A stretch of DNA of 53,028 nucleotides from Candidatus Cybelea sp. (GTDB lineage: Bacteria; Vulcanimicrobiota; Vulcanimicrobiia; Vulcanimicrobiales; Vulcanimicrobiaceae). Of this stretch, positions 1 to 53,028 are shown piece after piece. The notes beneath the pieces were generated by a model, which saw only the letters and a list, made by a program, of their open reading frames with translations, ran no database searches and was not told where the DNA came from. The position numbers and the translations under genes are program-made. The DNA is taken from NCBI GenBank assembly GCA_036489315.1, contig DASXFZ010000015.1, forward strand, positions 1-53,028. The letters are read 5' to 3'. How positions within the stretch are numbered: the first letter of the stretch is position 1; each line of letters begins with the position of its first letter.

Positions 1-1944
1 GCTGAACTGGCCCGGCACCGTGTTGTAGAGGCGCGGTTCGAGGCCGTAATGCTCGAACGACGAGCGAAGTGCGCGCACCATAACGTCGGGATGGTATCGC
101 GCCGCAGCAAATGCATACCACCACGTTAGCCCGGGCCAGACGCCGCCAAGCAGACCCGAATACGCAGCGGGCTCGTATCGCGGGTCCAAACGTGAGACGG
201 TTCGCAATCCGGCTGAGGTCCAAAAATCGGGGCAATTCAGCCGGCTGATGATGCGAAACCCCGTTTCATCGCTGCACGCGCGCATGATAACAGGGAATAC
301 TTCATCCCCGGTCACGTCCGTTCGTGCGTAGCCATCGACGTCGACGTTGAGGTAGTACAATCCATTCTTCGGATTAATGAGATGAGCGTCCATCGCGTCG
401 CGAATACCTGCGGATGCTTCCCCAAAGGCGATCCGATCCTGGTCGAAGGTGCCGAGATTCTCCGCCAAATGCGAGGCGGCGCGCAACGCGGCGCAGCACT
501 CGGCGTTGATCTCGGTCACCGCGCCGTTGATGTTGTAGCGCGGAATGATGTTGCGCCACCCGGCGATGCCCCAAACGTCGCCGCGCGGATCGTGCGCAGT
601 GCAGAAGACCAGTCCGCGAGCGTCGATTTGGGAGATAATGTAGCGCGCGGCCTTCGCGACCGACGGGTACATTTGCTGCAGCCAAGTGGAATCGCCCGTT
701 GAGCGGAAATGGTGATTGATTGCGAGGATGAATAACGGCGTGTCGTCGTTGATGTTCAGTCCGTCGTCCTCGATGTGACCGGTGACCGCATCGAAGTATT
801 CCGGAAGCTTTCCATTCTCATACTGGCGGCGTGCGATGTGGTCGAGCAGATCGCGAGAGAACGACGGAAGAAAGTGATCGTTACCATACACAAACCACGC
901 CGAGTCGCGAACCACGATGTTCGGGTAGTTCCCTGGATCGTTCGTCAACCCGCATGCTGTCGGGTAGGTCGCCATCACGCGGCGCATGTTAACTTTGCTC
1001 CAGAGCGCGCCATTATTGATCACCGGATCAGGCGTGAGCACGCGTCCGTGGCGCAGAACCTGCGCGAGGTGCTTTATCGACCGCTCGAGCGCCGCGTGCG
1101 GCTCCTCGCGCGTTAAATAGTTCCGCAGCGCGTCGACGTCACCGTGCGCGTAGGCACCGGCAACAAAACAGAACCGGCGGGGTTTATTCGGCTCCAGCGC
1201 GAGATCGAGTTGGAGCCGGCCAAGGACTGCGCCGACGGCATCGAGGTTGTTGCGAACGTTATGCAGGTACGTCGCGTCGTACGTTCCGCCGTAGTCGAAG
1301 TCGCACCCGTATCGCGTCGGCGGTTCCGAGAGACCGAAGATGCGAACCCACTGGGGACGGCTCTTGTTTATGGAGACGAGCGCATTCGCTCTAGCTTCGA
1401 ATCGCGTCTGTACGTCGGCCGGCGTGCTGCCGCTCAGCATCGCAGAACCGATGACGCGAGCATGATGCAGGATCGTGTCGCGGTTGATAACGTCGACGAT
1501 GATGTACACCAGCGGAGGATCTTCGTGCCCGGGCTTGGCGCTGCCGAGTGGAAGGAACGTCGTTTCCACAATGTCGATCACGCTCTTGAGCGTATATCTG
1601 ACGCGCTGATATGCGGGATGGAGTTCAAAGACGCGTTTGCCGACGTCTGCAAAGAGCTGTGTATAGCTCGGGGACTCCTGCACATCTGACGGTTCGCCGG
1701 TATCGGAAAAGCCTAAGCTGCCAAGCGGTTTGGAACGAGAACCATATTGAACCCCGATCGTGCCAATCAACGATTGCGCTGCGTCATTGAGAAAGACGCG
1801 TTCGATCTGGCCCGTACCTTTAGTGAGAATCCACAGAGCGCTGTTGCCGAGGCTCGCGCCCATGCCGAGGTTTGACTCCGTAGTCGTGAACGACGGCAGC
1901 GAGCCCACTTCCATGCCGCTATCTTCGTCGCCCGGGCGCGTCAT
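1..1944 (-). CDS. Six-hairpin glycoside hydrolase, glycogen-debranching-enzyme-like (3' end beyond window)
   Basis: The reverse strand stays open from the stop at 2038-2040 down to base 1, so the gene runs off the left edge; about 648 residues are visible from an ATG at 1942-1944. The N-terminal part (residues 25-60) looks like the beta-sandwich that precedes glucoamylase/debranching catalytic barrels. The rest is a helical-repeat (alpha/alpha)6 region with blocks typical of the amylo-alpha-1,6-glucosidase group, for example LPEYFDAVTGHIEDDG near residue 385, TEINAECCAALR near 477 and GGVWPGLTWWYAF near 605. The likely role is hydrolysis of an alpha-glucan or related oligosaccharide; substrate and exact GH family cannot be fixed. 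No export signal is visible, so it is probably cytoplasmic. No strong Shine-Dalgarno precedes 1944, so the start is tentative. It is divergent from the lipoprotein at 2059. Confidence 0.72.
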   Translation of the reverse strand, partial: MTRPGDEDSGMEVGSLPSFTTTESNLGMGASLGNSALWILTKGTGQIERVFLNDAAQSLIGTIGVQYGSRSKPLGSLGFSDTGEPSDVQESPSYTQLFADVGKRVFELHPAYQRVRYTLKSVIDIVETTFLPLGSAKPGHEDPPLVYIIVDVINRDTILHHARVIGSAMLSGSTPADVQTRFEARANALVSINKSRPQWVRIFGLSEPPTRYGCDFDYGGTYDATYLHNVRNNLDAVGAVLGRLQLDLALEPNKPRRFCFVAGAYAHGDVDALRNYLTREEPHAALERSIKHLAQVLRHGRVLTPDPVINNGALWSKVNMRRVMATYPTACGLTNDPGNYPNIVVRDSAWFVYGNDHFLPSFSRDLLDHIARRQYENGKLPEYFDAVTGHIEDDGLNINDDTPLFILAINHHFRSTGDSTWLQQMYPSVAKAARYIISQIDARGLVFCTAHDPRGDVWGIAGWRNIIPRYNINGAVTEINAECCAALRAASHLAENLGTFDQDRIAFGEASAGIRDAMDAHLINPKNGLYYLNVDVDGYARTDVTGDEVFPVIMRACSDETGFRIISRLNCPDFWTSAGLRTVSRLDPRYEPAAYSGLLGGVWPGLTWWYAFAAARYHPDVMVRALRSSFEHYGLEPRLYNTVPGQFS

Positions 1945-2058
1945 CCTGAGGTGCCCGCGCCGGGTCAGGTTTTGGTCATGCCTCGCGCAAGGTGGCGCGA
2001 TGCCAGGCTCAAAACCAAAGGAGCCTCTGCGCTCTGTTTACGAGAAAGGTTTTAAGAG

Positions 2059-3003
2059 ATGCACGCACACCGTCTTTTGAGCGCGTTAGCGCTCGTTGCC
2101 GTGCCGGCCGTGGCGGCGGGATGCTCGGGCGACGCCCGCGTCGTTCCTCCCGCAGGCTCGGCCGCGGCGCCGTCGGCCGCACGCATCGGTTGGTTATCGC
2201 CGCAAGCCAAGCACGGCGGTCAGCTGTACGTTGCCGACCAGTCCAATCAGCGCGTCGCGATATTCTCTCAGAAGACCGGCGCACCGACCGGCCAGATCAC
2301 CGACGCGATCGCCGGCCCCGACGGATTGTACGTCGATCCGCGCGGTACGCTCTACGTTTGCAACTTCGGCGCCGGAACCGTTACCGAATATCCAAAGGGC
2401 CAGACGACGCACTCGAAGACGCTGACCGGCACCATTGGGCCCAAGTACGTCGTCGCCGGACGCGACGGCACCGTATACGTTTCCGATTTTGGCGACGGCT
2501 CGCACAGCAACCTGTACGAATACGCCAAAGGCAGCACGACGCCCACGACGACCATCCCGTTTGCGACGTTTCCGGCCGGCGTCGCACTGAATACTCAAAA
2601 CAAGCTTTACGTAGCGTACAGCGATCCAACCAACAACGACCTCGAAGTGCTCAAGTTCGCCCCGGGGTCGACCAAAGGGAAGAATCTCGGCATTCACATC
2701 AAGTACGATAACGCGGGGGGCCTCGCGTTCGACAAGAGCGACGATCTGCTGCTCGACGATCAAAGCCTGCCGGGCGTCGACGTTTTTCCGCCGGGAGCGA
2801 CCGTGCCGTCGCAGCAGATCAAAGGCTTTAACCTCGCCTACCAGATCGCACTCAACAAGAAGAACGCGCACCTCTTCGTGAGCGATCCGTTCGGCCCATC
2901 GGTTCAGGAGGTCGCCTATCCCTCTGGAACGCCCATTCAAAGCTTCTCCAGCGGTCTCTCGGGAGCATTCGGAGTCGCGACGAGTCCGGACAGCCCGTAT
3001 TAA
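2059..3003 (+). CDS. NHL/SMP-30-like beta-propeller lipoprotein
   Basis: A 314-residue exported lipoprotein. A hydrophobic N-terminus ends in the lipobox VAAGC (Cys around residue 22), followed by repeated blade-like units of the type 'LYVADQSNQRVAIF', 'LYVCNFGAGTVTEYPKG' and 'VYVSDFGDG', each roughly 40-45 residues. This pattern is characteristic of NHL/SMP-30-type propellers. The likely location is the outer surface or periplasm; no catalytic residues are evident and the ligand is unknown. The ATG follows a GAGAAAGG purine stretch. The reading frame of the downstream regulator-like gene is open right up to this stop codon, suggesting coupling. It belongs to the same broad family as the proteins at 4753, 8803, 10013 and 34756. 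Confidence 0.85.
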   Translation: MHAHRLLSALALVAVPAVAAGCSGDARVVPPAGSAAAPSAARIGWLSPQAKHGGQLYVADQSNQRVAIFSQKTGAPTGQITDAIAGPDGLYVDPRGTLYVCNFGAGTVTEYPKGQTTHSKTLTGTIGPKYVVAGRDGTVYVSDFGDGSHSNLYEYAKGSTTPTTTIPFATFPAGVALNTQNKLYVAYSDPTNNDLEVLKFAPGSTKGKNLGIHIKYDNAGGLAFDKSDDLLLDDQSLPGVDVFPPGATVPSQQIKGFNLAYQIALNKKNAHLFVSDPFGPSVQEVAYPSGTPIQSFSSGLSGAFGVATSPDSPY

Positions 3004-3082
3004 GCGCCCGTCGCAGTTCGCCGAACTGTCGCGTCTCCTGCGCCGTCTCGACGATCCGGAGTCGGTACGGCAGAGCGCGCTG

Positions 3083-4663
3083 GTGCGTGGCGCGTTCGGC
3101 GGACTGCGAACTGGAAACGCTCCCATCGACGAAAAGCTCACGCTGCTGCGCATCCGCGCCGCGGTGCTGTCCGCGGTGGCAACGCTCGATACGGAGCTCG
3201 ACACGCGCAACGTGCACTTCGCGCGGCAGCGCACAATCGTCACGCGCTGCGACCTGCGTGGAGAAAAGCACGCCGCGGTGGCCGCCGATCTCGGCGTCTC
3301 GTTGCGCGAGTTCTATCGCGAGCGGCGGCGTGCGTTCGAGCGGTTACTGGCGAACCTCGAATCGAATCTGCGCGAGTCGGCGCGGCCGGTCCGAAGCCTT
3401 CCCACCCGCTTCGAGCTCGAGCTCGATCGCGTCGCAAACCTTCGTCTCGTTGGGGCGTTCGGCGCGGCCTTCGCACTGCTCGAACGCATCGCGATCGAGG
3501 CGGCCGATCCCAACGACGGCGTGCGCGCCTGGTGCTACGGCGTAGAAATTGCGAGCGATATCGGCGATAACGAGCGCGCACAGCGCCTGTTCGCGCGGGC
3601 ACTGCAGCACGTTCGCGAGATGGCCGGCGAATTGGAGCCGATCGGCGAGGTCACTCTGCAAATGGCGTCCGCGTACGTGGCGTGGAACGCGGGCAGCGAT
3701 TTGGCCGGCGCGACCGTGCACCTCGAGCGGGCCGCCGGCGCCGCGGAACGGCTGCCGCCCACGGTTCAACGCGGTCACGTCAGGGTGGCCACCGGCGCGC
3801 TGTTCCATCGCGCAGAGTTATCGTGTCTGCATGGCGATCCGGCGGCGGCACTCCACACGCTGGGCCGCGCGCGGCGGCTGCTCGACCGGCTGCCTCACAA
3901 GCCCAACGATCTGCTCGGCCGCCTCTTTCTCGAGCTCAGCGTCGTGCACGAGCTGATCGTCGGCGGCATGCCGCGTTCGATCGAGTATGCGCTGGAGGCG
4001 CTGGACGTCTTCGAATGCGCGCGTCACGCCGAAGGCGTCGCGGTCGCAAGCGGCTTACTCTGTAGTGCGCTGACGCAGTGCGAGGAGTTCGAGCAGGCAT
4101 TGGCGCTCGGCACGCTCGCGCTCGAGACGGCGCGCACCGCCGGAAACCCGAAGCTGATTGCGGATTCGGCCCTGCTGCTGGCGCAGGCGCACGCACTTGG
4201 CGGCGATCCAAAAGTGGGGCTGGCGCTCGCACGCGAGGCTGCGACGCACGGACGAACCGCACTCTTTGCCGCTCGGGCGCCGCTCGCGATGGCGGAGGCG
4301 CATTTGGCGCTGGGCGACTCTGAACGGGCGCTTACCCACGCCAATGAAACCGCGCGCTTCGCGTCGGCGCGCGGAATGGAGCGTTACGCCGGAATGGCCG
4401 CGCGAATCTCTGCCGACGCCTACGCCGCACTCAACCTGCCGTTGCAGGCCCGCGAGCAGGCGGACTTGGCGCTTTGCCTTTTGTCGGCGCACGGTCATCC
4501 GTACTCGCTCGCGCGCGCCTATGCAACGGCGCAGCGCGAGGGCATCGGCGGAGCGGCGCCGCGGCTCGCGCAAGAGATCCGCGACACGCTGCGAGCGCCG
4601 GATTCTAAGGCGCAACTGGAGGCTCTCGGCTCAGGGCGGCGGAGCCGGCCGATCTCTTTCTGA
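3083..4663 (+). CDS. HTH domain plus TPR-repeat protein, probable regulator (start uncertain)
   Basis: At least 526 residues. Residues 50-90 contain a helix-turn-helix of the sigma-70/LuxR kind (HAAVAADLGVSLREFYRE), preceded by an arginine-rich helix. From about residue 110 to the end the protein consists of Ala/Leu-rich helical pairs typical of TPR repeats, as in ATP-less signal-sensing regulators. It is cytoplasmic with no membrane segment. The GTG at 3083 is only the longest conventional start: the same frame is open upstream and reads protein-like (residues such as FAELSRLLRRLDDPESV) back to the stop of the preceding lipoprotein, so the true start may be a non-ATG codon near 2999-3026. 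Its position directly behind a lipoprotein gene suggests co-transcription. Target genes are unknown. Confidence 0.75.
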   Translation: MRGAFGGLRTGNAPIDEKLTLLRIRAAVLSAVATLDTELDTRNVHFARQRTIVTRCDLRGEKHAAVAADLGVSLREFYRERRRAFERLLANLESNLRESARPVRSLPTRFELELDRVANLRLVGAFGAAFALLERIAIEAADPNDGVRAWCYGVEIASDIGDNERAQRLFARALQHVREMAGELEPIGEVTLQMASAYVAWNAGSDLAGATVHLERAAGAAERLPPTVQRGHVRVATGALFHRAELSCLHGDPAAALHTLGRARRLLDRLPHKPNDLLGRLFLELSVVHELIVGGMPRSIEYALEALDVFECARHAEGVAVASGLLCSALTQCEEFEQALALGTLALETARTAGNPKLIADSALLLAQAHALGGDPKVGLALAREAATHGRTALFAARAPLAMAEAHLALGDSERALTHANETARFASARGMERYAGMAARISADAYAALNLPLQAREQADLALCLLSAHGHPYSLARAYATAQREGIGGAAPRLAQEIRDTLRAPDSKAQLEALGSGRRSRPISF

Positions 4664-4685
4664 TTGAACCGCTCGGCCGGAAAAG

Positions 4686-4713
4686 CAATGGACCAGCCGG
4701 AGCTGGCCCATTG
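4686..4713. terminator. Stem-loop between convergent genes, probable bidirectional terminator
   Basis: A nearly perfect inverted repeat (CAATGG-a-CCAGC, loop cgga, GCTGG-c-CCATTG) lies between the convergent genes ending at 4663 and 4753. Read on the minus strand the stem is followed by CTTTTCC, so it fits best as a terminator of the lipoprotein gene at 4753-5778. Confidence 0.6.
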
Positions 4714-4752
4714 TACGCGTTGACGGTGCCCCTATTGAAGGGCTTGGTTAGA

Positions 4753-5778
4753 CTATTTGGCGGCTGCGACTGATGCGAGCGGCTCCGAGAAACTGCCCGT
4801 GAGGGTCGCGAGCGGCGAACCGCCGGCCGGATAGCTGTAGATTTCGCCGTCGACGTTTCCGGCATCCGGACAGATGACGTAGCCCTTGGCGATCCACGTT
4901 TGATCGCAGTCCGACGAACCGGAGAGGGAGACGGTGCCTTCTTCCGTCGCGGTCGTTCCTTTAACCGTGTACTGGTCGATCGTGTGGGCTTCCTGATCGT
5001 TCACCGTGACATACTTGCCGTCCCATTGAACGCTGCCTGGGAACTCGACCGAGTTGCTGGTCGTGATGGTTTCGGCGGTGTTCTTGCCCTTCGGAATCTC
5101 AACCAAGCCGAATTCACCTTGGGAGTTGAAGCCGTCGATAAAGAGGTTGCTGCTGGCGTCGTAGCCGGAGAAGAATGCTTCAACCAACGGGGTAGAGATA
5201 GCCGTTCCCGAGCCCTTTGCGCCCTTGTAGATCACAACCACACCGTTGTTGATCATCGTCCCGGCAAGATCGCCGGTCTTGGGATCGATGGAACAACCCA
5301 CCGGTTCGCCGGCCGTTGTAGTTAGCGTCGCGATCGGGCTGGTACCGCCGACCTTGAACTGCTCGAACGAATCCGTGCCGCTCGCCGTTACCCAGAAGGT
5401 CTTCTTGCCGCTACCGTAGAGTACATCGGTGCACGAGCCCTGGGCCTCCGACACGCCGGAGATCGTTCCGATCGATGAATCGCCCTTCGGATAATCGAAC
5501 TCCAGTACGTCGCTTGCGCTGAAGTCCGCGATGTATTGATCGGCTTTCTTCTTCTTATGGCGGTGGTGCTTGTCAGGGGTTACGTGTGCGTTCAGGTTGG
5601 GGTGGGCTGCGGTAATCAGGATACCGTTTTGCGATACCGCTCTGCCGAGGTGCATCCCGTTGGACGTTCCGACTGAATTGGGACCGAGCGCCGATCCGCC
5701 CCCGCTGCTGCAAGCCGCGAGCATCGCCCCGGCCGCCGCAAGTCCTAACGTATACTTGGCCAAACTCAATGTATTCAT
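4753..5778 (-). CDS. Beta-propeller-like lipoprotein
   Basis: A 341-residue lipoprotein: signal peptide MNTLSLAKYTLGLAAAGAM with lipobox MLAAC, then a Gly/Ser-rich linker and a basic stretch (HHRHKKKKADQ, near residues 72-82). A series of beta-rich repeats follows (for example DVLEFDYPKGDSSIGTISG), typical of a surface beta-propeller. A GGAGCAAGG Shine-Dalgarno lies 8 nt before the ATG at 5778. Function is unknown; related in style to the lipoproteins at 8803 and 2059. It appears monocistronic, with the stem-loop at 4686-4713 behind it. Confidence 0.85.
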   Translation of the reverse strand: MNTLSLAKYTLGLAAAGAMLAACSSGGGSALGPNSVGTSNGMHLGRAVSQNGILITAAHPNLNAHVTPDKHHRHKKKKADQYIADFSASDVLEFDYPKGDSSIGTISGVSEAQGSCTDVLYGSGKKTFWVTASGTDSFEQFKVGGTSPIATLTTTAGEPVGCSIDPKTGDLAGTMINNGVVVIYKGAKGSGTAISTPLVEAFFSGYDASSNLFIDGFNSQGEFGLVEIPKGKNTAETITTSNSVEFPGSVQWDGKYVTVNDQEAHTIDQYTVKGTTATEEGTVSLSGSSDCDQTWIAKGYVICPDAGNVDGEIYSYPAGGSPLATLTGSFSEPLASVAAAK

Positions 5779-6319
5779 TTGTGGAACCTTGCTCCATTTC
5801 TTTAGATCGAAGTGTCTTTAGTCAGCGTCGACTTTGCCTCAGTAATGAATGACAGAGATCGAGATAACTTCACTCGACCACGCGGCACTCGCGAGACGTC
5901 AGGCAGTTGCTTCGACCGGGGAGATGAAAGGCGAAGTCCTCGGCCGGGAAAGCGTGCGAGGTCCTCGGGTCTGCCGTGGACTGTGACTTTTGCCACAGCA
6001 AATCCTTCACAGCGGTCATCTTTTTGGGGTGGTTCTTCTGGGGGAGCGCAGGCCAAAAACGGCCGGCATCTTCTGGCTGCCGGGGGGCCTCGGAGCGGTC
6101 GTCTCCCTGGCCAGATTAAGCGAGGGCACCTAGAGTGCTCGTTTCCCAAGTTGCGCCTCGTCTTTTGACGAGAAACGCACCTCGTTATCGGACAAGCTAG
6201 CGCTCGCTCTTCGAACCGCGCGAGGTCGGGATGGAAGAAATCTTTTTTGCGTCGAAGCGCGACCGCACATGGGGAATCGCGGCTTAGTACTTACACAACG
6301 TGCTTGACGTGGACGCGGA
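5779..6319. other. 541-bp intergenic region between divergent genes
   Basis: No convincing gene is visible; the open frames on both strands are Arg/Pro-rich and lack start sites. The region must hold the promoters of the lipoprotein (leftward) and the MDR oxidoreductase (rightward). A small perfect hairpin CTCGTC-tttt-GACGAG occurs near 6154-6170, and GTCCTCGG is repeated around 5936 and 5971. I could not match any riboswitch consensus. Confidence 0.5.
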
Positions 6320-7285
6320 TTGAAGGCGGCAATCATAAGGGCACGCGACGGCGTGCCGGAATACGGGTCTTTCGCAGAGCCCATCCTCGGCGAAGGCCAC
6401 GAACTCGTTAGCCTTGTTGCGGCGGGGATTCACCCGATCGTACGCGCTTTGGCATCGGGACGTCATTACGGAAGTGCGGGCGTATGGCCGCTGATCCCAG
6501 GCCTCGACGCCGTTGCGCGCACGGCAGACGGCGACTTGATCTACACGGGAAATATTGCGCGGCCGTACGGCACCCTTGCCGAACGTATGGCCGTGCCGCA
6601 GGGCGTGCGCATCTCGCTTCCACCCGAGGCGGACCCGGTACAGATAGCCGGCGGAGTCAATCCCGGTCTGGCGTCTTGGTTGACGTTGAACGCACGCAAA
6701 CGCGAGATCGGCCTCCTTGGCAGTGTTTTGATTCTCGGCGTAACCGGCATGGCAGGGTCGCTTGCCGCCCAAAATGCGCGCGTGCTCGGCGCCACGCGGA
6801 TCGTTGGAGCCGGGCGTAATGCTGCCGCGCTTGAACGCATAGCGAAAGCCGATGCCAAAACCGTCTCGCTGATCGGTGACCCCGAAGCCGATGCGGATGC
6901 GCTCCATCGAGCACTCGGCGAGACGGCACCGAGCATCGTCCTTGATTTCCTTTGGGCCGGCGCGGCCGAAGCGGCATTCCGTGCGCTGGGCCGGCACGGT
7001 TTGGACGAAGATCGTGCGAACATCTCGTATGTCGAGATTGGGGCTATGGCCGGTCCCGATGCGGCTGTGCCCGCGTCGCTCCTGCGCAGCCGGCATATTC
7101 GTATTTCCGGAAGCGGCGCAGGCTCGGCCTCAATTGCCGACGTCGTAGCGCAGATTCCGATCTACATGCAGCTCATCGCCGATCACAAGATTGACGTACC
7201 GACACAACCCTTCACTCTCTCATCGATCGCTGATGCCTGGGCTGCGTCGGAGAGCAGTGGCCGCCGCGCCGTCGTCGTCCCGTAA
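6320..7285 (+). CDS. MDR-superfamily (quinone-oxidoreductase-like) NAD(P)H-dependent oxidoreductase
   Basis: A 321-residue medium-chain dehydrogenase/reductase. The N-terminal GroES-like part includes the GxGHE/xxGIHP region and a PGLDAVA block. A Rossmann fold follows with the nucleotide-binding turn LILGVTGMAGSLAAQ near residues 138-152. Catalytic-zinc ligands of alcohol dehydrogenases are absent, which fits the zinc-independent quinone-oxidoreductase branch. It would reduce a quinone, enal or similar carbonyl with NAD(P)H in the cytosol; the substrate is unknown. The start used is a TTG at 6320, which gives the usual MKAA N-terminus of the family; no better ATG exists nearby. It is transcribed alone and converges with the HAF lipoprotein. 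Confidence 0.85.
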   Translation: MKAAIIRARDGVPEYGSFAEPILGEGHELVSLVAAGIHPIVRALASGRHYGSAGVWPLIPGLDAVARTADGDLIYTGNIARPYGTLAERMAVPQGVRISLPPEADPVQIAGGVNPGLASWLTLNARKREIGLLGSVLILGVTGMAGSLAAQNARVLGATRIVGAGRNAAALERIAKADAKTVSLIGDPEADADALHRALGETAPSIVLDFLWAGAAEAAFRALGRHGLDEDRANISYVEIGAMAGPDAAVPASLLRSRHIRISGSGAGSASIADVVAQIPIYMQLIADHKIDVPTQPFTLSSIADAWAASESSGRRAVVVP

Positions 7286-7318
7286 CTCGACCACTACCTT
7301 CAACTCTCCGTCTCTGCG

Positions 7319-8638
7319 CTATCGCGGAATTGCGGATTTGCGAAGATCCCAGAACTTCGCACGGGGGTTCCGAAGTCGCATCAGCAAGCCTCCGGGCGGC
7401 GTAACCGCAAGCGCAGAAGCGCCACCCGGCAAAGCATGGCCCGCCCTGCCGGGGATCAACACGACCGCGCGCTCTAGTCCCTGTGCGTCGACCGTTGCGC
7501 CGACGATCTGCCCCCGGTCGTTAACGTTGCCGCCAAACAGCACGTTCAGGTTCTTGTTCGGCGCGATGAGCGCGTTGAGGTCGCTCATTGAACCGTTCTG
7601 CCAGAGGAAGCCTCGGCAGTTTCCGCTCGCGTCGCACGATTCGCCGACGATCTGTCCCGCATCGTTGATTCCGCCGGCGAAGCTATCGGTGTCGCCGGGC
7701 AACGTGCCAAGGTCGCTCATTCTGCCGCGCTGCCAAAGAAAAGCGTGAGTCACCGTGTCTCCGGACAGGTTTGAGTTGCCGATGACCTGGCGTCGTTCGT
7801 TGATATCCAATGCGATGTTGACGCTGCCCCCGAGGCTTCCGAGGCTAATTGGTGAGGCGTTTTGCCAGAGGACCGCGTGACTCGTTGGAGCGGCGCACGA
7901 GCCGGAATTGCCAACGGCAGCCCGTCCGGACTGCGTGAGCGTGTACGCATACGAAACAGTGTCGCCGGCGTAAGGCGGCAGCGTGGTGATCTTGCCGTTC
8001 GGCTGCCAAATGACGCCGAGATAATCGAGAACGTGCGGCGGAGTGCAGCTCGGATCTTGAATACTGGTCTCGGCGGCACCGGCCATTTGGCCGCGCATAT
8101 TCACGTCGTTGGTGTTGTCGTTGTTTCCGCCGAGGGTTGGAAGCGGCCTCATCTTACCGCGCTGCCAACTGAAACCTAAGCAAATGTGCGACGTGCCAAA
8201 ACCGCAGAAGTTTTCGTCATTGGGATCAGTGGCCGAGGTTTCCGACCATCCCACGAACTGACCGGCGCTCCCGTGGTTATACTGGAAAATGGCGCTGTTC
8301 GGGCCGCCCAGCGTGCCGAGGTCGATCGTGCGCGGGGGATATTCCCAGATCTGGGCGTGCTCGATTTCGTTTGAGCTTAGCAGCGATGTGCCGCTGGCTT
8401 GGCCGCGATCGTTGATGTTGATGGCGAAGCTGACGCTTCCGCCGAGCGAGTCCAGCGTGACGAGATCGTAGTGCCTGAAGCGTGCCTTCGAGCGTGCGTT
8501 CGGCCCGGATGTTGTAACGCGTTGCTGCGTCGATGCTGCAGGCGCGAAGGTCGAGGACGGCACGCCGCCGCAGCCGGACAGCACCACGGCGGCCGCTAAT
8601 GCAGCTGATGCATAGGCGGCGTTGATCGAAATGTTCAT
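7319..8638 (-). CDS. HAF-repeat extracellular lipoprotein
   Basis: The ATG at 8638 was chosen because GGAGAGGAG lies 9 nt upstream and because it gives a clean lipoprotein signal (MNISINAAYASAALAAAVV, lipobox LSGC). The 439-residue protein consists of HAF repeats with the signature HAFLWQxGxMxDLGTLxG followed by INDxGQIVG, seen at least six times (for example LGTLGGPNSA, LGSLGGSVNI, LGTLPGDTDS). HAF proteins form secreted beta-rich structures of unknown role. A further in-frame ATG-less extension to 8725 exists but places charged residues before the signal peptide and is rejected. Confidence 0.88.
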   Translation of the reverse strand: MNISINAAYASAALAAAVVLSGCGGVPSSTFAPAASTQQRVTTSGPNARSKARFRHYDLVTLDSLGGSVSFAININDRGQASGTSLLSSNEIEHAQIWEYPPRTIDLGTLGGPNSAIFQYNHGSAGQFVGWSETSATDPNDENFCGFGTSHICLGFSWQRGKMRPLPTLGGNNDNTNDVNMRGQMAGAAETSIQDPSCTPPHVLDYLGVIWQPNGKITTLPPYAGDTVSYAYTLTQSGRAAVGNSGSCAAPTSHAVLWQNASPISLGSLGGSVNIALDINERRQVIGNSNLSGDTVTHAFLWQRGRMSDLGTLPGDTDSFAGGINDAGQIVGESCDASGNCRGFLWQNGSMSDLNALIAPNKNLNVLFGGNVNDRGQIVGATVDAQGLERAVVLIPGRAGHALPGGASALAVTPPGGLLMRLRNPRAKFWDLRKSAIPR

Positions 8639-8802
8639 TGGCGGATGCTCCTCTCCAACCAAATCTACGACGCCCGCTTGGTGCGCGATTCTGGCTGGAT
8701 CCCGGTAACGACCGATCGCGCACAAACGTGACGCTTCCGCTAACGCCGCTTTAAACCATTAACGAACCGTCCAAAGAGAAGCTAGGAGTCCTTTGGTCGC
8801 AT

Positions 8803-9822
8803 CTATTTGGCGATGCTGACGGATTGGCCGCCCGATTGAACGGTGAACGATTTGGAGGGCGTATTGCCTGCCGGGTAGTGCCATAAACGAAGGTCCGCGT
8901 TGCAAATTTCGTTTCCGCCGACGACGACGCCACCTTGCCTGTCGTTGACGGGCGTGTTCTTGTGGCCGACGATGAACGGCTGAACCACGTGGGTGTAGTT
9001 ACCCTGACAAGTGTCGGCCAAGAGGACTTGACCATGCGAGGTTAACGTCGAACCCGACAGCGAGGCCCGAATCATCCCCGACTGAAGGCCCCCGCCAAGC
9101 TGCTGATCGCCAAGAGCGATGTATTTGCCGTCCCACATCGTGGAGTCAGGAGAGTAGATCGTGAATCCGCTCGCGGTCAGCATCGTTAGAGATTTGTCTC
9201 CCTTGAGCACCGCGCAAAAGGTAACGGTCTCCGATGCTTCGTTCTCGGCGATCATCACGAGGTTCCCCTTGTTATCGTAGCCGGCGTTCCATATGTAGTG
9301 GCAATTACTTGGGTCGCTGTAAACGACGCCCTTGCTGGAGCCCTTCGGAAAGATCGTGACGCTCCCGGCGGAGTAACTTACCCCTAGGAAATCCGTCACC
9401 GCCAGATCGTTCGCCTTGTCAACCGAACAGCCGAAAGCGTCGCCGCTGGTCGTAAAGGTTTTGATGGGGCTCGTGCCTCCGTGAGCGTATTCGTCCACGA
9501 CTCCGCTGGTGAAATTGGCGATATAGACATTACCTTTGGCATCGACGCATTGGCCGCTCGGTGACGAGAAGCCGGTCAGGGTTCCCATCTGTTCCAAGCT
9601 GGGGTAGTCGTAGACGGTGACGTCACTTCCGTTGAATGCCGAAACGTAGAGTAGTTTGGACTTCCGGCTCGCCAGCGGGCTCATCCACGCCCGGTGTTGT
9701 GCGGAGCTCGCGCTTTGACCCGAGAGCGGCGTCAGCGAGCTCTCGGTCGAGCCGCCGCAACCTGCCAACAGCACCAGGGCCGCGAACAGCCCGCAACACG
9801 TGATAGGCAAACTTCTCATCAT
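8803..9822 (-). CDS. Beta-propeller-like lipoprotein
   Basis: A 339-residue exported lipoprotein with signal MMRSLPITCCGLFAALV and lipobox LLAGC. Repeat units such as 'LLYVSAFNGSDVTVYDYPSL' and 'NVYIANFTSGVVDEYAHGG' indicate propeller blades, closely resembling the protein at 4753-5778 in length and blade wording, so the two are probably paralogues. A GGAG lies about 10 nt before the ATG. It is part of a leftward run of lipoprotein genes (8803, 10013, 11015) separated by short to moderate gaps. Ligand and function are unknown. Confidence 0.85.
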   Translation of the reverse strand: MMRSLPITCCGLFAALVLLAGCGGSTESSLTPLSGQSASSAQHRAWMSPLASRKSKLLYVSAFNGSDVTVYDYPSLEQMGTLTGFSSPSGQCVDAKGNVYIANFTSGVVDEYAHGGTSPIKTFTTSGDAFGCSVDKANDLAVTDFLGVSYSAGSVTIFPKGSSKGVVYSDPSNCHYIWNAGYDNKGNLVMIAENEASETVTFCAVLKGDKSLTMLTASGFTIYSPDSTMWDGKYIALGDQQLGGGLQSGMIRASLSGSTLTSHGQVLLADTCQGNYTHVVQPFIVGHKNTPVNDRQGGVVVGGNEICNADLRLWHYPAGNTPSKSFTVQSGGQSVSIAK

Positions 9823-10012
9823 AAAATGTACGCTCCGTTCAGTAGCAATGGAGTAACAACGGGCCTCCCTGCGCTACGTACGACCTCAACAATGCCTTCG
9901 CCTTTGCACGGTGCACCACTGGTTCACGTTCGACCGGCACACGCGGTCTTTAACTGTCGTGAAGCGCATTTTCTTCGCGACGTCCTTGGTTTTTGCGCCA
10001 CGTGCTAGAGCA

Positions 10013-10975
10013 TCAGTCCCCCGGATCGACGGCCACGCCTTCTGGTTCCACGAGGTTGTTGGCCATATAAGTGCGGCTCGGCGAACCGCTCGGGAATTTG
10101 AGCGCCACGACGGCGCTCAGCCTTGGGACTGTGCCGAAGACGACGTTCTGCCTCACATCGAGCGCGATGTCGCCCCACACGTCGGCGCCCGTCCTTATGG
10201 CATTGCCCGTCCGCTTACCGGCCTCGGTGAACTCCACCAGCGCCGGCCGAGAGTCGGCGTCCCGAGCGATCAGCAGCGTTCCGGCGTTCGTCGCCTTGAT
10301 GCCGTTGGTCGACCATGCGTCTTGAGGAAACAGGTAGTATCCGGACTCGCGCCCCCTTCGCCAACCCACGGTCGCTGCGAACGGCGAAAGCCCGATGTAG
10401 CCAGTCGCGAAGATGTTGCCCTTCGTGTCGCAGGTTACGTAGGACTCGAGGCCTTCGCGCCCGCTCTGTTGAGCCTCGAGCCTCCGCGCCGGCTTTTTGT
10501 GGCCGGGCGGATACACGGCAACACCACCGAGGCTGAGGTCGTCGGCGACGAACGCCGTGCCGTTGCCGCACACCGCGACGTCGTTGGGCTGATTCACATC
10601 CTGCAGCGTCCGCGTCGGCTTCTTGGAGCCGCGGGCAAAGACCAGGACGTTGTTTGCTCCAGGATTGGCGACCCACAGGTTGTGCTGCGCGTCGACGAAG
10701 AGGCCGGCGGGCGCACTCACGCCCTTTGTCAGCACGTACAGAAGCAGACCGTCGCGGTTGAAGACGTCGACGAAACTGTTCGCATGGTCTGCAACGTACA
10801 CGAGCGTCTTGCGCGCGCCCGCTGTTCCGGTGAAACTCGCGACGTGCAGCGCAGAAGAGCCCGGCTGCACCGGGTTCGTGCCAAGTCCGCCGCCGCATGC
10901 GGCGATTCCGGCAGAGAGGGTGAAGGCCACCAGAAGAGTTTGAGTACGAGCGACGGCAAATCGCGCAAGTTTCAC
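10013..10975 (-). CDS. NHL-repeat beta-propeller lipoprotein
   Basis: A 320-residue protein starting at a GTG (10975) with GGAGG 7 nt upstream. The signal peptide contains LLVAFTLSAG and the lipobox GIAAC. NHL-like blades follow: 'TLVYVADHANSFVDVFNRDG', 'GLFVDAQHNLWVANPGANNV' and 'TAFVADDLSLGGVAVYPPGH'. It resembles the lipoprotein at 2059. It lies 39 bp downstream of the glycine-rich lipoprotein gene at 11015-11938, so the two are probably co-transcribed. No active-site residues are recognisable. Confidence 0.85.
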   Translation of the reverse strand: MKLARFAVARTQTLLVAFTLSAGIAACGGGLGTNPVQPGSSALHVASFTGTAGARKTLVYVADHANSFVDVFNRDGLLLYVLTKGVSAPAGLFVDAQHNLWVANPGANNVLVFARGSKKPTRTLQDVNQPNDVAVCGNGTAFVADDLSLGGVAVYPPGHKKPARRLEAQQSGREGLESYVTCDTKGNIFATGYIGLSPFAATVGWRRGRESGYYLFPQDAWSTNGIKATNAGTLLIARDADSRPALVEFTEAGKRTGNAIRTGADVWGDIALDVRQNVVFGTVPRLSAVVALKFPSGSPSRTYMANNLVEPEGVAVDPGD

Positions 10976-11014
10976 GTAGCGCCTCCAAAGCGGGCTTTAA
11001 ATCGATCGAGTTAT

Positions 11015-11938
11015 TTAACTCCAGGAAACGACGATTTTTCCGTTGCCGGCCGGTGCCATCCCAGGCGATTCGTGAACGCTGCCCGCCGGTTTTTCGACGA
11101 ACGAGGAGCCGCCGCCGCCGCCTCCGGTCGAACTGCCTGCGCCGGTGAGGGAACAGCAGCCGCCGCTGCCGCCTCCGCCGCCCCCTTCATATCCGCCGCC
11201 TCCGCCGCCGCCGTCCCCGACGCAACCGCTGCCGCCCGCGCCGCCGTCGAGCAGCGCGCCTGCACTGCCTTCGGTGCCGGCGCACCCCGGACTGCCGCCT
11301 CGCGACGAACCCTCGTTTGGCCCGCCATAGCCGCCGTCGCCGCCGAACGTTTGCGAGCCACCGCTGCCGCCGCCGCCGCCGTCGCACTGACCGCTCCCGC
11401 CACCCTTACCGGTCTTGGGGGCGCCGCCGCCACCGGCTCCGCCGTAGCACCAGTAGTAACCGCTGCTGCTGCTGGCCCAGTTGAAACTCTCGCCTGCGCC
11501 GCCTCCGCCTCCAGCAACAACGATGCGATCCGCCAGTGCACCCTTTCCAGTGCGCACGTCCGAGCTGCCGCCACCACCGTAAGTTCCCGCGCCGCCGCCG
11601 TTAAAGCCGCCATGGGCGCTTTTTGCCTCCCCGCCCACGACAACCGTTAGCCGCTGCCCCGATTTGACGGAAACCGTGGCCTCTACCAAGGCTCCGCGCC
11701 CGCCGTGGCGCCGTCTGCTACCGGCACCGCTTGCACCGTCGGCGACGATCGACAGTTGCGTCACGCGTGGCGGCACGGTGAACGTTTGCGCCGCACCGGT
11801 GAACTTGAAGGTTTGCGAATGCTGCGGATTTGCGGTTGGAGGAGTTATCGGAGAGCCCGCGCTCCCACTGCAGTCGGAAAGCAGCATGGAGGCAGCGCAT
11901 ATACTCAGCGCACCGCGGCGAAGATCGGAGTTCTTCAT
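11015..11938 (-). CDS. Glycine-rich lipoprotein (bacterial Gly-rich, ALK/LTK-GRD-like domain)
   Basis: A 307-residue lipoprotein: AGGGAG Shine-Dalgarno 7 nt before the ATG, signal MKNSDLRRGALSICAASM, lipobox LLSDC. The start of the mature domain (FKFTGAAQTFTVPPRVTQLSI) is a beta-sandwich opening typical of bacterial glycine-rich surface proteins. Long Gly tracts follow (GGFNGGGAGTYGGGGSSDV, VVAGGGGGAGE) with four or more Cys (WCYGGAGG, GCAGTEG, GCVGDGG, GCCSLTG). The pattern recalls the glycine-rich domain of ALK/LTK receptors and its bacterial relatives, which fold into poly-Gly helix bundles. The Gly tracts make the DNA a GGC/GGT-rich low-complexity stretch. It is probably a surface or matrix protein. 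Confidence 0.82.
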   Translation of the reverse strand: MKNSDLRRGALSICAASMLLSDCSGSAGSPITPPTANPQHSQTFKFTGAAQTFTVPPRVTQLSIVADGASGAGSRRRHGGRGALVEATVSVKSGQRLTVVVGGEAKSAHGGFNGGGAGTYGGGGSSDVRTGKGALADRIVVAGGGGGAGESFNWASSSSGYYWCYGGAGGGGAPKTGKGGGSGQCDGGGGGSGGSQTFGGDGGYGGPNEGSSRGGSPGCAGTEGSAGALLDGGAGGSGCVGDGGGGGGGYEGGGGGGSGGCCSLTGAGSSTGGGGGGSSFVEKPAGSVHESPGMAPAGNGKIVVSWS

Positions 11939-11983
11939 CGGCGTACTCCCTCGTGCTAAATGGAGTTCGGCGTGGAGCCGCGA

Positions 11984-13450
11984 TTACCGCTGCGCTCCAA
12001 ACCAGGTCGTTAATGCCTCCGCGAGGGCATCATCGGTTCCATCCCCAACCCACGCGACGTATCCGTCCGGGCGGATCAGGACCGCCGCGGGCGCAGTGAC
12101 TGCACCAAGCACGGGCAACTCCCAGGCACCGTTGTGTTGTGCATCGACGCGTTTGACTCGTTCCGCCCACGGCGTGATGTCGAGGCTCTTCGGGTTGCTG
12201 AGGTTCAGCAGCGCCGGGCGCGCATCGTGCAGCAGGGTGAATACGCGCAGGATACCGGCTGCAGTGATCAGGTCGAGATCGGGCACGCGGCGTCCGAGCA
12301 GCGGGTGTCCATTGCCAAGGTCATAATGAATATCGAGGCCCGATAGCATCCCGGCAATATGTTTTCGGGGCTCCTCCATAATGAGGAGTTCGGAGATGAT
12401 ATCACGCAGGGCACGAGGCCGCGCCTCATCGCTGCGAAGCGGAATCGACGCCATCGCGTGGCGCAATGCGCGCGCTCCTACGGGGTGTCGCTCGGTGTGA
12501 TACGTATCCAGAAGGCTCTCGGGTGACGTTTGCTTCACCACCTGGGCCAGTTTCCATCCGAGGTTCACCGCGTCTTGAACGCCGGTGTTGAGACCTTGTC
12601 CGCCATCGGGCGGATGAACGTGTGCGGCGTCGCCGGCGACGAGCACTCTGCCATTACGATATGCCGCCGCCTGCCGCGTCGTATCGGTGAAGCGCGAGAT
12701 CCACGTCGGACTGTGGGCTCCAAAATCGGTCCCATAGGCGGCGACGAGCCCTTCTCTAAGATCCGCAAGCGTCGCTTCGCTCGTACGAAGGTCACGCTCG
12801 GTTATCAAAACTCTCACCGTGTCGCCATTCTCCAACTTGCTGAGCGCATGGATACCAGCAGCGTCGCGACGGATACCCCACTGCGGCGGCTCATCCGCCA
12901 GTTCGACTTCGGCGACGATGTTGCTCGTCGTCGGATCCAATCCGGGGAAGTCGATGCCGGCCGCTTTGCGTACGACGCTGCGGCCGCCGTCGCATCCAAC
13001 GAGATACTCGGCTCGCGCCACGGCGGCGTCCGACAACTCCACCTTGACGCCGGCGTCATGTTGCGTGAGCCCGGTTATTTCGCAAGCGCGATAGACTCGG
13101 ACCGCGAGCTCTTCGATCCAGCCGGCGAGAATGCGCTCGAAATGGTTTTGCCGGAGCGCCAAACCGTAGTTGTGCCGCGTGGGAAAATCACTGATGTTCA
13201 ACGTCGTATCGGCGAATCGCGCAACCTGGGCGGTATACCCTTGCGAGAGAAAGCGATCGGCAACCCCGCGCTGATCGAGGACTTCGATCGTGCGTGAATG
13301 CAGTCCGCCGGCACGCGAGCCGGCAAGTTCAGGCGTAGGACGGCGCTCGACGATCGCAACGTCGATGTCGGCCAGCGCCAACTCCGCCGCTAACATCATC
13401 CCCGTCGGGCCTGCGCCCGCGATTAGCACCGCATGCTCGGTGATCGGCAT
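11984..13450 (-). CDS. FAD-dependent aromatic monooxygenase (PheA/TfdB/Rox group)
   Basis: About 488 residues from the ATG at 13450; a TTG at 13468 would add six residues. Features in order: Rossmann GxGxxG motif (LIAGAGPTGMMLAAE, residues 8-22), the ERRPTP end of beta-2, the DG fingerprint YLVGCDGGRSVVRKAAG near residue 150, and the GD motif VLVAGDAAHVHPPDGGQG near 275. A thioredoxin-like C-terminal domain follows. This is the class A flavoprotein hydroxylase family that includes phenol hydroxylases and rifampicin monooxygenase; the substrate cannot be told. It is cytosolic and uses NAD(P)H. It is divergent from the DUF2461 gene, with a strong hairpin between them. Confidence 0.9.
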   Translation of the reverse strand: MPITEHAVLIAGAGPTGMMLAAELALADIDVAIVERRPTPELAGSRAGGLHSRTIEVLDQRGVADRFLSQGYTAQVARFADTTLNISDFPTRHNYGLALRQNHFERILAGWIEELAVRVYRACEITGLTQHDAGVKVELSDAAVARAEYLVGCDGGRSVVRKAAGIDFPGLDPTTSNIVAEVELADEPPQWGIRRDAAGIHALSKLENGDTVRVLITERDLRTSEATLADLREGLVAAYGTDFGAHSPTWISRFTDTTRQAAAYRNGRVLVAGDAAHVHPPDGGQGLNTGVQDAVNLGWKLAQVVKQTSPESLLDTYHTERHPVGARALRHAMASIPLRSDEARPRALRDIISELLIMEEPRKHIAGMLSGLDIHYDLGNGHPLLGRRVPDLDLITAAGILRVFTLLHDARPALLNLSNPKSLDITPWAERVKRVDAQHNGAWELPVLGAVTAPAAVLIRPDGYVAWVGDGTDDALAEALTTWFGAQR

Positions 13451-13469
13451 TTGTTGACTGTACGCCAAG

Positions 13470-13509
13470 CTCGGGGGCTTGCGGCAAGCCCCCCGAGTTG
13501 CGGTATAAT
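13470..13509 (+). promoter_or_regulatory. Hairpin plus TATAAT box between divergent genes
   Basis: Bases 13470-13497 form a hairpin (CTCGGGGGCTTG, loop cgg, CAAGCCCCCCGAG; 12 pairs with one bulged base). A perfect -10 box TATAAT lies at 13504-13509, facing the DUF2461 gene. The best -35 (TTGCGG at 13479-13484) sits inside the hairpin with a 19-bp spacer. The palindrome may therefore be an operator or a read-through barrier for the divergent monooxygenase. Confidence 0.5.
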
Positions 13510-13581
13510 AACGATGGTAGGCAGAGGACGCCTACGATGCGCGCGAGGCCCGGCAATTGCCCGGGCCGAATCCGAGTGACG

Positions 13582-14289
13582 ATGGCAAAAGCAGCAGTAG
13601 ACGCGTTTACGGGTTTCTCGCCGCAAGCACTCAAGTTTCTTCGCGACTTGAAGAAGAACAACGACCGTGAGTGGTTTGCGTCGCGCAAAGATCTCTACGA
13701 ACGCGAGTGCCTGGCGCCGTTGCGAGCTTTGACGGTTGACCTCGCAAGCGCCCTACGCAAAGCGTCGATCCCGATCGACGCCGATCCTTCGCGCGTCGGA
13801 TTTCGCATCTACCGTGATGTGCGATTTTCGCCCGACAAAAGCCCGTACAAGACCAACCTTGGAACGTATCTTCCCTACCGCGGCCTACGGGGTTCCCCCG
13901 GCGGTCTCTACATCCACGTGGCGCCAAAGGAATCGTTCGCGGTCGCCGGCTTCTACCAGCTCGAGAAAGAGCCGCTTCAGCACTGGCGGGAAGCGATGGC
14001 CTCGGATCCAAAGCGCTTTCAAAGCGTATTACGTGCCCTCGAACGCAACGGGCTCGCACTGTCGGAGGGAGAACGTGCGCTCAAGCGGATGCCTCGCGGA
14101 TTCGAAGCGCTCGCCGGGAGTCCGATCGCGGCCTATTTCAAGATCGCGACGTTCATGGTCAGTGAGAAACTCTCCGACGCGGACATCGGCGACTCCGGCT
14201 TAATCGCACGGAGCCTTGCGTTGGTCAAGAAGGCGAAGCCTTTGCTGCAGTACGGCTGGAGCCTGTTCGCAGCTAGCGCGGCTCGCTAG
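13582..14289 (+). CDS. DUF2461 (TIGR02453) family protein
   Basis: 235 residues from the ATG at 13582. The longer frame from 13498 starts inside the promoter and reads Arg-rich non-family residues, so it was trimmed. Family blocks are clear: FSPQALKFLRDLKKNNDREWF near the N-terminus, the RDVRFSPDKSPYKTN block near residue 95, and GGLYIHVAPKESFAVAGFYQ. The function of DUF2461 is unknown; the protein is soluble. The 5' leader contains a palindrome around CCCGGCAATTGCCCGGG (13551-13567). The gene converges with, and overlaps by 17 bp, the zinc-ribbon gene. Confidence 0.9.
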   Translation: MAKAAVDAFTGFSPQALKFLRDLKKNNDREWFASRKDLYERECLAPLRALTVDLASALRKASIPIDADPSRVGFRIYRDVRFSPDKSPYKTNLGTYLPYRGLRGSPGGLYIHVAPKESFAVAGFYQLEKEPLQHWREAMASDPKRFQSVLRALERNGLALSEGERALKRMPRGFEALAGSPIAAYFKIATFMVSEKLSDADIGDSGLIARSLALVKKAKPLLQYGWSLFAASAAR

Positions 14290-14458
14290 GGAAGACTTTA
14301 ACGGTAGAGTTATCGACGAGGTGGGAGGCGCCGCACGCCTCACACTGTACCGTGTTGTTCTCCAACATGGTCGCGTCGAACGCAGCGAGGGTTCCGAACA
14401 CGATTCCGGAAGGGACGAGTTTGCCCGTTTTGGGGCATTTAATCATCGCTTGGACCAT
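14273..14458 (-). CDS. Small zinc-ribbon-like protein
   Basis: A 61-residue protein beginning MVQAMIKCPKTGK, with a second element VQCEACGASHLVDN. CPxTGK near the N-terminus and CxxCG near residue 39 resemble the minimal zinc-ribbon proteins that begin 'KCPKTG' in many bacteria. One ligand is replaced, so three Cys plus a His (ASHL) could hold the metal. It may start five residues later at the second Met. No partner is evident. It overlaps the 3' end of the DUF2461 gene on the other strand. Confidence 0.75.
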   Translation of the reverse strand: MVQAMIKCPKTGKLVPSGIVFGTLAAFDATMLENNTVQCEACGASHLVDNSTVKVFPSEPR

Positions 14459-14531
14459 TTTGTTGCAGCCTCAGCCTTTCTCGAAAAGGGTCGTTTGGCT
14501 AGAAGTATATTCCCCAGACATTACCGCTTCC

Positions 14532-15152
14532 TCACGTGAGGGCACCCCGCGGCGGATCTTCGGAGCCGCCCTCATCGAGTAAACGTATTCGATTCGACGC
14601 GAGGTCGCGAGCGGTACTCTCCCACTGGGCTCGAAGCCGCGGCGTCTCGGCGCGATACCGCTCGTTGATCGTGGTTAAGCTAAGCGCGCGCGAGCGCGCG
14701 ACCAACGATTCAAACGGAGTGTACGCATGCGGATACCGGCGGCGCATGAGCTCGACCACGGGCGTCAGCCGGTCCCATGCGCGAAGGCACGGCGAAGCAA
14801 CGATCGAAACGATCGGAAATTCTCCCACCATTCCAGTATGCACGAGCAATCCGAGGCCGTTGAAGAAGTGCATAACGAGAAGCTCGCAGTGGGTTGCCGC
14901 GGTCGCGCTGCCTTCGGCGATGTCGCGAACGTACGCCGGTTCTTTTAAGCGGGCGGGCAGCTCTTTGTAGACGAAATCGAGCGCCAATGCAAACTCTTTC
15001 GCATTAAGGGTCTCGAAGATCTTCTGGACCAATTCGGCTTCCTGATGGCGGCGCAGGCCGCTTAGCTGGGCATAGGCGAACACTGCGCCGATCGCGATGA
15101 CGATAAACTGACCGATCGCCGCAAAAGCCGAAATCTGTAACCACACCAACAT
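14532..15152 (-). CDS. DUF4760-like single-pass membrane protein
   Basis: 206 residues with one N-terminal transmembrane segment (residues 5-28, ISAFAAIGQFIVIAIGAVFA) followed by a basic turn GLRRHQEAELV and a helical cytoplasmic domain. The order, membrane anchor then a charged helix and 'FETLNAKEF..A..FV', is that of DUF4760-type proteins. Function is unknown. No clear Shine-Dalgarno precedes the ATG at 15152. It stands alone between the zinc ribbon and the alpha/beta hydrolase. Confidence 0.65.
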   Translation of the reverse strand: MLVWLQISAFAAIGQFIVIAIGAVFAYAQLSGLRRHQEAELVQKIFETLNAKEFALALDFVYKELPARLKEPAYVRDIAEGSATAATHCELLVMHFFNGLGLLVHTGMVGEFPIVSIVASPCLRAWDRLTPVVELMRRRYPHAYTPFESLVARSRALSLTTINERYRAETPRLRAQWESTARDLASNRIRLLDEGGSEDPPRGALT

Positions 15153-15478
15153 TTACGTCACTCCATAACCGTCGTGGAAGACATTCAGGCCGACTCGACC
15201 GCGGCCAGGGCCTCGCCGGCGCCGCGCGCAGCGGCGCGCCGTAATGAGTGACGATGCGAGCTTCAATGATCGCTCGGCTTCGGCAGGTTTGCCGTGCACG
15301 GTCAGCGGCATGGTTAATGCCGAGGGGTTAGAGAGCCCAAACGTCGTTTCCTCGGAGACTACGGGGCGCAACTGTCCGGGTGAACTGGCGCACCGTCACT
15401 GTGAGCGTCCGGCGCTTCGCGCTACAATGCCGGTGAGGGCCTTGCGACCCTGCCGTTCGTGAAGTTGGAGAGATAAAA
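15153..15478. other. 326-bp divergent intergenic region
   Basis: No gene is supported here; a 72-codon minus-strand frame is Arg-rich and has no start site. A possible -10 box TACAAT at 15423-15428 faces the hydrolase at 15479, without a good -35. The rest is GC-rich with no obvious repeats. Confidence 0.4.
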
Positions 15479-16537
15479 ATGCCCGAAAAGAGTAAGTACG
15501 ATCGCCTCGGCTTCTTACGTAACACTGGAATGGCCCTCGCCGGTGCCCAGCTGGCCGGGGCGCGGCCCGCCAACGCGCAAGTCGGAAAACTGCTCGCCGC
15601 AAATCTGCCGGCGAAGCCGGGCGCGCATACGTCGTTCGCCTCGCGCAAGCAGATCGATGCGGGTTTGCTCAGCGTTGGCTATGCCGAAGCCGGCCCCGCA
15701 GATGGCCCTCCCGTAATTCTATTGCACGGTTGGCCGTACGACATTCACAGCTACGTCGACGTCGCGCCGTTGTTGGCGGCGGCCGGCTACCGTGTGATCG
15801 TTCCTTATATGCGCGGCTTCGGCTCGACTAGTTTTCGTTCGGCTTCGACCTTCCGCAACGGCCAGCAAGCGGTGATGGCCGTGGACGTTATCGCCCTGAT
15901 GGATGCGCTCAAAGTCAAAAGAGCCGTTATTGGCGGATTTGATCTGGGATCGCGAACCGCCGATATCGTAGCCGCGCTCTGGCCGCAGCGCTGCAAGGCC
16001 CTCGTCTCCGTGAGCGGCTACCTGATTACCAATCTCAAATTCTGGAGCGGAGGCGGCACGCCGTTGCCGCCGCCGGTGGAATACGGATGGTGGTATCAGT
16101 ACTATTTTTCCACCGAGCGGGGGCGAGTCGGCTATGGTGCAAACCGATATGCGTTCAACAAACTCATCTGGACCAATGTTTCGCCGAAGTGGCACTTCTC
16201 CGAAGCGTCCTACGATCGCACGGCAGCGTCATTCAACAATCTCGATCACGTCGCCATCGTGATCCACAATTATCGCTGGCGGCTGAGCTTGGCGAAGGGT
16301 GAGGCGCAATACGACGCGCTGGAGGCGAAACTCGCCGAAAACCCGGTTATCGCCATTCCGACGATCACGATTGCCAGCGATTTCGATGGTGCGGGCGCGA
16401 GCGGCACGGCCTATCGCGACAAATTCTCGGGCAAGTATTCGCACCGGGTCCTCAAGGGCATCGGGCATAACGTGCCTCAGGAGGATCCGCAGGCGTTTGC
16501 CCAAGCCGTTACCGATGTGAGCGGCTACGCTTCTTGA
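15479..16537 (+). CDS. Exported alpha/beta hydrolase, epoxide-hydrolase/dehalogenase type (Asp nucleophile)
   Basis: 352 residues; TTGGAGAG lies about 9 nt before the ATG. The N-terminus (DRLGFLRNTGMALAGAQLAG, then ANAQ) looks like a secretory, Tat-like signal with only one Arg. The core has the oxyanion-hole motif LLHGWPYDIHSY near residue 82. The nucleophile elbow reads GGFDLGSRTA, so Asp replaces Ser as in epoxide hydrolases and haloalkane dehalogenases. A cap region with several Trp follows, and the catalytic His is in GIGHNVPQE near the C-terminus. Predicted role: periplasmic hydrolysis of an epoxide or organohalide-like compound; the substrate is not resolved. It converges with the large regulator at 16573. 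Confidence 0.85.
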   Translation: MPEKSKYDRLGFLRNTGMALAGAQLAGARPANAQVGKLLAANLPAKPGAHTSFASRKQIDAGLLSVGYAEAGPADGPPVILLHGWPYDIHSYVDVAPLLAAAGYRVIVPYMRGFGSTSFRSASTFRNGQQAVMAVDVIALMDALKVKRAVIGGFDLGSRTADIVAALWPQRCKALVSVSGYLITNLKFWSGGGTPLPPPVEYGWWYQYYFSTERGRVGYGANRYAFNKLIWTNVSPKWHFSEASYDRTAASFNNLDHVAIVIHNYRWRLSLAKGEAQYDALEAKLAENPVIAIPTITIASDFDGAGASGTAYRDKFSGKYSHRVLKGIGHNVPQEDPQAFAQAVTDVSGYAS

Positions 16538-16572
16538 CCTGAAGACTATCGCCGACGCCCTTGCTGCCGGGC

Positions 16573-19035
16573 TTAGATTGCGAACGCTTCCGCCGCGGCT
16601 TGCTCCTCCGTCCACGCTTTTCCGGCAGCCATGCAGCTTGCAAGCCTGTCGTCTCCGAGGGCTTCGCGCAGGGCAAAGATCATCTTCTCGTACTCCTGCT
16701 GCTCCGTTACATACCGAGGTATTCCTCTTTGGGTCGTCGCTTCGTCGACGAATCCAAGCATGTTTGCCGCGCGCTGAAGCGTCGCGTTATTGTTGCTCGG
16801 ACCGCTCCCGAAAACGGCGGCCGCGGCGAGATGCTGCATCGCCCAAAACGCGCAGTGAACGCTCCCGATCGCGAGCGATCGTCGCAACGCTTCAGCCGCA
16901 TATTCCCGCGCTTCGTCGTAACGCTCCAACACGACAAGGCAAGCGGCTGAGTTGCAAAGCGGCAGGGGAAGGCCGATGAGGTTCGAGTGAGATCGAAAGA
17001 ACCCGGCCGTTTTCTCGTTTAGCTCGAGCGCCTCTTTGACCCGGCCCGAGGCGAATTCGACCTCTGCGAGGGCTACGCGCGCATCGGCAGCTACCCGATC
17101 TGATCCGGCCGCTTCACTGAGCTGCAGCGCTTCGGTAATGAGTGCACGCGCCTCCGTTAAGTCGCCGGCGCCGTAACGTACCGCCCCCAAGGACGTGGTG
17201 GCCGCGTTGTATTCTGTCTGCGCTCCCACGGAGCGCGCGGCGGCCCGTGCTTGGCGCAGAGCGTTATCAGCCTCATCGTAACGTCCGCAGTCCCGAAGGG
17301 CTACTCCAAGCCAGTATTGCGCCAATCCGACGGCACGAAGATCGTCGGGAGATTGAAGAGCCAATGCACGCCTGCACTCGTCGACGCGCGTATCGGGGAC
17401 GCGCGCGTCGGGACTCTCTTTCGGATGCCAAGACGGTCCGAAAATGGCGGCCGTTCGCGCCGCGTTGATTGCGAGCTTTGCCGGCACCGCCAGCGCTGTG
17501 GACTCGCCGCAGGTTTCGAGGGCAGCGCCGACCCACTCGCGGACTTCACCCGACGCGAAGCCGCTCCACGTTGCGGTTCTCGACGCCGCCAGCCGTTGGG
17601 CGATGGCCGCGTCGCCGTGCGGGCCAAGGGCCCATTGGAATGCGGCGCGAAAGTTGTCGCGCTCGCGCTCGATCTGAGCGTACCAAACGTGATCCGGAGT
17701 CAACTCCAATTTAGAATCGAAGTATTCGGCCAGGGCGAGAAGTGCAAGCGCGTGCGATCGCGCCGCGCGGTCGTATTCCCGCCGCTCGCGAAGCTTCTGG
17801 AGCGCATAGTGGCGAGCGGGCTCCAACAGCCGGTAACGCGGGCCCGCGTGAATGTCACATTGTACGAACGACTTATCGACGAGGCGCGCCAATTTGCGCG
17901 GAGCGTCGCGCTTCTCATCTCCCTCGAGCGCGCTGACCAGATCAAGCGTGAAGCCGCCGGCAAATATCCCGGATCGACGAAATAGCTCACGCTCGGCGGC
18001 GTCGAGCAGGTCATAGCTCCAGTCGAAAAGGGCATTCATCGTCTCGTGCCGCGGAAGCGACGTTCGGGTGCCGCCGCTCAAGAGTGAAAAACGCTCCCCA
18101 AGTTGTTCGGCGATAACGGCCGGTGAGAACGCGTTCGTGCGGGCCGCGGCAAGCTCGATGGCCAGCGCAATGCCATCGACCCGGCGGCAGATGTTTTCCA
18201 CCGCAGGAATAATCGAATCTGCTAGCTCGAACCGGCTGTCTGTCGCCTCGGCACGTTCCTTGAACAGCTCCATTGCATCCGGGAGGCTCATCGGGGGAAC
18301 GCGATAGATCCGCTCGCCTCCAACCGAAAGAGCTTGACGGCTCGTTGCCAAGACCCGGCCGTTCGGGCAGCTGGAGACGATCGCATTGACCGCGTGCGCG
18401 ATGGGATCCAACAGGTGCTCGCAGTTGTCGAGGATCAGCAAGAACGCTTGCGACCGTAGATAGGTAATTAGCGCAGCGATTGTCCGGCAGTGAGGGACGC
18501 CGATACTGGAAGCGAGCGCGATCGGGACCATCGCGCCCTCGGACAGCGTCGAGAAATCCACAAACCAGGCGCCATCGAGTTGGTGACGCGTGGGATCCGC
18601 CGCGACGATAAACCGCTCTGCGGCACGTATTGCCAGGCGCGTCTTGCCGACGCCGCCCGCGCCGGCGAGCGTAACGAGGCGATGGGTGGCGAGCATCTCG
18701 CCGACGTTTTCCAGATCGCGCTCTCGGCCCACAAACGCAGAGAAATGCACCGGGAGATGAATCGCTGTTCCGGCGTCGTCTGCCGGCTGCGATGCGAGGA
18801 GTGCGCCGCGAGCCGCGCACTCGAGCTTTAGGCAGTCGTTTGGAGCGAGCGATAGCGCATCGGCAAGAAGAGCAACCGTGGCGCGATAGGGTCGTTGACG
18901 AGCCCCGCGCTCGAGCTTGCCGATCGCCGCAAGGCTCAGGCGCGCACGCTCGGCAAGCTCCTCCTGCGTCAGGCCGGCCGCCATGCGGTACTCGCGCAAG
19001 AGGTCCCCAAACGGTGGTAGCTGGGTAGCGTCCAC
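16573..19035 (-). CDS. XRE-HTH / NB-ARC ATPase / TPR transcriptional regulator
   Basis: About 820 residues from the GTG at 19035; a TTG at 19074 would add 13 residues but would place the start inside the operator-like repeats. An XRE-type HTH lies at residues 8-65 (LREYRMAAGLTQEELAERA, KLERGARQRP). An NB-ARC/AAA ATPase follows with Walker A GAGGVGKTRLA near 125 and Walker B-like FLLILDNCEHL near 200. Then come TPR-like helical repeats to the C-terminus. This is the AfsR/GutR-like class of signal-transducing ATPases (STAND), which switch oligomeric state on ligand binding. It is divergent from the alpha/beta hydrolase at 19212, its most likely target. Confidence 0.88.
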   Translation of the reverse strand: MDATQLPPFGDLLREYRMAAGLTQEELAERARLSLAAIGKLERGARQRPYRATVALLADALSLAPNDCLKLECAARGALLASQPADDAGTAIHLPVHFSAFVGRERDLENVGEMLATHRLVTLAGAGGVGKTRLAIRAAERFIVAADPTRHQLDGAWFVDFSTLSEGAMVPIALASSIGVPHCRTIAALITYLRSQAFLLILDNCEHLLDPIAHAVNAIVSSCPNGRVLATSRQALSVGGERIYRVPPMSLPDAMELFKERAEATDSRFELADSIIPAVENICRRVDGIALAIELAAARTNAFSPAVIAEQLGERFSLLSGGTRTSLPRHETMNALFDWSYDLLDAAERELFRRSGIFAGGFTLDLVSALEGDEKRDAPRKLARLVDKSFVQCDIHAGPRYRLLEPARHYALQKLRERREYDRAARSHALALLALAEYFDSKLELTPDHVWYAQIERERDNFRAAFQWALGPHGDAAIAQRLAASRTATWSGFASGEVREWVGAALETCGESTALAVPAKLAINAARTAAIFGPSWHPKESPDARVPDTRVDECRRALALQSPDDLRAVGLAQYWLGVALRDCGRYDEADNALRQARAAARSVGAQTEYNAATTSLGAVRYGAGDLTEARALITEALQLSEAAGSDRVAADARVALAEVEFASGRVKEALELNEKTAGFFRSHSNLIGLPLPLCNSAACLVVLERYDEAREYAAEALRRSLAIGSVHCAFWAMQHLAAAAVFGSGPSNNNATLQRAANMLGFVDEATTQRGIPRYVTEQQEYEKMIFALREALGDDRLASCMAAGKAWTEEQAAAEAFAI

Positions 19036-19041
19036 GCTGTT

Positions 19042-19080
19042 AACTGTACTCCCGCCTCGTAACTGTACCTTCAACTGTAC
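19042..19080. promoter_or_regulatory. Three direct repeats AACTGTAC, putative operator
   Basis: The octamer AACTGTAC occurs at 19042-19049, 19061-19068 and 19073-19080, all in the same orientation, at 19- and 12-bp start-to-start intervals. They sit just upstream of the regulator's start (19035) and between it and the divergent hydrolase gene. Binding by the XRE domain of the adjacent regulator is the simplest explanation. Confidence 0.6.
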
Positions 19081-19211
19081 GCATTGGTGCTGGAACTCCG
19101 GCTCGCGCCGCGTTATTTTTTGTGGTGTTCGGGTGTGTCAATAGGCTCTTTCATCACTTGTTCGCCGGCACGAGCGTATTCATGCTCGTCGCGCAAGGAG
19201 GTAGTAGTTCA

Positions 19212-19922
19212 ATGTCAGCTGCGCAACAGAAGAGTATCGTCTTGGTTCACGGAGGTTTCGTGGACGGCTCCGGCTGGGAAGGCGTCTACAAGGTACTCAA
19301 GAACGACGGCTACAACGTGATCGTCGTTCAGAACCCGACGATCAGCTTGGCGGACGACGTGGCCGTGACCAGGCGCGCCGTCGACAGCGCCGGCGGTGAC
19401 GTCATTCTCGTTGGCCACTCTTACGGGGGCGCCGTTATCACGCAAGCCGGTAACGATCCCAAAGTGACCGGGCTCGTCTATATTACCGCATTTGCGCCGG
19501 ACAAAGGTGAGTCTGTGGCAGCGCTGATCGCACACCCGGTCCCGGGCGCGCCCGCTCCGCCGATCCTCCCGCCGCAAAATGGGTTTTTGATGCTGGACAA
19601 GGCAAGGTTTGCCGAGGCCTTTGCCGCCGATGTAAATCCGGAACTCGCATCGTTCATGGCAAACGCGCAGGTGCCGTGGGGTCTCGAAGCGCTCAACGGC
19701 GTCGTCGCGGAACCGGCTTGGAGCACTAAGCAGAGTTGGTACCTCATCGCTACGACCGACAGAATGATTCCGCCGCCCGCCCAGCGGTTCATGGCCGAGC
19801 GCGCAAAGGCAACGATTGCCGAAGCGCCCGGAAGCCACGCGATCTACGTTTCGAAGCCGGACACGGTTGCGCGTTTCATCGAACGGGCCGCAACCGCGGA
19901 GCCGGCAGCAGCGGCGCGCTGA
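19212..19922 (+). CDS. Alpha/beta hydrolase (EstC/salicylate-esterase-like)
   Basis: 236 residues from the ATG at 19212, which has AAGGAGG about 10 nt upstream; upstream in-frame starts lack such a site. Features: oxyanion-hole loop LVHGGFVDGSGWEGV at residues 10-24, nucleophile elbow VGHSYGG near residue 75, and catalytic His in GSHAIYVSKP near 217. The HGG..G..W and GHSYGG wording matches the small esterase/hydroxynitrile-lyase-like hydrolases. It is cytosolic, with no signal on the chosen start. It is probably controlled by the divergent XRE/ATPase regulator. Confidence 0.88.
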   Translation: MSAAQQKSIVLVHGGFVDGSGWEGVYKVLKNDGYNVIVVQNPTISLADDVAVTRRAVDSAGGDVILVGHSYGGAVITQAGNDPKVTGLVYITAFAPDKGESVAALIAHPVPGAPAPPILPPQNGFLMLDKARFAEAFAADVNPELASFMANAQVPWGLEALNGVVAEPAWSTKQSWYLIATTDRMIPPPAQRFMAERAKATIAEAPGSHAIYVSKPDTVARFIERAATAEPAAAAR

Positions 19923-19966
19923 GACAAACCGCCTTGCCGGCGCTGACCCGACTCGCGGCGCTGTGC

Positions 19967-20848
19967 CTAGGAGATTGCCCGATCGGATTGGTCTTCCAGA
20001 AAGCGACAGGCAGCGTCGGCAAAGGCCGCGTGATATTGAAACAGAGCGCCGTGCGCCGAGTCCGAGTACATCAGCAAGACGGAGTTCGGCAGATTCTGGC
20101 CCAGCCGGTAGCCGTTGATGGAGCCGATCATTGCATCCAACGCGCCGTGAACTACGAGGCAAGGGTGCTCGATTTGCTTGAGCTTTCCGAATCGATCGGA
20201 GCGCTGCGCCTCCCAAGCATGAAAGGCTCTCATCTGCTGCCCGGCAACCTCAGGCCCCGATGGGAGATCTCGATCTGCGGTTCGAGCCGATAGCCTAAGG
20301 ACAAAATCTTTTCCGGCGGCTTGGCTCGTCGGGGTCGGAGCAAAGAATAGCTCACCAAGGGGCTCATATCCGGTAAGTGTTCGATCGTTCAGAACCTTCG
20401 CCAGCTCCGGCTTGTCCAAGTGCATGATGTCTTCGCCGCCCTCGGGCGCCGTGCCGACCAGCAGCATCCTGCGAACGCGGTTAGGGTGGGTCAGCGCTAA
20501 GACTTGCGCGATGCAGCCGCCTAACGAGAATCCAAGGATATCGACGCGATCGATATGCAACGCGTCGAGAAAGGCGATGACGTGCTCGGCCATCTCGGAC
20601 ATGCTGTCGGGCACGTTGCCGGAGGAACCGCCGACGCCGGCGTTATCGAAAAGGATAACATCGCGACGCTCCGCCAGCGCATCGGTCAGCGCGGAGTCCC
20701 AGTTATCGAGAGTCCCCGTGAAGTGCTGTAAGAGCAACAATGGTAAGCCGCCCCCCTTCCCAAAGCGACGATACGCGTACCGTTCGGCGGGTGACTGTAC
20801 GAACTGCGTCGGAGCGGTGAGACTCGCGGAAGCGTGTGGTGCTGTCAC
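19967..20848 (-). CDS. Alpha/beta hydrolase
   Basis: 293 residues from a GTG at 20848 with GGGAAGGA about 9 nt upstream. Motifs: LLLQHFTGTLDNWD (oxyanion region), DNAGVGGSSG, nucleophile elbow LGFSLGGCIAQ near residue 118, acid region VHGALDAMI and His in DSAHGALFQYH. It resembles the hydrolases fused to or paired with carbonyl and peroxidase chemistry (bromoperoxidase-like). It is soluble. It lies 20 bp behind the SnoaL-like gene, so the two form an operon reading leftward. Confidence 0.87.
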   Translation of the reverse strand: MTAPHASASLTAPTQFVQSPAERYAYRRFGKGGGLPLLLLQHFTGTLDNWDSALTDALAERRDVILFDNAGVGGSSGNVPDSMSEMAEHVIAFLDALHIDRVDILGFSLGGCIAQVLALTHPNRVRRMLLVGTAPEGGEDIMHLDKPELAKVLNDRTLTGYEPLGELFFAPTPTSQAAGKDFVLRLSARTADRDLPSGPEVAGQQMRAFHAWEAQRSDRFGKLKQIEHPCLVVHGALDAMIGSINGYRLGQNLPNSVLLMYSDSAHGALFQYHAAFADAACRFLEDQSDRAIS

Positions 20849-20868
20849 TCAGATGATCCTTCCCAGGC

Positions 20869-21270
20869 CTAGTTAGGAAATGTGTCGCCGTACATGGGAA
20901 GACCGCTCTTGGACGATTCGCGCGAAGCTTCGTCCTCGATAACGTCCCAGTGCTCGGCCAAGCGACCGTCGCCGTCAACGAGAAGAATGTCGGCCGCGAT
21001 CCAATTCGGCACATTGCCGAGCCCCGAGAACCGCCCGTGCATCATTACCAAATTGCCGTTCACGACGATCTTGCTATTCTCATATCTCATCGTCGCTGGA
21101 GCGGCCCTGACCAAATCGAAGAGGCCTTCCCGCCCCGGAGGAATGTGAGCGCTGTGCTGGATGTAGCCGGGCGACCAGAAGCGTTCGGCCGCGGCGTAGT
21201 CGCGCTTGTTAAATAGTGTCTCGAATGCCTGCAAAGCCATGGCCTTGTTTTGTTCTTCTGCCGGTGTCAT
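20869..21270 (-). CDS. SnoaL-like / NTF2-fold protein
   Basis: 133 residues from the ATG at 21270, which has GGAGAG 6 nt upstream; a longer frame to 21372 begins with Arg/Thr-rich residues and is rejected. The pattern is typical of SnoaL-like polyketide-cyclase-type NTF2 folds: helix KAMALQAFETLFNKRDYAAA, then YIQHSAHIPPGREG, then beta strands ending in HWDVIEDE. Such proteins act as small hydrolases, isomerases or binding proteins. It is probably co-transcribed with the hydrolase at 19967. Confidence 0.87.
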   Translation of the reverse strand: MTPAEEQNKAMALQAFETLFNKRDYAAAERFWSPGYIQHSAHIPPGREGLFDLVRAAPATMRYENSKIVVNGNLVMMHGRFSGLGNVPNWIAADILLVDGDGRLAEHWDVIEDEASRESSKSGLPMYGDTFPN

Positions 21271-21443
21271 GGTAGCTCTCCGTAGCGTGTCCCAGAGCGC
21301 GAATTGCGTTTTCGTTCGGAGAGTCCTTTGGCGAAAGGCCGCCGATCGGGTGCGGGAGACCTGCCGCATCACCCCTTCTCGAAAAGGCGGACCGGTAACG
21401 GCCCTACGAATGCCAGGGCTGGGGGTGCCGCGAAGATGCCCAA

Positions 21444-22124
21444 ATGCAGACTCCTATCGTTTGGATCACCGCTGCCAACGTGATTTATCTGGCGTCTTAC
21501 GCGGTGCGCGACATCCTCTGGCTGAGGCTCCTGACCGTGCTGGCGGCGTCACTGCTAATTCCATATTACGCGATGCAGAGCGCTCCGCTGCGGGTCGCAA
21601 TCGAGTGGAACGTCGTCTTTATCGCGATCAACTGCTATTGGATCGTCCGGCTGATCGTCGAGCGGCGACCGGTGCACTTCACCGCGGATGAAGCGCAGCT
21701 TCGGCAGCTTTCATTCCCATCGCTAACGCCTCGAGAGTCGCGCGATCTCTTCGCAATGGGTGTATGGGACGACCTCGCGCCGCATGATTCAATTGTGATA
21801 CACGATCGGGAAAAGGTGAGATTTTCGGTGATTCTGCGCGGCGCCACCGACGTGATCTATCGTGGCAAAAAGATCTCCGAGCTCGGAGCGGGCCAGTTCG
21901 TCGGCACTATCGATCTGCGGGCCGACACGCTGGCCGACATCGACGTCCTGACGCAAACGGCGACCCGAGTGATGTGCTGGCCCCGCAGTCCGTTGCAGAC
22001 GTTCCTCGCGCAGCGTCCGGATGTCGCGCTGGCGCTGGAGCGCAGCGTCGGCTTCGAGCTCCAGCGCATCCTCGGCACAACGCTGGCGAAGCTGGGCCTG
22101 TCCCCGACCGCAGGCACGTCATGA
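21444..22124 (+). CDS. Popeye-domain-like (POPDC) membrane cyclic-nucleotide-binding-fold protein
   Basis: 226 residues. The first ~75 residues hold three hydrophobic segments ending in YWIVRLIVERRPVHF, the junction seen in Popeye (POPDC) proteins (xxRLxxERRPV). The cytoplasmic part has the bacterial Popeye wording FPSLTPRESRDLFAMGVWDD and a cupin-like beta roll (VILRGATDVIYRGKKISELG). It ends with ATRVMCWPRSPLQTFLAQRP, the place of the CR.LxWxREKL..FL segment of POPDC1-3. The likely role is a membrane sensor of a nucleotide or small ligand. It sits upstream of the copper operon with a one-base gap to the next gene. Confidence 0.75.
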   Translation: MQTPIVWITAANVIYLASYAVRDILWLRLLTVLAASLLIPYYAMQSAPLRVAIEWNVVFIAINCYWIVRLIVERRPVHFTADEAQLRQLSFPSLTPRESRDLFAMGVWDDLAPHDSIVIHDREKVRFSVILRGATDVIYRGKKISELGAGQFVGTIDLRADTLADIDVLTQTATRVMCWPRSPLQTFLAQRPDVALALERSVGFELQRILGTTLAKLGLSPTAGTS

Positions 22125-22742
22125 ATGAAACCCAAGACGAGATTCGTTCCGACCCAGGTTCAAGTCGGTGTGCGTGAAGAATCCAAGCGTGTGAAGCTGC
22201 AGAGGCTGCCGGCAGCGCTGGCCCTGGGCGTGCCCGCTTCCTTGATCGCCCACGGGCTGCTCTTCGGCGCCGATCATGAGTTGGGCGGCCCGTTCCACGG
22301 TGCAATCGTGTCGCTGGCGCTCGCCGTTACTTCAAGTTTCGTAGCGTTTTTCGCGGCGCTCGCATGGCGAGGCGGCCGCGCGGCTGACGGAAGCGTCCTT
22401 GCCACGCGGCTCCAGGCATGCCTTCCTGGATCTGGGACCATCTTCGTCTCGGCTGCACTCTTCTTTTCGCTCTGCGAATCGCTTGAGGCGGCTCACGCCG
22501 CCAGGGGCATCCCGGTAACGCTCGCCGTGCTGGCGCTGGCTAGCTGGGTCATCGGTAAGCTGGCGTGCGCGGTAGTGCGCGCGATCGCCGATGCAGTCAT
22601 CGCCATAGCGCAAGTTGAATCTGCCTCGCGTGCGCCCCAGTTTTGCGTACGCGACGCGCAAGAGCCGCTTCCAAGACGCACGCCGGCAACCCGTCGCCAT
22701 CTTGCACGACCTCCTCCGACGGTAGCGCTCCTGCGCGCTTAG
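22125..22742 (+). CDS. Hypothetical membrane protein
   Basis: 205 residues starting immediately after the TGA of the Popeye-like gene, suggesting coupling. Four hydrophobic segments are visible (around LALGVPASLIAHGLLFG, AIVSLALAVTSSFVAFFAAL, TIFVSAALFFSL and ALASWVIGKLACAVV), followed by an Arg/Pro-rich tail. A His and a Glu lie at the membrane surface in HGLLFGADHELGG. I do not recognise the family. It ends 50 bp before the leader ORF of the copper operon and could be part of the same transcript. Confidence 0.65.
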   Translation: MKPKTRFVPTQVQVGVREESKRVKLQRLPAALALGVPASLIAHGLLFGADHELGGPFHGAIVSLALAVTSSFVAFFAALAWRGGRAADGSVLATRLQACLPGSGTIFVSAALFFSLCESLEAAHAARGIPVTLAVLALASWVIGKLACAVVRAIADAVIAIAQVESASRAPQFCVRDAQEPLPRRTPATRRHLARPPPTVALLRA

Positions 22743-22792
22743 GGCGCGCCACCATACATCGTCCGTACCGTCGTCCCACAGGAGGAGACCCT

Positions 22793-22846
22793 ATGTTTCG
22801 CATTTCACGGCGCACGGCGCCGTTGTTTGGGATTTCCGTTTTATGA
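22793..22846 (+). CDS. 17-residue leader ORF coupled to the thioredoxin gene
   Basis: ATG at 22793 with a perfect GGAGGAG at 22781-22787 (5-nt spacing). It encodes MFRISRRTAPLFGISVL and its TGA overlaps the ATG of the next gene (ATGA at 22843-22846). This is the strongest ribosome-binding site in the region, so it is probably a real leader peptide that delivers ribosomes to the copper operon. No regulatory codon run or Cys/His is present. Confidence 0.6.
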   Translation: MFRISRRTAPLFGISVL

Positions 22847-23478
22847 GTACCCGAGCGGAGCGCCGCCGAGTCGTTCGGCGAGCATCGCGCGAAAGCGTCA
22901 CATCGCCCAAAGTTCGCGCCGTTGCCGCCTTCGTTACAGTTGCTCTCGCGATCTGCATTGCGGCCATCACGTTCGTCGCACGCAGGAGCGTGCCGCCGAG
23001 TGCAACTGAAGCACCGGCCTACGCCTCACTAACAAAGGGCGGCGTTGCCCCGCCCTTTGCGGTCACAACGCTGACCGGATCTCACCTAGACTCAAGGCGG
23101 ATTGCCGAGCCGATCATGCTTGAGATTTTCGCCACGTGGTGCCCGCACTGTCAGCGAGAGACTCAGACCATCAGACGATTACGGCGAGCTTTCGGTGACC
23201 GTCTCTCGATCGTAGCCGTTACGGGGAGCGATATTGCCTCCGACCATCAGTCGGTCGAGACGTCCGAAGACGTTCGCCTTTTCGCACGCTATTTCGCCGT
23301 CAACTACCCAATGGCGTACGACCCCGGCCTCACCGTTGCCCAGCAATATTTGCAGGGCAGTTTCCCAACCATCGTCTTCGTCAATCGCGCAAAACGCATT
23401 TCGTCCGTTGAGATAGGGGAGATCGATCTAAAACGGCTGTCCGCCGACGCCCGGGCTGCCGGCGTAACGGGAGGATAG
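22843..23478 (+). CDS. Membrane-anchored TlpA/ResA-like thioredoxin
   Basis: 211 residues: a basic N-terminus, one membrane anchor (residues 26-46, AVAAFVTVALAICIAAITF), then an exported thioredoxin fold. The active site is ATWCPHCQRET near residue 100; the cis-Pro loop is GSFPTIVFVN. The insertion and the GDRLSIVAVTG strand are those of TlpA/ResA/DsbE-type reductants, which keep cysteines reduced during cytochrome or copper-centre assembly. As the first main gene of the copper operon it probably prepares Cu sites in the exported proteins downstream. Its ATG overlaps the stop of the 17-residue leader. Confidence 0.87.
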   Translation: MSTRAERRRVVRRASRESVTSPKVRAVAAFVTVALAICIAAITFVARRSVPPSATEAPAYASLTKGGVAPPFAVTTLTGSHLDSRRIAEPIMLEIFATWCPHCQRETQTIRRLRRAFGDRLSIVAVTGSDIASDHQSVETSEDVRLFARYFAVNYPMAYDPGLTVAQQYLQGSFPTIVFVNRAKRISSVEIGEIDLKRLSADARAAGVTGG

Positions 23479-23479
23479 C

Positions 23480-24361
23480 ATGCATTTTCGAGCGAGCGCC
23501 GCGAGAACCGTCGCGATCGGAATTACGCTTATGGCCGCCTTATTTGTTTCGACGCCCGGTTGCGTTCGTGCAGCGGAAAACATCGCCGGCAAGGACATCA
23601 TCTTCAACGGCACGGTTCCAATGAACGCCTACCTGCACGAGACTCCCGGGCCAAGTGGCACGACGCATATCGACATGTGGGAAGTCCACAACGGGCGCGT
23701 AGTCACAGCCTACGATATCGATATGACGAAGATCATGCACATGATCGTCGTCTCGGACGACCTCGTCGACTTCCGGCACGTACACCCGGTCTTGCAATCG
23801 AACGGTCACCTCGACATCGACCTCAACCTGCCCCAGAGGCAGGGCGGCTACCACATCTATATCGATGGGTTGCCGCACGGCATCGGGCGACAGGTCTTTC
23901 GTTTCGACCTTCCCTCGGGGAGCAGTGTGGCGCCGGCGCGGCACCTGCACCCGCCCGGCGGAACCGTCGTCGTCGGCCCATACACGGTAACGATCGACCC
24001 GACAGCGGTCCCGATCGGGGAGATTTCCACCGTTTCCGTACGCATCCTCAAGAACGGCCGGCCGGCGAGAGATCTTCATCCGTACCTCGGCGTGATGGCT
24101 CACGGTGTTTTTATCGGCGTCAAGGATCTCGCCTACATGCACGCCCACGGCATGAGCGAGGCCATGCTGAATTCGGCCAATTCGAACGATTGCGGCGACA
24201 GTATGATGATGGCGATGACGCCGATGCCGCCCGGCCTCAACATCGGCAACGAGTTCGAATTTCAGATTCTCGCACCGAGCGCTCAGCCTTACGATTTTTG
24301 GCTGCAGTTCGTCGGTGGAAAGACGGTCTACACGGCTCCCTTCTTGGTGACGACCATCTAA
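23480..24361 (+). CDS. Exported His/Met-rich protein, YtkA-like metal-associated domain
   Basis: 293 residues; GGGAGG lies just upstream of the ATG. Sec signal to about residue 31 (LMAALFVSTPGCVRA, AEN). Features: KIMHMIVVSDDLVDFRHVHP near residues 88-107, then LPQRQGGYHIYIDGLPHG. This is the 'DLxHxHP ... GxYxxYxD' pattern of YtkA/FixH-like domains often linked to metal efflux or copper delivery. A C-terminal stretch is rich in Met/His (AYMHAHGMSEAML, DSMMMAMTPMPP), fitting Cu(I) binding. Predicted role: periplasmic copper carrier or sensor for the operon. It ends in TAATG, overlapping the next gene by 1 bp. Confidence 0.8.
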   Translation: MHFRASAARTVAIGITLMAALFVSTPGCVRAAENIAGKDIIFNGTVPMNAYLHETPGPSGTTHIDMWEVHNGRVVTAYDIDMTKIMHMIVVSDDLVDFRHVHPVLQSNGHLDIDLNLPQRQGGYHIYIDGLPHGIGRQVFRFDLPSGSSVAPARHLHPPGGTVVVGPYTVTIDPTAVPIGEISTVSVRILKNGRPARDLHPYLGVMAHGVFIGVKDLAYMHAHGMSEAMLNSANSNDCGDSMMMAMTPMPPGLNIGNEFEFQILAPSAQPYDFWLQFVGGKTVYTAPFLVTTI

Positions 24362-24855
24362 TGCGCGCAGTTGCAACGTCAACGTGTGCTTTGCTTCTGG
24401 CGTTCGGCGCGGCTTCAATTGGCGCGATGGGACACGTGCGCGTGTTCCCTGACTCCAATAATACGCAGACGCCCGCTTGCAGCTATGCGAAGTTCGTCGT
24501 TCGCGTTCCCGTCGAGAGAAACGTGCCGACGAATCGAATCGACCTAGCGATTCCGAAGGGCGTGGTCGTCTTTGCCGTCCAACCGAAGGCCGGCTGGCAG
24601 TTCACACTCCAGAAAACGCGAGGAATTATCACCGGCATCTCTTGGAGCGGGGGGCGTCTCATGCCCGAAGAGTTCGATGAGTTTGCCTTTATCGCGGCGA
24701 CGCCGAAGACGCCTGGGCCAATCAGTTGGGACGCCAGCCAATACTATGAAAATGGCGAGATCGTTCGCTGGACCGGAGCGCCCAAGAGCGACACGCCCCA
24801 TTCCGTCACAACCGTAGTGCCCGGGAAATGCTCCACGAGAAAGAAGGTGAAATGA
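24361..24855 (+). CDS. DUF1775/YcnI-like periplasmic copper-binding protein
   Basis: 164 residues from the ATG at 24361 (TAATG overlap with the previous gene). The signal peptide MRAVATSTCALLLAFGAASI ends at AMG and would expose the mature N-terminus HVRVFPD. YcnI/CopI proteins bind Cu(II) through this N-terminal His (histidine brace). The family wording continues with YAKFVVRVPVERNVPTN, VQPKAGWQF and ISWSGGRLMPEEFDEFAF, ending with WTGAPKSDTPHSVTTVVPG. The C-terminal tail is basic and no membrane anchor follows. Role: periplasmic copper buffering or delivery. Confidence 0.88.
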   Translation: MRAVATSTCALLLAFGAASIGAMGHVRVFPDSNNTQTPACSYAKFVVRVPVERNVPTNRIDLAIPKGVVVFAVQPKAGWQFTLQKTRGIITGISWSGGRLMPEEFDEFAFIAATPKTPGPISWDASQYYENGEIVRWTGAPKSDTPHSVTTVVPGKCSTRKKVK

Positions 24856-25961
24856 AATTGGCGCATCCGGCCGCGGGAGCCGCCGCGCCTTCGCCCCCCC
24901 GCGATTTGCGCGCGCAGCGTGCCGCAGCCCCTATTCTGCTCGATTGGCTGGTGACGCTGGCAGCGGTCTGGATCATGACGGGCCTCTTCATCGATGCTCA
25001 CCAGCACCTTTTCATGGCCGTAGAGTCATTTCTCAATCCGTGGCACATGACCATGTACACGGGTGCGGTCTTTGCCGCCGCGGTGTTGGGCGTGGCAATC
25101 GCCGCCAACTATCGCCATGCCGGCTCGTTTTGGAAGGCCGTCCCCCACGGCTACGCGCAGAGCGTGGTCGGTGTCGCGGCGCTGCTCGTCGGCGGCGCGC
25201 TGGACGCCGTCTGGCACTCGATCTTCGGTTTTGAGCACCAGCTCGATCTGCTGCTCAGCCCCCCCCACCTGTTCTTGCTCACCGGCCTCTTTTTCCTGAT
25301 TACCGGCCCGGTCCGCAGTGCGCTCGCCCGTCCCGACCCATCGAATCTGCTCGAGCAACTGCCGATGCTCGTCGCGCTCGGGCTCGCCTTTGAGATCGCG
25401 CAGTTCCTGACGCAGTATGGCTTTTATCCCGAAGCCCTGATGCGTGACCACCCATTGTCGCAAACGGCCTATCACAGCGAACAGTTCATTCTATCCGTCT
25501 TCCTCTTTTACAGGCAAGCGCTGGAGATCTCAATTATAATTTGGCAGAGCGTGCTGCTTGCCGCGGCGGTCTTGTACCTATGCGTTCGCAAGCGGCTGCA
25601 CTTCGGCGCGCTCATAATACTCTGCATCGTCGAAAAGCTTTGGATCGGCGGTGAGCTTTCGAGCGATTTCAAAGAGCTTCTGCTGGTCGTGCTTGCGTCG
25701 GCTGCAGCAGGGCTCGTGGGGGACATTGTCGTGGCGAAGTTACGACCCTCGTCGGAGCGTCCTAACGCGTTCCGGCTCCTGGGATTCGTCGTGCCGTCGA
25801 CCTACTTTGCGGCGTATTTTGCCTTCGCGGTTCCCCTGTTTGGGGGAACGTGGTGGGATGCGAGCTTCGTCTTCGGGTCGATTGTCGAGGCGGGAATCGT
25901 CGGCCTCTGCGTCAGTCAGCTCATGCTCGCTGCGTCGCCAAATAACTCTGGTACCGCATGA
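24852..25961 (+). CDS. PmoC/AmoC-like multi-TM membrane protein A
   Basis: 369 residues from the ATG at 24852 (ATGA overlap with the DUF1775 gene; AAGAAGGTG upstream). About nine hydrophobic segments. The putative metal site is D48-x3-H52-x12-H65 (in FIDAHQHLF and FLNPWHMTMY), then D118-x3-H122-x5-E128 (in LDAVWHSIFGFE) and SPPH139. The spacing (+4, +13, +53, +4) matches the CuC/CuD ligands of PmoC by published residue numbers (156, 160, 173, 227, 231; +4, +13, +54, +4), with Asp for Asn227. The homology is inferred from this spacing; overall identity looks low. Its neighbours are copper proteins. It shares GFE..LLSPxHL and GPVRSxL with the paralogue at 26404. Confidence 0.68.
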   Translation: MKLAHPAAGAAAPSPPRDLRAQRAAAPILLDWLVTLAAVWIMTGLFIDAHQHLFMAVESFLNPWHMTMYTGAVFAAAVLGVAIAANYRHAGSFWKAVPHGYAQSVVGVAALLVGGALDAVWHSIFGFEHQLDLLLSPPHLFLLTGLFFLITGPVRSALARPDPSNLLEQLPMLVALGLAFEIAQFLTQYGFYPEALMRDHPLSQTAYHSEQFILSVFLFYRQALEISIIIWQSVLLAAAVLYLCVRKRLHFGALIILCIVEKLWIGGELSSDFKELLLVVLASAAAGLVGDIVVAKLRPSSERPNAFRLLGFVVPSTYFAAYFAFAVPLFGGTWWDASFVFGSIVEAGIVGLCVSQLMLAASPNNSGTA

Positions 25962-25965
25962 AGTG

Positions 25966-26409
25966 CTATCGAATGAGTATCGGCACGACGCGCTCGTCGG
26001 TATCGCCGCGCGTGTTGCGCGCGATAATGTGAAGCGTGTAGGCACGACGGTATTGCGGGATAATGTCCAGGACGTCTTGTGAGAAAACGAAGTCTCCAAA
26101 ACGGCGATGGTCGGCCGCGAAAGAGAACGACTCGGTGCGCACTTCGACACTCGCCACGTTGGTTGACGTCACGATTCGCCCCATCCATCGCCGGCCGGGT
26201 CGAATCGTCGTTTCGTTCATCCATACTGCTAGAATGTGCGGTGCCGCATCGGGTGGAAGCGCTTGCGGCGCCGGCCAGGGAGATGGCGCGTCGAGAACGC
26301 GATTTGCCGCGAGCATGCGCCCGGTGGTCTGCGAGCACGCGGGCGCAACGAGCACGGCGAGCATCGCTAGCAGGGATCGCGTGAAGTACGCGGGGTGCGT
26401 CTCATGCAT
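25966..26409 (-). CDS. Small lipoprotein on the opposite strand inside the copper operon
   Basis: 147 residues from the ATG at 26409: signal HPAYFTRSLLAMLAVLV with lipobox APAC, then a beta-rich domain (HILAVWMNETTIRPGRRW, VASVEVRTESFSFAADH, AYTLHIIARNTRGDTDE). The wording is protein-like and not a shadow: the complementary plus strand has no usable frame of this quality. It converges within 4 bp of the first PmoC-like gene, and its start codon faces the start of the second PmoC-like gene almost base to base. The domain looks like an Ig-like/bacterial surface fold; function is unknown. An antisense position inside an otherwise co-directional operon is odd. Confidence 0.68.
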   Translation of the reverse strand: MHETHPAYFTRSLLAMLAVLVAPACSQTTGRMLAANRVLDAPSPWPAPQALPPDAAPHILAVWMNETTIRPGRRWMGRIVTSTNVASVEVRTESFSFAADHRRFGDFVFSQDVLDIIPQYRRAYTLHIIARNTRGDTDERVVPILIR

Positions 26410-27465
26410 CGCGTAGTCGCTTTCGACGCGGCATCGCATCCCGCTGCAAATATCTCATACGATTGGGCAATGACCGTTGCCTCGCTATGGCTCTCCGGCG
26501 GCATCATGATCGATGCGTGGTATCATTTTCACTCGACGGTAGAAACGTTTTTCGAGCCGGCGCATGCGCTGCTCTATTCCGGTTTGCTTACCAGCTACAT
26601 CTTTACCGCCGTCGCAGTCGCCGCAGGTCGCCGGCAGGGACACCCCTGGAAGGCTGCGCTGCCGAGGGGGTACGGCATTACCGCCGCCGGCTTGATCGTA
26701 TGCCTCGCCGGCGGTTTGGCCGATATGGCCAAACACGCGCTCTGGGGATTCGAGGAAGGGTTCAACGCTCTCTTGAGCCCGACGCATCTCCTGATCGGTG
26801 TCGGGATGCTCTTGATCATCGCCGGCCCGGTGCGCTCGGTGCTCGACCGGCCGAGTCCGCCTCGAACGTTGCTTGCGCAGCTGCCGCTGGTACTTTCCGC
26901 GGCATCGATGATGGAGCTGGTACACTGGGGAACGCAATTCGTCTTTTTAAGCGAGGCCGAAAAGATGAACGCGCCGATATCCCCAGTCAGCATACCACAC
27001 GAGACCCTTACGTTGCTCACGCTGCAGTACGATAAGGAGGGAATCGGTTTGCTGGCGGTCATCGTGCAAAGCCTGCTAACCGCCGGTTTCTTTCTCTATC
27101 TTGCGCGGCGCGTGCGGCTTGCGCCGGGCGCGATGGTCGTGCTCTTCCTTGCCGGGAATGCCTTCGTCGCGGCAGCTCATTCAAATTATATCGGGCAGTT
27201 CGTCGCGGTGATCGTCGCCTCGGCGATCGCGGGGTTCGTCGCCGATGGTTTCGGATTGGATCCTGCCGATCAGCTAAGCTCCCGCTGGGCAATCGCGGCA
27301 TTTATGGTTCCAGCAGTGTACTGGGCGGTGCTGCTCGCCGTGCTCGCACTCGCGATGGGCGGAATCTGGTGGACCCCGGACGTCATCTCCGGTTCCATTC
27401 TCTTCGCCGGTCTCGTCGGGCTTTTCGTGAATGCGTTGACCGGCCCGTTCGTCGCGCACCGATGA
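26404..27465 (+). CDS. PmoC/AmoC-like multi-TM membrane protein B
   Basis: 353 residues from the ATG at 26404 (CGGGG upstream; a GTG at 26395 would add three residues). A paralogue of the protein at 24852 with the same topology. Metal-site candidates are D37-x3-H41-x12-H54 (MIDAWYHFH and FFEPAHALLY), then D107-x3-H111-x5-E117 (LADMAKHALWGFE) and SPTH128; spacing is identical to protein A (+4, +13, +53, +4). Also shared are a GG-x2-D turn before the D-x3-H, GPVRSVL, and TQ-x-x-F. It overlaps the CopC-CopD gene by ATGA. Having two copies suggests a heteromeric complex or two sites. Confidence 0.68.
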   Translation: MHRVVAFDAASHPAANISYDWAMTVASLWLSGGIMIDAWYHFHSTVETFFEPAHALLYSGLLTSYIFTAVAVAAGRRQGHPWKAALPRGYGITAAGLIVCLAGGLADMAKHALWGFEEGFNALLSPTHLLIGVGMLLIIAGPVRSVLDRPSPPRTLLAQLPLVLSAASMMELVHWGTQFVFLSEAEKMNAPISPVSIPHETLTLLTLQYDKEGIGLLAVIVQSLLTAGFFLYLARRVRLAPGAMVVLFLAGNAFVAAAHSNYIGQFVAVIVASAIAGFVADGFGLDPADQLSSRWAIAAFMVPAVYWAVLLAVLALAMGGIWWTPDVISGSILFAGLVGLFVNALTGPFVAHR

Positions 27466-29507
27466 GCGTCATGGCGCTCCGGAGGGCCTGGTCGCGCTTG
27501 TTTTTGAAAGCACTATTCGCTTTTGCGTTGCTCTGGGCATTATCGCCGAGCGCGGCCGGAGCGCACGCCTACATCGTCGGCGCGCAGCCTCCGGCAGATA
27601 GCAGCTACCAGCAGCCGGCCGGGGCGATCGCGATATCCTTTGACGAGCCGGTCGAGCTGCTCGACTCAAATGCCATGCAAGTCTTTGACGGTCACGGAAA
27701 GCGTATCGACCGCCGCGACGCAGCCGTCGACCCGCAAGACGCAACGCGGGTAATCGTAAACCTGCCCCGGCGGCTCGACTCGGGTATCTACACGGTGCGC
27801 TGGCGCGTCATTTCAGCCGATACGCACGTCGTTCACGGCATCTATCGAATCGGCGTTGGCGTACCCGTGACGCAGGGTACTGTGCTGGAAGCCGCGTCGC
27901 CATTCGACCCATCCGCCGCGCCGGCGTCGGTACTGCGGTGGTTAAGCCTGATGGGCGCGCTGCTTGCAGGCGGAGCGATTTTCTTGCGGTGGTACTTGCT
28001 GGATCGGTTGGAACTTGCCTATCCCGGAGGCATCGCCACCGCTCGGCGCGGCGCGCTCGCAGGCGCACTCGTACTCTTGGCCGTCGCCATCCCAAGCCTG
28101 ATCGTCCAGGCGTCCGCCGCCGGCGGTGCCTTTGGGCAGGATATCGGAGCGACGCTGCTGCGAACGATTTGGGGCGTCGCGTTCCTGGTCCGCCTAGTTG
28201 CCGCCGTCGTCGTGCTCTTCGTCGCACTTTTCGCCTGGAAGCCGCTCAGCCGGATTGCGATCGTTTCGATCGTTATCTTGCTGGCCACCTTCAGCGCATC
28301 GGGTCATGCATTAGCTCAATCGAGCCTTAGCGCTCGCGCAATCGCCATGCTGGTAGACTTTGCGCATCTTGCCGCCGCCGCGGCGTGGATTGGCGGCCTC
28401 TTTATAATTGCTGCGATATTGTTGCCCCTTTGGCGGGCCCGCGACGTCAGAACGACGGAACGGACCCAAGCCCTTTTTGTGGCTTTTACTCCACTCGCAA
28501 TGGCGTGCGTCGCCATTATCGTCGTCAGCGGAGCGTATGCGTCGGTTATTCACCTTGGGCATATCGGCGATCTTGTAGGGTCCACCTACGGGCGCGTGCT
28601 TCTCATTAAAATTATCGTTGTGGCAGTTCTGTTGCTGCTAGGTTGGCGGCACTTTCGCATCGGGGCTGGAAGGAGCGCCGCGCCGGGTATCGCCACGCTG
28701 GGATACGAAACGCTCGCCGGCATCGTCGTTGCGCTGCTCACGGCGATCTTGGTCGGACAAATGCCGCCCGCGCACCTACCCGCATCGACCTCGTCGACCC
28801 CTTTGGAACTCGCCGGGGTTCTCTGCATCTTGGCGATCGTACGCTTCGCGTCGGCGAAAAAGGGCCGTACAATTGGGCCTTCAACCACGCCGGCAACTAG
28901 GTCTCTAGACCTCGCAATCATCGCGGGATCGGCCGCGCTTTTCTTAATCACGGTCGTGGTCGGTGGATACTCAGTAGAGTCGGCCTCGATGTGGCCGACG
29001 CTGCAGCTTAACGACATCGTGCTAGTCGACCGGCTAACCTATCGGCTGCGCTCCCCCCGGCACGACGACCTCGCGGTCTTCGTGCCGCCCGTGGAATCCG
29101 GCGGCAAGGACTTCGTAGAGCGTGTGGTCGGCGTTCCGGGCGACGAGATCGCAATCCGCGACGGGATCCTCTATCGAAACGGCAAGGCGCTTGACGAAGT
29201 GCCCGAGCAACAACCGGGTGCCTACGATTTAGCGATTCGGGACTACGAAATCTACATCGACGGTGACCCGCTCGACCCCCGCACGGCGGACGTACCGCCG
29301 AGGGCGCTCTGGCAGGCTCCGGACCGTATTCCAATGGGCTTCTATCTTTTGCTTGGGGACAACCGAAACTACTCGTACGACTCGCACATTTGGGGCTTCG
29401 CTCAGAGCGGCGGAGTGTTCGTGGCCGGACCACTGGCGACGCGAAACGTGCGCGCCGGCTTTGTGGGCATCTCTCGCGGCGTCATTTGGCCGCTGGGCAG
29501 ACTGTAA
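27462..29507 (+). CDS. CopC-CopD-signal peptidase I fusion protein
   Basis: 681 residues from the ATG at 27462 (ATGA overlap with the previous stop). Domain order: signal peptide to A34; CopC domain 35-140 with mature N-terminal His35 (HAYIVGAQPP) and the second ligand region DTHVVHGIYRIG (His122, His125); CopD eight-TM region about 150-470; then a type I signal peptidase domain from about 490 with its own TM. The peptidase has ESASMWPTL (Ser509), FVERVVGVPGDE and LLGDNRNYSYDSHIWG boxes. The general-base Lys that should precede RVVGVPGD is Glu553. CopC/CopD import or bind copper; the fused peptidase is unusual. The reading frame is continuous through both junctions. Confidence 0.85.
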   Translation: MSVMALRRAWSRLFLKALFAFALLWALSPSAAGAHAYIVGAQPPADSSYQQPAGAIAISFDEPVELLDSNAMQVFDGHGKRIDRRDAAVDPQDATRVIVNLPRRLDSGIYTVRWRVISADTHVVHGIYRIGVGVPVTQGTVLEAASPFDPSAAPASVLRWLSLMGALLAGGAIFLRWYLLDRLELAYPGGIATARRGALAGALVLLAVAIPSLIVQASAAGGAFGQDIGATLLRTIWGVAFLVRLVAAVVVLFVALFAWKPLSRIAIVSIVILLATFSASGHALAQSSLSARAIAMLVDFAHLAAAAAWIGGLFIIAAILLPLWRARDVRTTERTQALFVAFTPLAMACVAIIVVSGAYASVIHLGHIGDLVGSTYGRVLLIKIIVVAVLLLLGWRHFRIGAGRSAAPGIATLGYETLAGIVVALLTAILVGQMPPAHLPASTSSTPLELAGVLCILAIVRFASAKKGRTIGPSTTPATRSLDLAIIAGSAALFLITVVVGGYSVESASMWPTLQLNDIVLVDRLTYRLRSPRHDDLAVFVPPVESGGKDFVERVVGVPGDEIAIRDGILYRNGKALDEVPEQQPGAYDLAIRDYEIYIDGDPLDPRTADVPPRALWQAPDRIPMGFYLLLGDNRNYSYDSHIWGFAQSGGVFVAGPLATRNVRAGFVGISRGVIWPLGRL

Positions 29508-29557
29508 TTATGTTCCCGACGCGCACTTCTTTGAAGAAAAGGTGACCGGCGAAAGCG

Positions 29558-30997
29558 ATGATACGAAAGGCATTCTTGAAAAGCGGGATGAGTGCGATGG
29601 CGGCGGCCGCGATCCTTCCAAGGACGCACCAGGCGCTCGCAAGCGAGGTAATTAGTTACACGCTGACGTCGGCGCCCTTGAAATTCTCGCCGTCGCCCGG
29701 ACTTGCATTCGCCGGCTTGGCTTACAACGGGTCGATCCCCGGACCGGTATTACGAGCCGCCTACGGGCAGCGCGTGCGCATTCGCTACGTCAGTCGAGTC
29801 GCTATACCGACGAGCGTGCATTGGCACGGTATGATTCTTCCAAACGCCATGGACGGCGTTGCCTCAGTGACGCAGCCGCCAGTCCTCGAAAATGGCGAAT
29901 TCCTGTACGAGTTTACCGCAGGTCCCCCCGGAACGCGCTGGTATCACGATCACGCCTTTCACATGGGGCTTTCACGCGGGCTTTTCGGTATGTTCGTCGT
30001 CGACGATCCCAGCGATGAGCCGGCTGACAGGGAGTTCGCGCTTGTTTTTCACGACGTTCCGCAGTGGAGCACGGTCGACGCCGCCGAGCGTGGTATCAGC
30101 GGCGTTCCAATGACGATGCTGCCGGGTTCACCGGAGGCGCTAGCAATGACGGCGATGCGTTCCTCTCATAAGATGGGAGATGAGGTGGCGTACGCGGCAC
30201 ACTGTATCGACGGCGCCACGTATCCGCGAACGCGCAGACTCGCCGTCAGGCTCGGCGACCGCGTTCGGCTGCGCATCCTCAATGCGAGTCCGACCGAGAC
30301 ACGCTACGTTAGCCTCGCCGGGCATCGCTTCACGGTTACCCACAGCGACGGGAATCGCCTTGAGTCACCGATTGCGGTCGACGCCCTGCGAATCGGCGTC
30401 GGCGAACGCTACGACGCCTACTTCGAAGTGAGAAAGCCCGGTGCGTTCTTGCTTCAGGGCCTCACGGGGGGGCCGGCCCCGCACCAACAGGCGGCACTCT
30501 TTTACACCGAAGGGATGGAAAACGCACAGCCGGCGGAGAGTCCGCAGACGCTAGTCGGCGTCGATTATTTCACCTACGAAAAGGCGGCGGGCGGGGCGGC
30601 CGCCCCGTCGGCCGAAACGCTTGGATCGTTGCGATACGAGTTCACGCTTGGGGGCGGCGCGTGGGGCAGCAATCGCTGGACGATCAACGGGGCGACATGG
30701 CCCGATACGCCAAAAATTCTCGTACGACGCGGCGACCGCGTCTCGGTGCACTTCAAAAATACCACCGATATGGAGCATCCGATGCACCTGCACGGCCATG
30801 CGTTCGAGCTCGTCGAGGTAGGTGGAACGTGGCTTGCACGGCCGCTTTCGAAAGATGTCTCCATCGTACCGGCTAATGGGGGGACGACGACGTGGCGATT
30901 CACCGCAAACTCGCTGTCCGGACGCTGGCTGCTGCACTGCCATAACGAGATACATGCGATGGACGGGATGATGACCGAGGTGAGATATGAATCCTGA
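29558..30997 (+). CDS. Multicopper oxidase (laccase/CopA-like)
   Basis: 479 residues with a signal peptide (GMSAMAAAAILPRTHQALA) and three cupredoxin domains. All four copper motifs are present: HWHG at 88-91, WYHDH at 128-132, HPMHLHGH beginning near 407, and HCHNEIHAMDGM at 460-471. The Cys461 / His-x3-His / Met471 arrangement is that of a type 1 site with an axial Met. It should oxidise a periplasmic substrate (Cu(I), phenolics or an electron donor) with O2. It lies 50 bp downstream of the CopC-CopD fusion gene and its end overlaps the 36-residue TM gene, so it belongs to the same transcript. Confidence 0.92.
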   Translation: MIRKAFLKSGMSAMAAAAILPRTHQALASEVISYTLTSAPLKFSPSPGLAFAGLAYNGSIPGPVLRAAYGQRVRIRYVSRVAIPTSVHWHGMILPNAMDGVASVTQPPVLENGEFLYEFTAGPPGTRWYHDHAFHMGLSRGLFGMFVVDDPSDEPADREFALVFHDVPQWSTVDAAERGISGVPMTMLPGSPEALAMTAMRSSHKMGDEVAYAAHCIDGATYPRTRRLAVRLGDRVRLRILNASPTETRYVSLAGHRFTVTHSDGNRLESPIAVDALRIGVGERYDAYFEVRKPGAFLLQGLTGGPAPHQQAALFYTEGMENAQPAESPQTLVGVDYFTYEKAAGGAAAPSAETLGSLRYEFTLGGGAWGSNRWTINGATWPDTPKILVRRGDRVSVHFKNTTDMEHPMHLHGHAFELVEVGGTWLARPLSKDVSIVPANGGTTTWRFTANSLSGRWLLHCHNEIHAMDGMMTEVRYES

Positions 30998-31097
30998 GCG
31001 GCCTGCCGGTTATCGCCGCCTCCTCATCGGCGCTATCGTCTTGGGAGCTCTGATCCTTATCGCATTCGTCTTTTATATCTCGATCGGCTCGGACTAA
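30987..31097 (+). CDS. 36-residue single-TM protein
   Basis: ATG at 30987 inside the last codons of the multicopper oxidase gene (11-bp overlap), with GAGGTGAGAT upstream. It encodes a basic N-terminus (MNPERPAGYRRL) followed by one strong hydrophobic helix (GAIVLGALILIAFVFYISI) and a short GSD tail. Its length, positive-inside N-terminus and overlap with the preceding gene suggest a real small membrane protein that ends the copper operon. It could be an assembly or stabilising subunit. Confidence 0.65.
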   Translation: MNPERPAGYRRLLIGAIVLGALILIAFVFYISIGSD

Positions 31098-31119
31098 AAG
31101 CGCGCACTCCTCGAGCGTC

Positions 31120-32904
31120 CTAGACTCCCAGCATTGATGCCTCTGCCGCGCTGCGATAGGCATTGAGAACGTCCCGTCGCGTGACGACCCCCATGAAGGC
31201 TCCGCTCTTTGGATCGACGACGGGCAGCAGAGGCGTCCGAGGGTCGGCCATCGAGATTGCGGCCTTCTCTAAGCTGTCCGTGGAGGAGAGGGTCACCGTC
31301 GGCGGGCGGCCGAGCTCGTCGATTCTAAGCTCGCCGTCCGACCCTTGAGCGAGGCTCACCGCAATTTCGGAGACCGCGACCAAACCAACGAAACGGCCCT
31401 TCGCGACGAGGGGAATGGCTAGCTCGTCGGTATCCCGAAGCCGCGCCGCGACCTCGCGTACCGTTTCGCCGCTTTGCGCGATCACGGGAGCCTGGCGCTC
31501 GACGGCGCTCACGCGAACGCGCGAAAAGAATCCAGGATTACGAGCGCGCATCCAATCGATCCCCTGACGAATAAGCTTCATCTCATAAATGGTGTGCCCG
31601 AGCAGTCTCCGGCCGAGCAGCGTTGCGATCACCGTGCTGACCATCAGCGGCAAAATGATCGTGTAGTCGCTCGACATCTCGAAGACGATCATGATCGACG
31701 TGATGGGTGCCTCCGCTGCGGCCGCAAAAACTGCCGCCATTGCGACGAGGCCGTAGGCGGCGGCGCTGGCAGTCCAGCTCGGAAACGCCGCATGAGCAAG
31801 AGTTCCGAACGCGTCGCCGAGCATCGCGCCGGTAAACAGCGAGGGCGCGAAGATCCCGCCGCTGCCGCCGGCCCCCAGCGTCAGCGACGTTGCAACCGGT
31901 TTCAGCGCCGCAAGCGCGAGCGCGTGCAGCGCTGGAACGTGTTGCGATAGGACCGCGTCGACGCTGTCGTAGCCTACGCCGAAGACCTGCGGATACCGAA
32001 TGCCGATGATGCCCACGATGCCGAAACCGGCGGCCGCCTTTACCCAGCTTGTAATGCGCCACGCGTCGAAGCGGTCTTCGACGTAATAGAGCAGTTTTAC
32101 AAAGCCAGCCGCCCAGAGGGCGGCAACGATGCCGAGTAAGGCGTAAAGCGCGAGCTCGGCCGGCGAGACGAGATAGAACGCCGATGCGGTGAAGGAGGGA
32201 TGATTGCCAAAAAACGAGCGTCCGATGACTGCAGCGACCACGCTCGCGACGACGATCGACGCAAACGAACGAGGTTCGAACCGGCCGAGAATAACTTCCG
32301 ATGCGAAAAAGACGCCGCCGATTGGCGCGTTGAACGTCGCGGAGATGCCGCTTGCCGCGCCGCACGCGACGAGCGTCCGGACAATGGGCGACGGAGCGCG
32401 GCAGATTTGGCCGAGGACGGAGCCGATGGCCGAGCCGATCTGTACGATCGGCCCTTCGCGCCCGCAGCTCCCGCCGAAGCCGATACACGTGGCCGAAGCC
32501 AAGCTTTTCACCGCGATGACGCGCGGCCGTATTATGCCGGCCCGCAATGCCACCGCGGCCATGACCTCGGGAACGCCGTGGCCTTTCGCTTCCTTTGCAA
32601 ACCGCCAGACGATGAAGCTCGTAATGATTCCGCCGGCGATGAGAACCGGCACGACGTTTGCGCGTCCCAGAAATGACAGGGCCGGCGCGATGACACCCAT
32701 CGCCAGGCGGGACTCGCCGAAGATGAGGTACCGGAAGCCGACAGCACCGAGACCACCACCCAGCCCGACGACGACTGCAGCGAGCAGCAAGAATGTGCTC
32801 TGGGATAGCGACAAGCGCCCAAACTCGAAGCGGTAGCCGCGTGTGGTTTCGACGTATCGAGCCGTTGGCAGCTGCAGCTCGATGGGCCCGAGATTAACGG
32901 TCAT
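31120..32904 (-). CDS. CLC-family chloride channel/transporter with CBS domains
   Basis: 594 residues from the ATG at 32904 (GGGGAAG 8 nt upstream). The CLC core has GHGVPE (selectivity-filter helix D), the gating-glutamate motif GSCGREGPIVQIGS near residue 150, and GSGGIFAPSLFTGA near 335. Two C-terminal CBS domains run from about 450 to 590. In FNAPIGGVFFASEVIL, the position of the ClC-ec1 proton glutamate (E203) appears to be Val, as in CLC channels. It would conduct Cl- (or F-) across the inner membrane, possibly gated by nucleotide binding to the CBS pair. It converges with the copper operon. Confidence 0.9.
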   Translation of the reverse strand: MTVNLGPIELQLPTARYVETTRGYRFEFGRLSLSQSTFLLLAAVVVGLGGGLGAVGFRYLIFGESRLAMGVIAPALSFLGRANVVPVLIAGGIITSFIVWRFAKEAKGHGVPEVMAAVALRAGIIRPRVIAVKSLASATCIGFGGSCGREGPIVQIGSAIGSVLGQICRAPSPIVRTLVACGAASGISATFNAPIGGVFFASEVILGRFEPRSFASIVVASVVAAVIGRSFFGNHPSFTASAFYLVSPAELALYALLGIVAALWAAGFVKLLYYVEDRFDAWRITSWVKAAAGFGIVGIIGIRYPQVFGVGYDSVDAVLSQHVPALHALALAALKPVATSLTLGAGGSGGIFAPSLFTGAMLGDAFGTLAHAAFPSWTASAAAYGLVAMAAVFAAAAEAPITSIMIVFEMSSDYTIILPLMVSTVIATLLGRRLLGHTIYEMKLIRQGIDWMRARNPGFFSRVRVSAVERQAPVIAQSGETVREVAARLRDTDELAIPLVAKGRFVGLVAVSEIAVSLAQGSDGELRIDELGRPPTVTLSSTDSLEKAAISMADPRTPLLPVVDPKSGAFMGVVTRRDVLNAYRSAAEASMLGV

Positions 32905-33004
32905 TGCGGTTACTTCCCCAAGGCGCCCCACGTTGCTTTATGTGATATCAAAATTAAAGTTAGCACCGGTGAAAGCCGAAAACACGGGGTAAAAACCTTT
33001 GACG

Positions 33005-33637
33005 ATGTTGAACTTCGGTCCCGACATTTGGATTTGCGATGGACCCATCGTGCGTGTTATGGGCATTCCATTACCTACACGAATGGTCGTCGTTAAACTC
33101 GGCGACGGTTCGCTGTGGGTCAACTCTCCGGTCGCAATCTCCGAAAACGAACTGGCGCGGCTTACCGAAATCGGACCGGTGAGGTATCTCGTGGCGCCGA
33201 CGCCCCTTCACGTCTGGCGGCTGCAGTCGTGGGCAACGCTTTTTCCGTCGGCGCAGCTGTGGGGGCCGCGTAGCGCTCCGCCGTCAGATTGGGCCGACGA
33301 CTTGGACCAAGTCGTCTTCCGGGGAAACCTCTTCTTAGAGGAGGTTGAGTTCTTTCATTTCAAATCGCGCACGCTAATATTCGCCGACTTCATCCAGAAC
33401 TATCCTCCCGATCGAAGCCGGCCATTAACCCTGCGGGTACAACGGCTCGCGGGTGTCTCTGGAGTCGGCGTGCCGATCGACGTGCGGCTTTCATTCGTCA
33501 ACCGGGAACTCGCGCGATCGTCGGTTGCCAAAATGCTTTCTTGGGACTTCGAACAGCTCGTCGTCGCACACGGCGATCCGGTGGAGTTTGAGGCGAAGAC
33601 GCAGGTTCGGCGCGCGTTTGCGTTTCTGGGTTCTTGA
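33005..33637 (+). CDS. DUF4336 family protein
   Basis: 210 residues from the ATG at 33005; a TTG at 32999 adds two residues. The order FGPDIWICDGPIVRVMGIPL, then PTRMVVVKLGDGSLWVNSPV, then LVAPTPLHVWRLQSW matches DUF4336, a metallo-beta-lactamase-like domain found near envelope genes. The ligand pattern (TPLH..., DF..., HGDP) could hold metal. It is soluble with no signal peptide. Function is unknown. The upstream region 32905-33004 is AT-rich and carries the promoters of this gene and the CLC gene. Confidence 0.85.
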   Translation: MLNFGPDIWICDGPIVRVMGIPLPTRMVVVKLGDGSLWVNSPVAISENELARLTEIGPVRYLVAPTPLHVWRLQSWATLFPSAQLWGPRSAPPSDWADDLDQVVFRGNLFLEEVEFFHFKSRTLIFADFIQNYPPDRSRPLTLRVQRLAGVSGVGVPIDVRLSFVNRELARSSVAKMLSWDFEQLVVAHGDPVEFEAKTQVRRAFAFLGS

Positions 33638-33655
33638 GCCGACCGCGTCCTTGCG

Positions 33656-33955
33656 CTAGCCGCCCACCAGGATCATCAGTCCGACGACCATTGCCGTGGT
33701 AACGACCTTGAGGGACAGCGATTTTTGCTCGGCGCGCGAAAGAGCGAGCCGCGCCGCGAATCTGTCCGCGATCGTTTGCGGCGGATCGTGGTGCTCCTCC
33801 AAATCCGAAATGAAGGCGACGGTCTCTTCGGCCTCGCGAACGCGGTTTGCGCATTCCAAGCAGGCCCGCACGTGACGCTCGACGGCGGCTCTCTCTTGGT
33901 CGTCAAGAGAACCCAATACGTAAAGCTCGGCGAGTTCGCCGATGTGAGCGCTCAC
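33656..33955 (-). CDS. Zinc-finger anti-sigma factor
   Basis: 99 residues. The N-terminal half carries the ZAS/zf-HC2 signature HVRACLECANRV (His-x3-Cys-x2-Cys), preceded by LYVLGSLDDQERAAVE. The C-terminal end is a transmembrane anchor (VVTTAMVVGLMILVGG). It should hold the ECF sigma factor encoded immediately upstream (ATGA overlap at 33952-33955) inactive at the membrane until an envelope signal arrives. The pairing and order (sigma then anti-sigma) are standard. Confidence 0.9.
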   Translation of the reverse strand: MSAHIGELAELYVLGSLDDQERAAVERHVRACLECANRVREAEETVAFISDLEEHHDPPQTIADRFAARLALSRAEQKSLSLKVVTTAMVVGLMILVGG

Positions 33956-34548
33956 GTTGTGACCCTCGCTTTAAGGGCCTTGCCTAAACGTCGCAGGCCG
34001 AGCGAGATTCGGCTCTTCGCCGTTCCCAGGGGAAGCCCGAGGTCGGCGGCGATTTCGGCGTGGGTCTTCCCAAGAAAATAGGAAAGTATCAGCGGCGCCC
34101 GCTGTTCCTCCGGCAGACTCTTGAATGCATCGTACAGTCGCCGGTTCTCGACGTAGTCTTCGACGGAAATCTCTCGATCGGCAAATGGCGCCCCTTGCAC
34201 GTTCTGGGCGAGTTTGGTGAGCCGTGCGCTCGCGCGCCGCTGCGAAATGGCCTGGTTGCGAACGCAGGCGACGAGAAAGCTTCGAAGCGCCCCCCGCTGG
34301 GCATCGTACGTAACCCGCTTCGCCCAAACACGGATCAGCGCATCGTGCACGCAGTCCTGCGCGTCGTCGGAATTCCGCAGCACGTTGTATGCGACGGAGA
34401 AGAGAAGCGAATGGTAACGGGCGTAGGTGCCGTCGAGCGCCCAGGCCTCGCGGCGAGCGAAGGCATCTTCTAGGCTCCGGTCCAGGGCTGCGTCCCGCAA
34501 CCCTTCCGGCGAAGAAGCCCGGCTTGGGTCGAAGGCTCCCGTGCTCAT
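33952..34548 (-). CDS. ECF-type RNA polymerase sigma factor
   Basis: 198 residues from the ATG at 34548; a longer frame to 34686 reads Arg/Pro-rich non-family residues. Region 2 is visible (YHSLLFSVAYNVLRNSDDAQD, DCVHDALIRVWAKR), as is region 4 (LPEEQRAPLILSYFLGKTHA, AEIAADLGLPLGTAKSRIS). It directs RNA polymerase to envelope-stress-type promoters. It is co-transcribed with its anti-sigma partner. The lipoprotein gene at 34756 lies 207 bp upstream in the same direction and may be a target. Confidence 0.92.
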   Translation of the reverse strand: MSTGAFDPSRASSPEGLRDAALDRSLEDAFARREAWALDGTYARYHSLLFSVAYNVLRNSDDAQDCVHDALIRVWAKRVTYDAQRGALRSFLVACVRNQAISQRRASARLTKLAQNVQGAPFADREISVEDYVENRRLYDAFKSLPEEQRAPLILSYFLGKTHAEIAADLGLPLGTAKSRISLGLRRLGKALKARVTT

Positions 34549-34755
34549 CACGTGCGTGATACGCTCGACGGGACAGTTTGGATTAGGGATTGGAGGCCGA
34601 CCTTGATCCGCTAGAGCCTGGCGGGCGTGCGAGTCTCGCCAGCGCCCCCGGCGCCCCTGGAACGGCTGATTGAAAAGAGGCGACATGCGATCGGCGATCC
34701 TCCACGGGACTTCTCCGACGAGCGCGCGCCTTTCCCTGTATTGCCGGCACCCCGA

Positions 34756-35940
34756 TCAATACGAAAACTGTTGGAGCTGATTGGGAGTGGGACCATTGAC
34801 CCACCCAAGCCTCAGGGCGGGATCGACGGCGATCTTCGGCAGCGGCAGCGACGAGCCGGCAAACGCGAAGCCCCCGAGACTCTCGGTGAGATCGCCCTTC
34901 TCGTTGTAAACGTAGATGCTGCTGCCCCCGCTCGTGCTGGAAATGGGTTGCGCGACGAGAAAGAGCCGGTTCTCCGCATCGCTGGTCACGGCCGTGCCGC
35001 TGTTGAGTTGACTCCCCGGCCCGGTGTCGGGAAGCTGCACGGAAAATCCGGTCTTCTTTGCGAGGTCGTAGAATTCGACTTGGGCGTTGAGTTCCGTCGT
35101 CGTACACGCAAGCCGGGTTTTCGAATCTACCGCAAGACCGTTGACGGCCCCGGCCCCATACGGCCCGTTATCGACGCCGGAAAAAACGGTGATCTTTTTG
35201 TTCTTCAAATTGACCAGAGTATTGATCGGTGCGCCGCTGCCGGACTGACCCGCTAAGACCGCTTCATCGGCAGACGTATCTTCAGCTATTGCTTCGCCGG
35301 TGTACTTAAGATGAATAGCGTTTAAGAACTCGTTCGTAGCGCTATCCCAGACGTAAAGCCAGGGCACGTCTTTCGAGAACGCGCTGCGAAAGACCACCGA
35401 TACCTGCGTGCTGGTGGCCTGATTCGCCGCCTGCTGATAAAGCACGGAATCCTGCACGCGGGGCGGGTTCCAGCGCCCGGTTATCTTCTTGCCCTTCACG
35501 GGATTCAGGAGAAAGAATTTGTCGTTGCGCGAAATGTTGTTAAGGCGCACGCGTTGCTCGTCCACGAAGCCGACGTCATCTCCGACGATTCCGAAGGTCT
35601 CGAAATCCTCGTTTGGAGATGAGTTCAGCGTTTTAACGATCTTCGTAATTTTGCCCGACTTGAGGTCGAACGTCTCGATCGCGGATTTGAGCTTACTTCC
35701 TTGAGCTCGGGCCTCCGACAGGAGGCCGTCCGTTCCGTGTTGGTCGATGTCGAACCCTAAGATTTGACCGCCGTAGGCAGACGACAGCACCTTCCCGAGG
35801 CCGCCCGTGTGACCGGCGGGGTTGCCGCGCAGCGTCGGGGGGAGCGCCCCGTTCGAAGAGTCGATCGCGCTTTGCGAACTGCAGCTCGCGACGAGCACTG
35901 CGAGAACTGGGATGACGAAAAGACGACTGCCTGCACGCAT
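34756..35940 (-). CDS. Beta-propeller-like lipoprotein
   Basis: 394 residues; AAGGAT lies 6 nt before the ATG. Signal MRAGSRLFVIPVLAVL with lipobox VASC, followed by Ser-rich linker and propeller-like units (ILGFDIDQHGTDGLLSEA, INTLVNLKNKKITVFSGVDN, SSIYVYNEKGDLTESLGG). A surface protein of unknown role, larger than the other lipoproteins. It is upstream of the sigma/anti-sigma pair, so it may be part of the envelope response they control. Confidence 0.83.
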   Translation of the reverse strand: MRAGSRLFVIPVLAVLVASCSSQSAIDSSNGALPPTLRGNPAGHTGGLGKVLSSAYGGQILGFDIDQHGTDGLLSEARAQGSKLKSAIETFDLKSGKITKIVKTLNSSPNEDFETFGIVGDDVGFVDEQRVRLNNISRNDKFFLLNPVKGKKITGRWNPPRVQDSVLYQQAANQATSTQVSVVFRSAFSKDVPWLYVWDSATNEFLNAIHLKYTGEAIAEDTSADEAVLAGQSGSGAPINTLVNLKNKKITVFSGVDNGPYGAGAVNGLAVDSKTRLACTTTELNAQVEFYDLAKKTGFSVQLPDTGPGSQLNSGTAVTSDAENRLFLVAQPISSTSGGSSIYVYNEKGDLTESLGGFAFAGSSLPLPKIAVDPALRLGWVNGPTPNQLQQFSY

Positions 35941-36172
35941 CGGTTTATCCTTATCGGCTCCTCGCGGCGACCATTCGAGCCGCAGGTGCCCATCGTACGC
36001 TCCCCGAGCGTCGTTGGATTACCGAAAGGAGCTTACTACCCGGTCAACCTGGTGAACGGGCCTCCAGCCGCCGTGATCCATACCCCAAAAGCAGAGCGCT
36101 TTGACGACGGGTTCGAGCGTCCGTCTTGCGGCAAAAAGCATTATACCTCAGACTAGAGCCGTTGGAGGGACG

Positions 36173-36910
36173 ATGGTACTTCGAGCATTGCTTCTAGCCT
36201 TTGGGGTTGCGGCGGTAGGAGCGCTGATGCCGGCGTCGGCGCAGAGCTTCCGCGTCGCTCATCCGCAGCTCGGCGTGATTATCTCCGACCAGAATGGGAA
36301 AACGGTCGGCGAAGTCGCCGAGATCCTCAACGCCGTTGCAGCCCGCCAGCAAGTGGCGTTCACGTTCGTGCCGCTTGCGGGCACCACCGCGCAGACGCTC
36401 GAGAGCGGTGCTGCCGACGCCGTCGCTCCGTTCCTGGCCACGCCCGAAGCCTCGGAGCGCTACGATTTCACGGCAACGCTGATGACAACCGGCGGCGGCC
36501 TATTCGTCCGAGCCGGCGCCACGGCCCCGAGCGATCTCCGAATGCTCGCCGGTAAAACCGTTGTGACGCCGAGCTTCGGCCCGTTCGTAAGTTACATCCA
36601 CAAGAACTTTCCGGACGTGAACGTCGTCACGGCAGCGAGCTACGAGGAAAGCCTCGACCGCGTGCTCGCAGGTCAAGCCGACGCTGCCGCACTGAACGTT
36701 GCGGAGGGCGCATCGGTCGTCGCTCGAGCGTACGCCGGAAAGGTCGCCGAACCCACGGCGGCGTTCATGGAAGAATCGCTTGTTCTCGCGGTGTTAAAAG
36801 GGCATCAGCCGGAACTCGTCCGGCGAGTCGACGCCGGGCTGGCTGCGATCCGCGCCGACGGCACGCTGCAACGCATCGAAGATAAATGGGCACGCTCGCC
36901 GCGCTCCTAG
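36173..36910 (+). CDS. Solute-binding protein, amino-acid ABC type (SBP_bac_3), orphan
   Basis: 245 residues from the ATG at 36173 with TTGGAGGGA upstream. Signal MVLRALLLAFGVAAVGALMPASA, then FRVAHPQLGVIISDQNGKTV, AADAVAPFLATPEASERYDF, and LAGKTVVTPSFGPF, all typical of family 3 periplasmic binding proteins. No permease or ATPase lies nearby, so it may deliver an amino acid or similar ligand to a distant transporter or act as a sensor. The 232-bp region before it also carries the promoter of the divergent lipoprotein. Confidence 0.88.
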   Translation: MVLRALLLAFGVAAVGALMPASAQSFRVAHPQLGVIISDQNGKTVGEVAEILNAVAARQQVAFTFVPLAGTTAQTLESGAADAVAPFLATPEASERYDFTATLMTTGGGLFVRAGATAPSDLRMLAGKTVVTPSFGPFVSYIHKNFPDVNVVTAASYEESLDRVLAGQADAAALNVAEGASVVARAYAGKVAEPTAAFMEESLVLAVLKGHQPELVRRVDAGLAAIRADGTLQRIEDKWARSPRS

Positions 36911-37053
36911 CCGGCCTCCGCAGCGCTTTAAGACGAAAAAAACTTTGAAGGTCACCAAGCCCCCAGATTGGCTTCAGACTTTCTTCACCCGCCCTGGGTA
37001 TTCTCGCTCCAATTCTTGCGTGATGCTTGCCCAAGGCTTACGGAGGAAAAGCT

Positions 37054-37701
37054 ATGTCGCGTCAAGCCGCAATCGTAATGGTCTCATTGCTCCTCGCCGC
37101 TTGCCAAGGAATGAGCTCGCTGCCGGGATCGGAGGCGGCGAGGCCCGCTCTGCCGGGTGACCGCCCGGCGGCGGAGCCGCCCAATCCCGTCTGCGGCTAC
37201 CTCGAGTTCTTTCCGCCGCTTCACCCGTCGGGCGGATCGCAGCGCGTACCACACATCGTTGGCAGTCGCGAACTCTCGGGCAGCTTTCAGTACGCGGCCT
37301 TCCACTGGAGGGCCCGAGTGAAATCGCTCACGGAAAGCTGTCCGCCCGACACCGACTACCTGCCCGTGCCCAACGGCTATACCGCCGATTGGTTCGGCGT
37401 CTGGTCGTTGGTTTGTCGCAGCGGTTGCGGCGGCCTTACCTTCGAACCCGCGCAGCTGTCCGGTGCGATCGAGTCGAGTACCTGGATCGAGGGCACGAAC
37501 TACTTCCTCTACGTCTACACCGGCGAGACGAAGCAGTTTCTCGAATCGTATGCGATTGGACCGGTCACGACGGATAAGCGTGGTAAGCCGGTACTCAACT
37601 TCGCCTCCCCGTTCGAGAATCGGTTCGTCTACCCGGCAAACGACGACGTCGGACTCGAGATCGTGCATCCGACTCCCGTAACCCACGGGCCCGCACTCTA
37701 G
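37054..37701 (+). CDS. Hypothetical lipoprotein
   Basis: 215 residues from the ATG at 37054 with a perfect GGAGGAAAA upstream. Lipobox LLLAACQG follows a short signal (MSRQAAIVMVS). The mature part is rich in Pro, aromatic residues and Cys pairs (VCGYLEFFPPLHPSGG, LVCRSGCGGLTFEPAQ, SCPPDTDYLPVPN), suggesting a disulfide-linked extracellular domain. It does not match a family I know. It overlaps the 3' end of the PDZ-GAF gene on the other strand by 4 bp. Confidence 0.75.
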   Translation: MSRQAAIVMVSLLLAACQGMSSLPGSEAARPALPGDRPAAEPPNPVCGYLEFFPPLHPSGGSQRVPHIVGSRELSGSFQYAAFHWRARVKSLTESCPPDTDYLPVPNGYTADWFGVWSLVCRSGCGGLTFEPAQLSGAIESSTWIEGTNYFLYVYTGETKQFLESYAIGPVTTDKRGKPVLNFASPFENRFVYPANDDVGLEIVHPTPVTHGPAL

Positions 37702-39521
37702 CGCTCGCGCAGCAGTTCCGCCGCGATCGCTTGGGGCAGCGCCCGCACCGTGCTCTCGAGCGATGCCATCTTTTCCGCAACCGACGCCAGCGATTCGCGC
37801 AGAGCGGCGATCGAATCGTCGCGATGCATCGAGAGGCCGTCCAACGCGGAGCCGACGCTCTGCGCGAGCGCGCTGAGTGCTTGTACTTCGTCCGGCGCGT
37901 AGGCTTCTCCAGCGGCGCGCTCGCCTAAGAGCAATACGCCCAGCAGTCGCCCGCGAGCCAGCATCGGAAGTGCAAGCGCTCCCGGCAGCGCGGTGGAGTA
38001 ATGGTGCGGGTCGAGTGGCTGACGCCACGCTTTTAACGCCAGGATCGCCCCGTCGTTCTCGCTTACCGCAGCGGGCACGCCGTTTCCGTAGGAACGCGCT
38101 GCAGTATAGGCTCCCGCACCGTCGAGGAGGATGGCTCCAGTGCGCGCATCGGTATGCCGTTGCACCGTTTCGATCGCCCGATCGACGAGGTCACCCGAAT
38201 CGGTAACATAGGCCGCCTCTCGCGAAAAATCGAGCAGCGCTCGCTCGTCCTCGCGCCGCTTCCAGAAAAACAGCGTTTCGATAAACGTGTCGACGCGCTT
38301 GTGGATGTAGTCTAACGACAGGCCGAGGGCGAGCGCCAATGCGCCGTTAGCAATCAATCCCGTCGTATGGCTCACGTTCGCGACAGCTGAGCCCAGCAGC
38401 CACTCGAGAAGCACGAACGCCGCGACCACGATCAGCGACACTGTCGCCACAACCAGCGTGCGGCTGACGACGAACTCCAAATCGAGTACGCGACGCTTGA
38501 GCAACGCGAAGGTCACCGCACCGGCGCCGAGCAGAAGCATGCCGTTCGAAACGGCACTGAGCAGCATGTACACGACCCATGATGCCGCAAACTGTTCGAG
38601 GATCGTCGCCAGCGCCGATGCGGTGAGCGCGAGGGGAAGCGGCAGGAGCAGCCACGCGGCTCGTGCGCGTTCGGCCTACGGCGTCGTGGCCGTCGCGACG
38701 GCGGCGCAGATCGTCGCCATGACGAATATCGCGACGCCCAGCACCTGCCAGAGCATTCCGTTGACGAAGGCCAGCGGGTCGACCGAGAGATTGAGCAGAC
38801 CGACCGTTGCCGCGACGTATCCGGCGAGCGTAAGTGCCGCCGCAGCGATCGCCGCTGCCTCGATGCCGGCTCGCCATCGCGATCGCACGCCGAACGTCGC
38901 GGCGAGCGCCACGGGGAGCAGCGCTTGCGCGCATACGACGACGCCCAAGAACGCATACTTCAATGCGCTCAGCGTACCGTTGGGCACGGCCGATGCCAGC
39001 GGCCCGATCGTCTCGGCGCAAATCGCGAGCAGCGTCAGACAGAGGTAGCGGCCCTCGCGCGTCTGCCAGCGGCGCAGCGCGATGAGGAAAGCGCAGGCCA
39101 GTGCGAGCAGATACGCGAGCATCGCGAGGACGGTATTCGGTACTTTAATCGCGACGTCGCCCTCATAGACCGTGCTCGCGCGAACCTGCACGGTGAACGT
39201 TTTGCCGGCCCGGTGAACGCGGACCGTCGCGGGTTTCAACGTCATCGGCTGAAAGACGATGCTGGTGCGGTCGTAGAGGCCGTGCTCGCGCAGATCGACG
39301 CGATCGCCGTCGCGGATTCCGGCCTGCGCCGCGGCACCGCCGGCGACAACCTGCGTGGCTTGTCCGACAAACGGCCGGCCGGTCAGCGCCACGACGTCGT
39401 CCCAATAGCCGAACCACGGCGTTCCGCCGAGACCAAAGTTGTCGATGACCGAGCAGAGAAACACGATCGAGACGAGCGCGCAGGTCGCGAGCAAACCCCA
39501 CTTCCAACGCTCGCCGCTCAT
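37698..39521 (-). pseudogene. PDZ-TM-GAF sensor-like protein interrupted by an in-frame TAG
   Basis: Two open frames (39521-38676 and about 38675-37698) lie in the same reading frame and are separated by one TAG (complement of 38676-38678); without it the product would be 607 residues. The N-terminal half has a TM, a PDZ-like domain (GQATQVVAGGAAAQAGIRDGD), then several TM segments. Residues after the stop continue the membrane region (WLLLPLPLALTASAL) and then a GAF domain (GDLVDRAIETVQRHTDARTG) ending in a coiled coil, with no kinase domain. Either a nonsense mutation, a sequencing error or read-through. Split expression from a GTG at 38573 is possible. Confidence 0.8.
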
Positions 39522-39565
39522 GGGTTGAGCTACTCCGGCGGGCGGCGTCCTACCTGGAGGCCGCT

Positions 39566-42500
39566 TTAGGGTCTCGGCGGCCGATGCCGGTTTGAGGGGC
39601 TCGTGATGTGTGCGGAGTTATTCCACGGCGACCACGAGTCTCTCGGGCCGTGATGATGCCGCGGAACGAACGAGTGCTTGTTCGCGCGAACGCGTTTGCG
39701 CAGGATCTGCGCCTGCCCCGGCAACGCCCAGGCCGTGATCGTGCCGTCGGCCGCGCTCACGTACGCCATGCCGTTTGCGATAACCGTGCCGACGTTCCCC
39801 CAGCTCGATAGCGGCTCGGTCCACAGCAGGGTTCCCGATGTTGCGCTGAACGCGTATTCGGTGTCGCCGGTATAGTTGCCGACGTACACGACGCCGTTAG
39901 CGATCGAGATGGGCGAACGCGGCGTCTGGTCTCCGCCGGCGCCATCGGGGCCGAAGCTCGCGGCCCAGGCCGGAGTCGGATTCAGCGTGCAGTTGCTCTG
40001 CAAGCTAAACGCGGCGAGACCCGGTTGGTACGGTCCGTCGGTCGAAGGCATTCCGACGTAGACGTACCGCGTGGCCGGATCGTACGCCGGGACGCCGACG
40101 AAGCTGGCGTTGTCGGTCGGAACCGACATCGCGAGGTACTGAACCGGCCCCGAGCTGATCGTCGACTCGTCGTAAAGTTCGAACATCCCCGATTTGTTGA
40201 TCGCCGCGACGAGCGTCGGACAGCCGGGCGGCTGGAAAATCAGCGGCGTCGCGCCGAAATCGAAGTCGTCGTCTCCGACGACGCTCGGGATGTTCGTCGG
40301 ATAGTTATTCGCCAAGACGGTGCCAAGCGTGGGTGAGAGGGCCAGCACCTGCTCGGCATACGTCGCGCTCTGCGACCCGCCGGTGCTGGTGTCGGCATTG
40401 CCGGTCGCGATGAACACGTCGTTGTTTGAGGGATCGATCGATCCGCCGCCGGGGCCCCATATTCCGCCGCCGCTCGCGCCCTGCGTCGCATTTCCGCTCA
40501 TCGTAAAGAACGTGCCGGCGATGACGGGGCCCGTCGTATTGATCGCAACGATGCGGCCATACCACGGCGAGATGTCGCAGGTGGAACCGCTAACCCCGTA
40601 CAGTATCCCGTTCGCCGGGTTGTAGGTCAGCCCGCCGTGCATGAAGTTGTGGTCCGGCGTATAGTCCGCCACCGTCAACGGCCAGCCGCCCGCCTCTTTC
40701 CCGGTCGCCAAGTCGACTGCGTGCACTTGATTCTGCCCGTCGGTAAAATAGAGAAGGTTCTTGCCGCGATCGATCGCGGGCGTCTCGCCGACGCCGAACT
40801 GCGACGATGATTTTCCGCACTTATAGTTCGACGAAGGAACCGGATTGGACCAGACCGTCGCCCCGGTGCTTGCGTTGATCGCGTACATCGTCGATCCGTA
40901 CTGCGAGCCGGCGTAGATGATATTCGTCGCCTGCCCGCCGACGTTGACGCCGTAGGCGTATACCGGCTCGTGAACCATCGTCGAGCCGACGTTGTAGACC
41001 CAGACTTGCTGCAGCGATCCGACGTTATTCGGCGAGATCATCGTCTCGTTTGGATTGTAGCCCGTGCGCTGCAGGTCGAAGCCGAATGAATCCCAGTCGG
41101 TAGCCGCTGCCGGCGTCGCCGTCGGGCTCGGTGAAGGCGAGGGCGTCGCTCCCTGGCCGCTCGTCCCGGCGATGTAGTGGTTTTGAACCTGCGCTGCCGT
41201 CAACGCTTTTCCGGCGTATACCGCGACTTCATCGAGCGTTCCATTGAACGCCGGATCGCTGTGCCCGGCGTCGTTGCCGATCGAAAATCCGTACTGCGGC
41301 GAGTAGTTCTTGAAGGTGCCCGAGAGCGTTGCGGTTGCGTTTTGCACGCCGTTGATGTAGAGGCGCCCGGTCGTCCCGTCATAGGTTCCGGCGACGTAGT
41401 AACTCGTGTTGGGCGAAAGATGAATCGTCGAGCCGACTTCCAAGACGCCGGCGGTTGTGTAAAACTGCGCGAGAATCTGTCCGCTTGCCCTGAAGAACAG
41501 TCCGTAGGGCGCGTACAAGGAATCGCTCCCGTACCCGACGGCGAATGTGTACGTCGCCGGCGTCTTGGGAAAGGAGAGCCAGGCCTCGAGTGAGACCGCC
41601 GAAGCGGGCTGCAGCTTCGCGGTCGCCGGAACGGAGACCGTGCCGGCCGCGGAGGCAGTGCCCGGGAAGCTCATCGCCGCATCGGCATACGCGGCGAGCA
41701 GGCCGGCGGCGCCGGTGTTCACCGACGAACCGACCGAACCTTTGAGTCCGTTTCCGCTCGCATCGGCAGCGGTCGTTCCGGTATCGTCGAGGTGGTAGTA
41801 CGCCGTCGGTCCGTCGCCCAGAACGACGGTCGGGTAGTTGCCGTTGCCCGTCGGCACCGGCGTCGGCGTCGGCGCCGGCGTTGCCGTTGGGGCCGGAGTC
41901 GGACTCGGCGTCGGCGACGCACCGGTCGCGCCCGCAGTGTAATGATTGGCGACCTGCGCTGCGGTCAGCGTCTGGTTTGCGTAGATGGCCACCTCGTCGA
42001 GCGTACCCGCGAAGGCCGGGTCGGCGAACGCCGCGTCGTCGCCGATCGCAAAGCCGAAGTTCTTGACGTACCCGGTCAGCGTGCCCGATTTGTTGGCGTC
42101 CGCCGCCAGAACGCCGTTGACGTAAATACTCCCGGTCGTTCCGTTGTACGTGCTCACGACGTGGTACGTCGTGTTGGCGGCCAGCGCCGGCCCCACGACC
42201 TCGAGAACGCCGCCGGTCGTATTGAATTGGGCGACGATCGTTCCGCCCGACCGGAAGAAGAGGTCGAAGGGTGCGTCGCCGCGATCGCTTCCGTACGCGA
42301 CGGCCACGGTGTAGATCTTCGGCACCTTGGTAAAACTCAGCCACGTTTCGAGTGAGGCGTTCGTCGCCGGCTCCATGGCTTTGATCTCCGGAAAACTGAC
42401 GATGCCCGCGGCCGTCGCGGTGCCGGGGAGCGCCATCGCGTTGTCGCTTCCCGCGATCAGCCCGGTCGCACTCTCCTGCACGGAAGCCCCTACCGCTCCC

Positions 42501-42748
42501 GCGTAGCCGTTGCCGCTGGTATCGGCAGCGACAGCGCCGGTATCGTCGAGTCGATAATAGCCCGTGGGCTTGTCGCCCAGAATCACCGTCGCGTAATTCT
42601 GCGAGGCATCGTTCTGGTGAACGTGTCCCCGGCGAGCGGCGGCCATTGGCGGCAGCGAGCTGTTGTGCCCGCTGCACGCAACCACGATGGACAGCAGCAC
42701 GAGCGACAGAAAGGCAAAAACGTACGCACGTTTACCGGCGTCCAACAT
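39566..42748 (-). CDS. Large lipoprotein: two LamG-like domains plus PQQ-type beta-propeller
   Basis: 1060 residues from the ATG at 42748; the longer frame to 42799 puts charged residues before the signal. Signal MLDAGKRAYVFAFLSLV, lipobox IVVAC. Two tandem LamG/concanavalin-like domains of about 215 residues share wording (GYYRLDDTG..AAD.SGNG, LDEVA.YA..LTAAQV.NHY). Each is followed by a Pro/Thr/Ser linker (PTPSPTPAPTATPAPTPTP and PSPSPSPTATP). The C-terminal 500 residues form a propeller with YAINASTGATVW, NQVHAVDLATGKEAGGWPL and YAFSATSGTLLW blades, the PQQ-repeat pattern. Role: surface carbohydrate or substrate binding with a quinoprotein-like scaffold; PQQ binding is not certain. Confidence 0.85.
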   Translation of the reverse strand: MLDAGKRAYVFAFLSLVLLSIVVACSGHNSSLPPMAAARRGHVHQNDASQNYATVILGDKPTGYYRLDDTGAVAADTSGNGYAGAVGASVQESATGLIAGSDNAMALPGTATAAGIVSFPEIKAMEPATNASLETWLSFTKVPKIYTVAVAYGSDRGDAPFDLFFRSGGTIVAQFNTTGGVLEVVGPALAANTTYHVVSTYNGTTGSIYVNGVLAADANKSGTLTGYVKNFGFAIGDDAAFADPAFAGTLDEVAIYANQTLTAAQVANHYTAGATGASPTPSPTPAPTATPAPTPTPVPTGNGNYPTVVLGDGPTAYYHLDDTGTTAADASGNGLKGSVGSSVNTGAAGLLAAYADAAMSFPGTASAAGTVSVPATAKLQPASAVSLEAWLSFPKTPATYTFAVGYGSDSLYAPYGLFFRASGQILAQFYTTAGVLEVGSTIHLSPNTSYYVAGTYDGTTGRLYINGVQNATATLSGTFKNYSPQYGFSIGNDAGHSDPAFNGTLDEVAVYAGKALTAAQVQNHYIAGTSGQGATPSPSPSPTATPAAATDWDSFGFDLQRTGYNPNETMISPNNVGSLQQVWVYNVGSTMVHEPVYAYGVNVGGQATNIIYAGSQYGSTMYAINASTGATVWSNPVPSSNYKCGKSSSQFGVGETPAIDRGKNLLYFTDGQNQVHAVDLATGKEAGGWPLTVADYTPDHNFMHGGLTYNPANGILYGVSGSTCDISPWYGRIVAINTTGPVIAGTFFTMSGNATQGASGGGIWGPGGGSIDPSNNDVFIATGNADTSTGGSQSATYAEQVLALSPTLGTVLANNYPTNIPSVVGDDDFDFGATPLIFQPPGCPTLVAAINKSGMFELYDESTISSGPVQYLAMSVPTDNASFVGVPAYDPATRYVYVGMPSTDGPYQPGLAAFSLQSNCTLNPTPAWAASFGPDGAGGDQTPRSPISIANGVVYVGNYTGDTEYAFSATSGTLLWTEPLSSWGNVGTVIANGMAYVSAADGTITAWALPGQAQILRKRVRANKHSFVPRHHHGPRDSWSPWNNSAHITSPSNRHRPPRP

Positions 42749-42819
42749 GCGACAAACGTAGCTCAGGCACCGCTCAGGTTCCAGAGCAATGCGACCCACA
42801 ACCTGGGACTTTTGTCGGC

Positions 42820-42851
42820 TTGACTCCGGAGTCGGGTACGGAGTTTAAGAT
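42820..42851 (+). promoter_or_regulatory. MerR-type promoter/operator of the mer-like operon
   Basis: TTGACT (42820-42825) and TAAGAT (42846-42851) are separated by 20 bp. The -35 overlaps an inverted repeat whose arms are ACTCCG (42823-42828) and CGGAGT (42839-42844). The over-long spacer and this dyad are hallmarks of MerR-family activated promoters; the arms equal those recalled for the Tn501 mer operator (ACTCCGTAC/GTACGGAGT). The first gene starts 7 nt behind the -10, so the transcript is probably leaderless. Confidence 0.85.
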
Positions 42852-42857
42852 GTCCCC

Positions 42858-43232
42858 GTGGAGGATGCGAGAGATCCCGTCGGGAGGAATGCCGCTTCGG
42901 CAACGGGCGGGGCTATCGGAATCGGAGGCGCAGCAACCGCCGCGGCCGTTTCTGCGTGTTGCGCAGGGCCGGCCTTAGGGCCGCTTGTCGTCTCGCTTTT
43001 CGGTGCAGGCGGCGCGGTTGCAATTGAAGGCCTCCGGCCGTACACCGTGGCTTTGCTTACGCTTTCGGGAGCCGCAATTGGTCTATCGTTCTGGCTTCAA
43101 GGACGAGCGAGGCGATGCTCGGTCGAGCGCTCTTCAACCGTCCTAGGAACAACTACGCGAATATTTCTATGGGCGTCATGTGCCATCTGGCTGGCAGCTC
43201 TTGTCGCCGTCGTATGGGCTCGTTTGGCATGA
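42858..43232 (+). CDS. MerT-like mercuric ion transport protein
   Basis: 124 residues, start GTG at 42858, the predicted transcription start of the MerR-type promoter. Three hydrophobic segments. The first contains the Cys pair C34C35 in SACCAGPALGPLVVSLFGAG, matching the first helix of MerT, followed by LRPYTVALL as in MerT. No other in-frame start exists before the first helix. It should move Hg(II) (or a similar thiophilic ion) across the inner membrane. It overlaps the thioredoxin-like lipoprotein by ATGA. Confidence 0.8.
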   Translation: MEDARDPVGRNAASATGGAIGIGGAATAAAVSACCAGPALGPLVVSLFGAGGAVAIEGLRPYTVALLTLSGAAIGLSFWLQGRARRCSVERSSTVLGTTTRIFLWASCAIWLAALVAVVWARLA

Positions 43233-43819
43233 GCACTGTTAAGCGAAGTGTATTTCTTCTTGGCACGTCAGCGCTGCTTGCAGCCTGCTCAAGTCGCGCG
43301 AAAAGCGACCCCTTAAAGATCGCTGAGCTCAACTCGTCCGACGAACCGTTTCGCGCGGCCTTCAACCGCCGGCGCGATGCCGTCCGCGTCGTTGAGCTCG
43401 TGAGCCCAACGTGCCCCTTCTGCCTCGAAGGTGTATCGAAGGTCCAGCAGGAGCTCTTCACTCGCGAACGGAGTCCGAATCTTGTTGGATTCGCGATTTG
43501 GGTTCCAATGCTCGGAGGCAAGGCGATTAACGTACCCGAGGCCGCTGCCCTCGCGCCGGACTCGCGCGTGACGCACTACTGGGACGGCAGCAACGATCTC
43601 GGTGCGACGTACGAGCGAATTCTGCCGGTAGCTAGCGGGCCAGCATGGGACGTCTATATGCTCTTTCCACCGGGTATCGCATGGACTGGGATGGATCCGC
43701 CAAAGCCCTCGTTCTGGATGCACCAACTGGCGATCACGAACGCGCCTCATTTGGATGCCGCCGTTTTCGCGGACCACGCTCGGCAAATGCTCGCAACCAC
43801 CGTGCACTTCAGTCGGTGA
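43229..43819 (+). CDS. Thioredoxin-fold lipoprotein in the mer-like operon
   Basis: 196 residues from the ATG at 43229. Signal peptide MSTVKRSVFLLGTSA, lipobox LLAAC (Cys20). The mature part has a CxxC active site (SPTCPFCLEG, Cys62/Cys65) and a strand-helix wording (NLVGFAIWVPMLGG). It may reduce or bind metal ions in the periplasm, taking the place of MerP, which is absent. Expression is coupled to the MerT-like gene by overlap and to the next gene by a 1-bp gap. Confidence 0.78.
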   Translation: MSTVKRSVFLLGTSALLAACSSRAKSDPLKIAELNSSDEPFRAAFNRRRDAVRVVELVSPTCPFCLEGVSKVQQELFTRERSPNLVGFAIWVPMLGGKAINVPEAAALAPDSRVTHYWDGSNDLGATYERILPVASGPAWDVYMLFPPGIAWTGMDPPKPSFWMHQLAITNAPHLDAAVFADHARQMLATTVHFSR

Positions 43820-43820
43820 C

Positions 43821-44516
43821 ATGCTCGTTGAGCTATTGACTTTTAAGGGCTGCCCGAACGCTCAGGCTGCGGGCGAGCTTGCGCGACGTGCGATCGATTT
43901 AGAGGCGGTCGCTGCCACGCTGGATTTCATCGAGGTGGACAGCCCCGAAGTAGCGCAGCGTTTGCAATTCCTCGGCTCGCCATCCCTGCGCATTGACGGC
44001 GAAGACGTAGAGCCATCTGCGAGTCAGCGCACTGCGTACGGGCTCATGTGCCGTACCTACAGCGACGGCGCGCGAGTGGTTGGAACACCCTCCATTGGGA
44101 TGATTCGCGAAGCCATTCGTCGCCGCGCTGTGGTCAGTGCGGACATGCTCCGCAACGGGCACGTCGCCGGCGTAGTTTTTGGGCTTCCCATCCTTGCACT
44201 CATTGCGGGCGGCTTGCCGGCCGCGGATCACTGGCGAGCCGCGATCTGGGTAGTCGCTTTAGCGACGATGGGGCTTGGGTGTATTACGAACGCGCACCGC
44301 TGTGGGCGAGTGCACTGCTATTTAACCGGCCCATTTTTCCTCATAATGGCGGTCATTGCATTCTCATACGCCGTCGGCGTTCTGCCGCTTGGCACCGACG
44401 GCTGGAACGTGCTTGGCGTAGCGCTTCTCGTGGGCTTCCCGGCATTATACTTCCTCCCCGAGTTTTTCGTCGGACGGTATCGGGGAGTCAGCCGTCGGCG
44501 AGAAGCACCTCGATAA
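43821..44516 (+). CDS. Fusion of thioredoxin-like domain with a Cys-rich membrane domain
   Basis: 231 residues from the ATG at 43821. The N-terminal domain (1-100) has the pattern LLTFKGCPN, FLGSPSLRIDGEDVEP and GLMCRTYSDG of the CPN-type thioredoxin-like proteins. The C-terminal half has about four TM segments with the Cys motif NAHRCGRVHCYLTGP, in which Cys, His and Cys could bind a thiophilic metal. Predicted role: passing mercury or a related ion between a periplasmic or cytosolic thiol and the membrane. It ends inside the 3' end of the convergent merR-like gene (29-bp overlap). Confidence 0.75.
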   Translation: MLVELLTFKGCPNAQAAGELARRAIDLEAVAATLDFIEVDSPEVAQRLQFLGSPSLRIDGEDVEPSASQRTAYGLMCRTYSDGARVVGTPSIGMIREAIRRRAVVSADMLRNGHVAGVVFGLPILALIAGGLPAADHWRAAIWVVALATMGLGCITNAHRCGRVHCYLTGPFFLIMAVIAFSYAVGVLPLGTDGWNVLGVALLVGFPALYFLPEFFVGRYRGVSRRREAPR

Positions 44517-44874
44517 GAGGGCAGCCGGCGTGGGGTTGCCTTCGCCGGCACTCCGAAACCGTATGAAGCAGGGCCGTTTCGAGACGCTGAAGGTCGGCGA
44601 GCTTGGCCCTGACGGCCGCCAGCCGTTCCGTCGCAAGCTTTTCCGCCTCCTTGCAGTCGGCTGCCGATAAGCGAAGCAGCGCTGCGATCTCGTCTAAGGT
44701 GAAACCGAGCGTTCGGCCGTGCCGGATGAATCGTAAATGGAGCGCGTCGCCGTCGTCATATGAGCGAAAGCCGTGACCTGGACGCCCTGGCGTTCGCAGC
44801 AGCCCGATACGCTGGTAGTACCGGACGGTCTCTGTCTTTATTCCGGCGCTCTTCGCGAGTTGTGAGATGGTCAT
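44488..44874 (-). CDS. merR: MerR-family mercury-type regulator
   Basis: 128 residues from the ATG at 44874; a longer start at 44910 with a weak GGGAG is possible. N-terminal MerR HTH (MTISQLAKSAGIKTETVRYY), dimerisation helix, and three cysteines at C74, C109 and C118. Their spacing (35 and 9) is exactly that of the Hg-binding Cys82/117/126 of MerR, in ADCKEAEKL and SECRRRQPHAGCPLIE. It should repress and activate the promoter at 42820, though it is encoded at the far end of the operon and on the other strand. PbrR- or CadR-like specificity cannot be excluded. Confidence 0.9.
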   Translation of the reverse strand: MTISQLAKSAGIKTETVRYYQRIGLLRTPGRPGHGFRSYDDGDALHLRFIRHGRTLGFTLDEIAALLRLSAADCKEAEKLATERLAAVRAKLADLQRLETALLHTVSECRRRQPHAGCPLIEVLLADG

Positions 44875-44991
44875 GATGCTGTTGTTCGAATGCTCCCGGT
44901 GGCCATGCATCTTCGGCGCTAGTGGACGCAACGACTCTTCATCCTTGCGGCAGCCCGCCGGGGCTTGCCGGGTGCTCGCAGCGCCGCGTTA

Positions 44992-45405
44992 TCAGCGTAA
45001 TCGCTCCAGCAGCGTGTGCAGCTCGCCGTGCTTCGAGCCAAACTCCTCGATCACGCCGGCCTGAACCTCGGACCAAAGCGGGTATGCCTTTTCCAGAAGC
45101 CGTGCACCCTTTGCCGTCAGCTTCAGTTCTCGCCGGCGAGCGTCTTGGGTTACAGTCTTCTGCACGACATACCCCGACTCGATGAGCGGGCGCAGGTTGC
45201 GAGTGGCCGTTGAGAGATCCATATCGAGGAAATCCGCCAGCTGTGTGATGCTCGGATCCGCCGGATACTCCGAGATGAACGAAAGAATCGAAAACTGTCC
45301 GGTCCGCAGCCCGGCGGGGGCCAAAGCGTGATCGTATCGCTGAGTAAGCCGTCTCGTCGCGGCGCGTAGCCGGAAGCAGGTGCAGCTGCGTGGGTCGAGT
45401 TCCAT
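44992..45405 (-). CDS. MarR-family regulator
   Basis: 137 residues from the ATG at 45405; the upstream extension is trimmed because it is Cys/Gly-rich and lacks a Shine-Dalgarno. The family helix opening CTCFRLRAATRRLTQRYDHA is followed by the winged-helix LADFLDMDLSTATRNLRPLI and a wing VTQDARRRELKLTA. An N-terminal CxC could act as a redox or metal switch. It is divergent from the membrane protein at 45592; the AT-rich dyads between them are probable operators. Confidence 0.88.
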   Translation of the reverse strand: MELDPRSCTCFRLRAATRRLTQRYDHALAPAGLRTGQFSILSFISEYPADPSITQLADFLDMDLSTATRNLRPLIESGYVVQKTVTQDARRRELKLTAKGARLLEKAYPLWSEVQAGVIEEFGSKHGELHTLLERLR

Positions 45406-45408
45406 ATC

Positions 45409-45521
45409 ATTGAGTATACAAATATCTAAAGAGGCGGCACAAGGACCGAGCTCGCCGGCCGTCGCTCCGAACGGATCCAACGTCGGGGTCCGCTATTGAC
45501 TTGACAGATTGTATATGCAAT
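45409..45521. promoter_or_regulatory. AT-rich dyads between marR-like and membrane protein genes
   Basis: Two related AT-rich sites stand out in GC-rich DNA: one at about 45409-45423 with a GTATAC core, and ATTGTATATGCAAT at 45508-45521, a near-perfect palindrome (6 of 7 pairs). TTGACT at 45496 and TTGACA at 45501 lie beside the second site, suggesting a promoter for the gene at 45592 that a MarR dimer could block. Confidence 0.5.
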
Positions 45522-45591
45522 ATTGTGAGCCTATGGATGCGCTAGCCGCGGAGAATTCTGCTGTGCCGCTCACAGTATCGGGGAGGCTCAT

Positions 45592-46101
45592 ATGTCGGTA
45601 GCCGCCATTTTTCTCACCCAGCTGCTGTTCGGGTATTTGGTGTGGACGCTCGTCGTCGTTACGTACGTCCTTCCTTGGCTGAGATCGCTCGGTCGATTGG
45701 AGGCTCAGCGCGCGATCGCGGCGCTGAACGCATTCCGGTTTTTTGGACTGGTATTTATTCTGCCCGGCGTCATCGGTCCAAATCTTCCGGCGCAGTTTGC
45801 GGTTCCGGCCGCGTACGCGGACCTCGCGACGTCGATTCTCGCAATTCTGGCGCTCGCGCTTTTCCCGATAAAGCCGCTGTTCTGGGGATTCGTCGTCGCC
45901 TTCAACGTGGTTGGCGCGACGGACCTCATCATCGATACCGTTAATGCGGTGCACTTTGGCGTGCCGGCGGTTGCCGGGCAGTTGGGAGCAGCCTACGCGA
46001 TCCCAGTTATCTACGTACCGCTGTTGATGATCTCGCACGTCGTGGCGTTCTATCTGCTCTTTTCACCTTCGGCCAGGAGTGCGCGCGCGGCGGCAGCGTA
46101 G
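45592..46101 (+). CDS. Hypothetical four-TM membrane protein
   Basis: 169 residues, ATG with GGGGAGG 5 nt upstream. Hydrophobic segments occur at residues 5-27, 50-72, 80-103 and 125-155 (for example LLFGYLVWTLVVVTYVL, YAIPVIYVPLLMISHVVAF). No family recognised with certainty; the wording resembles small membrane proteins under MarR control. The divergent marR-like gene and shared operators suggest it is the regulated target, perhaps a permease-like or drug-response protein. Confidence 0.7.
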   Translation: MSVAAIFLTQLLFGYLVWTLVVVTYVLPWLRSLGRLEAQRAIAALNAFRFFGLVFILPGVIGPNLPAQFAVPAAYADLATSILAILALALFPIKPLFWGFVVAFNVVGATDLIIDTVNAVHFGVPAVAGQLGAAYAIPVIYVPLLMISHVVAFYLLFSPSARSARAAAA

Positions 46102-46980
46102 TCACTCGCGTTCGTACAACTCGACGTACTGAATCCACGCGGCCGCATCGGGGCTCTCGCCCGCAGCGGCATCCTCGAGGCGCCGCGAGCGCAGCGTTAG
46201 GATGGTGCCGCCGCGTCGCCAGGTATGCGTCCGAACCGCGCTCCAGCGGTCGGAGGCGAATCGCCGGCTGAGTTCCCGGTCGGCAGCGGCGAGTTGCGCA
46301 CGGCTCATTTTCTCCGGCGAAATGCCGACGTTAATGGTCCCGATGCGCGTCGGATGAATGGTTGACGTCGTGATGTAGTAGTAGCGGCATCGGCGAAACA
46401 CGGTCGCCGTTCCCGCAACGCGATAGTCGAAAATCGCGGCGCCCCCGAACTGCGCGCCGCTGAACAGCTTCGATTTGGATCCGCGCTGCACCGCCAGCGT
46501 CGAGGCAGCGAGCATCGACGCGATGGTCATCCCGGGCGCCGCCACGAGCGTTCCCTGCGACGGCAGCTTGGCGATCGCCTCGGCGGCCGAGTCGCGCGCG
46601 GTCGCGCCCGTCGCGGCGTCGGGCCCGAAAAAGCCGTCCTTGATGGCCGCCGGCAGCGCGACGGCCATGCCGCCCGCCATGAGCAGCCATATCGGCCAGA
46701 CGATCCACCCCGGCCGCGCGATCAGCGGTGCGAAGGCTCGAACGTCCAGGCTCTTTCCGATCGCTTCGAGTCCCGCCAGCACCGCGCGCACCATCAGCGG
46801 AATCAACGAGAAGCCGAAGGCCACGAAAAGCGAGAAGAAGACGATCTTTGCCGGGGTTTGGTATTGCAGCGGATCCTTTACGGCCCCCGATGCGATCAGG
46901 ACGTCGCCCGCGACGATCGCCAGCATCATGATGGCGAAGATGCCGCCGGAGATCATAACCAGCGTCGGAAGCCGCGGCAT
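46102..46980 (-). CDS. Hypothetical membrane protein
   Basis: 292 residues, stop codon abutting that of the gene at 45592. Three N-terminal hydrophobic segments (residues 7-30, 45-68, 90-112; LVMISGGIFAIMMLAIVAGD, IVFFSLFVAFGFSLIPLMV, IVWPIWLLMAGGMAVAL), then an exported or cytosolic mixed alpha/beta domain with FDYRVAGTATVFRRCRYYY. I do not recognise it. It is followed in the same direction by two secreted-protein genes, forming a possible operon (46980, 47625 and 48100, all leftward). Confidence 0.65.
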   Translation of the reverse strand: MPRLPTLVMISGGIFAIMMLAIVAGDVLIASGAVKDPLQYQTPAKIVFFSLFVAFGFSLIPLMVRAVLAGLEAIGKSLDVRAFAPLIARPGWIVWPIWLLMAGGMAVALPAAIKDGFFGPDAATGATARDSAAEAIAKLPSQGTLVAAPGMTIASMLAASTLAVQRGSKSKLFSGAQFGGAAIFDYRVAGTATVFRRCRYYYITTSTIHPTRIGTINVGISPEKMSRAQLAAADRELSRRFASDRWSAVRTHTWRRGGTILTLRSRRLEDAAAGESPDAAAWIQYVELYERE

Positions 46981-46998
46981 GGCCTGTCTAGCGAGTGC

Positions 46999-47625
46999 CT
47001 AGCAATTGTAATCTCCGAGGAAGTGCTGGAGGTCGGCAATTTCCCCGGCGTAGTAGAACGGGATCGCCCCGTAGTGAATATTGTAAATCTGAAAAGCGCC
47101 GCCGTTTTCCCGAACGACGACCGTGACTTGAGTCGTCGATCGCGTGCCGGCGAATGCGAACGTGACCGGAACGAACGTCACCTCGCGCAGCTGACCGCTG
47201 CCGGCGCCCGCGACGTTGACGCGGCCGGCCCACGACGATCCAACCCGGAACGCCGCTGCCGGCGACGCGGCGCCGACGTATGGATCGAAGCCCGACATTT
47301 TTGCCTGGTCGTGATTGGGCGTGGTCGAAACGTAGATCGGCGGCGTGTCATCGCCGATGGCTTTCAAATACGTCTCGTCGAGCAGCTCGAATAAAGCGGG
47401 ATGAAAGAACGGCTGCGCCTGAAAATACTTCGCGGTGTGGTGCTGCAGTGCCGCATGCCAATCGATGGGGCCGTTCTGCGGCGCATACCAGTCGACGTCG
47501 CCGTGCTGCGCTACATACCAGTTGTAAAACTTCGTGACCACGGCCGTCGCGCCGGCACTTTGCGTGCTCGCTCCTGCCGCGGCCGGGAGCAGCATCAGGC
47601 CGCAAGCCAAAATCGCGCTACGCAC
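46999..47625 (-). CDS. Secreted protein, DUF3828-like
   Basis: 208 residues from the GTG at 47625. Signal MRSAILACGLMLLPAAAGAS, then VVTKFYNWYVAQHGDVDWY and an NTF2-like alpha/beta region with YLKAIGDDTPPIY and VTVVVRENGGAFQIYNIHYG. The 'FYxWYV' helix is characteristic of DUF3828 proteins. Function unknown; likely periplasmic. It overlaps the previous gene's end by 8 bp, so the two are co-translated. Confidence 0.7.
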   Translation of the reverse strand: MRSAILACGLMLLPAAAGASTQSAGATAVVTKFYNWYVAQHGDVDWYAPQNGPIDWHAALQHHTAKYFQAQPFFHPALFELLDETYLKAIGDDTPPIYVSTTPNHDQAKMSGFDPYVGAASPAAAFRVGSSWAGRVNVAGAGSGQLREVTFVPVTFAFAGTRSTTQVTVVVRENGGAFQIYNIHYGAIPFYYAGEIADLQHFLGDYNC

Positions 47626-48100
47626 CGCCGCAATCGTGCTCGCTGTTGATACCGGAATAAGACGCGGCCTGGCGATAGTCGTACACGCTGAACTTTCGGC
47701 CGCGTAAGTCCGTTTTTGGATTGCAGCCGTCGTCGGGCTTGGGGGATCCCAAAAAGCACACGCGCACCCTGTCGCCGGCCCGCTCGGCGATCATCACGTC
47801 GTTACCGGGCATGCCGCCGTAGTGCACGACCTCCGCCCACATCACGCCGTTGGGCTGTCCAAGCTTGGTGTTGAACGTGACCGCCGGGCCGCTGTCGACG
47901 ATCTCTTGACGCGTATAACGCTCGTTCGGCTCGCCGCTGGTTAGGCGCGGCTCAACCGAACGGACCGTCGTGTCCACGCACGACGCCGACGCGACGAGCA
48001 TCGCCCCGGGGTGCCCGGCGAGATTGCCGTTTGCTCGTGCTTGCGCGAGCGGCAGAACGGCCGCCAGCGCGAGCGAAGTAAGGAAGGCCGCTGTTCGCAT
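47618..48100 (-). CDS. Hypothetical secreted protein
   Basis: 160 residues. Signal peptide MRTAAFLTSLALAAVLPLAQARA. The mature part has three Cys in scattered positions (SCVDTTVR, RVCFLGSPKPDDGC) and EVVHYGGMPGNDVMIAER. No family recognised. The start lies in a tandem duplication that repeats its ribosome-binding region (48099-48134), so two Shine-Dalgarno-like AGGGCAGG sites precede the ATG. It is co-transcribed with the DUF3828-like gene. Confidence 0.68.
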   Translation of the reverse strand: MRTAAFLTSLALAAVLPLAQARANGNLAGHPGAMLVASASCVDTTVRSVEPRLTSGEPNERYTRQEIVDSGPAVTFNTKLGQPNGVMWAEVVHYGGMPGNDVMIAERAGDRVRVCFLGSPKPDDGCNPKTDLRGRKFSVYDYRQAASYSGINSEHDCGGA

Positions 48101-48134
48101 GGTTCGCCTGCCCTTAATGGTTCGCCTGCCCTTA
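48099..48134. repeat. 18-bp perfect tandem duplication spanning a start codon and RBS
   Basis: ATGGTTCGCCTGCCCTTA occurs twice without a gap (48099-48116 and 48117-48134). On the minus strand each copy is TAAGGGCAGGCGAACCAT. The inner copy runs into the start codon of the gene at 47618-48100 and both carry the AGGGCAGG Shine-Dalgarno-like site. No other copy was noticed in the window. Confidence 0.85.
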
Positions 48135-48222
48135 GACGAGGCCTGGGCGTGGCTTCAACCAACGGAGACGGCGCTTCCTTCGTGCCCCGCCGGCACCGGC
48201 GATCCTCGCGGGCAGTCGACGG

Positions 48223-49825
48223 TCAATGCGGAACGACCCACGGTACGAGGAACTGCTGAACGATAACGACGGCCGCCAGGGCGCCCGTCAGAACTAAGCT
48301 GTGCGGGAACGTGCGGGCGAATACGGCTCCTTCCCCGCCTTTGGCCCGAACTACCGAAGAACCCGCGGCGATGTTTTCGGGCGAAATCATCTTTCCCATG
48401 ACGCCGCCGGACGAGTTCGTCGCCGCGAAAAGAACGGGATCGAGCTGAAGCTGGCTCGCCGCCACGACCTGCAGATTACCGAAGAGAGCGTTGCCCGCGG
48501 TGTCGCTGCCGGAGAGCACCACGGCGATCCATCCAAGAAAGGGTGAGAGCGCGACGAACAGCACGCCCAGTGACGCGACGCCGAAGCCCAGCGTGTAGTT
48601 CATTCCTGAATAATTCATCACGTAGGCCAGCGCAACCATGAACGTAACCGTCAGGATCACCAGGCGCGTCTGCCGCCACGTCTGAATTACGCAGCCGAGA
48701 AAATCCCCGGCCCGCAGGCGCAGCAAGGCCGTCGTAACGATCGCCGCGACCAGTATCGCCGTTCCCGTGCCGAACGGCTGGAAATTCCATATGGCCGGAT
48801 ATAACTGGCCCTTATACAGCGTAATCGCAACGGCATTGTCCAGCACCGGCCATGCAACTTTGATCTCATAAACCGTGAAAACCGAAAATGTCGCCCAAAA
48901 GAGCACGGTCACCGAAACGATAAGCCAGGGCGCCAGAGCACGCCGCGTTGATTCGCGCGTGGGCCGGCCGGTTGTGACGCTCCTTTGAACCGCAAACCGC
49001 AAATCTTCAGCCGGCTGCCAGCGGCGCAGAAAAAAGAGCGTCGCCATGAGCGACGCGAGCGACGCAAGCACGTCGGTCAAAGCGTAGTTGATGAAATTCG
49101 AGACCACGAACTGCGTCACCGCAAACGTCCCGGCCGCGACGAGCAGCACCGGCCACAACGCCGCGATCGATCGCCACCCGGCGTACATCGCCGTCACGTA
49201 GAAGGGCAGGATGAGCGCAAACAATGGCAGTTGACGGCCCACCATCGCGGCTAACGTCGAAGCCGGCAAGTGGGTGACGGTCGCGAGAACGTTGATCGGT
49301 ACGCCCAGCGCCGAAAAGGTGACGGGGGCGGTGTTGAAGATCAGCGCGTAAACGAGCGCATCGAGCGGCCACGAAGCCCATCAGCGCCAAGAGCGAGCTC
49401 GTGATCGCAACCGGCGTACCGAAACCGGCGACTCCTTCGATGAGCGCGCCGAAGCAAAATCCGACTACGACGAGCACGACGCGCCGGTCGTTCGGCAGCC
49501 GGTCGAGAATCCAATCGCGAAACGCATCGAAGCTTCCCGACTTGACCGCCACATTGTAGAGCAGAATTGCGTTGAACACGATCCACATCAGCGGGATGAG
49601 CCCGAACGCCGCGCCGTTTGCCGCGGCCGCAAGTGCGAGCTTCGCCGGAAAGTGCCACAACGCTACGGCGGCGAGAACGCCGGCCGCGAGCCCGGCGAGC
49701 GACGCTTGCCACGCGGGCCGCCGCAGTATGCCAAGCGTCACGAGCACGGTAGCGATCGGGGCCGTTGCCACGACAAAAGAGAGCGGCAACGAGCCCCCGA
49801 TGGGCGTCAGTATTTGGTGAAACAA
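48223..49825 (-). pseudogene. lctP: L-lactate permease (LctP/LldP family) with a frameshift
   Basis: The family sequence continues across two frames. From the TTG at 49825 the first frame covers the N-terminal helices and the block FGALIEGVAGFGTPVAITSS, then loses homology after LLALMGF near 49372. The second frame picks up at PLDALVYALIFNTAPV and GVPINVLATVTHLPASTLAAM and runs to 48223. A single extra base at 49370-49372 (minus strand reads GGCTTCGTGGCCG, expected GGCTTCGGCCG-like) explains it. A full product would be about 533 residues, normal for LctP. It imports lactate/glycolate with H+. Either a real pseudogene or a sequencing error. Confidence 0.85.
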
Positions 49826-49828
49826 GAG

Positions 49829-50596
49829 CTAGACGAGTGCCCCACCGCCGTCGACGCTAAGAATATTTCCCGTCGCGTAGGTGTTTTTCATGAAATATAC
49901 GTAGGCCGACGCGAGTTCGGCCGCTGCGCCGATGCGCGCAACGGGGAGGCGCCGCTCCTCGTTGCTGTAAAAGGCCTGGCGGGCCGAACTGGGCCATGCA
50001 TCCCAGCGGGGCGTTCGCGTCAAGCCGGGCGAGACGCAGTTGACGCGAATTGGGCCCAGCTCAACCGCTAATGCCCGCGTCAATCCCTCGAGCGCGCTCT
50101 GAATGCTCGCCTGCGAAGTCCAACCGGCTAGCGGCCGCGTTGCCGAGAACCCGGAGGTCAGAACGATGGACCCGCTCTGGCGAATGAATTTCGTCGCGTA
50201 CTTCACGGCTGCGGCGGCGCCCCAGTAGCGGACCTCAAAGCGCGCGCGGGCCTTCTGCAAGTCGGTAGTCGCCAGCGGCCCGAGCGGCAAGTCCTCTCCG
50301 GCGGTGTAGACGAGATGATCGAATGGCCCGACGCTCTCGAAGAATTCTCTAACCGCTCCCTCGTCGCTCACATCGACGATCTGCGCGGTGGTACGTGAGG
50401 GCCACCGCAATCCGAGCTCCGCGCGGGCATGCTCTACCCGCTCCGGCCGGCCAGATGCTACGACGACGAATGCGCCTTCCTCCAGCGCCGACTCCGCTAC
50501 GGCGAGACCGATTCCGGACGTCCCTCCGAAAGCGACAATCCGTTGGTCCTTCAGCGTCAGCGCGGCGCTCGGCGCTATCGCATTTTGCGCTTCCAT
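49829..50596 (-). CDS. Short-chain dehydrogenase/reductase with altered catalytic residues
   Basis: 255 residues; AGGAGAG 5 nt before the ATG. The N-terminal Rossmann motif is GGTSGIGLAVAES near residues 24-36, with VVVASGRPERV at the NADP-binding strand and IVLTSGFSATRPLAGW near 145. The usual Tyr-x3-Lys is missing: the segment reads GWTSQASIQSALEGLTRALA, where the Tyr and Lys positions appear to be Gln. C-terminal GNILSVDGGGALV is a normal SDR ending. The gene lies 3 bp upstream of the lactate permease gene, so they form an operon. It may bind a nucleotide without ordinary catalysis or use another base. Confidence 0.83.
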   Translation of the reverse strand: MEAQNAIAPSAALTLKDQRIVAFGGTSGIGLAVAESALEEGAFVVVASGRPERVEHARAELGLRWPSRTTAQIVDVSDEGAVREFFESVGPFDHLVYTAGEDLPLGPLATTDLQKARARFEVRYWGAAAAVKYATKFIRQSGSIVLTSGFSATRPLAGWTSQASIQSALEGLTRALAVELGPIRVNCVSPGLTRTPRWDAWPSSARQAFYSNEERRLPVARIGAAAELASAYVYFMKNTYATGNILSVDGGGALV

Positions 50597-50815
50597 ATTG
50601 CTCTCCTAATCCTATTGGCGTTCGACCGACGGGTGCATAATCGGGCCTACGTCGGATTCGGATGCAAGTTTCGCAACCGCACGCTGCAATGTGGCCCAAA
50701 CCGACCGCGAGCTCGATCGGTTCGCCCGCCGGCCGGCAGGAAGAACGGATCGTTGCGCCCCCACACGGCAAGCAGCCGCGGGCGCATCGCGTGCGATCAG
50801 TAGGAGGGTGGGACC

Positions 50816-51394
50816 GTGACTCAGAGCATCACCAAGGAGCGGCTGGCAGCGTTTTCGGATGGCGTCTTCGCCGTGATCATCACGATCATGGTTTTGCAGC
50901 TGAAGCTGCCGCAGCATGCCAGCTTCGACGCGTTGCTGGCGCAGTGGCCGACGGCGCTCAGCTACGTGGTCAGCTACTTCCTCATCGTGATCATGTGGAT
51001 CAACCATCACTTCTTGTGGAGTTTTGCGAAGCACTCGGCGCCGAAGCTGATCTTCTGGAACTTTGCGCACATGCTCACGGCATCGCTCGTACCGTTTGCC
51101 ACCGCCTGGGTGGCGGAATCGCGCATCGCGGCCGTCCCGGTCTTCGTGTACGCCGCCGTAATTATCTTGGTCAATCTGTCGTATCATGGATTCGCTAACG
51201 AAGTCATGCCGCGCGCGGCAGAGGAGAACCCAAAGATCCGCCGCAGAGCTCTCGCGCGGTCCGCGCTCACGCTGGGCCTGTTTACCACGGCGATGTTGCT
51301 GTCGCTCAAGCTGCCGCTCGCGGCCTTCGCCCTGGTAACGTGCGTTCTGATAACGTACGCGCGCCCGGAGCTCCCCGCCCTAAAAACCCATTAG
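50816..51394 (+). CDS. TMEM175-family (DUF1211) potassium channel protein
   Basis: 192 residues from a GTG at 50816 with AGGAGGG upstream. The first helix carries the family signature RLAAFSDGVFAVIITIMVL (RxxxFSDGVFAIxxT). Further hydrophobic segments follow (ALSYVVSYFLIVIMWINHHF, MLTASLVPFATAWVAE, VFVYAAVIILVNLSY, LGLFTTAMLLSLKLPL), six in total, as in bacterial TMEM175 K+ channels. The pore is formed by the first helix in these proteins. It is transcribed alone and ends before the bidirectional terminator at 51414. Confidence 0.92.
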   Translation: MTQSITKERLAAFSDGVFAVIITIMVLQLKLPQHASFDALLAQWPTALSYVVSYFLIVIMWINHHFLWSFAKHSAPKLIFWNFAHMLTASLVPFATAWVAESRIAAVPVFVYAAVIILVNLSYHGFANEVMPRAAEENPKIRRRALARSALTLGLFTTAMLLSLKLPLAAFALVTCVLITYARPELPALKTH

Positions 51395-51413
51395 GCAGCC
51401 GCTTGCGTGAAAA

Positions 51414-51440
51414 GGCCCGCCTCGGCGAACGAGGCGGGCC
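51414..51440. terminator. Bidirectional intrinsic terminator-like hairpin
   Basis: GGCCCGCCTCG - gcgaa - CGAGGCGGGCC is an 11-bp perfect stem between the convergent genes ending at 51394 and 51466. On the minus strand the stem is followed by TTTT (complement of the AAAA just before it), giving an intrinsic terminator for the phosphoesterase gene. Confidence 0.75.
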
Positions 51441-51465
51441 TCTCGGAATGAAAGCCGCGTCTTTT

Positions 51466-52911
51466 CTACATGCTGAGGTTCAAGGCACCGGAGAACGGAT
51501 TGGCCTGCGCGTCTCTGGTTCCGAGCGGCTTGAGGTTGAAGCGTTTTCCGATGAGTGCGAGGATCGAAACCGTTTCGTATTGGGTGTGATCCACGACGTG
51601 ACGGCGAGCGAACGGCCCGACGATTATCGCGGGAATGCGAGTTCCGGGTCCCCAGTGGTCGATCGCCGGCGGCGCAACGTGATCCCAGCGGCCGCCATTT
51701 TCGTCGTACGTAATGATGATGACCGTATTCTTCCAGTACGGCGTCGCCGCAATCGCGTTAACGATCTCCATCGTTTTCGTCTGGCCGCGAAGCAGCGCCG
51801 AGTAGCCTGGATGCTCGTTGTCCGCGCCGATCTGTTTGATGAAGACGACCGACGGCAGCGAGCCGCGCGTCAGGTCGCGGTTCAACACGGACTGATCGAC
51901 CAAGTGCTCTTGGCGAAGCAGCGTCCCATCGCCGTAGTTCTTGTAGTACGCGAACGGCTGGTGGTGGAACTGAAACAACGGATTCGGGTTCCCAGCCAGC
52001 GCATCGTTCCAGCCGCCGGAGTACCACTTCCAGCTGACGCGTGCCGCGTTGAGCCGGTCGCCGATCGTCGTTTCGGTTAGCGGCGGCACGAGATCCCGAT
52101 GCGCAATGCCCGACGGATGCGGCGAGTACACCGAGTACGACGTGTTGACCACGTGCCCGGAAGGCGTTACGTGATTGTCGACGAGCTTCGCCGGATTTTT
52201 GCTGGGGTGGGAAATGTAGTTCGCAGGCGCGTTCTTCCAGGCCGGGGCGCATGCGCAGATCAGGTATTGGTGGTTGAGGAACGATCCGCCGAAGGCGCTA
52301 TGGAAGAAGTTGTCGGCCAGCGTGTAGCGGCGCGCCAGCTCTGCCTCGGGCAGCCGGCTATCGCTGTACTGGCTGAGAACCAGTCCGCCGTTGTCGCTGT
52401 AATCGACGAACTTGTCCATCTTGCCGCCGTCGATCTGGTTTTGTTCGTGGTAGAACTGATGCACCAGGTCGCTGGTCCGGTCGAAATACGGCACGTACTT
52501 GGACGCAAGATAGGTCTGCAGCGGCAGCTGGATGGGGAATCGCTTATCGGGATTGCCCGCATAGTTGAGCGGCTGCGGCGCGAACGTCAGCTGCGGCCCG
52601 TTCCACGCATATTGCGGAACGTCCGTATTTGGCCCAACGCCGTTGGCGCCGGGAAACGTCCCGTACAGCGCGTCGAAGGACCAGTTCTCCTGATAGATCA
52701 CGACGATGTGTTGAATGTCGCTCAGACTGCCGCTCTGCGGCTTTGCTCTGCTGGCAGCATCGAGCGCGGGCGGCAATGCGGCTTGTCCTATTGCCGAGGA
52801 GGTGGCCGGCGCGGTCCCACCGGGCCGGCGACGTATGCGTTGGCGAACGCCGTTTACATCAACAGACCGTTGTCCGATCAACAACACGACGGCAGCGCAC
52901 GTGCCGCGCAT
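51466..52911 (-). CDS. Phospholipase C / acid phosphatase-like phosphoesterase
   Basis: About 481 residues from the ATG at 52911; a GTG at 52926 adds five residues. After a short hydrophobic stretch (CAAVVLLIG) and a Pro/Ala-rich linker the family motifs follow: the metal-binding IVVIYQENWSFDALYGTFPG near residue 75, FHSAFGGSFLNHQYLI near 210, SLPSVVFIKQIG near 360, and TYDENGGRWDHVAPP near 410. These are the motifs of the PF04185 phosphoesterases (phospholipase C and AcpA). Role: hydrolysis of extracellular phospholipids or phosphomonoesters. The signal peptide is weak, with an Arg-rich section behind it, so the real N-terminus is uncertain. Confidence 0.88.
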   Translation of the reverse strand: MRGTCAAVVLLIGQRSVDVNGVRQRIRRRPGGTAPATSSAIGQAALPPALDAASRAKPQSGSLSDIQHIVVIYQENWSFDALYGTFPGANGVGPNTDVPQYAWNGPQLTFAPQPLNYAGNPDKRFPIQLPLQTYLASKYVPYFDRTSDLVHQFYHEQNQIDGGKMDKFVDYSDNGGLVLSQYSDSRLPEAELARRYTLADNFFHSAFGGSFLNHQYLICACAPAWKNAPANYISHPSKNPAKLVDNHVTPSGHVVNTSYSVYSPHPSGIAHRDLVPPLTETTIGDRLNAARVSWKWYSGGWNDALAGNPNPLFQFHHQPFAYYKNYGDGTLLRQEHLVDQSVLNRDLTRGSLPSVVFIKQIGADNEHPGYSALLRGQTKTMEIVNAIAATPYWKNTVIIITYDENGGRWDHVAPPAIDHWGPGTRIPAIIVGPFARRHVVDHTQYETVSILALIGKRFNLKPLGTRDAQANPFSGALNLSM

Positions 52912-53028
52912 CGATTCAACCAGCACGACAACTCGATGCTTGACAAACGCGTAACGTGCACGTAAAATCCTCGCAATCGCTCACTAATCACGCGCGACGC
53001 GTGGTCTCAAACGAGCTGAAACCTTCCG

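Follow-up and report, generated by a model that had tools for sequence, protein, structure and literature searches.

It has long been disputed which of the PmoC sites is the catalytic one when methane or ammonia is oxidised. Two reports place the CuC ligands of PmoC at Asp156, His160 and His173 and those of CuD at Asn227, His231 and His245 (PMC12576850, PMC7584546). For YcnI and YcnJ, two further papers describe copper exchange and import (PMC8424229, PMC13344008).

Here we describe a locus of Candidatus Cybelea sp., a soil bacterium, in which a DUF1775 protein and a CopC–CopD fusion lie beside two PmoC-like membrane proteins, PC1 and PC2. The window, meaning the whole stretch of DNA analysed, comprises 53,028 nucleotides (assembly GCA_036489315.1, contig DASXFZ010000015.1, positions 1–53,028 of the forward strand), and the cluster occupies positions 22,793–31,097. 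PC proteins are probably a distantly PmoC-related, copper-binding membrane family, and our best reading is that they have been recruited here into copper trafficking.

Gene content of the cluster

The features are listed in Table 1. Translations and Pfam/NCBIfam matches agree with the genes named in an earlier note on this DNA (thioredoxin, His/Met-rich protein, DUF1775 protein, PmoC-like pair, CopC–CopD, multicopper oxidase and 36-residue protein), and the copper character of the cluster is upheld; Pfam identifies CopC–CopD and DUF1775. The tight packing that the note described applies to five of the seven gene junctions, which overlap or are 1 bp apart; gaps of 50 bp and about 430–440 bp separate CopCD from MCO and PC1 from PC2, respectively. 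The larger gap is occupied by a conserved antisense gene, M157. With M157 on the opposite strand between the two PC genes, the cluster does not run in one direction throughout, and the single co-directional operon proposed earlier is ruled out. Rfam gave no match in the window, and promoter and terminator scans gave results at shuffle level.

Table 1. Features of the cluster and the metal-site segments of PC1 and PC2.
Feature	Position	Strand	Remarks
UP205, membrane protein	22125..22742	+	homologues upstream of CopCD in G007 and G008 clusters
TRX, TlpA/ResA-like membrane-anchored thioredoxin	22843..23478	+	CPHC motif; Pfam AhpC-TSA 7e-10
HM293, exported His/Met-rich protein	23480..24361	+	
DUF1775 (YcnI-type) protein	24361..24855	+	Pfam PF07987 E 5e-18
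PC1, PmoC-like membrane protein	24828..25961	+	alternative start 24852
PC1 site 1	24993..25046	+	D56, H60, P71, H73; CuC-like
PC1 site 2	25203..25268	+	D126, H130, E136, SP-x-H147; CuD-like but with Asp in place of Asn
M157, Ig/PKD-like beta-sandwich lipoprotein	25966..26409	-	convergent with PC1, divergent from PC2
PC2, PmoC-like membrane protein	26395 (GTG) or 26404 (ATG)..27465	+	
PC2 site 1	26512..26565	+	D40, H44, H57 (numbered from GTG 26395)
PC2 site 2	26722..26787	+	D110, H114, E120, SP-x-H131 (numbered from GTG 26395)
CopCD, CopC–CopD–Peptidase_S26 fusion	27453 (ATG)..29507	+	CopC 6e-17, CopD 3e-11, Peptidase_S26 1e-30
MCO, multicopper oxidase, CopA/laccase type	29558..30997	+	Pfam/NCBIfam
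36-residue single-TM ORF	30987..31097	+	

Similar copper clusters were found in two relatives, G007 and G008. UP205 had no match in a Pfam scan; it probably belongs to the cluster too, since homologues accompany CopCD in both of these. TRX matched the NCBIfam ResA-like family under the cut-off (2e-12), and the G008 cluster contains a homologue adjoined by SCO1. For HM293 nothing in Pfam or NCBIfam exceeded the cut-off, and its homologues were confined, among the loci examined, to the G007 and G008 clusters. All three DUF1775 homologues have a conserved His after the signal peptide. DUF1775 directly adjoins CopCD in G007 and G008, while PC1 and PC2 intervene in the window. The Peptidase_S26 motif of the three CopCD fusions retains its Ser and has E, Q and Q at what we take to be the position of the catalytic Lys; the Ser–Lys pair of signal peptidase I (S26) is incomplete in all of them. 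Pfam matches to a YcnK-type regulator or a YtkA domain were absent from the nine proteins scanned. The 36-residue ORF had no homologue in the loci examined, the G007 and G008 clusters included. MCO is also missing from these two clusters and was rejected as a core partner.

Two conserved sites in the PC family

PC proteins matched no curated family in Pfam or NCBIfam, and our literature search, whose scope lay outside bioRxiv and most subscription papers, found no description of the PC family. PC genes occur in 43 of 60 genomes (the draft source genome and fifty-nine relatives), mostly at loci where our queries showed no copper gene, which rules out a family specific to the copper cluster. We aligned seventy Eremiobacterota and Chloroflexota sequences (each ligand column was scored in 68 to 70 of them) and, separately, thirty-two sequences from five phyla. 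Both D/H/H sites are invariant in each alignment, and all aligned members keep the motifs D-x3-H...P-x-H and D-x3-H-x5-E...SP-x-H. The AlphaFold2 model of PC1 has ten TM helices (pLDDT 78.3). The sites lie at the ends of predicted helices 1–4, in loops whose charge pattern is that of outside loops.

The first site shows the CuC-type pattern D-x3-H-x12-H, with the Asp and both His invariant. The second is CuD-like: both His are invariant, the Asn is replaced by an invariant Asp, and the loop is about three residues longer. Spacings were counted in 68 of 72 rows, the remaining four having no two recognised copies of the site. The H-to-H distance is 13 in 56 of the 68 (13 in PmoC) and the Asp-to-Asp distance 70 in 52 of them (71 in PmoC).

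Profile comparisons point the same way. When a PC profile was searched against 4,249 decoys and 61 PmoC sequences, the top six hits were all PmoC, at weak E-values of 0.001–0.09, and the top six of the reciprocal search with a PmoC profile were all PC proteins. With hhalign, PC against PmoC gave P = 0.01–0.03 (4/400 shuffled profiles scored equal or higher); a first run against viral PmoC alone had given P = 0.017 and a probability of 2.7 per cent. The PmoC-likeness that had been suggested for PC1 and PC2 is thus upheld by shared ligand order and spacing and by reciprocal best profile matches. None of the sixty genomes had a protein above the curated AmoC (PF04896) cut-off, the PC paralogues reaching E = 0.013 and 0.029 below it. 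One of thirty-two PC members matched AmoC (Pfam E 0.51, NCBIfam 0.085), among other families at chance level.

Foldseek found no significant match for the PC1 model (best E 0.55 in the PDB and 0.25 in BFVD), and PDB sequence searches returned nothing for PC1 and one chance match for PC2. The best row of a VIA-align comparison with this model was an ECF S-component (Z 11.2), and PmoC was absent among the structure matches listed. Chain 9cl6_B, inferred to be AmoA, aligned over 178 residues (Z 8.6, rmsd 5.4), a match too weak to be relied on for helical bundles.

Neighbours of PC genes

We surveyed sixty-one PC loci in Eremiobacterota. Copper genes were sought with profiles built from the window's own proteins, to which we added Pfam genome searches for CopC, DUF1775 and, among the matches listed, Cu-oxidase_3. 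SCO domains were spotted by eye and then confirmed, so SCO neighbours number at least those given here. By these queries a copper gene lies near PC at ten loci and is lacking at fifty-one, which, under the earlier note's own refuting condition, speaks mostly against an obligate copper operon. The ten are three CopCD/DUF1775 clusters (one with MCO), six further MCO loci and one SCO fusion. In all, DUF1775 with CopCD stands at three loci and MCO at seven of the sixty-one. The full cluster is found in three genomes of one genus (the source, G007 and G008), and DUF1775 in 3/60 genomes, every time within it.

The constant companion of PC is M157, rather than any copper gene. It is present at forty-eight of the sixty-one loci, in forty-seven of these adjacent to and divergent from a PC gene. 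M157 is a real gene, because homologues with a lipobox-like cysteine adjoin PC genes in many genomes. Its alignment has no conserved metal ligand. At two loci it is fused to SCO1/SenC, with opposite domain orders. This recurrent partner was missing from the earlier note.

Other neighbours are more restricted. A glycosyltransferase, named GT39-like by eye, lies downstream of PC at 18/61 loci, and beta-propeller insertions occur at five. In one clade only, aromatic-CoA pathway genes (acyl-CoA, benzoate-CoA-ligase-type and salicylyl-CoA 5-hydroxylase-type) adjoin the PC/M157 pair at eighteen loci, M157 overlapping an enoyl-CoA hydratase gene in several. Outside Eremiobacterota, copper genes stand beside PC in four of nine plasmid records, a sample biased towards metal resistance. 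Rhodococcus and Arthrobacter have MCO close to PC, and Deinococcus aetherius has a metal P-type ATPase there; a two-component pair lies near PC in both Rhodococcus plasmids. A fusion protein of Chlorohelix joins a PC domain and a propeller to a histidine kinase, and the PC ligands are largely lost in it.

Discussion

We hold with middling confidence that the cluster is a YcnIJ-like locus for acquiring and trafficking copper, with two recruited PmoC-related membrane proteins. Cu(II) would be captured outside by DUF1775 and CopC, and CopD would then bring it into the membrane or to the other side. The thioredoxin, like the SCO proteins in sister clusters, may handle thiol redox or delivery. PC1 and PC2 could hold copper at two periplasmic-side membrane sites, as a relay or store supplying cuproenzymes of the membrane or periplasm, and M157 would dock on the outer side. 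The invariant sites, PmoC spacing, joint retention of CopC, CopD and DUF1775, SCO fusions and recurrence of MCO speak for this reading. Against it stand the predominance of loci without copper genes, where a GT39-like glycosyltransferase or the aromatic-CoA pathway is a common neighbour, the weak PC–PmoC E-values and the lack of a significant Foldseek match; Zn or Fe would also be compatible with D/H/H. Since PC proteins extend beyond the copper cluster, the family may have a more general basic role.

Such a role might be that of a metal-dependent envelope enzyme or transporter with no tie to copper, the cluster being a local rearrangement. The constancy of M157, the GT39-like gene outnumbering copper genes as a neighbour and the propeller insertions favour this rather unlikely reading, but the SCO–M157 fusions, the MCO and CopCD recurrences and the PmoC-like site geometry count against it. 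That PC is a membrane domain sensing metal or redox state, as the Chlorohelix fusion and the two-component pairs in Rhodococcus might suggest, is very unlikely: no signalling gene is prominent beside PC in the window cluster, and a mainly kinase-sensing function was rejected on a single fusion with degraded ligands.

The earlier note proposed a copper-fed membrane oxidase complex made by the cluster genes, which our results do not support. In a rival reading, PC1 and PC2 would form a catalytic assembly, M157 standing in for PmoB, and this new copper membrane oxidase or oxygenase would activate O2 at the CuD-like site, the copper genes serving only for loading. The invariance of both CuC- and CuD-like residues, the MCO and CopCD neighbours and the eighteen aromatic-CoA loci are in its favour. 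However, PmoA (AMO, PF02461) and PmoB (Monooxygenase_B, PF04744) were above cut-off in 0/60 genomes and had no match in the source genome at E 0.1, so that their absence from the cluster, as already noted, extends genome-wide as far as the draft goes. M157 has no conserved metal ligand, the aromatic neighbourhood belongs to one clade, and Asp stands for the CuD Asn. We consider this reading improbable, and somewhat more doubtful still the idea that PC and M157 make up a two-component copper membrane oxidase or oxygenase of wide occurrence, a relative of the CuMMO superfamily that branched early and does without PmoA and PmoB. If true, the latter would show the CuC/CuD subunit to be the older catalytic core of the CuMMO superfamily.

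PC proteins keep CuC- and CuD-like site geometries in the absence of PmoA and PmoB, and may offer a natural reduced system for probing what both sites bind and do. The copper-trafficking reading supplies an initial clue to the function of proteins unnamed in Pfam/NCBIfam from at least five phyla, and would add an uncatalogued membrane part and its lipoprotein partner to bacterial copper handling.

Compared with PmoC/AmoC (PF04896), PC proteins have CuC- and CuD-like ligands in the same order and at about the same distance, and share an acidic residue at +10 and P-x-H. They differ in size (about 360 residues and ten predicted TM helices, against about 250 residues), in the Asp and longer loop of site 2, in scoring below the AmoC cut-off and in having M157 rather than PmoA/PmoB as partner. 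Like the pmoC/amoC genes that stand alone in methanotrophs and nitrifiers, PC genes have no pmoAB alongside, but those are extra copies besides an operon, whereas PC is far more distant and its hosts lack pmoCAB. The extended pmo/amo operons (copC, copD, pmoD, pCuAC) likewise place CopC and CopD beside a PmoC-type gene; our cluster is without pmoA and pmoB, and no pmoD or pCuAC was recognised in it. With the Bacillus subtilis copper-acquisition operon ycnKJI it shares a DUF1775 protein and a CopC–CopD fusion, the latter bearing Peptidase_S26 in place of YtkA, and to these it adds the two PC proteins, TRX, HM293 and MCO.

Gene content and arrangement

The window comes from an Eremiobacterota genome (G000; 3.09 Mb in 64 contigs), the phylum being assigned by its named relatives. 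An earlier note had described its copper genes as one co-directional operon, and the gene set itself was borne out: translation with Pfam and NCBIfam scans recovered a TlpA/ResA-like thioredoxin, a His/Met-rich exported protein (HM293), a DUF1775 protein, a CopC-CopD-Peptidase_S26 fusion, a multicopper oxidase (MCO), and a 36-residue ORF. Translation also gave two multi-TM proteins without a family name, PC1 and PC2, for which Pfam and NCBIfam scans gave no family above cut-off and a PDB sequence search no match. The single operon did not stand, because an antisense lipoprotein gene, M157, sits in the 433–442 bp gap between PC1 and PC2 and breaks the gene row. The PC2 ATG at 26404 abuts the M157 ATG at 26409, back to back; if these starts are correct, the promoter of each gene would therefore fall within the other.

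Locations of the features discussed (window coordinates unless a locus is named)
Feature	Location	Strand	Remark
Copper cluster	22843-31097, probably from 22125
PC1	24828-25961	+	PmoC-like membrane protein
M157	25966-26409	-	lipoprotein
PC2	26395 or 26404-27465	+	PmoC-like membrane protein
Adjoining start codons	26404-26409	PC2 +, M157 -	ATGCAT
CopC-CopD-Peptidase_S26 fusion	27453-29507
M157-SCO1/SenC fusion	L101:7882-9165		SCO last
M157-SCO1/SenC fusion	L068:1847-2902		SCO first (opposite order)
Degenerate PC domain, propeller, histidine kinase	L203:7941-12062		1373 aa, Candidatus Chlorohelix plasmid

Homologues of CopC-CopD, DUF1775 and HM293 were found at three loci: the window and sister clusters in G007 (L068) and G008 (L070, the same place as L037). 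These are also the only three of 60 genomes with DUF1775. CopC occurs in 26 of the 60 and MCO domains in 54; G040 has a long CopC-bearing frame on a small contig, away from its PC. Both sister clusters add SCO1 (beside the thioredoxin in L070, by family scan; in L068 by eye), and L068 also an NRAMP-like transporter. In a tree of 71 PC rows, the copper-cluster PC1s and PC2s form two separate clades within wider groups, and thus two different PC types are joined in one cluster. All three CopC-CopD fusions keep the S26 Ser and have E/Q/Q where Lys is expected, which we take to be the catalytic Lys position. This replacement makes peptidase activity doubtful, and the domain is possibly a repurposed signal peptidase.

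The PC family

The valuable result is not the operon but the PC family, which is unnamed, spans several phyla, and carries two conserved PmoC-like metal sites (predicted). Of 60 genomes from the phylum searched at the protein level in six frames, 43 have PC homologues; G000 is one of these and has four, two of which belong to the window cluster. Exact PC1 peptides located 15 loci among 84,980 species genomes (11 Eremiobacterota, four Chloroflexota), and PC2 matched nine of 72,556 plasmid-collection records (two Rhodococcus, three Deinococcus, and one each of Nonomuraea, Paenibacillus, Arthrobacter, and Candidatus Chlorohelix).

Among 70 distinct PC sequences, site 1 (D, H, H) is kept in every scored row (68, 68, and 69) and site 2 (D, H, E, S, P, H) in all 70. 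An alignment of 32 rows selected to span five phyla, omitting the Chlorohelix kinase fusion, propeller-inserted members and many close copies, has as invariant columns (PC2 numbering) D40, H44, H57, P90, Y93, D110, H114, G118, E120, S128, P129, H131, and three more. The ligands are mostly lost in the omitted kinase fusion. AlphaFold2 (18 sequences) models PC1 with ten long helices at pLDDT 78.3; the sites lie where helices 1/2 and 3/4 end. Site loops average 0.19 K+R, versus 1.4–2.1 in three surrounding loops; this alternation fits the pattern expected with the N-terminus inside and the site loops outside.

Five PC proteins of 616–647 aa (L091, L107, L108, L109, L112) have a beta-propeller inserted between their site-bearing and C-terminal halves, PD40 in L108, the only one scanned; M157 was not found at these loci.

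M157 and other neighbors

In Eremiobacterota, the PC family has a dedicated lipoprotein partner, M157. It is present at 48 of 61 PC loci (the window and L055–L114, some cut by contig ends), and in 47 of these it adjoins and diverges from a PC gene, with no more than 191 bp separating the matched domains; in the exception, L068, it lies 6.8 kb from PC. In the window and L070, the PC nearest to M157 is the convergent PC1. A lipobox-like cysteine fits a loose pattern in 46 of 49 distinct M157 rows, and the other three also have a cysteine there. An 11-row alignment held no invariant His, Met, or Cys except this lipid-anchor Cys. M157 is modeled as an Ig/PKD-like sandwich (pLDDT 78.5), which has ten PDB matches at E ≤0.001 (best 2.3e-4). 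L068 and L101 each encode an M157-SCO1/SenC fusion (Pfam E for the SCO part 2e-14 and 4e-12). SCO cysteines are usually spaced C-x3-C; in both fusions the spacing is C-x5-C.

A GT39-like gene (named by eye) lies 3' of PC on the same strand at 18 of 61 loci. An aromatic-CoA set adjoins PC at 18 loci, all in one tree clade; L074, the only one scanned, gave NCBIfam salicylyl-CoA 5-hydroxylase/oxidoreductase above cut-off. This degradation cluster, seen beside PC/M157 pairs in L056, L058, L065, L069, L074, L088, and others, includes a benzoate-CoA ligase type, acyl-CoA dehydrogenase, enoyl-CoA hydratase, and salicylyl-CoA 5-hydroxylase, and in some loci M157 overlaps the hydratase gene.

Four of the nine plasmid records have metal-related PC neighbors: an MCO and a two-component system in both Rhodococcus, DUF305-BNR-DsbD-MCO-LGT-DUF3105-CtaG in Arthrobacter, and a metal P-type ATPase, HMA protein, and metal-sensitive regulator in D. 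aetherius. D. taeanensis, D. deserti, and Chlorohelix had no such neighbors within the stretches listed; the Nonomuraea and Paenibacillus records carry no annotation. The link to copper genes is only suggestive, since plasmids are enriched in metal resistance. Two other plasmids, from Methylocystis iwaonis (L204) and Nitrosomonas sp. sh817 (L205), carry amoC/pmoC, with no amoA/amoB annotated within 3 kb in an incomplete plasmid gene table.

Possible function

We favor, at an even chance, a role in copper acquisition or trafficking, in which PC1 and PC2 would be copper-binding membrane proteins. This reading draws on published accounts: DUF1775 binds Cu(II) via its N-terminal His, often with CopCD nearby (PMC8424229); CopC and CopD residues of YcnJ, which is linked with Sco, are required under copper limitation (PMC13344008); and extended pmo/amo operons contain copC, copD, and pCuAC (PMC6189053). 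The last source also mentions lone pmoC genes, and a singleton xmoC occurs besides operon copies (PMC6215863).

The main sober alternative, a general envelope role without a tie to copper, appears unlikely, if still a serious contender. A copper gene was found at 10 of the 61 Eremiobacterota PC loci: seven with an MCO within 4 kb of PC (window, L061, L072, L079, L082, L098, L114), plus L068, L070, and the L101 fusion. The bolder proposal, that PC1/PC2 form an oxygenase, seems improbable, and its strict two-component form slightly more so. The earlier interpretation of the cluster as a copper-fed membrane oxidase is supported in part: in its copper character and the PmoC likeness, not in an oxidase complex.

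Comparison with PmoC

In PmoC, a subunit of copper membrane monooxygenases, the CuC ligands are Asp156, His160, and His173 (PMC12576850, PMC7584546) and the CuD ligands Asn227, His231, and His245 (PMC12576850). PmoC/AmoC sequences from the PDB read D-x3-H-x12-H and N-x3-H-x5-E...P-x-H. Searched against 4,249 decoy ORFs (≥120 aa) and 61 PmoC proteins, a PC profile ranked PmoC 1–6 (best E 0.0012, Mycolicibacterium); the reverse search ranked PC proteins 1–6 (best E 0.0034), and the profile alignments place the ligands in register. The hhalign P of 0.0098 beats nine control comparisons (nearest PmoA, 0.038); with rewritten template columns, the score of 23.0 was matched or exceeded by 4 of 400 shuffled profiles. 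Whole-library scans of single PC members gave AmoC models at E 0.085–0.5 amid other chance-level families, and two of eight sub-threshold PF04896 matches in 60 genomes fell in PC genes. Foldseek lent the likeness no support, and in the VIA second look AmoA-type chains, as inferred from their lengths and from AmoC being another chain, scored no better than Z 8.6 and 7.9.

The motif occurs twice in both PC and PmoC, which may reflect an ancient internal duplication; in one alignment, site 1 of PC_L198 cross-matched the second PmoC site. Common ancestry of the two families is probable. Their ligand order is identical; 56 of 68 PC rows share the PmoC H-H spacing of 13 in site 1, and 52 of 68 have an Asp-Asp distance of 70, compared with 71 in PmoC.

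Follow-up and report, generated by a model that had tools for sequence, protein, structure and literature searches.

The CuMMOs are climate-relevant copper enzymes that drive methane and ammonia oxidation; they are hard to express, and the site at which copper acts in them has long been disputed. They are described as three-gene enzymes (PMC6215863). In pMMO, the CuC site is formed by Asp156, His160 and His173 and the CuD site by Asn227, His231 and His245 (PMC12576850), and extended pmo/amo operons include genes for CopC, CopD and sometimes PCuAC (PMC6189053).

Here we analysed a 53,028-nucleotide stretch of contig DASXFZ010000015.1 from the soil bacterium Candidatus Cybelea sp. (assembly GCA_036489315.1), hereafter the window, which encodes two membrane proteins, P0001 and P0002 (Table 1), of a family with four copies in the source genome (3.09 Mb assembly). 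The family is new and widespread, lies on the margin of the CuMMO superfamily and is a distant relative of PmoC/AmoC, the active-site subunit of methane/ammonia monooxygenase; by membership criteria it is neither pMMO nor PF04896.

Table 1. Features of the window discussed in the text (positions of the window)
Feature	Position	Strand	Description and basis
TlpA/ResA-like thioredoxin protein	22843..23478	+	copper-cluster neighbour
His/Met-rich secreted protein	23480..24361	+	no Pfam family above cut-off
DUF1775 (YcnI-like) protein	24358..24855	+	Pfam E 5.2e-18
P0001	24852..25961	+	subfamily A of the PmoC-like family, 369 aa with ten long helices in the prediction; translation, AlphaFold2 model, family alignments
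PmoC-like ligand region of P0001	24993..25268	+	D48, H52, H65, D118, H122, E128, H139
C-terminal half of P0001 (residues 160-369)	25329..25958	+	PmoA-like / S-component-like fold
RxRLxxGA motif of P0001 C-terminal half	25587-25610	+	conserved G287/D291 also in this half
Small putative lipoprotein P0005	25966..26439	-	head-to-head with P0002; no Pfam match
P0002	26404..27465	+	353 aa, second paralogue, subfamily B; translation, pairwise comparison
PmoC-like ligand region of P0002	26512..26787	+	D37, H41, H54, D107, H111, E117, H128
C-terminal (PmoA-like) half of P0002	26848..27462	+	aligned with the P0001 C-terminal half
CopC-CopD fused to signal-peptidase S26 domain	27459..29507	+	domain search
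Multicopper oxidase	29558..30997	+	domain search

Ligand motif and relation to PmoC

The initial annotation had recognised in both proteins the motif D-x3-H-x12-H, followed after 53 residues by D-x3-H. The spacings of +4, +13, +53 and +4 can be read off both P0001 and P0002, with the step from the third ligand to the next Asp being +53 in each, and the H-x5-E continuation and a later SP-x-H are likewise present in both. The seven P0001 ligand positions of Table 1 align, in that order, to D156, H160, H173, N227, H231, E237 and H245 of PmoC, the numbering of which was verified on DGTWH (156-160) and NEWGH (227-231). For CuC, D48, H52 and H65 of P0001 and their P0002 equivalents stand at +4 and +13. 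For CuD, the equivalents of His231 and His245 are invariant but Asn227 is replaced by Asp, a substitution that had been pointed out for the two paralogues and that holds for every family member shown. The second His step is also three residues longer than in PmoC (17 from H122 to H139 vs. 14 from H231 to H245), and Arg165 of PmoC has no conserved counterpart in P0001 and P0002.

It had further been argued that the paralogues differ in most other residues, and that conservation of just these positions would speak for a metal site. The positions are indeed conserved, but the pair is 34% identical over 338 residues, and the argument is weaker than claimed: at this identity the shared spacing is to be expected from common descent, so the pair proves little by itself and is not independent evidence. 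Plain paralogy as the whole account of the spacing was dropped after the multi-phylum alignment of 65 sequences, in which the same seven positions are invariant, gaps aside. Within the phylum of the window each of them is invariant in 70-72 of 72 relatives, the two exceptions being gaps. In some members of the family the last step of the D48-H52-H65 equivalents is +14 or +15, compared to +13 in P0001 and P0002. Of 15,418 unrelated ORFs, 3 likewise carry the short pattern of the initial annotation, taken with a gap of 50-56 residues. The extended pattern D...H.{11,15}H.{40,75}[DN]...H.{5}E.{4,10}[AS]P.H was found in 128 of 134 family ORFs, in 21 of 23 PmoC/AmoC sequences and in 0 of 15,418 others.

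The likeness to PmoC/AmoC covers four consecutive helices that carry D-x3-H-x12-H and then (N/D)-x3-H-x5-E-...-(A/S)P-x-H; the order is that of PmoC/AmoC and so, as predicted, is the end of the bundle on which these residues lie, and an FTPxH motif is common to both groups. On the other hand, identity in the aligned core is about 20%, the family scores below the Pfam gathering cut-off, and its N-terminal half is fused to a second, six-helix half. A sequence search against Pfam AmoC (PF04896) and the PDB, which had been suggested as a check, gave no match to either: PF04896 was found neither in the source genome nor in any of the 65 members by a search that does detect it elsewhere, and in Pfam, NCBIfam and PDB sequence searches the family is unnamed and without a match.

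Profile comparisons support the resemblance. A family HMM run against 15.5k ORFs plus controls gave ten non-family matches at E<1, all of them PmoC/AmoC with the ligands aligned (best 1.1e-5; archaeal AmoC 2.9e-5), and with a PmoC HMM run against the 15.5k ORFs around family genes the top 12 matches were all family members (best 1.5e-5; P0002 0.014). The PmoC/AmoC controls were taken from M. capsulatus (full match to PDB 7ev9_C and 1yew_C), from actinobacterial and Methylomagnum plasmids, from viral contigs with pmoC and archaeal amoC, and from genomes with PF04896 matches. Alignment of the N-terminal half with PmoC by hhalign gave a P of 1.8e-4 and a probability of 49%, with D/H/H/(D-N)/H/E/H all in register, and none of 200 block shuffles reached this score (z 4.3-4.6).

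Weak matches in the Chloroflexota and Actinomycetota scans led to a bridging branch, found in Chloroflexota (L300, L301, L305, L306, L296-L298, L304 and L313). The motifs of the L300 and L305 types, D-x2-W-H-x4-R-x7-H and D-x2-W-H-x5-D-x7-H, have exactly the intra-motif spacings of PmoC, and 7 of the 9 members checked have an Arg at the position of PmoC Arg165. Compared with PmoC, the branch gives a match at 2.4e-8 (probability 95%); compared with the window family, it gives one at 2e-17 (probability 99%). The homology of the N-terminal half to PmoC is therefore both transitive and direct. The relationship to PmoC/AmoC that had been proposed from spacing is thus supported at the sequence level by profile HMMs in both directions, by hhalign and by the bridging branch. 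Three members of this branch (L300, L301 and L313) appear by eye to end in an Ig-like domain and a final TM helix, a region that has no Pfam match.

Predicted fold and the C-terminal half

The AlphaFold2 model of P0001 (pLDDT 92.1, pTM 0.89) places the ligands on one face, where helices 28-54 and 102-125 end and helices 63-90 and 137-158 start. The predicted helix order and ligand positions are right for a PmoC core, and the ligands, all at one end of four predicted helices, may cluster in space. Loops on the ligand face have 0.3 Lys+Arg on average (1.1 in the longest) and loops on the opposite face 2.2-2.5. Because the Lys- and Arg-bearing loops lie on the opposite face, the predicted metal sites should, by the positive-inside rule, face the periplasm. 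A Foldseek comparison of such a model with PmoC had also been suggested; the model is confident, but neither it nor the model of the C-terminal half had a match at E<=0.001. In a structural comparison of the whole P0001 model, PmoC was absent among the matches listed, and those to the N-terminal part were generic four-helix bundles.

The C-terminal half of P0001, modelled alone (pLDDT 90.7, pTM 0.88), matched seven PmoA/AmoA entries (4phz, 9cl6, 9leg, 6cxh, 9pxf, 7s4l and 9cl2, of which chain 9cl2_Ca is the PmoA (beta) subunit) at Z 8.8-9.4 and ECF S-components at Z 7.9-11.9, with the top values of 11.9, 11.2 and 10.8 above those of PmoA and the next unrelated fold at Z 7.7; structural Z values below 13 can reflect a common helical arrangement. 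The modelled half superposes on these seven PmoA/AmoA (PF02461) chains with an rmsd of 3.5-5.6 over 157-171 residues, and the two have in common RxRLPxGA, in the turn that follows helix two, and a later Gly/Ala-x3-Asp. The initial annotation had not noted this probable resemblance. The identity, however, is 5-8%, the profile match is not significant, and S-components score as well or better. In hhalign, R-x-R-L-P-x-G-A and the later Gly/Ala-Asp were aligned in a weak match to PmoA (P 0.018), which lies within noise, as 7 of 200 shuffles were equally good. An hhalign comparison with PmoC and PmoA concatenated in either order, PmoC-PmoA or PmoA-PmoC, did not discriminate between the two.

The S-components (5edl, ThiT 3rlb/4tkr) have the same six-helix fold, at an identity of 14% or less, but in the family this half is attached to a PmoC-like half, and none of the vitamin-transporter partner genes (EcfA/EcfT) was seen near family genes. 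In our judgement, a match to PmoA in a half that is joined to a PmoC homologue is unlikely to be a coincidence. Judged from the models, a relationship of the C-terminal half to PmoA is well supported, although not proven, and its derivation from an S-component-like fold is possible.

Copper genes at the family loci and distribution

Copper genes accompany the family in several lineages. In the window, the TlpA-like, His/Met-rich and DUF1775 genes lie on one side of the pair and the CopC-CopD-S26 and multicopper oxidase genes on the other; DUF1775, CopC-CopD-S26 and His/Met-rich genes are again found beside family genes in two genomes of the same genus (G007 and G008). Seven Anaerolineae-type loci have a YtkA and PCuAC lipoprotein gene directly downstream, a few bases past the end of the family gene. 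A multicopper oxidase precedes the family gene at L046, and copper ATPases are encoded in the vicinity of L131 and L139. Many members outside Eremiobacterota have no obvious copper gene alongside.

Methanotrophs and ammonia oxidisers have the same association with CopC, CopD and PCuAC in their extended pmo/amo operons, but neither pmoB nor a separate pmoA was found near the family genes. A PmoB profile gave 0 matches in the 15.5k ORFs around family genes and 17 in control loci, and no convincing match to a separate PmoA was seen in these ORFs. Neither PF04744 (PmoB) nor PF02461 (PmoA) was matched in 148 genomes of the phylum, in a search that included no positive control, which makes their genome-wide absence less certain. 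Since CuMMOs are described as three-gene enzymes, the absence of PmoB near family genes is a real difference. Three of 400 genomes from the phylum to which L155 and L121 (the latter titled Chloroflexi) belong have true pmoCAB-type genes (L292-L294, in G442, G482 and G480), with PF04896 and PmoA/PmoB neighbours; in G480 and G482 the new family is present as well.

A small lipoprotein gene, divergent from and head-to-head with a family gene, as P0005 is in the window, is present at 74 of the 123 family-bearing loci examined, in Eremiobacterota only; it was considered as a PmoB relative and gave no signal. The listed starts of P0002 and of this gene overlap by about 36 bases (26404-26439), and probably one of the true starts is more internal, or one gene contains a promoter.

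Of 149 genomes from the window's phylum, 82 have relatives. Scanning GTDB genomes yielded 530 confirmed stretches; among the best 80 of these 530, which were retained, the record titles name Candidatus Eremiobacterota, Chloroflexi, Ktedonobacteria (Dictyobacter), Actinobacteria (Saccharothrix, Aquiluna), Rokuibacteriota, Peribacteria, a Nitrospirae and a Spirochaetaceae MAG. In genome samples, the family was present in 61 of 331 genomes from the phylum to which L121 (titled Chloroflexi) belongs and in 22 of 326 from the phylum that includes Saccharothrix. L155, titled Proteobacteria, groups with the phylum of L121 in the genome sampling, which suggests a mislabelled record. On viral contigs no close relative was found, and literature searches, with thin coverage of subscription journals, returned no description of the family.

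Some relatives depart from the window proteins in architecture. In L048 (6056-7903), L049, L050, L051, L053 and L070 the family domain spans about 600-630 aa and contains an inserted WD40-like (PD40) beta-propeller; the insertion point is the loop that follows helix five, on the face where the metal sites are predicted. The Chloroflexota members L303 (2408-3850), L302 and L314 have lost the Asp/His ligands, and L303 has a C-terminal extension that looks helix-turn-helix-like by eye, possibly a sensor version.

Oxidation, copper handling or another metal

With moderate confidence, we read P0001, P0002 and their relatives as copper-binding single chains with a PmoC core and a PmoA-like part, without PmoB, that most likely serve an O2-dependent oxidation. 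The N-terminal half would form a PmoC core of four helices. Its two carboxylate/His/His sites, at the end of the bundle that points away from the cytoplasm, would be equivalent to CuC and CuD, Asp replacing Asn227. The C-terminal half, having the fold common to PmoA/AmoA and ECF S-components, would pack against this PmoC-like bundle; one chain would then combine the equivalents of PmoC and PmoA, with PmoB absent, and the family is probably such a PmoC-PmoA single-chain form. Periplasmic CopC-CopD, DUF1775 and PCuAC would deliver copper to the D/H/H sites, which we infer to be occupied by this metal. Copper binding is likely; catalysis is possible, and with the bound copper the chain may oxidise a small or hydrophobic substrate in an O2-dependent reaction.

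Could the family handle copper without being an enzyme? The bundle would then take up, store or pass on copper at or across the membrane, together with CopC-CopD and DUF1775/PCuAC, for the maturation of cytochrome oxidase or multicopper oxidase, an explanation that has a minor but real probability and that on present evidence is nearly as good as oxidation. The neighbours are copper trafficking proteins, PmoB is missing, the C-terminal half resembles S-components, which are substrate-binding membrane subunits, and uses other than catalysis are suggested by the degenerate variant that is poor in ligands and extended at its C terminus. Nevertheless, the ligand set, an invariant Glu included, is that of the pMMO site thought to be catalytic, and a path for transport would require less; no EcfA/EcfT partners were seen near the genes, and true pMMO operons have the same copper neighbours (PMC6189053).

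The replacement of Asn227 by Asp in every member yields two D/H/H triads plus Glu, and would also suit an iron or zinc membrane metalloprotein with two 2-His-1-carboxylate triads, possibly dinuclear, that has only ancestry in common with PmoC. We consider this improbable: many members do occur without a copper gene alongside, but the copper-gene neighbourhood is found in several lineages independently. Far less probable still is convergence, by which an unrelated multi-TM family would have arrived at the PmoC-like D-x3-H and H spacing by chance. The empty Pfam and PDB sequence searches, the Foldseek result at E<=0.001 and the absence of PmoC among the listed structural matches for the N-terminal half would fit such an origin, but PmoC/AmoC are the sole non-family matches at E<1 in 15.5k sequences, the bridging branch joins both groups at 2.4e-8 (PmoC) and 2e-17 (family), and the full motif is confined to family and PmoC/AmoC sequences, with 0 of 15,418 other ORFs carrying it; convergence is thereby close to refuted.

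A bolder form of the oxidation reading, which we offer tentatively and regard as somewhat unlikely, is that of a catalytically active, PmoB-free single-chain copper monooxygenase in pmoC-pmoA order. It would be distributed across Eremiobacterota, Chloroflexota, Actinomycetota and other phyla, and might be similar to the ancestor that gave rise to the methane and ammonia monooxygenases of three subunits. With a widespread outgroup in which the PmoC ligands are kept but PmoB is missing, one could ask whether the PmoC/PmoA core alone can bind copper and activate oxygen, and the CuMMO tree could be rooted. Such an outgroup would also give a candidate metal site to hundreds of currently unannotated proteins, some of them in Dictyobacter and Saccharothrix, and the single-chain form could make a minimal CuMMO core testable.

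What the first reader, a model, noticed from the sequence alone, without database searches (positions are those of the whole stretch)
27462..29507. CopC-CopD fused to a type I signal peptidase domain
The gene reads through as one frame from a CopC domain, via CopD membrane helices, to a complete set of SPase I boxes. A single polypeptide that binds or imports copper and carries a leader peptidase-like domain would link copper uptake to processing of exported copper enzymes, such as the neighbouring multicopper oxidase. I know of no described protein with this order.
Basis: partly seen in the sequence, partly recalled or inferred. Interest (0 to 1): 0.7.

Follow-up and report, generated by a model that had tools for sequence, protein, structure and literature searches.

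The report
Copper importer fused to dead peptidase
This bacterial gene joins a copper-uptake protein to a signal peptidase whose cutting lysine has been lost but which is otherwise well preserved, so it probably grips rather than cuts its partner, a combination we did not find described.

Summary
The single-frame fusion at 27462-29507 is real. Pfam finds CopC, CopD and Peptidase_S26, all over cut-off. Full-length relatives occur in 2 other genomes of the genus (52% identity) and in no others of 149 searched in the phylum, so it is no assembly artefact.

The "complete set of SPase I boxes" is wrong. The box D general-base Lys is Glu in the window and Gln in both relatives; 82 of 82 unfused S26 domains examined keep Lys. 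The nucleophile Ser is kept. Three Lys-bearing SPases lie elsewhere in the genome.

The domain is not decaying: G007-G008 dN/dS is 0.12-0.16, no higher than CopC. Neighbours are copper genes, including DUF1775.

Best reading: a YcnJ-like CopC-CopD copper importer whose third domain is a non-cleaving signal-peptidase module, probably for binding a partner, like streptococcal SipA. Lys loss and selection are shown; copper import and binding are inferred. A role in processing the multicopper oxidase is not supported: that gene is absent from the other two loci.

The parts
27462..29507 (+). CopC-CopD-(Lys-less S26) fusion gene, 681 aa
   Evidence: full-length relatives in G007 and G008
27462..27563 (+). 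signal peptide (residues 1-34), ending AGA|H
   Evidence: sequence: A32-G33-A34 before H35; hydrophobic segment 13-32; cleavage site inferred
27564..27848 (+). CopC domain, residues 35-129; H35 (predicted mature N-terminus), D120 and H122 invariant in the three fusions
   Evidence: Pfam PF04234; alignment A1
27924..28781 (+). CopD membrane region, about residues 155-440
   Evidence: Pfam PF05425 at 341-430; NCBIfam copper_CopD 156-395, 84 bits, below its 195-bit equivalog cut-off; hydropathy
28782..29504 (+). whole SPase I-like module (two membrane helices plus extracytoplasmic domain), residues 441-681
   Evidence: unfused S26 proteins align from about residue 443 onward; Pfam PF10502 at 484-648
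28986..28988 (+). S509, box B nucleophile serine, retained
   Evidence: Ser in 85 of 85 rows
28977..28979 (+). E506 in place of the box B Pro
   Evidence: Pro in 54 of 54 copy-1/2 proteins, changed in 3 of 3 fusions
29118..29120 (+). E553 (GAG) in place of the box D general-base Lys
   Evidence: Lys in 82 of 82 unfused rows, absent in 3 of 3 fusions
24361..24855 (+). DUF1775 (YcnI-type) protein, no C-terminal membrane helix
   Evidence: Pfam PF07987, 66 bits; 61-66% identical next to the other two fusions; hydropathy
23480..24361 (+). His-rich exported protein; relative in G008 weakly YtkA-like
   Evidence: 38-40% identical copies next to the other two fusions; YtkA E 0.029, below cut-off
24828..25961 (+). 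multi-helix membrane protein TM1, no Pfam family
   Evidence: 76-78% identical copies in both other loci
26395..27465 (+). multi-helix membrane protein TM2, no Pfam family; its stop overlaps the fusion start
   Evidence: 73% identical copies in both other loci
29558..30997 (+). multicopper oxidase; not found near the other two fusions
   Evidence: Pfam Cu-oxidase domains; no hit in L035 or L036

Best explanation
The gene encodes a YcnJ-like copper-acquisition protein. An exported CopC domain takes Cu(II) with an N-terminal His brace (H35, D120, H122). A CopD membrane domain passes it on across, or into, the membrane. The C-terminus is a complete signal-peptidase module, both membrane anchors and the extracytoplasmic domain, captured from the lineage's own SPase gene. 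That module has lost its general base (Lys to Glu/Gln) and most likely can no longer act as a Ser-Lys peptidase. It is kept by selection as a non-cleaving, membrane-proximal binding or docking module, in the way proposed for streptococcal SipA. It sits where YcnJ carries its YtkA domain. Shown by sequence: the fusion, its recurrence, the Lys loss, the purifying selection and the copper gene context. Inferred: copper import, lack of activity, binding role and partner.
For: Three domains over curated cut-offs in all three fusions. Lys lost in 3 of 3 fusions and kept in 82 of 82 unfused rows, Ser kept in 85 of 85. The A1 alignment has no invariant Lys in the S26 module, so no shared substitute base. 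40 of 58 near-invariant S26 columns kept in all three. NG86 dN/dS between G007 and G008: CopC 0.161, CopD 0.254, S26 483-681 0.161, S26 503-660 0.115. DUF1775 beside all three fusions; PCuAC and SCO1 genes near G007, SCO1 near G008. YcnJ is CopC-CopD-YtkA and exchanges Cu(II) with YcnI (PMC12362106 passages; PMC13344008 passages). SipA: SPase fold and peptide cleft kept, Ser and Lys gone, essential for pilus assembly (PMC4049620).
Against: No experiment. Ser is retained, so a residual or unusual activity is not formally excluded. The box B Pro and a Tyr two residues before it are also lost in all three, so even signal-peptide binding may be altered. SipA itself showed no detectable peptide or pilin binding in vitro. 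The AlphaFold model failed (mean pLDDT 33.7), so the cleft could not be inspected. Most dS values exceed 1, so dN/dS is rough.
Confidence: 0.6

Rival explanations
1. The domain is an active leader peptidase that processes copper proteins or the CopC leader in cis, with another residue serving as base.
For: Ser509, box C/E residues and the overall domain are retained. CopC needs a leader-peptidase cut exactly before H35 (sequence). The S26 family includes a metal-enzyme maturation protease, TIGR02754, to which the fusions match weakly below cut-off (20-33 bits against 63.25).
Against: Lys replaced by Glu/Gln in 3 of 3 and no invariant Lys in the module. Lys is described as the general base of SPase I (PMC4049620 section 8 read). 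Three intact SPases elsewhere in the genome. S638, matching the Ser that stabilises the Lys, is Ala in G007. MCO not conserved next to the fusion.
Confidence: 0.1
2. The S26 module is an evolutionary passenger: a read-through fusion whose SPase part is degenerating and only serves as a tail.
For: Catalytic Lys lost; long branches of the fusions in the S26 tree; S26 TM1-linker evolves fast (dN/dS 0.53 for G007-G008); the window's module is closer to unfused copy 1 (61%) than to the other fusions (52-54%).
Against: Catalytic-domain dN/dS 0.115 and 76% identity between G007 and G008, more constrained than CopD; 40 of 58 near-invariant columns kept in all three; no stops in any of three.
Confidence: 0.17
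3. The module is mainly a folding, dimerisation or topology element that stabilises CopD, with no partner binding.
For: Both SPase membrane helices came with the domain and give a topology that would place it outside (hydropathy; inference).
Against: Constraint is concentrated in the extracytoplasmic domain rather than in the first added helix and linker.
Confidence: 0.12

Closest known systems
Bacillus subtilis YcnJ (CopC-CopD-YtkA) with YcnI (DUF1775)
   Same: CopC fused to CopD, a third extracytoplasmic C-terminal domain, and a DUF1775 gene alongside (PMC12362106, PMC13344008 passages)
   Different: Third domain is a Lys-less S26 signal peptidase, not YtkA; DUF1775 protein has no C-terminal membrane helix here
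Streptococcus pyogenes SipA, signal peptidase-like pilus assembly protein
   Same: SPase I family domain without a working Ser-Lys dyad, retained for a non-peptidase role (PMC4049620)
   Different: SipA lost both Ser and Lys and serves pilus assembly; here only Lys is lost, Ser kept, and the domain is fused to a copper protein
Type I signal peptidase (LepB/SpsB, MEROPS S26A)
   Same: PF10502 and TIGR02227 over cut-off; boxes B, C, E largely kept; two N-terminal helices
   Different: General-base Lys of box D is Glu/Gln; box B Pro lost
Nickel superoxide dismutase maturation protease (TIGR02754)
   Same: S26-type domain in a metal-protein context (name; function recalled)
   Different: Only 20-33 bits against a 63.25 cut-off; not a member

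Membership tests
Type I signal peptidase (S26A), active | S26 domain over curated cut-off | tested here: met
   PF10502 107.4 bits; TIGR02227 97.5 bits against 47
Type I signal peptidase (S26A), active | nucleophile Ser in box B | tested here: met
   S509; Ser in 85 of 85 rows
Type I signal peptidase (S26A), active | general-base Lys in box D | tested here: not met
   E, Q, Q in the three fusions; K in 82 of 82 others
Type I signal peptidase (S26A), active | cleaves signal peptides | not testable with these tools
   needs an assay
YcnJ-type CopC-CopD fusion | CopC domain with N-terminal His, Asp and His copper ligands | tested here: met
   PF04234 hit; H35, D120, H122 invariant in three fusions; ligand roles taken by analogy
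YcnJ-type CopC-CopD fusion | CopD membrane domain in the same chain | tested here: met
   PF05425 44.3 bits against 32.1
YcnJ-type CopC-CopD fusion | C-terminal YtkA domain | tested here: not met
   Pfam scan shows S26 and no YtkA
YcnJ-type CopC-CopD fusion | DUF1775 (YcnI) gene in the same cluster | tested here: met
SipA-type pseudo signal peptidase | S26 fold with broken Ser-Lys dyad | tested here: met
   Lys lost though Ser kept; fold by sequence only
SipA-type pseudo signal peptidase | both Ser and Lys replaced; pilus operon context | tested here: not met
   Ser kept; copper gene context

The most novel reading that the evidence does not exclude
Both copper proteins of this cluster, CopC and DUF1775, would get their predicted copper-binding N-terminal His from a signal-peptidase cut (A-G-A|H in the window fusion, A-M-G|H or A-A|H in DUF1775). 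The Lys-less peptidase may therefore have been recruited as a reader of that cut site. It would bind, without cleaving, the freshly exposed His terminus or the leader of the soluble DUF1775 protein and hold it next to CopC and CopD for copper transfer, replacing the membrane anchor that B. subtilis YcnI needs. This would be a signal peptidase turned into a copper-chaperone dock.
Probability: 0.13. Interest if true: 0.78.

Novelty: new variant of a known kind. Interest (0 to 1): 0.5.

Why it matters
CopD-type importers are widespread but their mechanism is poorly understood, and natural fusions are used to infer partners (PMC13344008, passages). A third domain that is a conserved non-cleaving signal peptidase would point to peptide or leader binding as part of copper acquisition. 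It would also add an example of a bacterial SPase I pseudoenzyme to set beside SipA. The retained Ser with a swapped Lys makes the claim easy to test.

Tried and rejected
Assembly artefact: rejected, because two other genomes carry the same order at 52% identity.

Frame or start problem: the longer 712-aa GTG frame (27369) runs back into the preceding gene; the ATG at 27462 fits a signal peptide and the overlap with TM2.

Wider spread of the architecture: none found beyond the genus. The genome-contig scan with P0001 gave nothing. The scan with A1 gave the G008 contig again (L087, JASHOM010000056.1) and one ordinary 300-aa signal peptidase with Lys in a Fimbriimonadia MAG (L088). Viral contigs gave nothing. 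Plasmids: 216 of 72,556 records matched, none over 80% of the query. Phylum: 3 full-length fusions in 149 genomes. A 682-aa CopC-CopD protein in G094 has no S26 domain.

Structure prediction from a two-row alignment failed (mean pLDDT 33.7), so no fold search was run.

Single origin of the fusion: favoured but not firm. The S26 tree gives 90/95 support with 85 rows but only 72/76 with 30 rows, with long-branch warnings. The shared join and orthologous CopC-CopD halves support one origin.

One search printed the wrong column as 'K-col' (one place off because of a gap); one search has the corrected count.

Full report
Observation. The window is a whole contig (C15, 53,028 bases; contig length) of a genome of 3.09 Mb in 64 contigs. 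The frame 27462-29507 (+) encodes 681 residues, and its ATG overlaps the stop of the preceding gene. Pfam gives CopC at 35-129, CopD at 341-430 and Peptidase_S26 at 484-648, each over its cut-off.

The fusion is real. Of 148 genomes searched (the window's own included), G007 and G008, both of the same genus, match over residues 14-680 at 52% identity in one frame each. Searching 99 genomes of the family and 149 of the phylum, which overlap with the first set, found no fourth full-length match. G008's contig is also held as JASHOM010000056.1, a Candidatus Eremiobacterota MAG. The other genus members with CopC at good score (G002, G012, G014, G016) have it in frames of 129-139 residues, and their matches to the CopC-CopD part are at about 24-34% identity.

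The peptidase is not complete. I aligned 85 distinct S26 domains from the 38 loci held at that point. This is a subset of all S26 hits; duplicate rows were dropped. The box D Lys is K in 82 of 82 unfused rows, and E, Q and Q in the window, G007 and G008. The unfused copy 1 of G008, seen later, also has Lys. Ser is present in 85 of 85. The A1 alignment of the three fusions shows no invariant Lys in the module, so no common replacement. Of 58 columns at least 95% conserved in 54 copy-1/2 S26 proteins, 40 are kept in all three fusions, 13 are changed in some, and 5 are changed in all three: R479, Y504, P506, K553 and P586 (numbers are window positions, letters the unfused consensus). The residue matching E. 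coli Ser278, which PMC4049620 says stabilises the Lys (section 8 read), is Ala in G007 (correspondence by motif).

Origin and selection. Unfused S26 proteins align from about residue 443, including both membrane helices, so a whole SPase gene was joined to CopC-CopD. The tree places the fusions among copy-1 SPases of the family. Fusion monophyly has 90/95 support with 85 rows but only 72/76 with 30 rows, with long-branch warnings. The window's module is 61% identical to the genome's own copy 1 and 52-54% to the other fusions, which could mean faster change in the G007/G008 pair, gene conversion or two fusions. Shared derived residues L516, R524 and T526 and the shared join argue for one. Between G007 and G008, NG86 dN/dS is 0.161 for CopC, 0.254 for CopD, 0.161 for S26 483-681, 0.115 for S26 503-660 and 0.53 for the 42-residue TM1-linker. 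Comparisons of the window with G007 and G008 give 0.36 and 0.18 for S26 483-681. dS is mostly above 1, so these are rough, and the second method (YN00) failed for many pairs; but the extracytoplasmic S26 part is constrained.

Context. In the window, DUF1775 (24361-24855), a His-rich exported protein (23480-24361), two membrane proteins (24828-25961, 26395-27465) and a small exported protein (25966-26439, minus strand) surround the fusion. The first four have counterparts by both other fusions. The small protein has one in G008 (61%), and matches within SCO1-containing frames in G007 (coordinates compared). G007 also has PCuAC and four SCO1 proteins nearby, and G008 one SCO1. The multicopper oxidase is beside the window's copy only. 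B. subtilis YcnJ is CopC-CopD-YtkA; YcnJ and YcnI exchange Cu(II), and YcnJ supports respiration in copper shortage (PMC12362106 and PMC13344008, passages seen). YcnI there needs its C-terminal membrane helix. The window and G007 DUF1775 proteins have no such helix by hydropathy, and the G008 translation ends in a similar polar way by eye.

Mechanism. Steps taken from sequence: export and cleavage before H35 (inferred from A-G-A|H), copper ligands H35, D120 and H122 by analogy to CopC (ligand numbering recalled and from YcnJ passages), a CopD membrane domain, then SPase helices and an extracytoplasmic SPase-like domain without a general base. The simplest reading is a YcnJ-like importer with a non-cleaving SPase domain as binding module. 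SipA is the precedent: SPase fold and cleft kept, dyad lost, needed for pilus assembly, though its ligand was not found (PMC4049620 abstract, section 8 and part 1 of the discussion read). The partner here is unknown; DUF1775 is my best guess.

Novelty. Paper searches for signal peptidase with CopC and CopD (5 papers, none on such a fusion by title and abstract start), Eremiobacterota with signal peptidase and copper (1 paper) and CopD domain with signal peptidase or fusion terms (24 papers, 8 listed) showed no described protein of this order. The library is open-access papers only. I rate it a new variant of a known kind: a CopC-CopD fusion with a new, apparently non-catalytic third domain, found in 3 genomes.

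Noticed in passing
window 21444-22124 (+): Small membrane protein with a near-threshold Popeye (POPDC1-3, 26.3 bits against 28.1) match followed by a weak cyclic-nucleotide-binding match: a possible bacterial Popeye-type protein.
   Followed up: no
window 25966-26439 (-); L035 3260-3682 and 5383-5862: Small exported protein of the window has 41-59% identical stretches inside SCO1-containing frames in G007, suggesting a SCO1 fusion partner of unknown family.
   Followed up: partly
window 24828-25961 and 26395-27465 (+): Two related membrane proteins with no Pfam or NCBIfam family; 73-78% identical at the fusion loci, and TM2 has matches, mostly 34-40% identical, in 17 of 18 genus genomes.
   Followed up: partly
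G000 C22 125172-127159 (L037): Three canonical signal peptidase genes in tandem, all with box D Lys; the tandem pattern recurs across the family.
   Followed up: partly
L035 2278-6402 (G007): Run of four SCO1 proteins and a PCuAC copper chaperone beside the fusion.
   Followed up: no
window 23480-24361 (+): His-rich exported protein family found in 41 of 99 family genomes with only a sub-threshold YtkA match for its G008 relative.
   Followed up: partly
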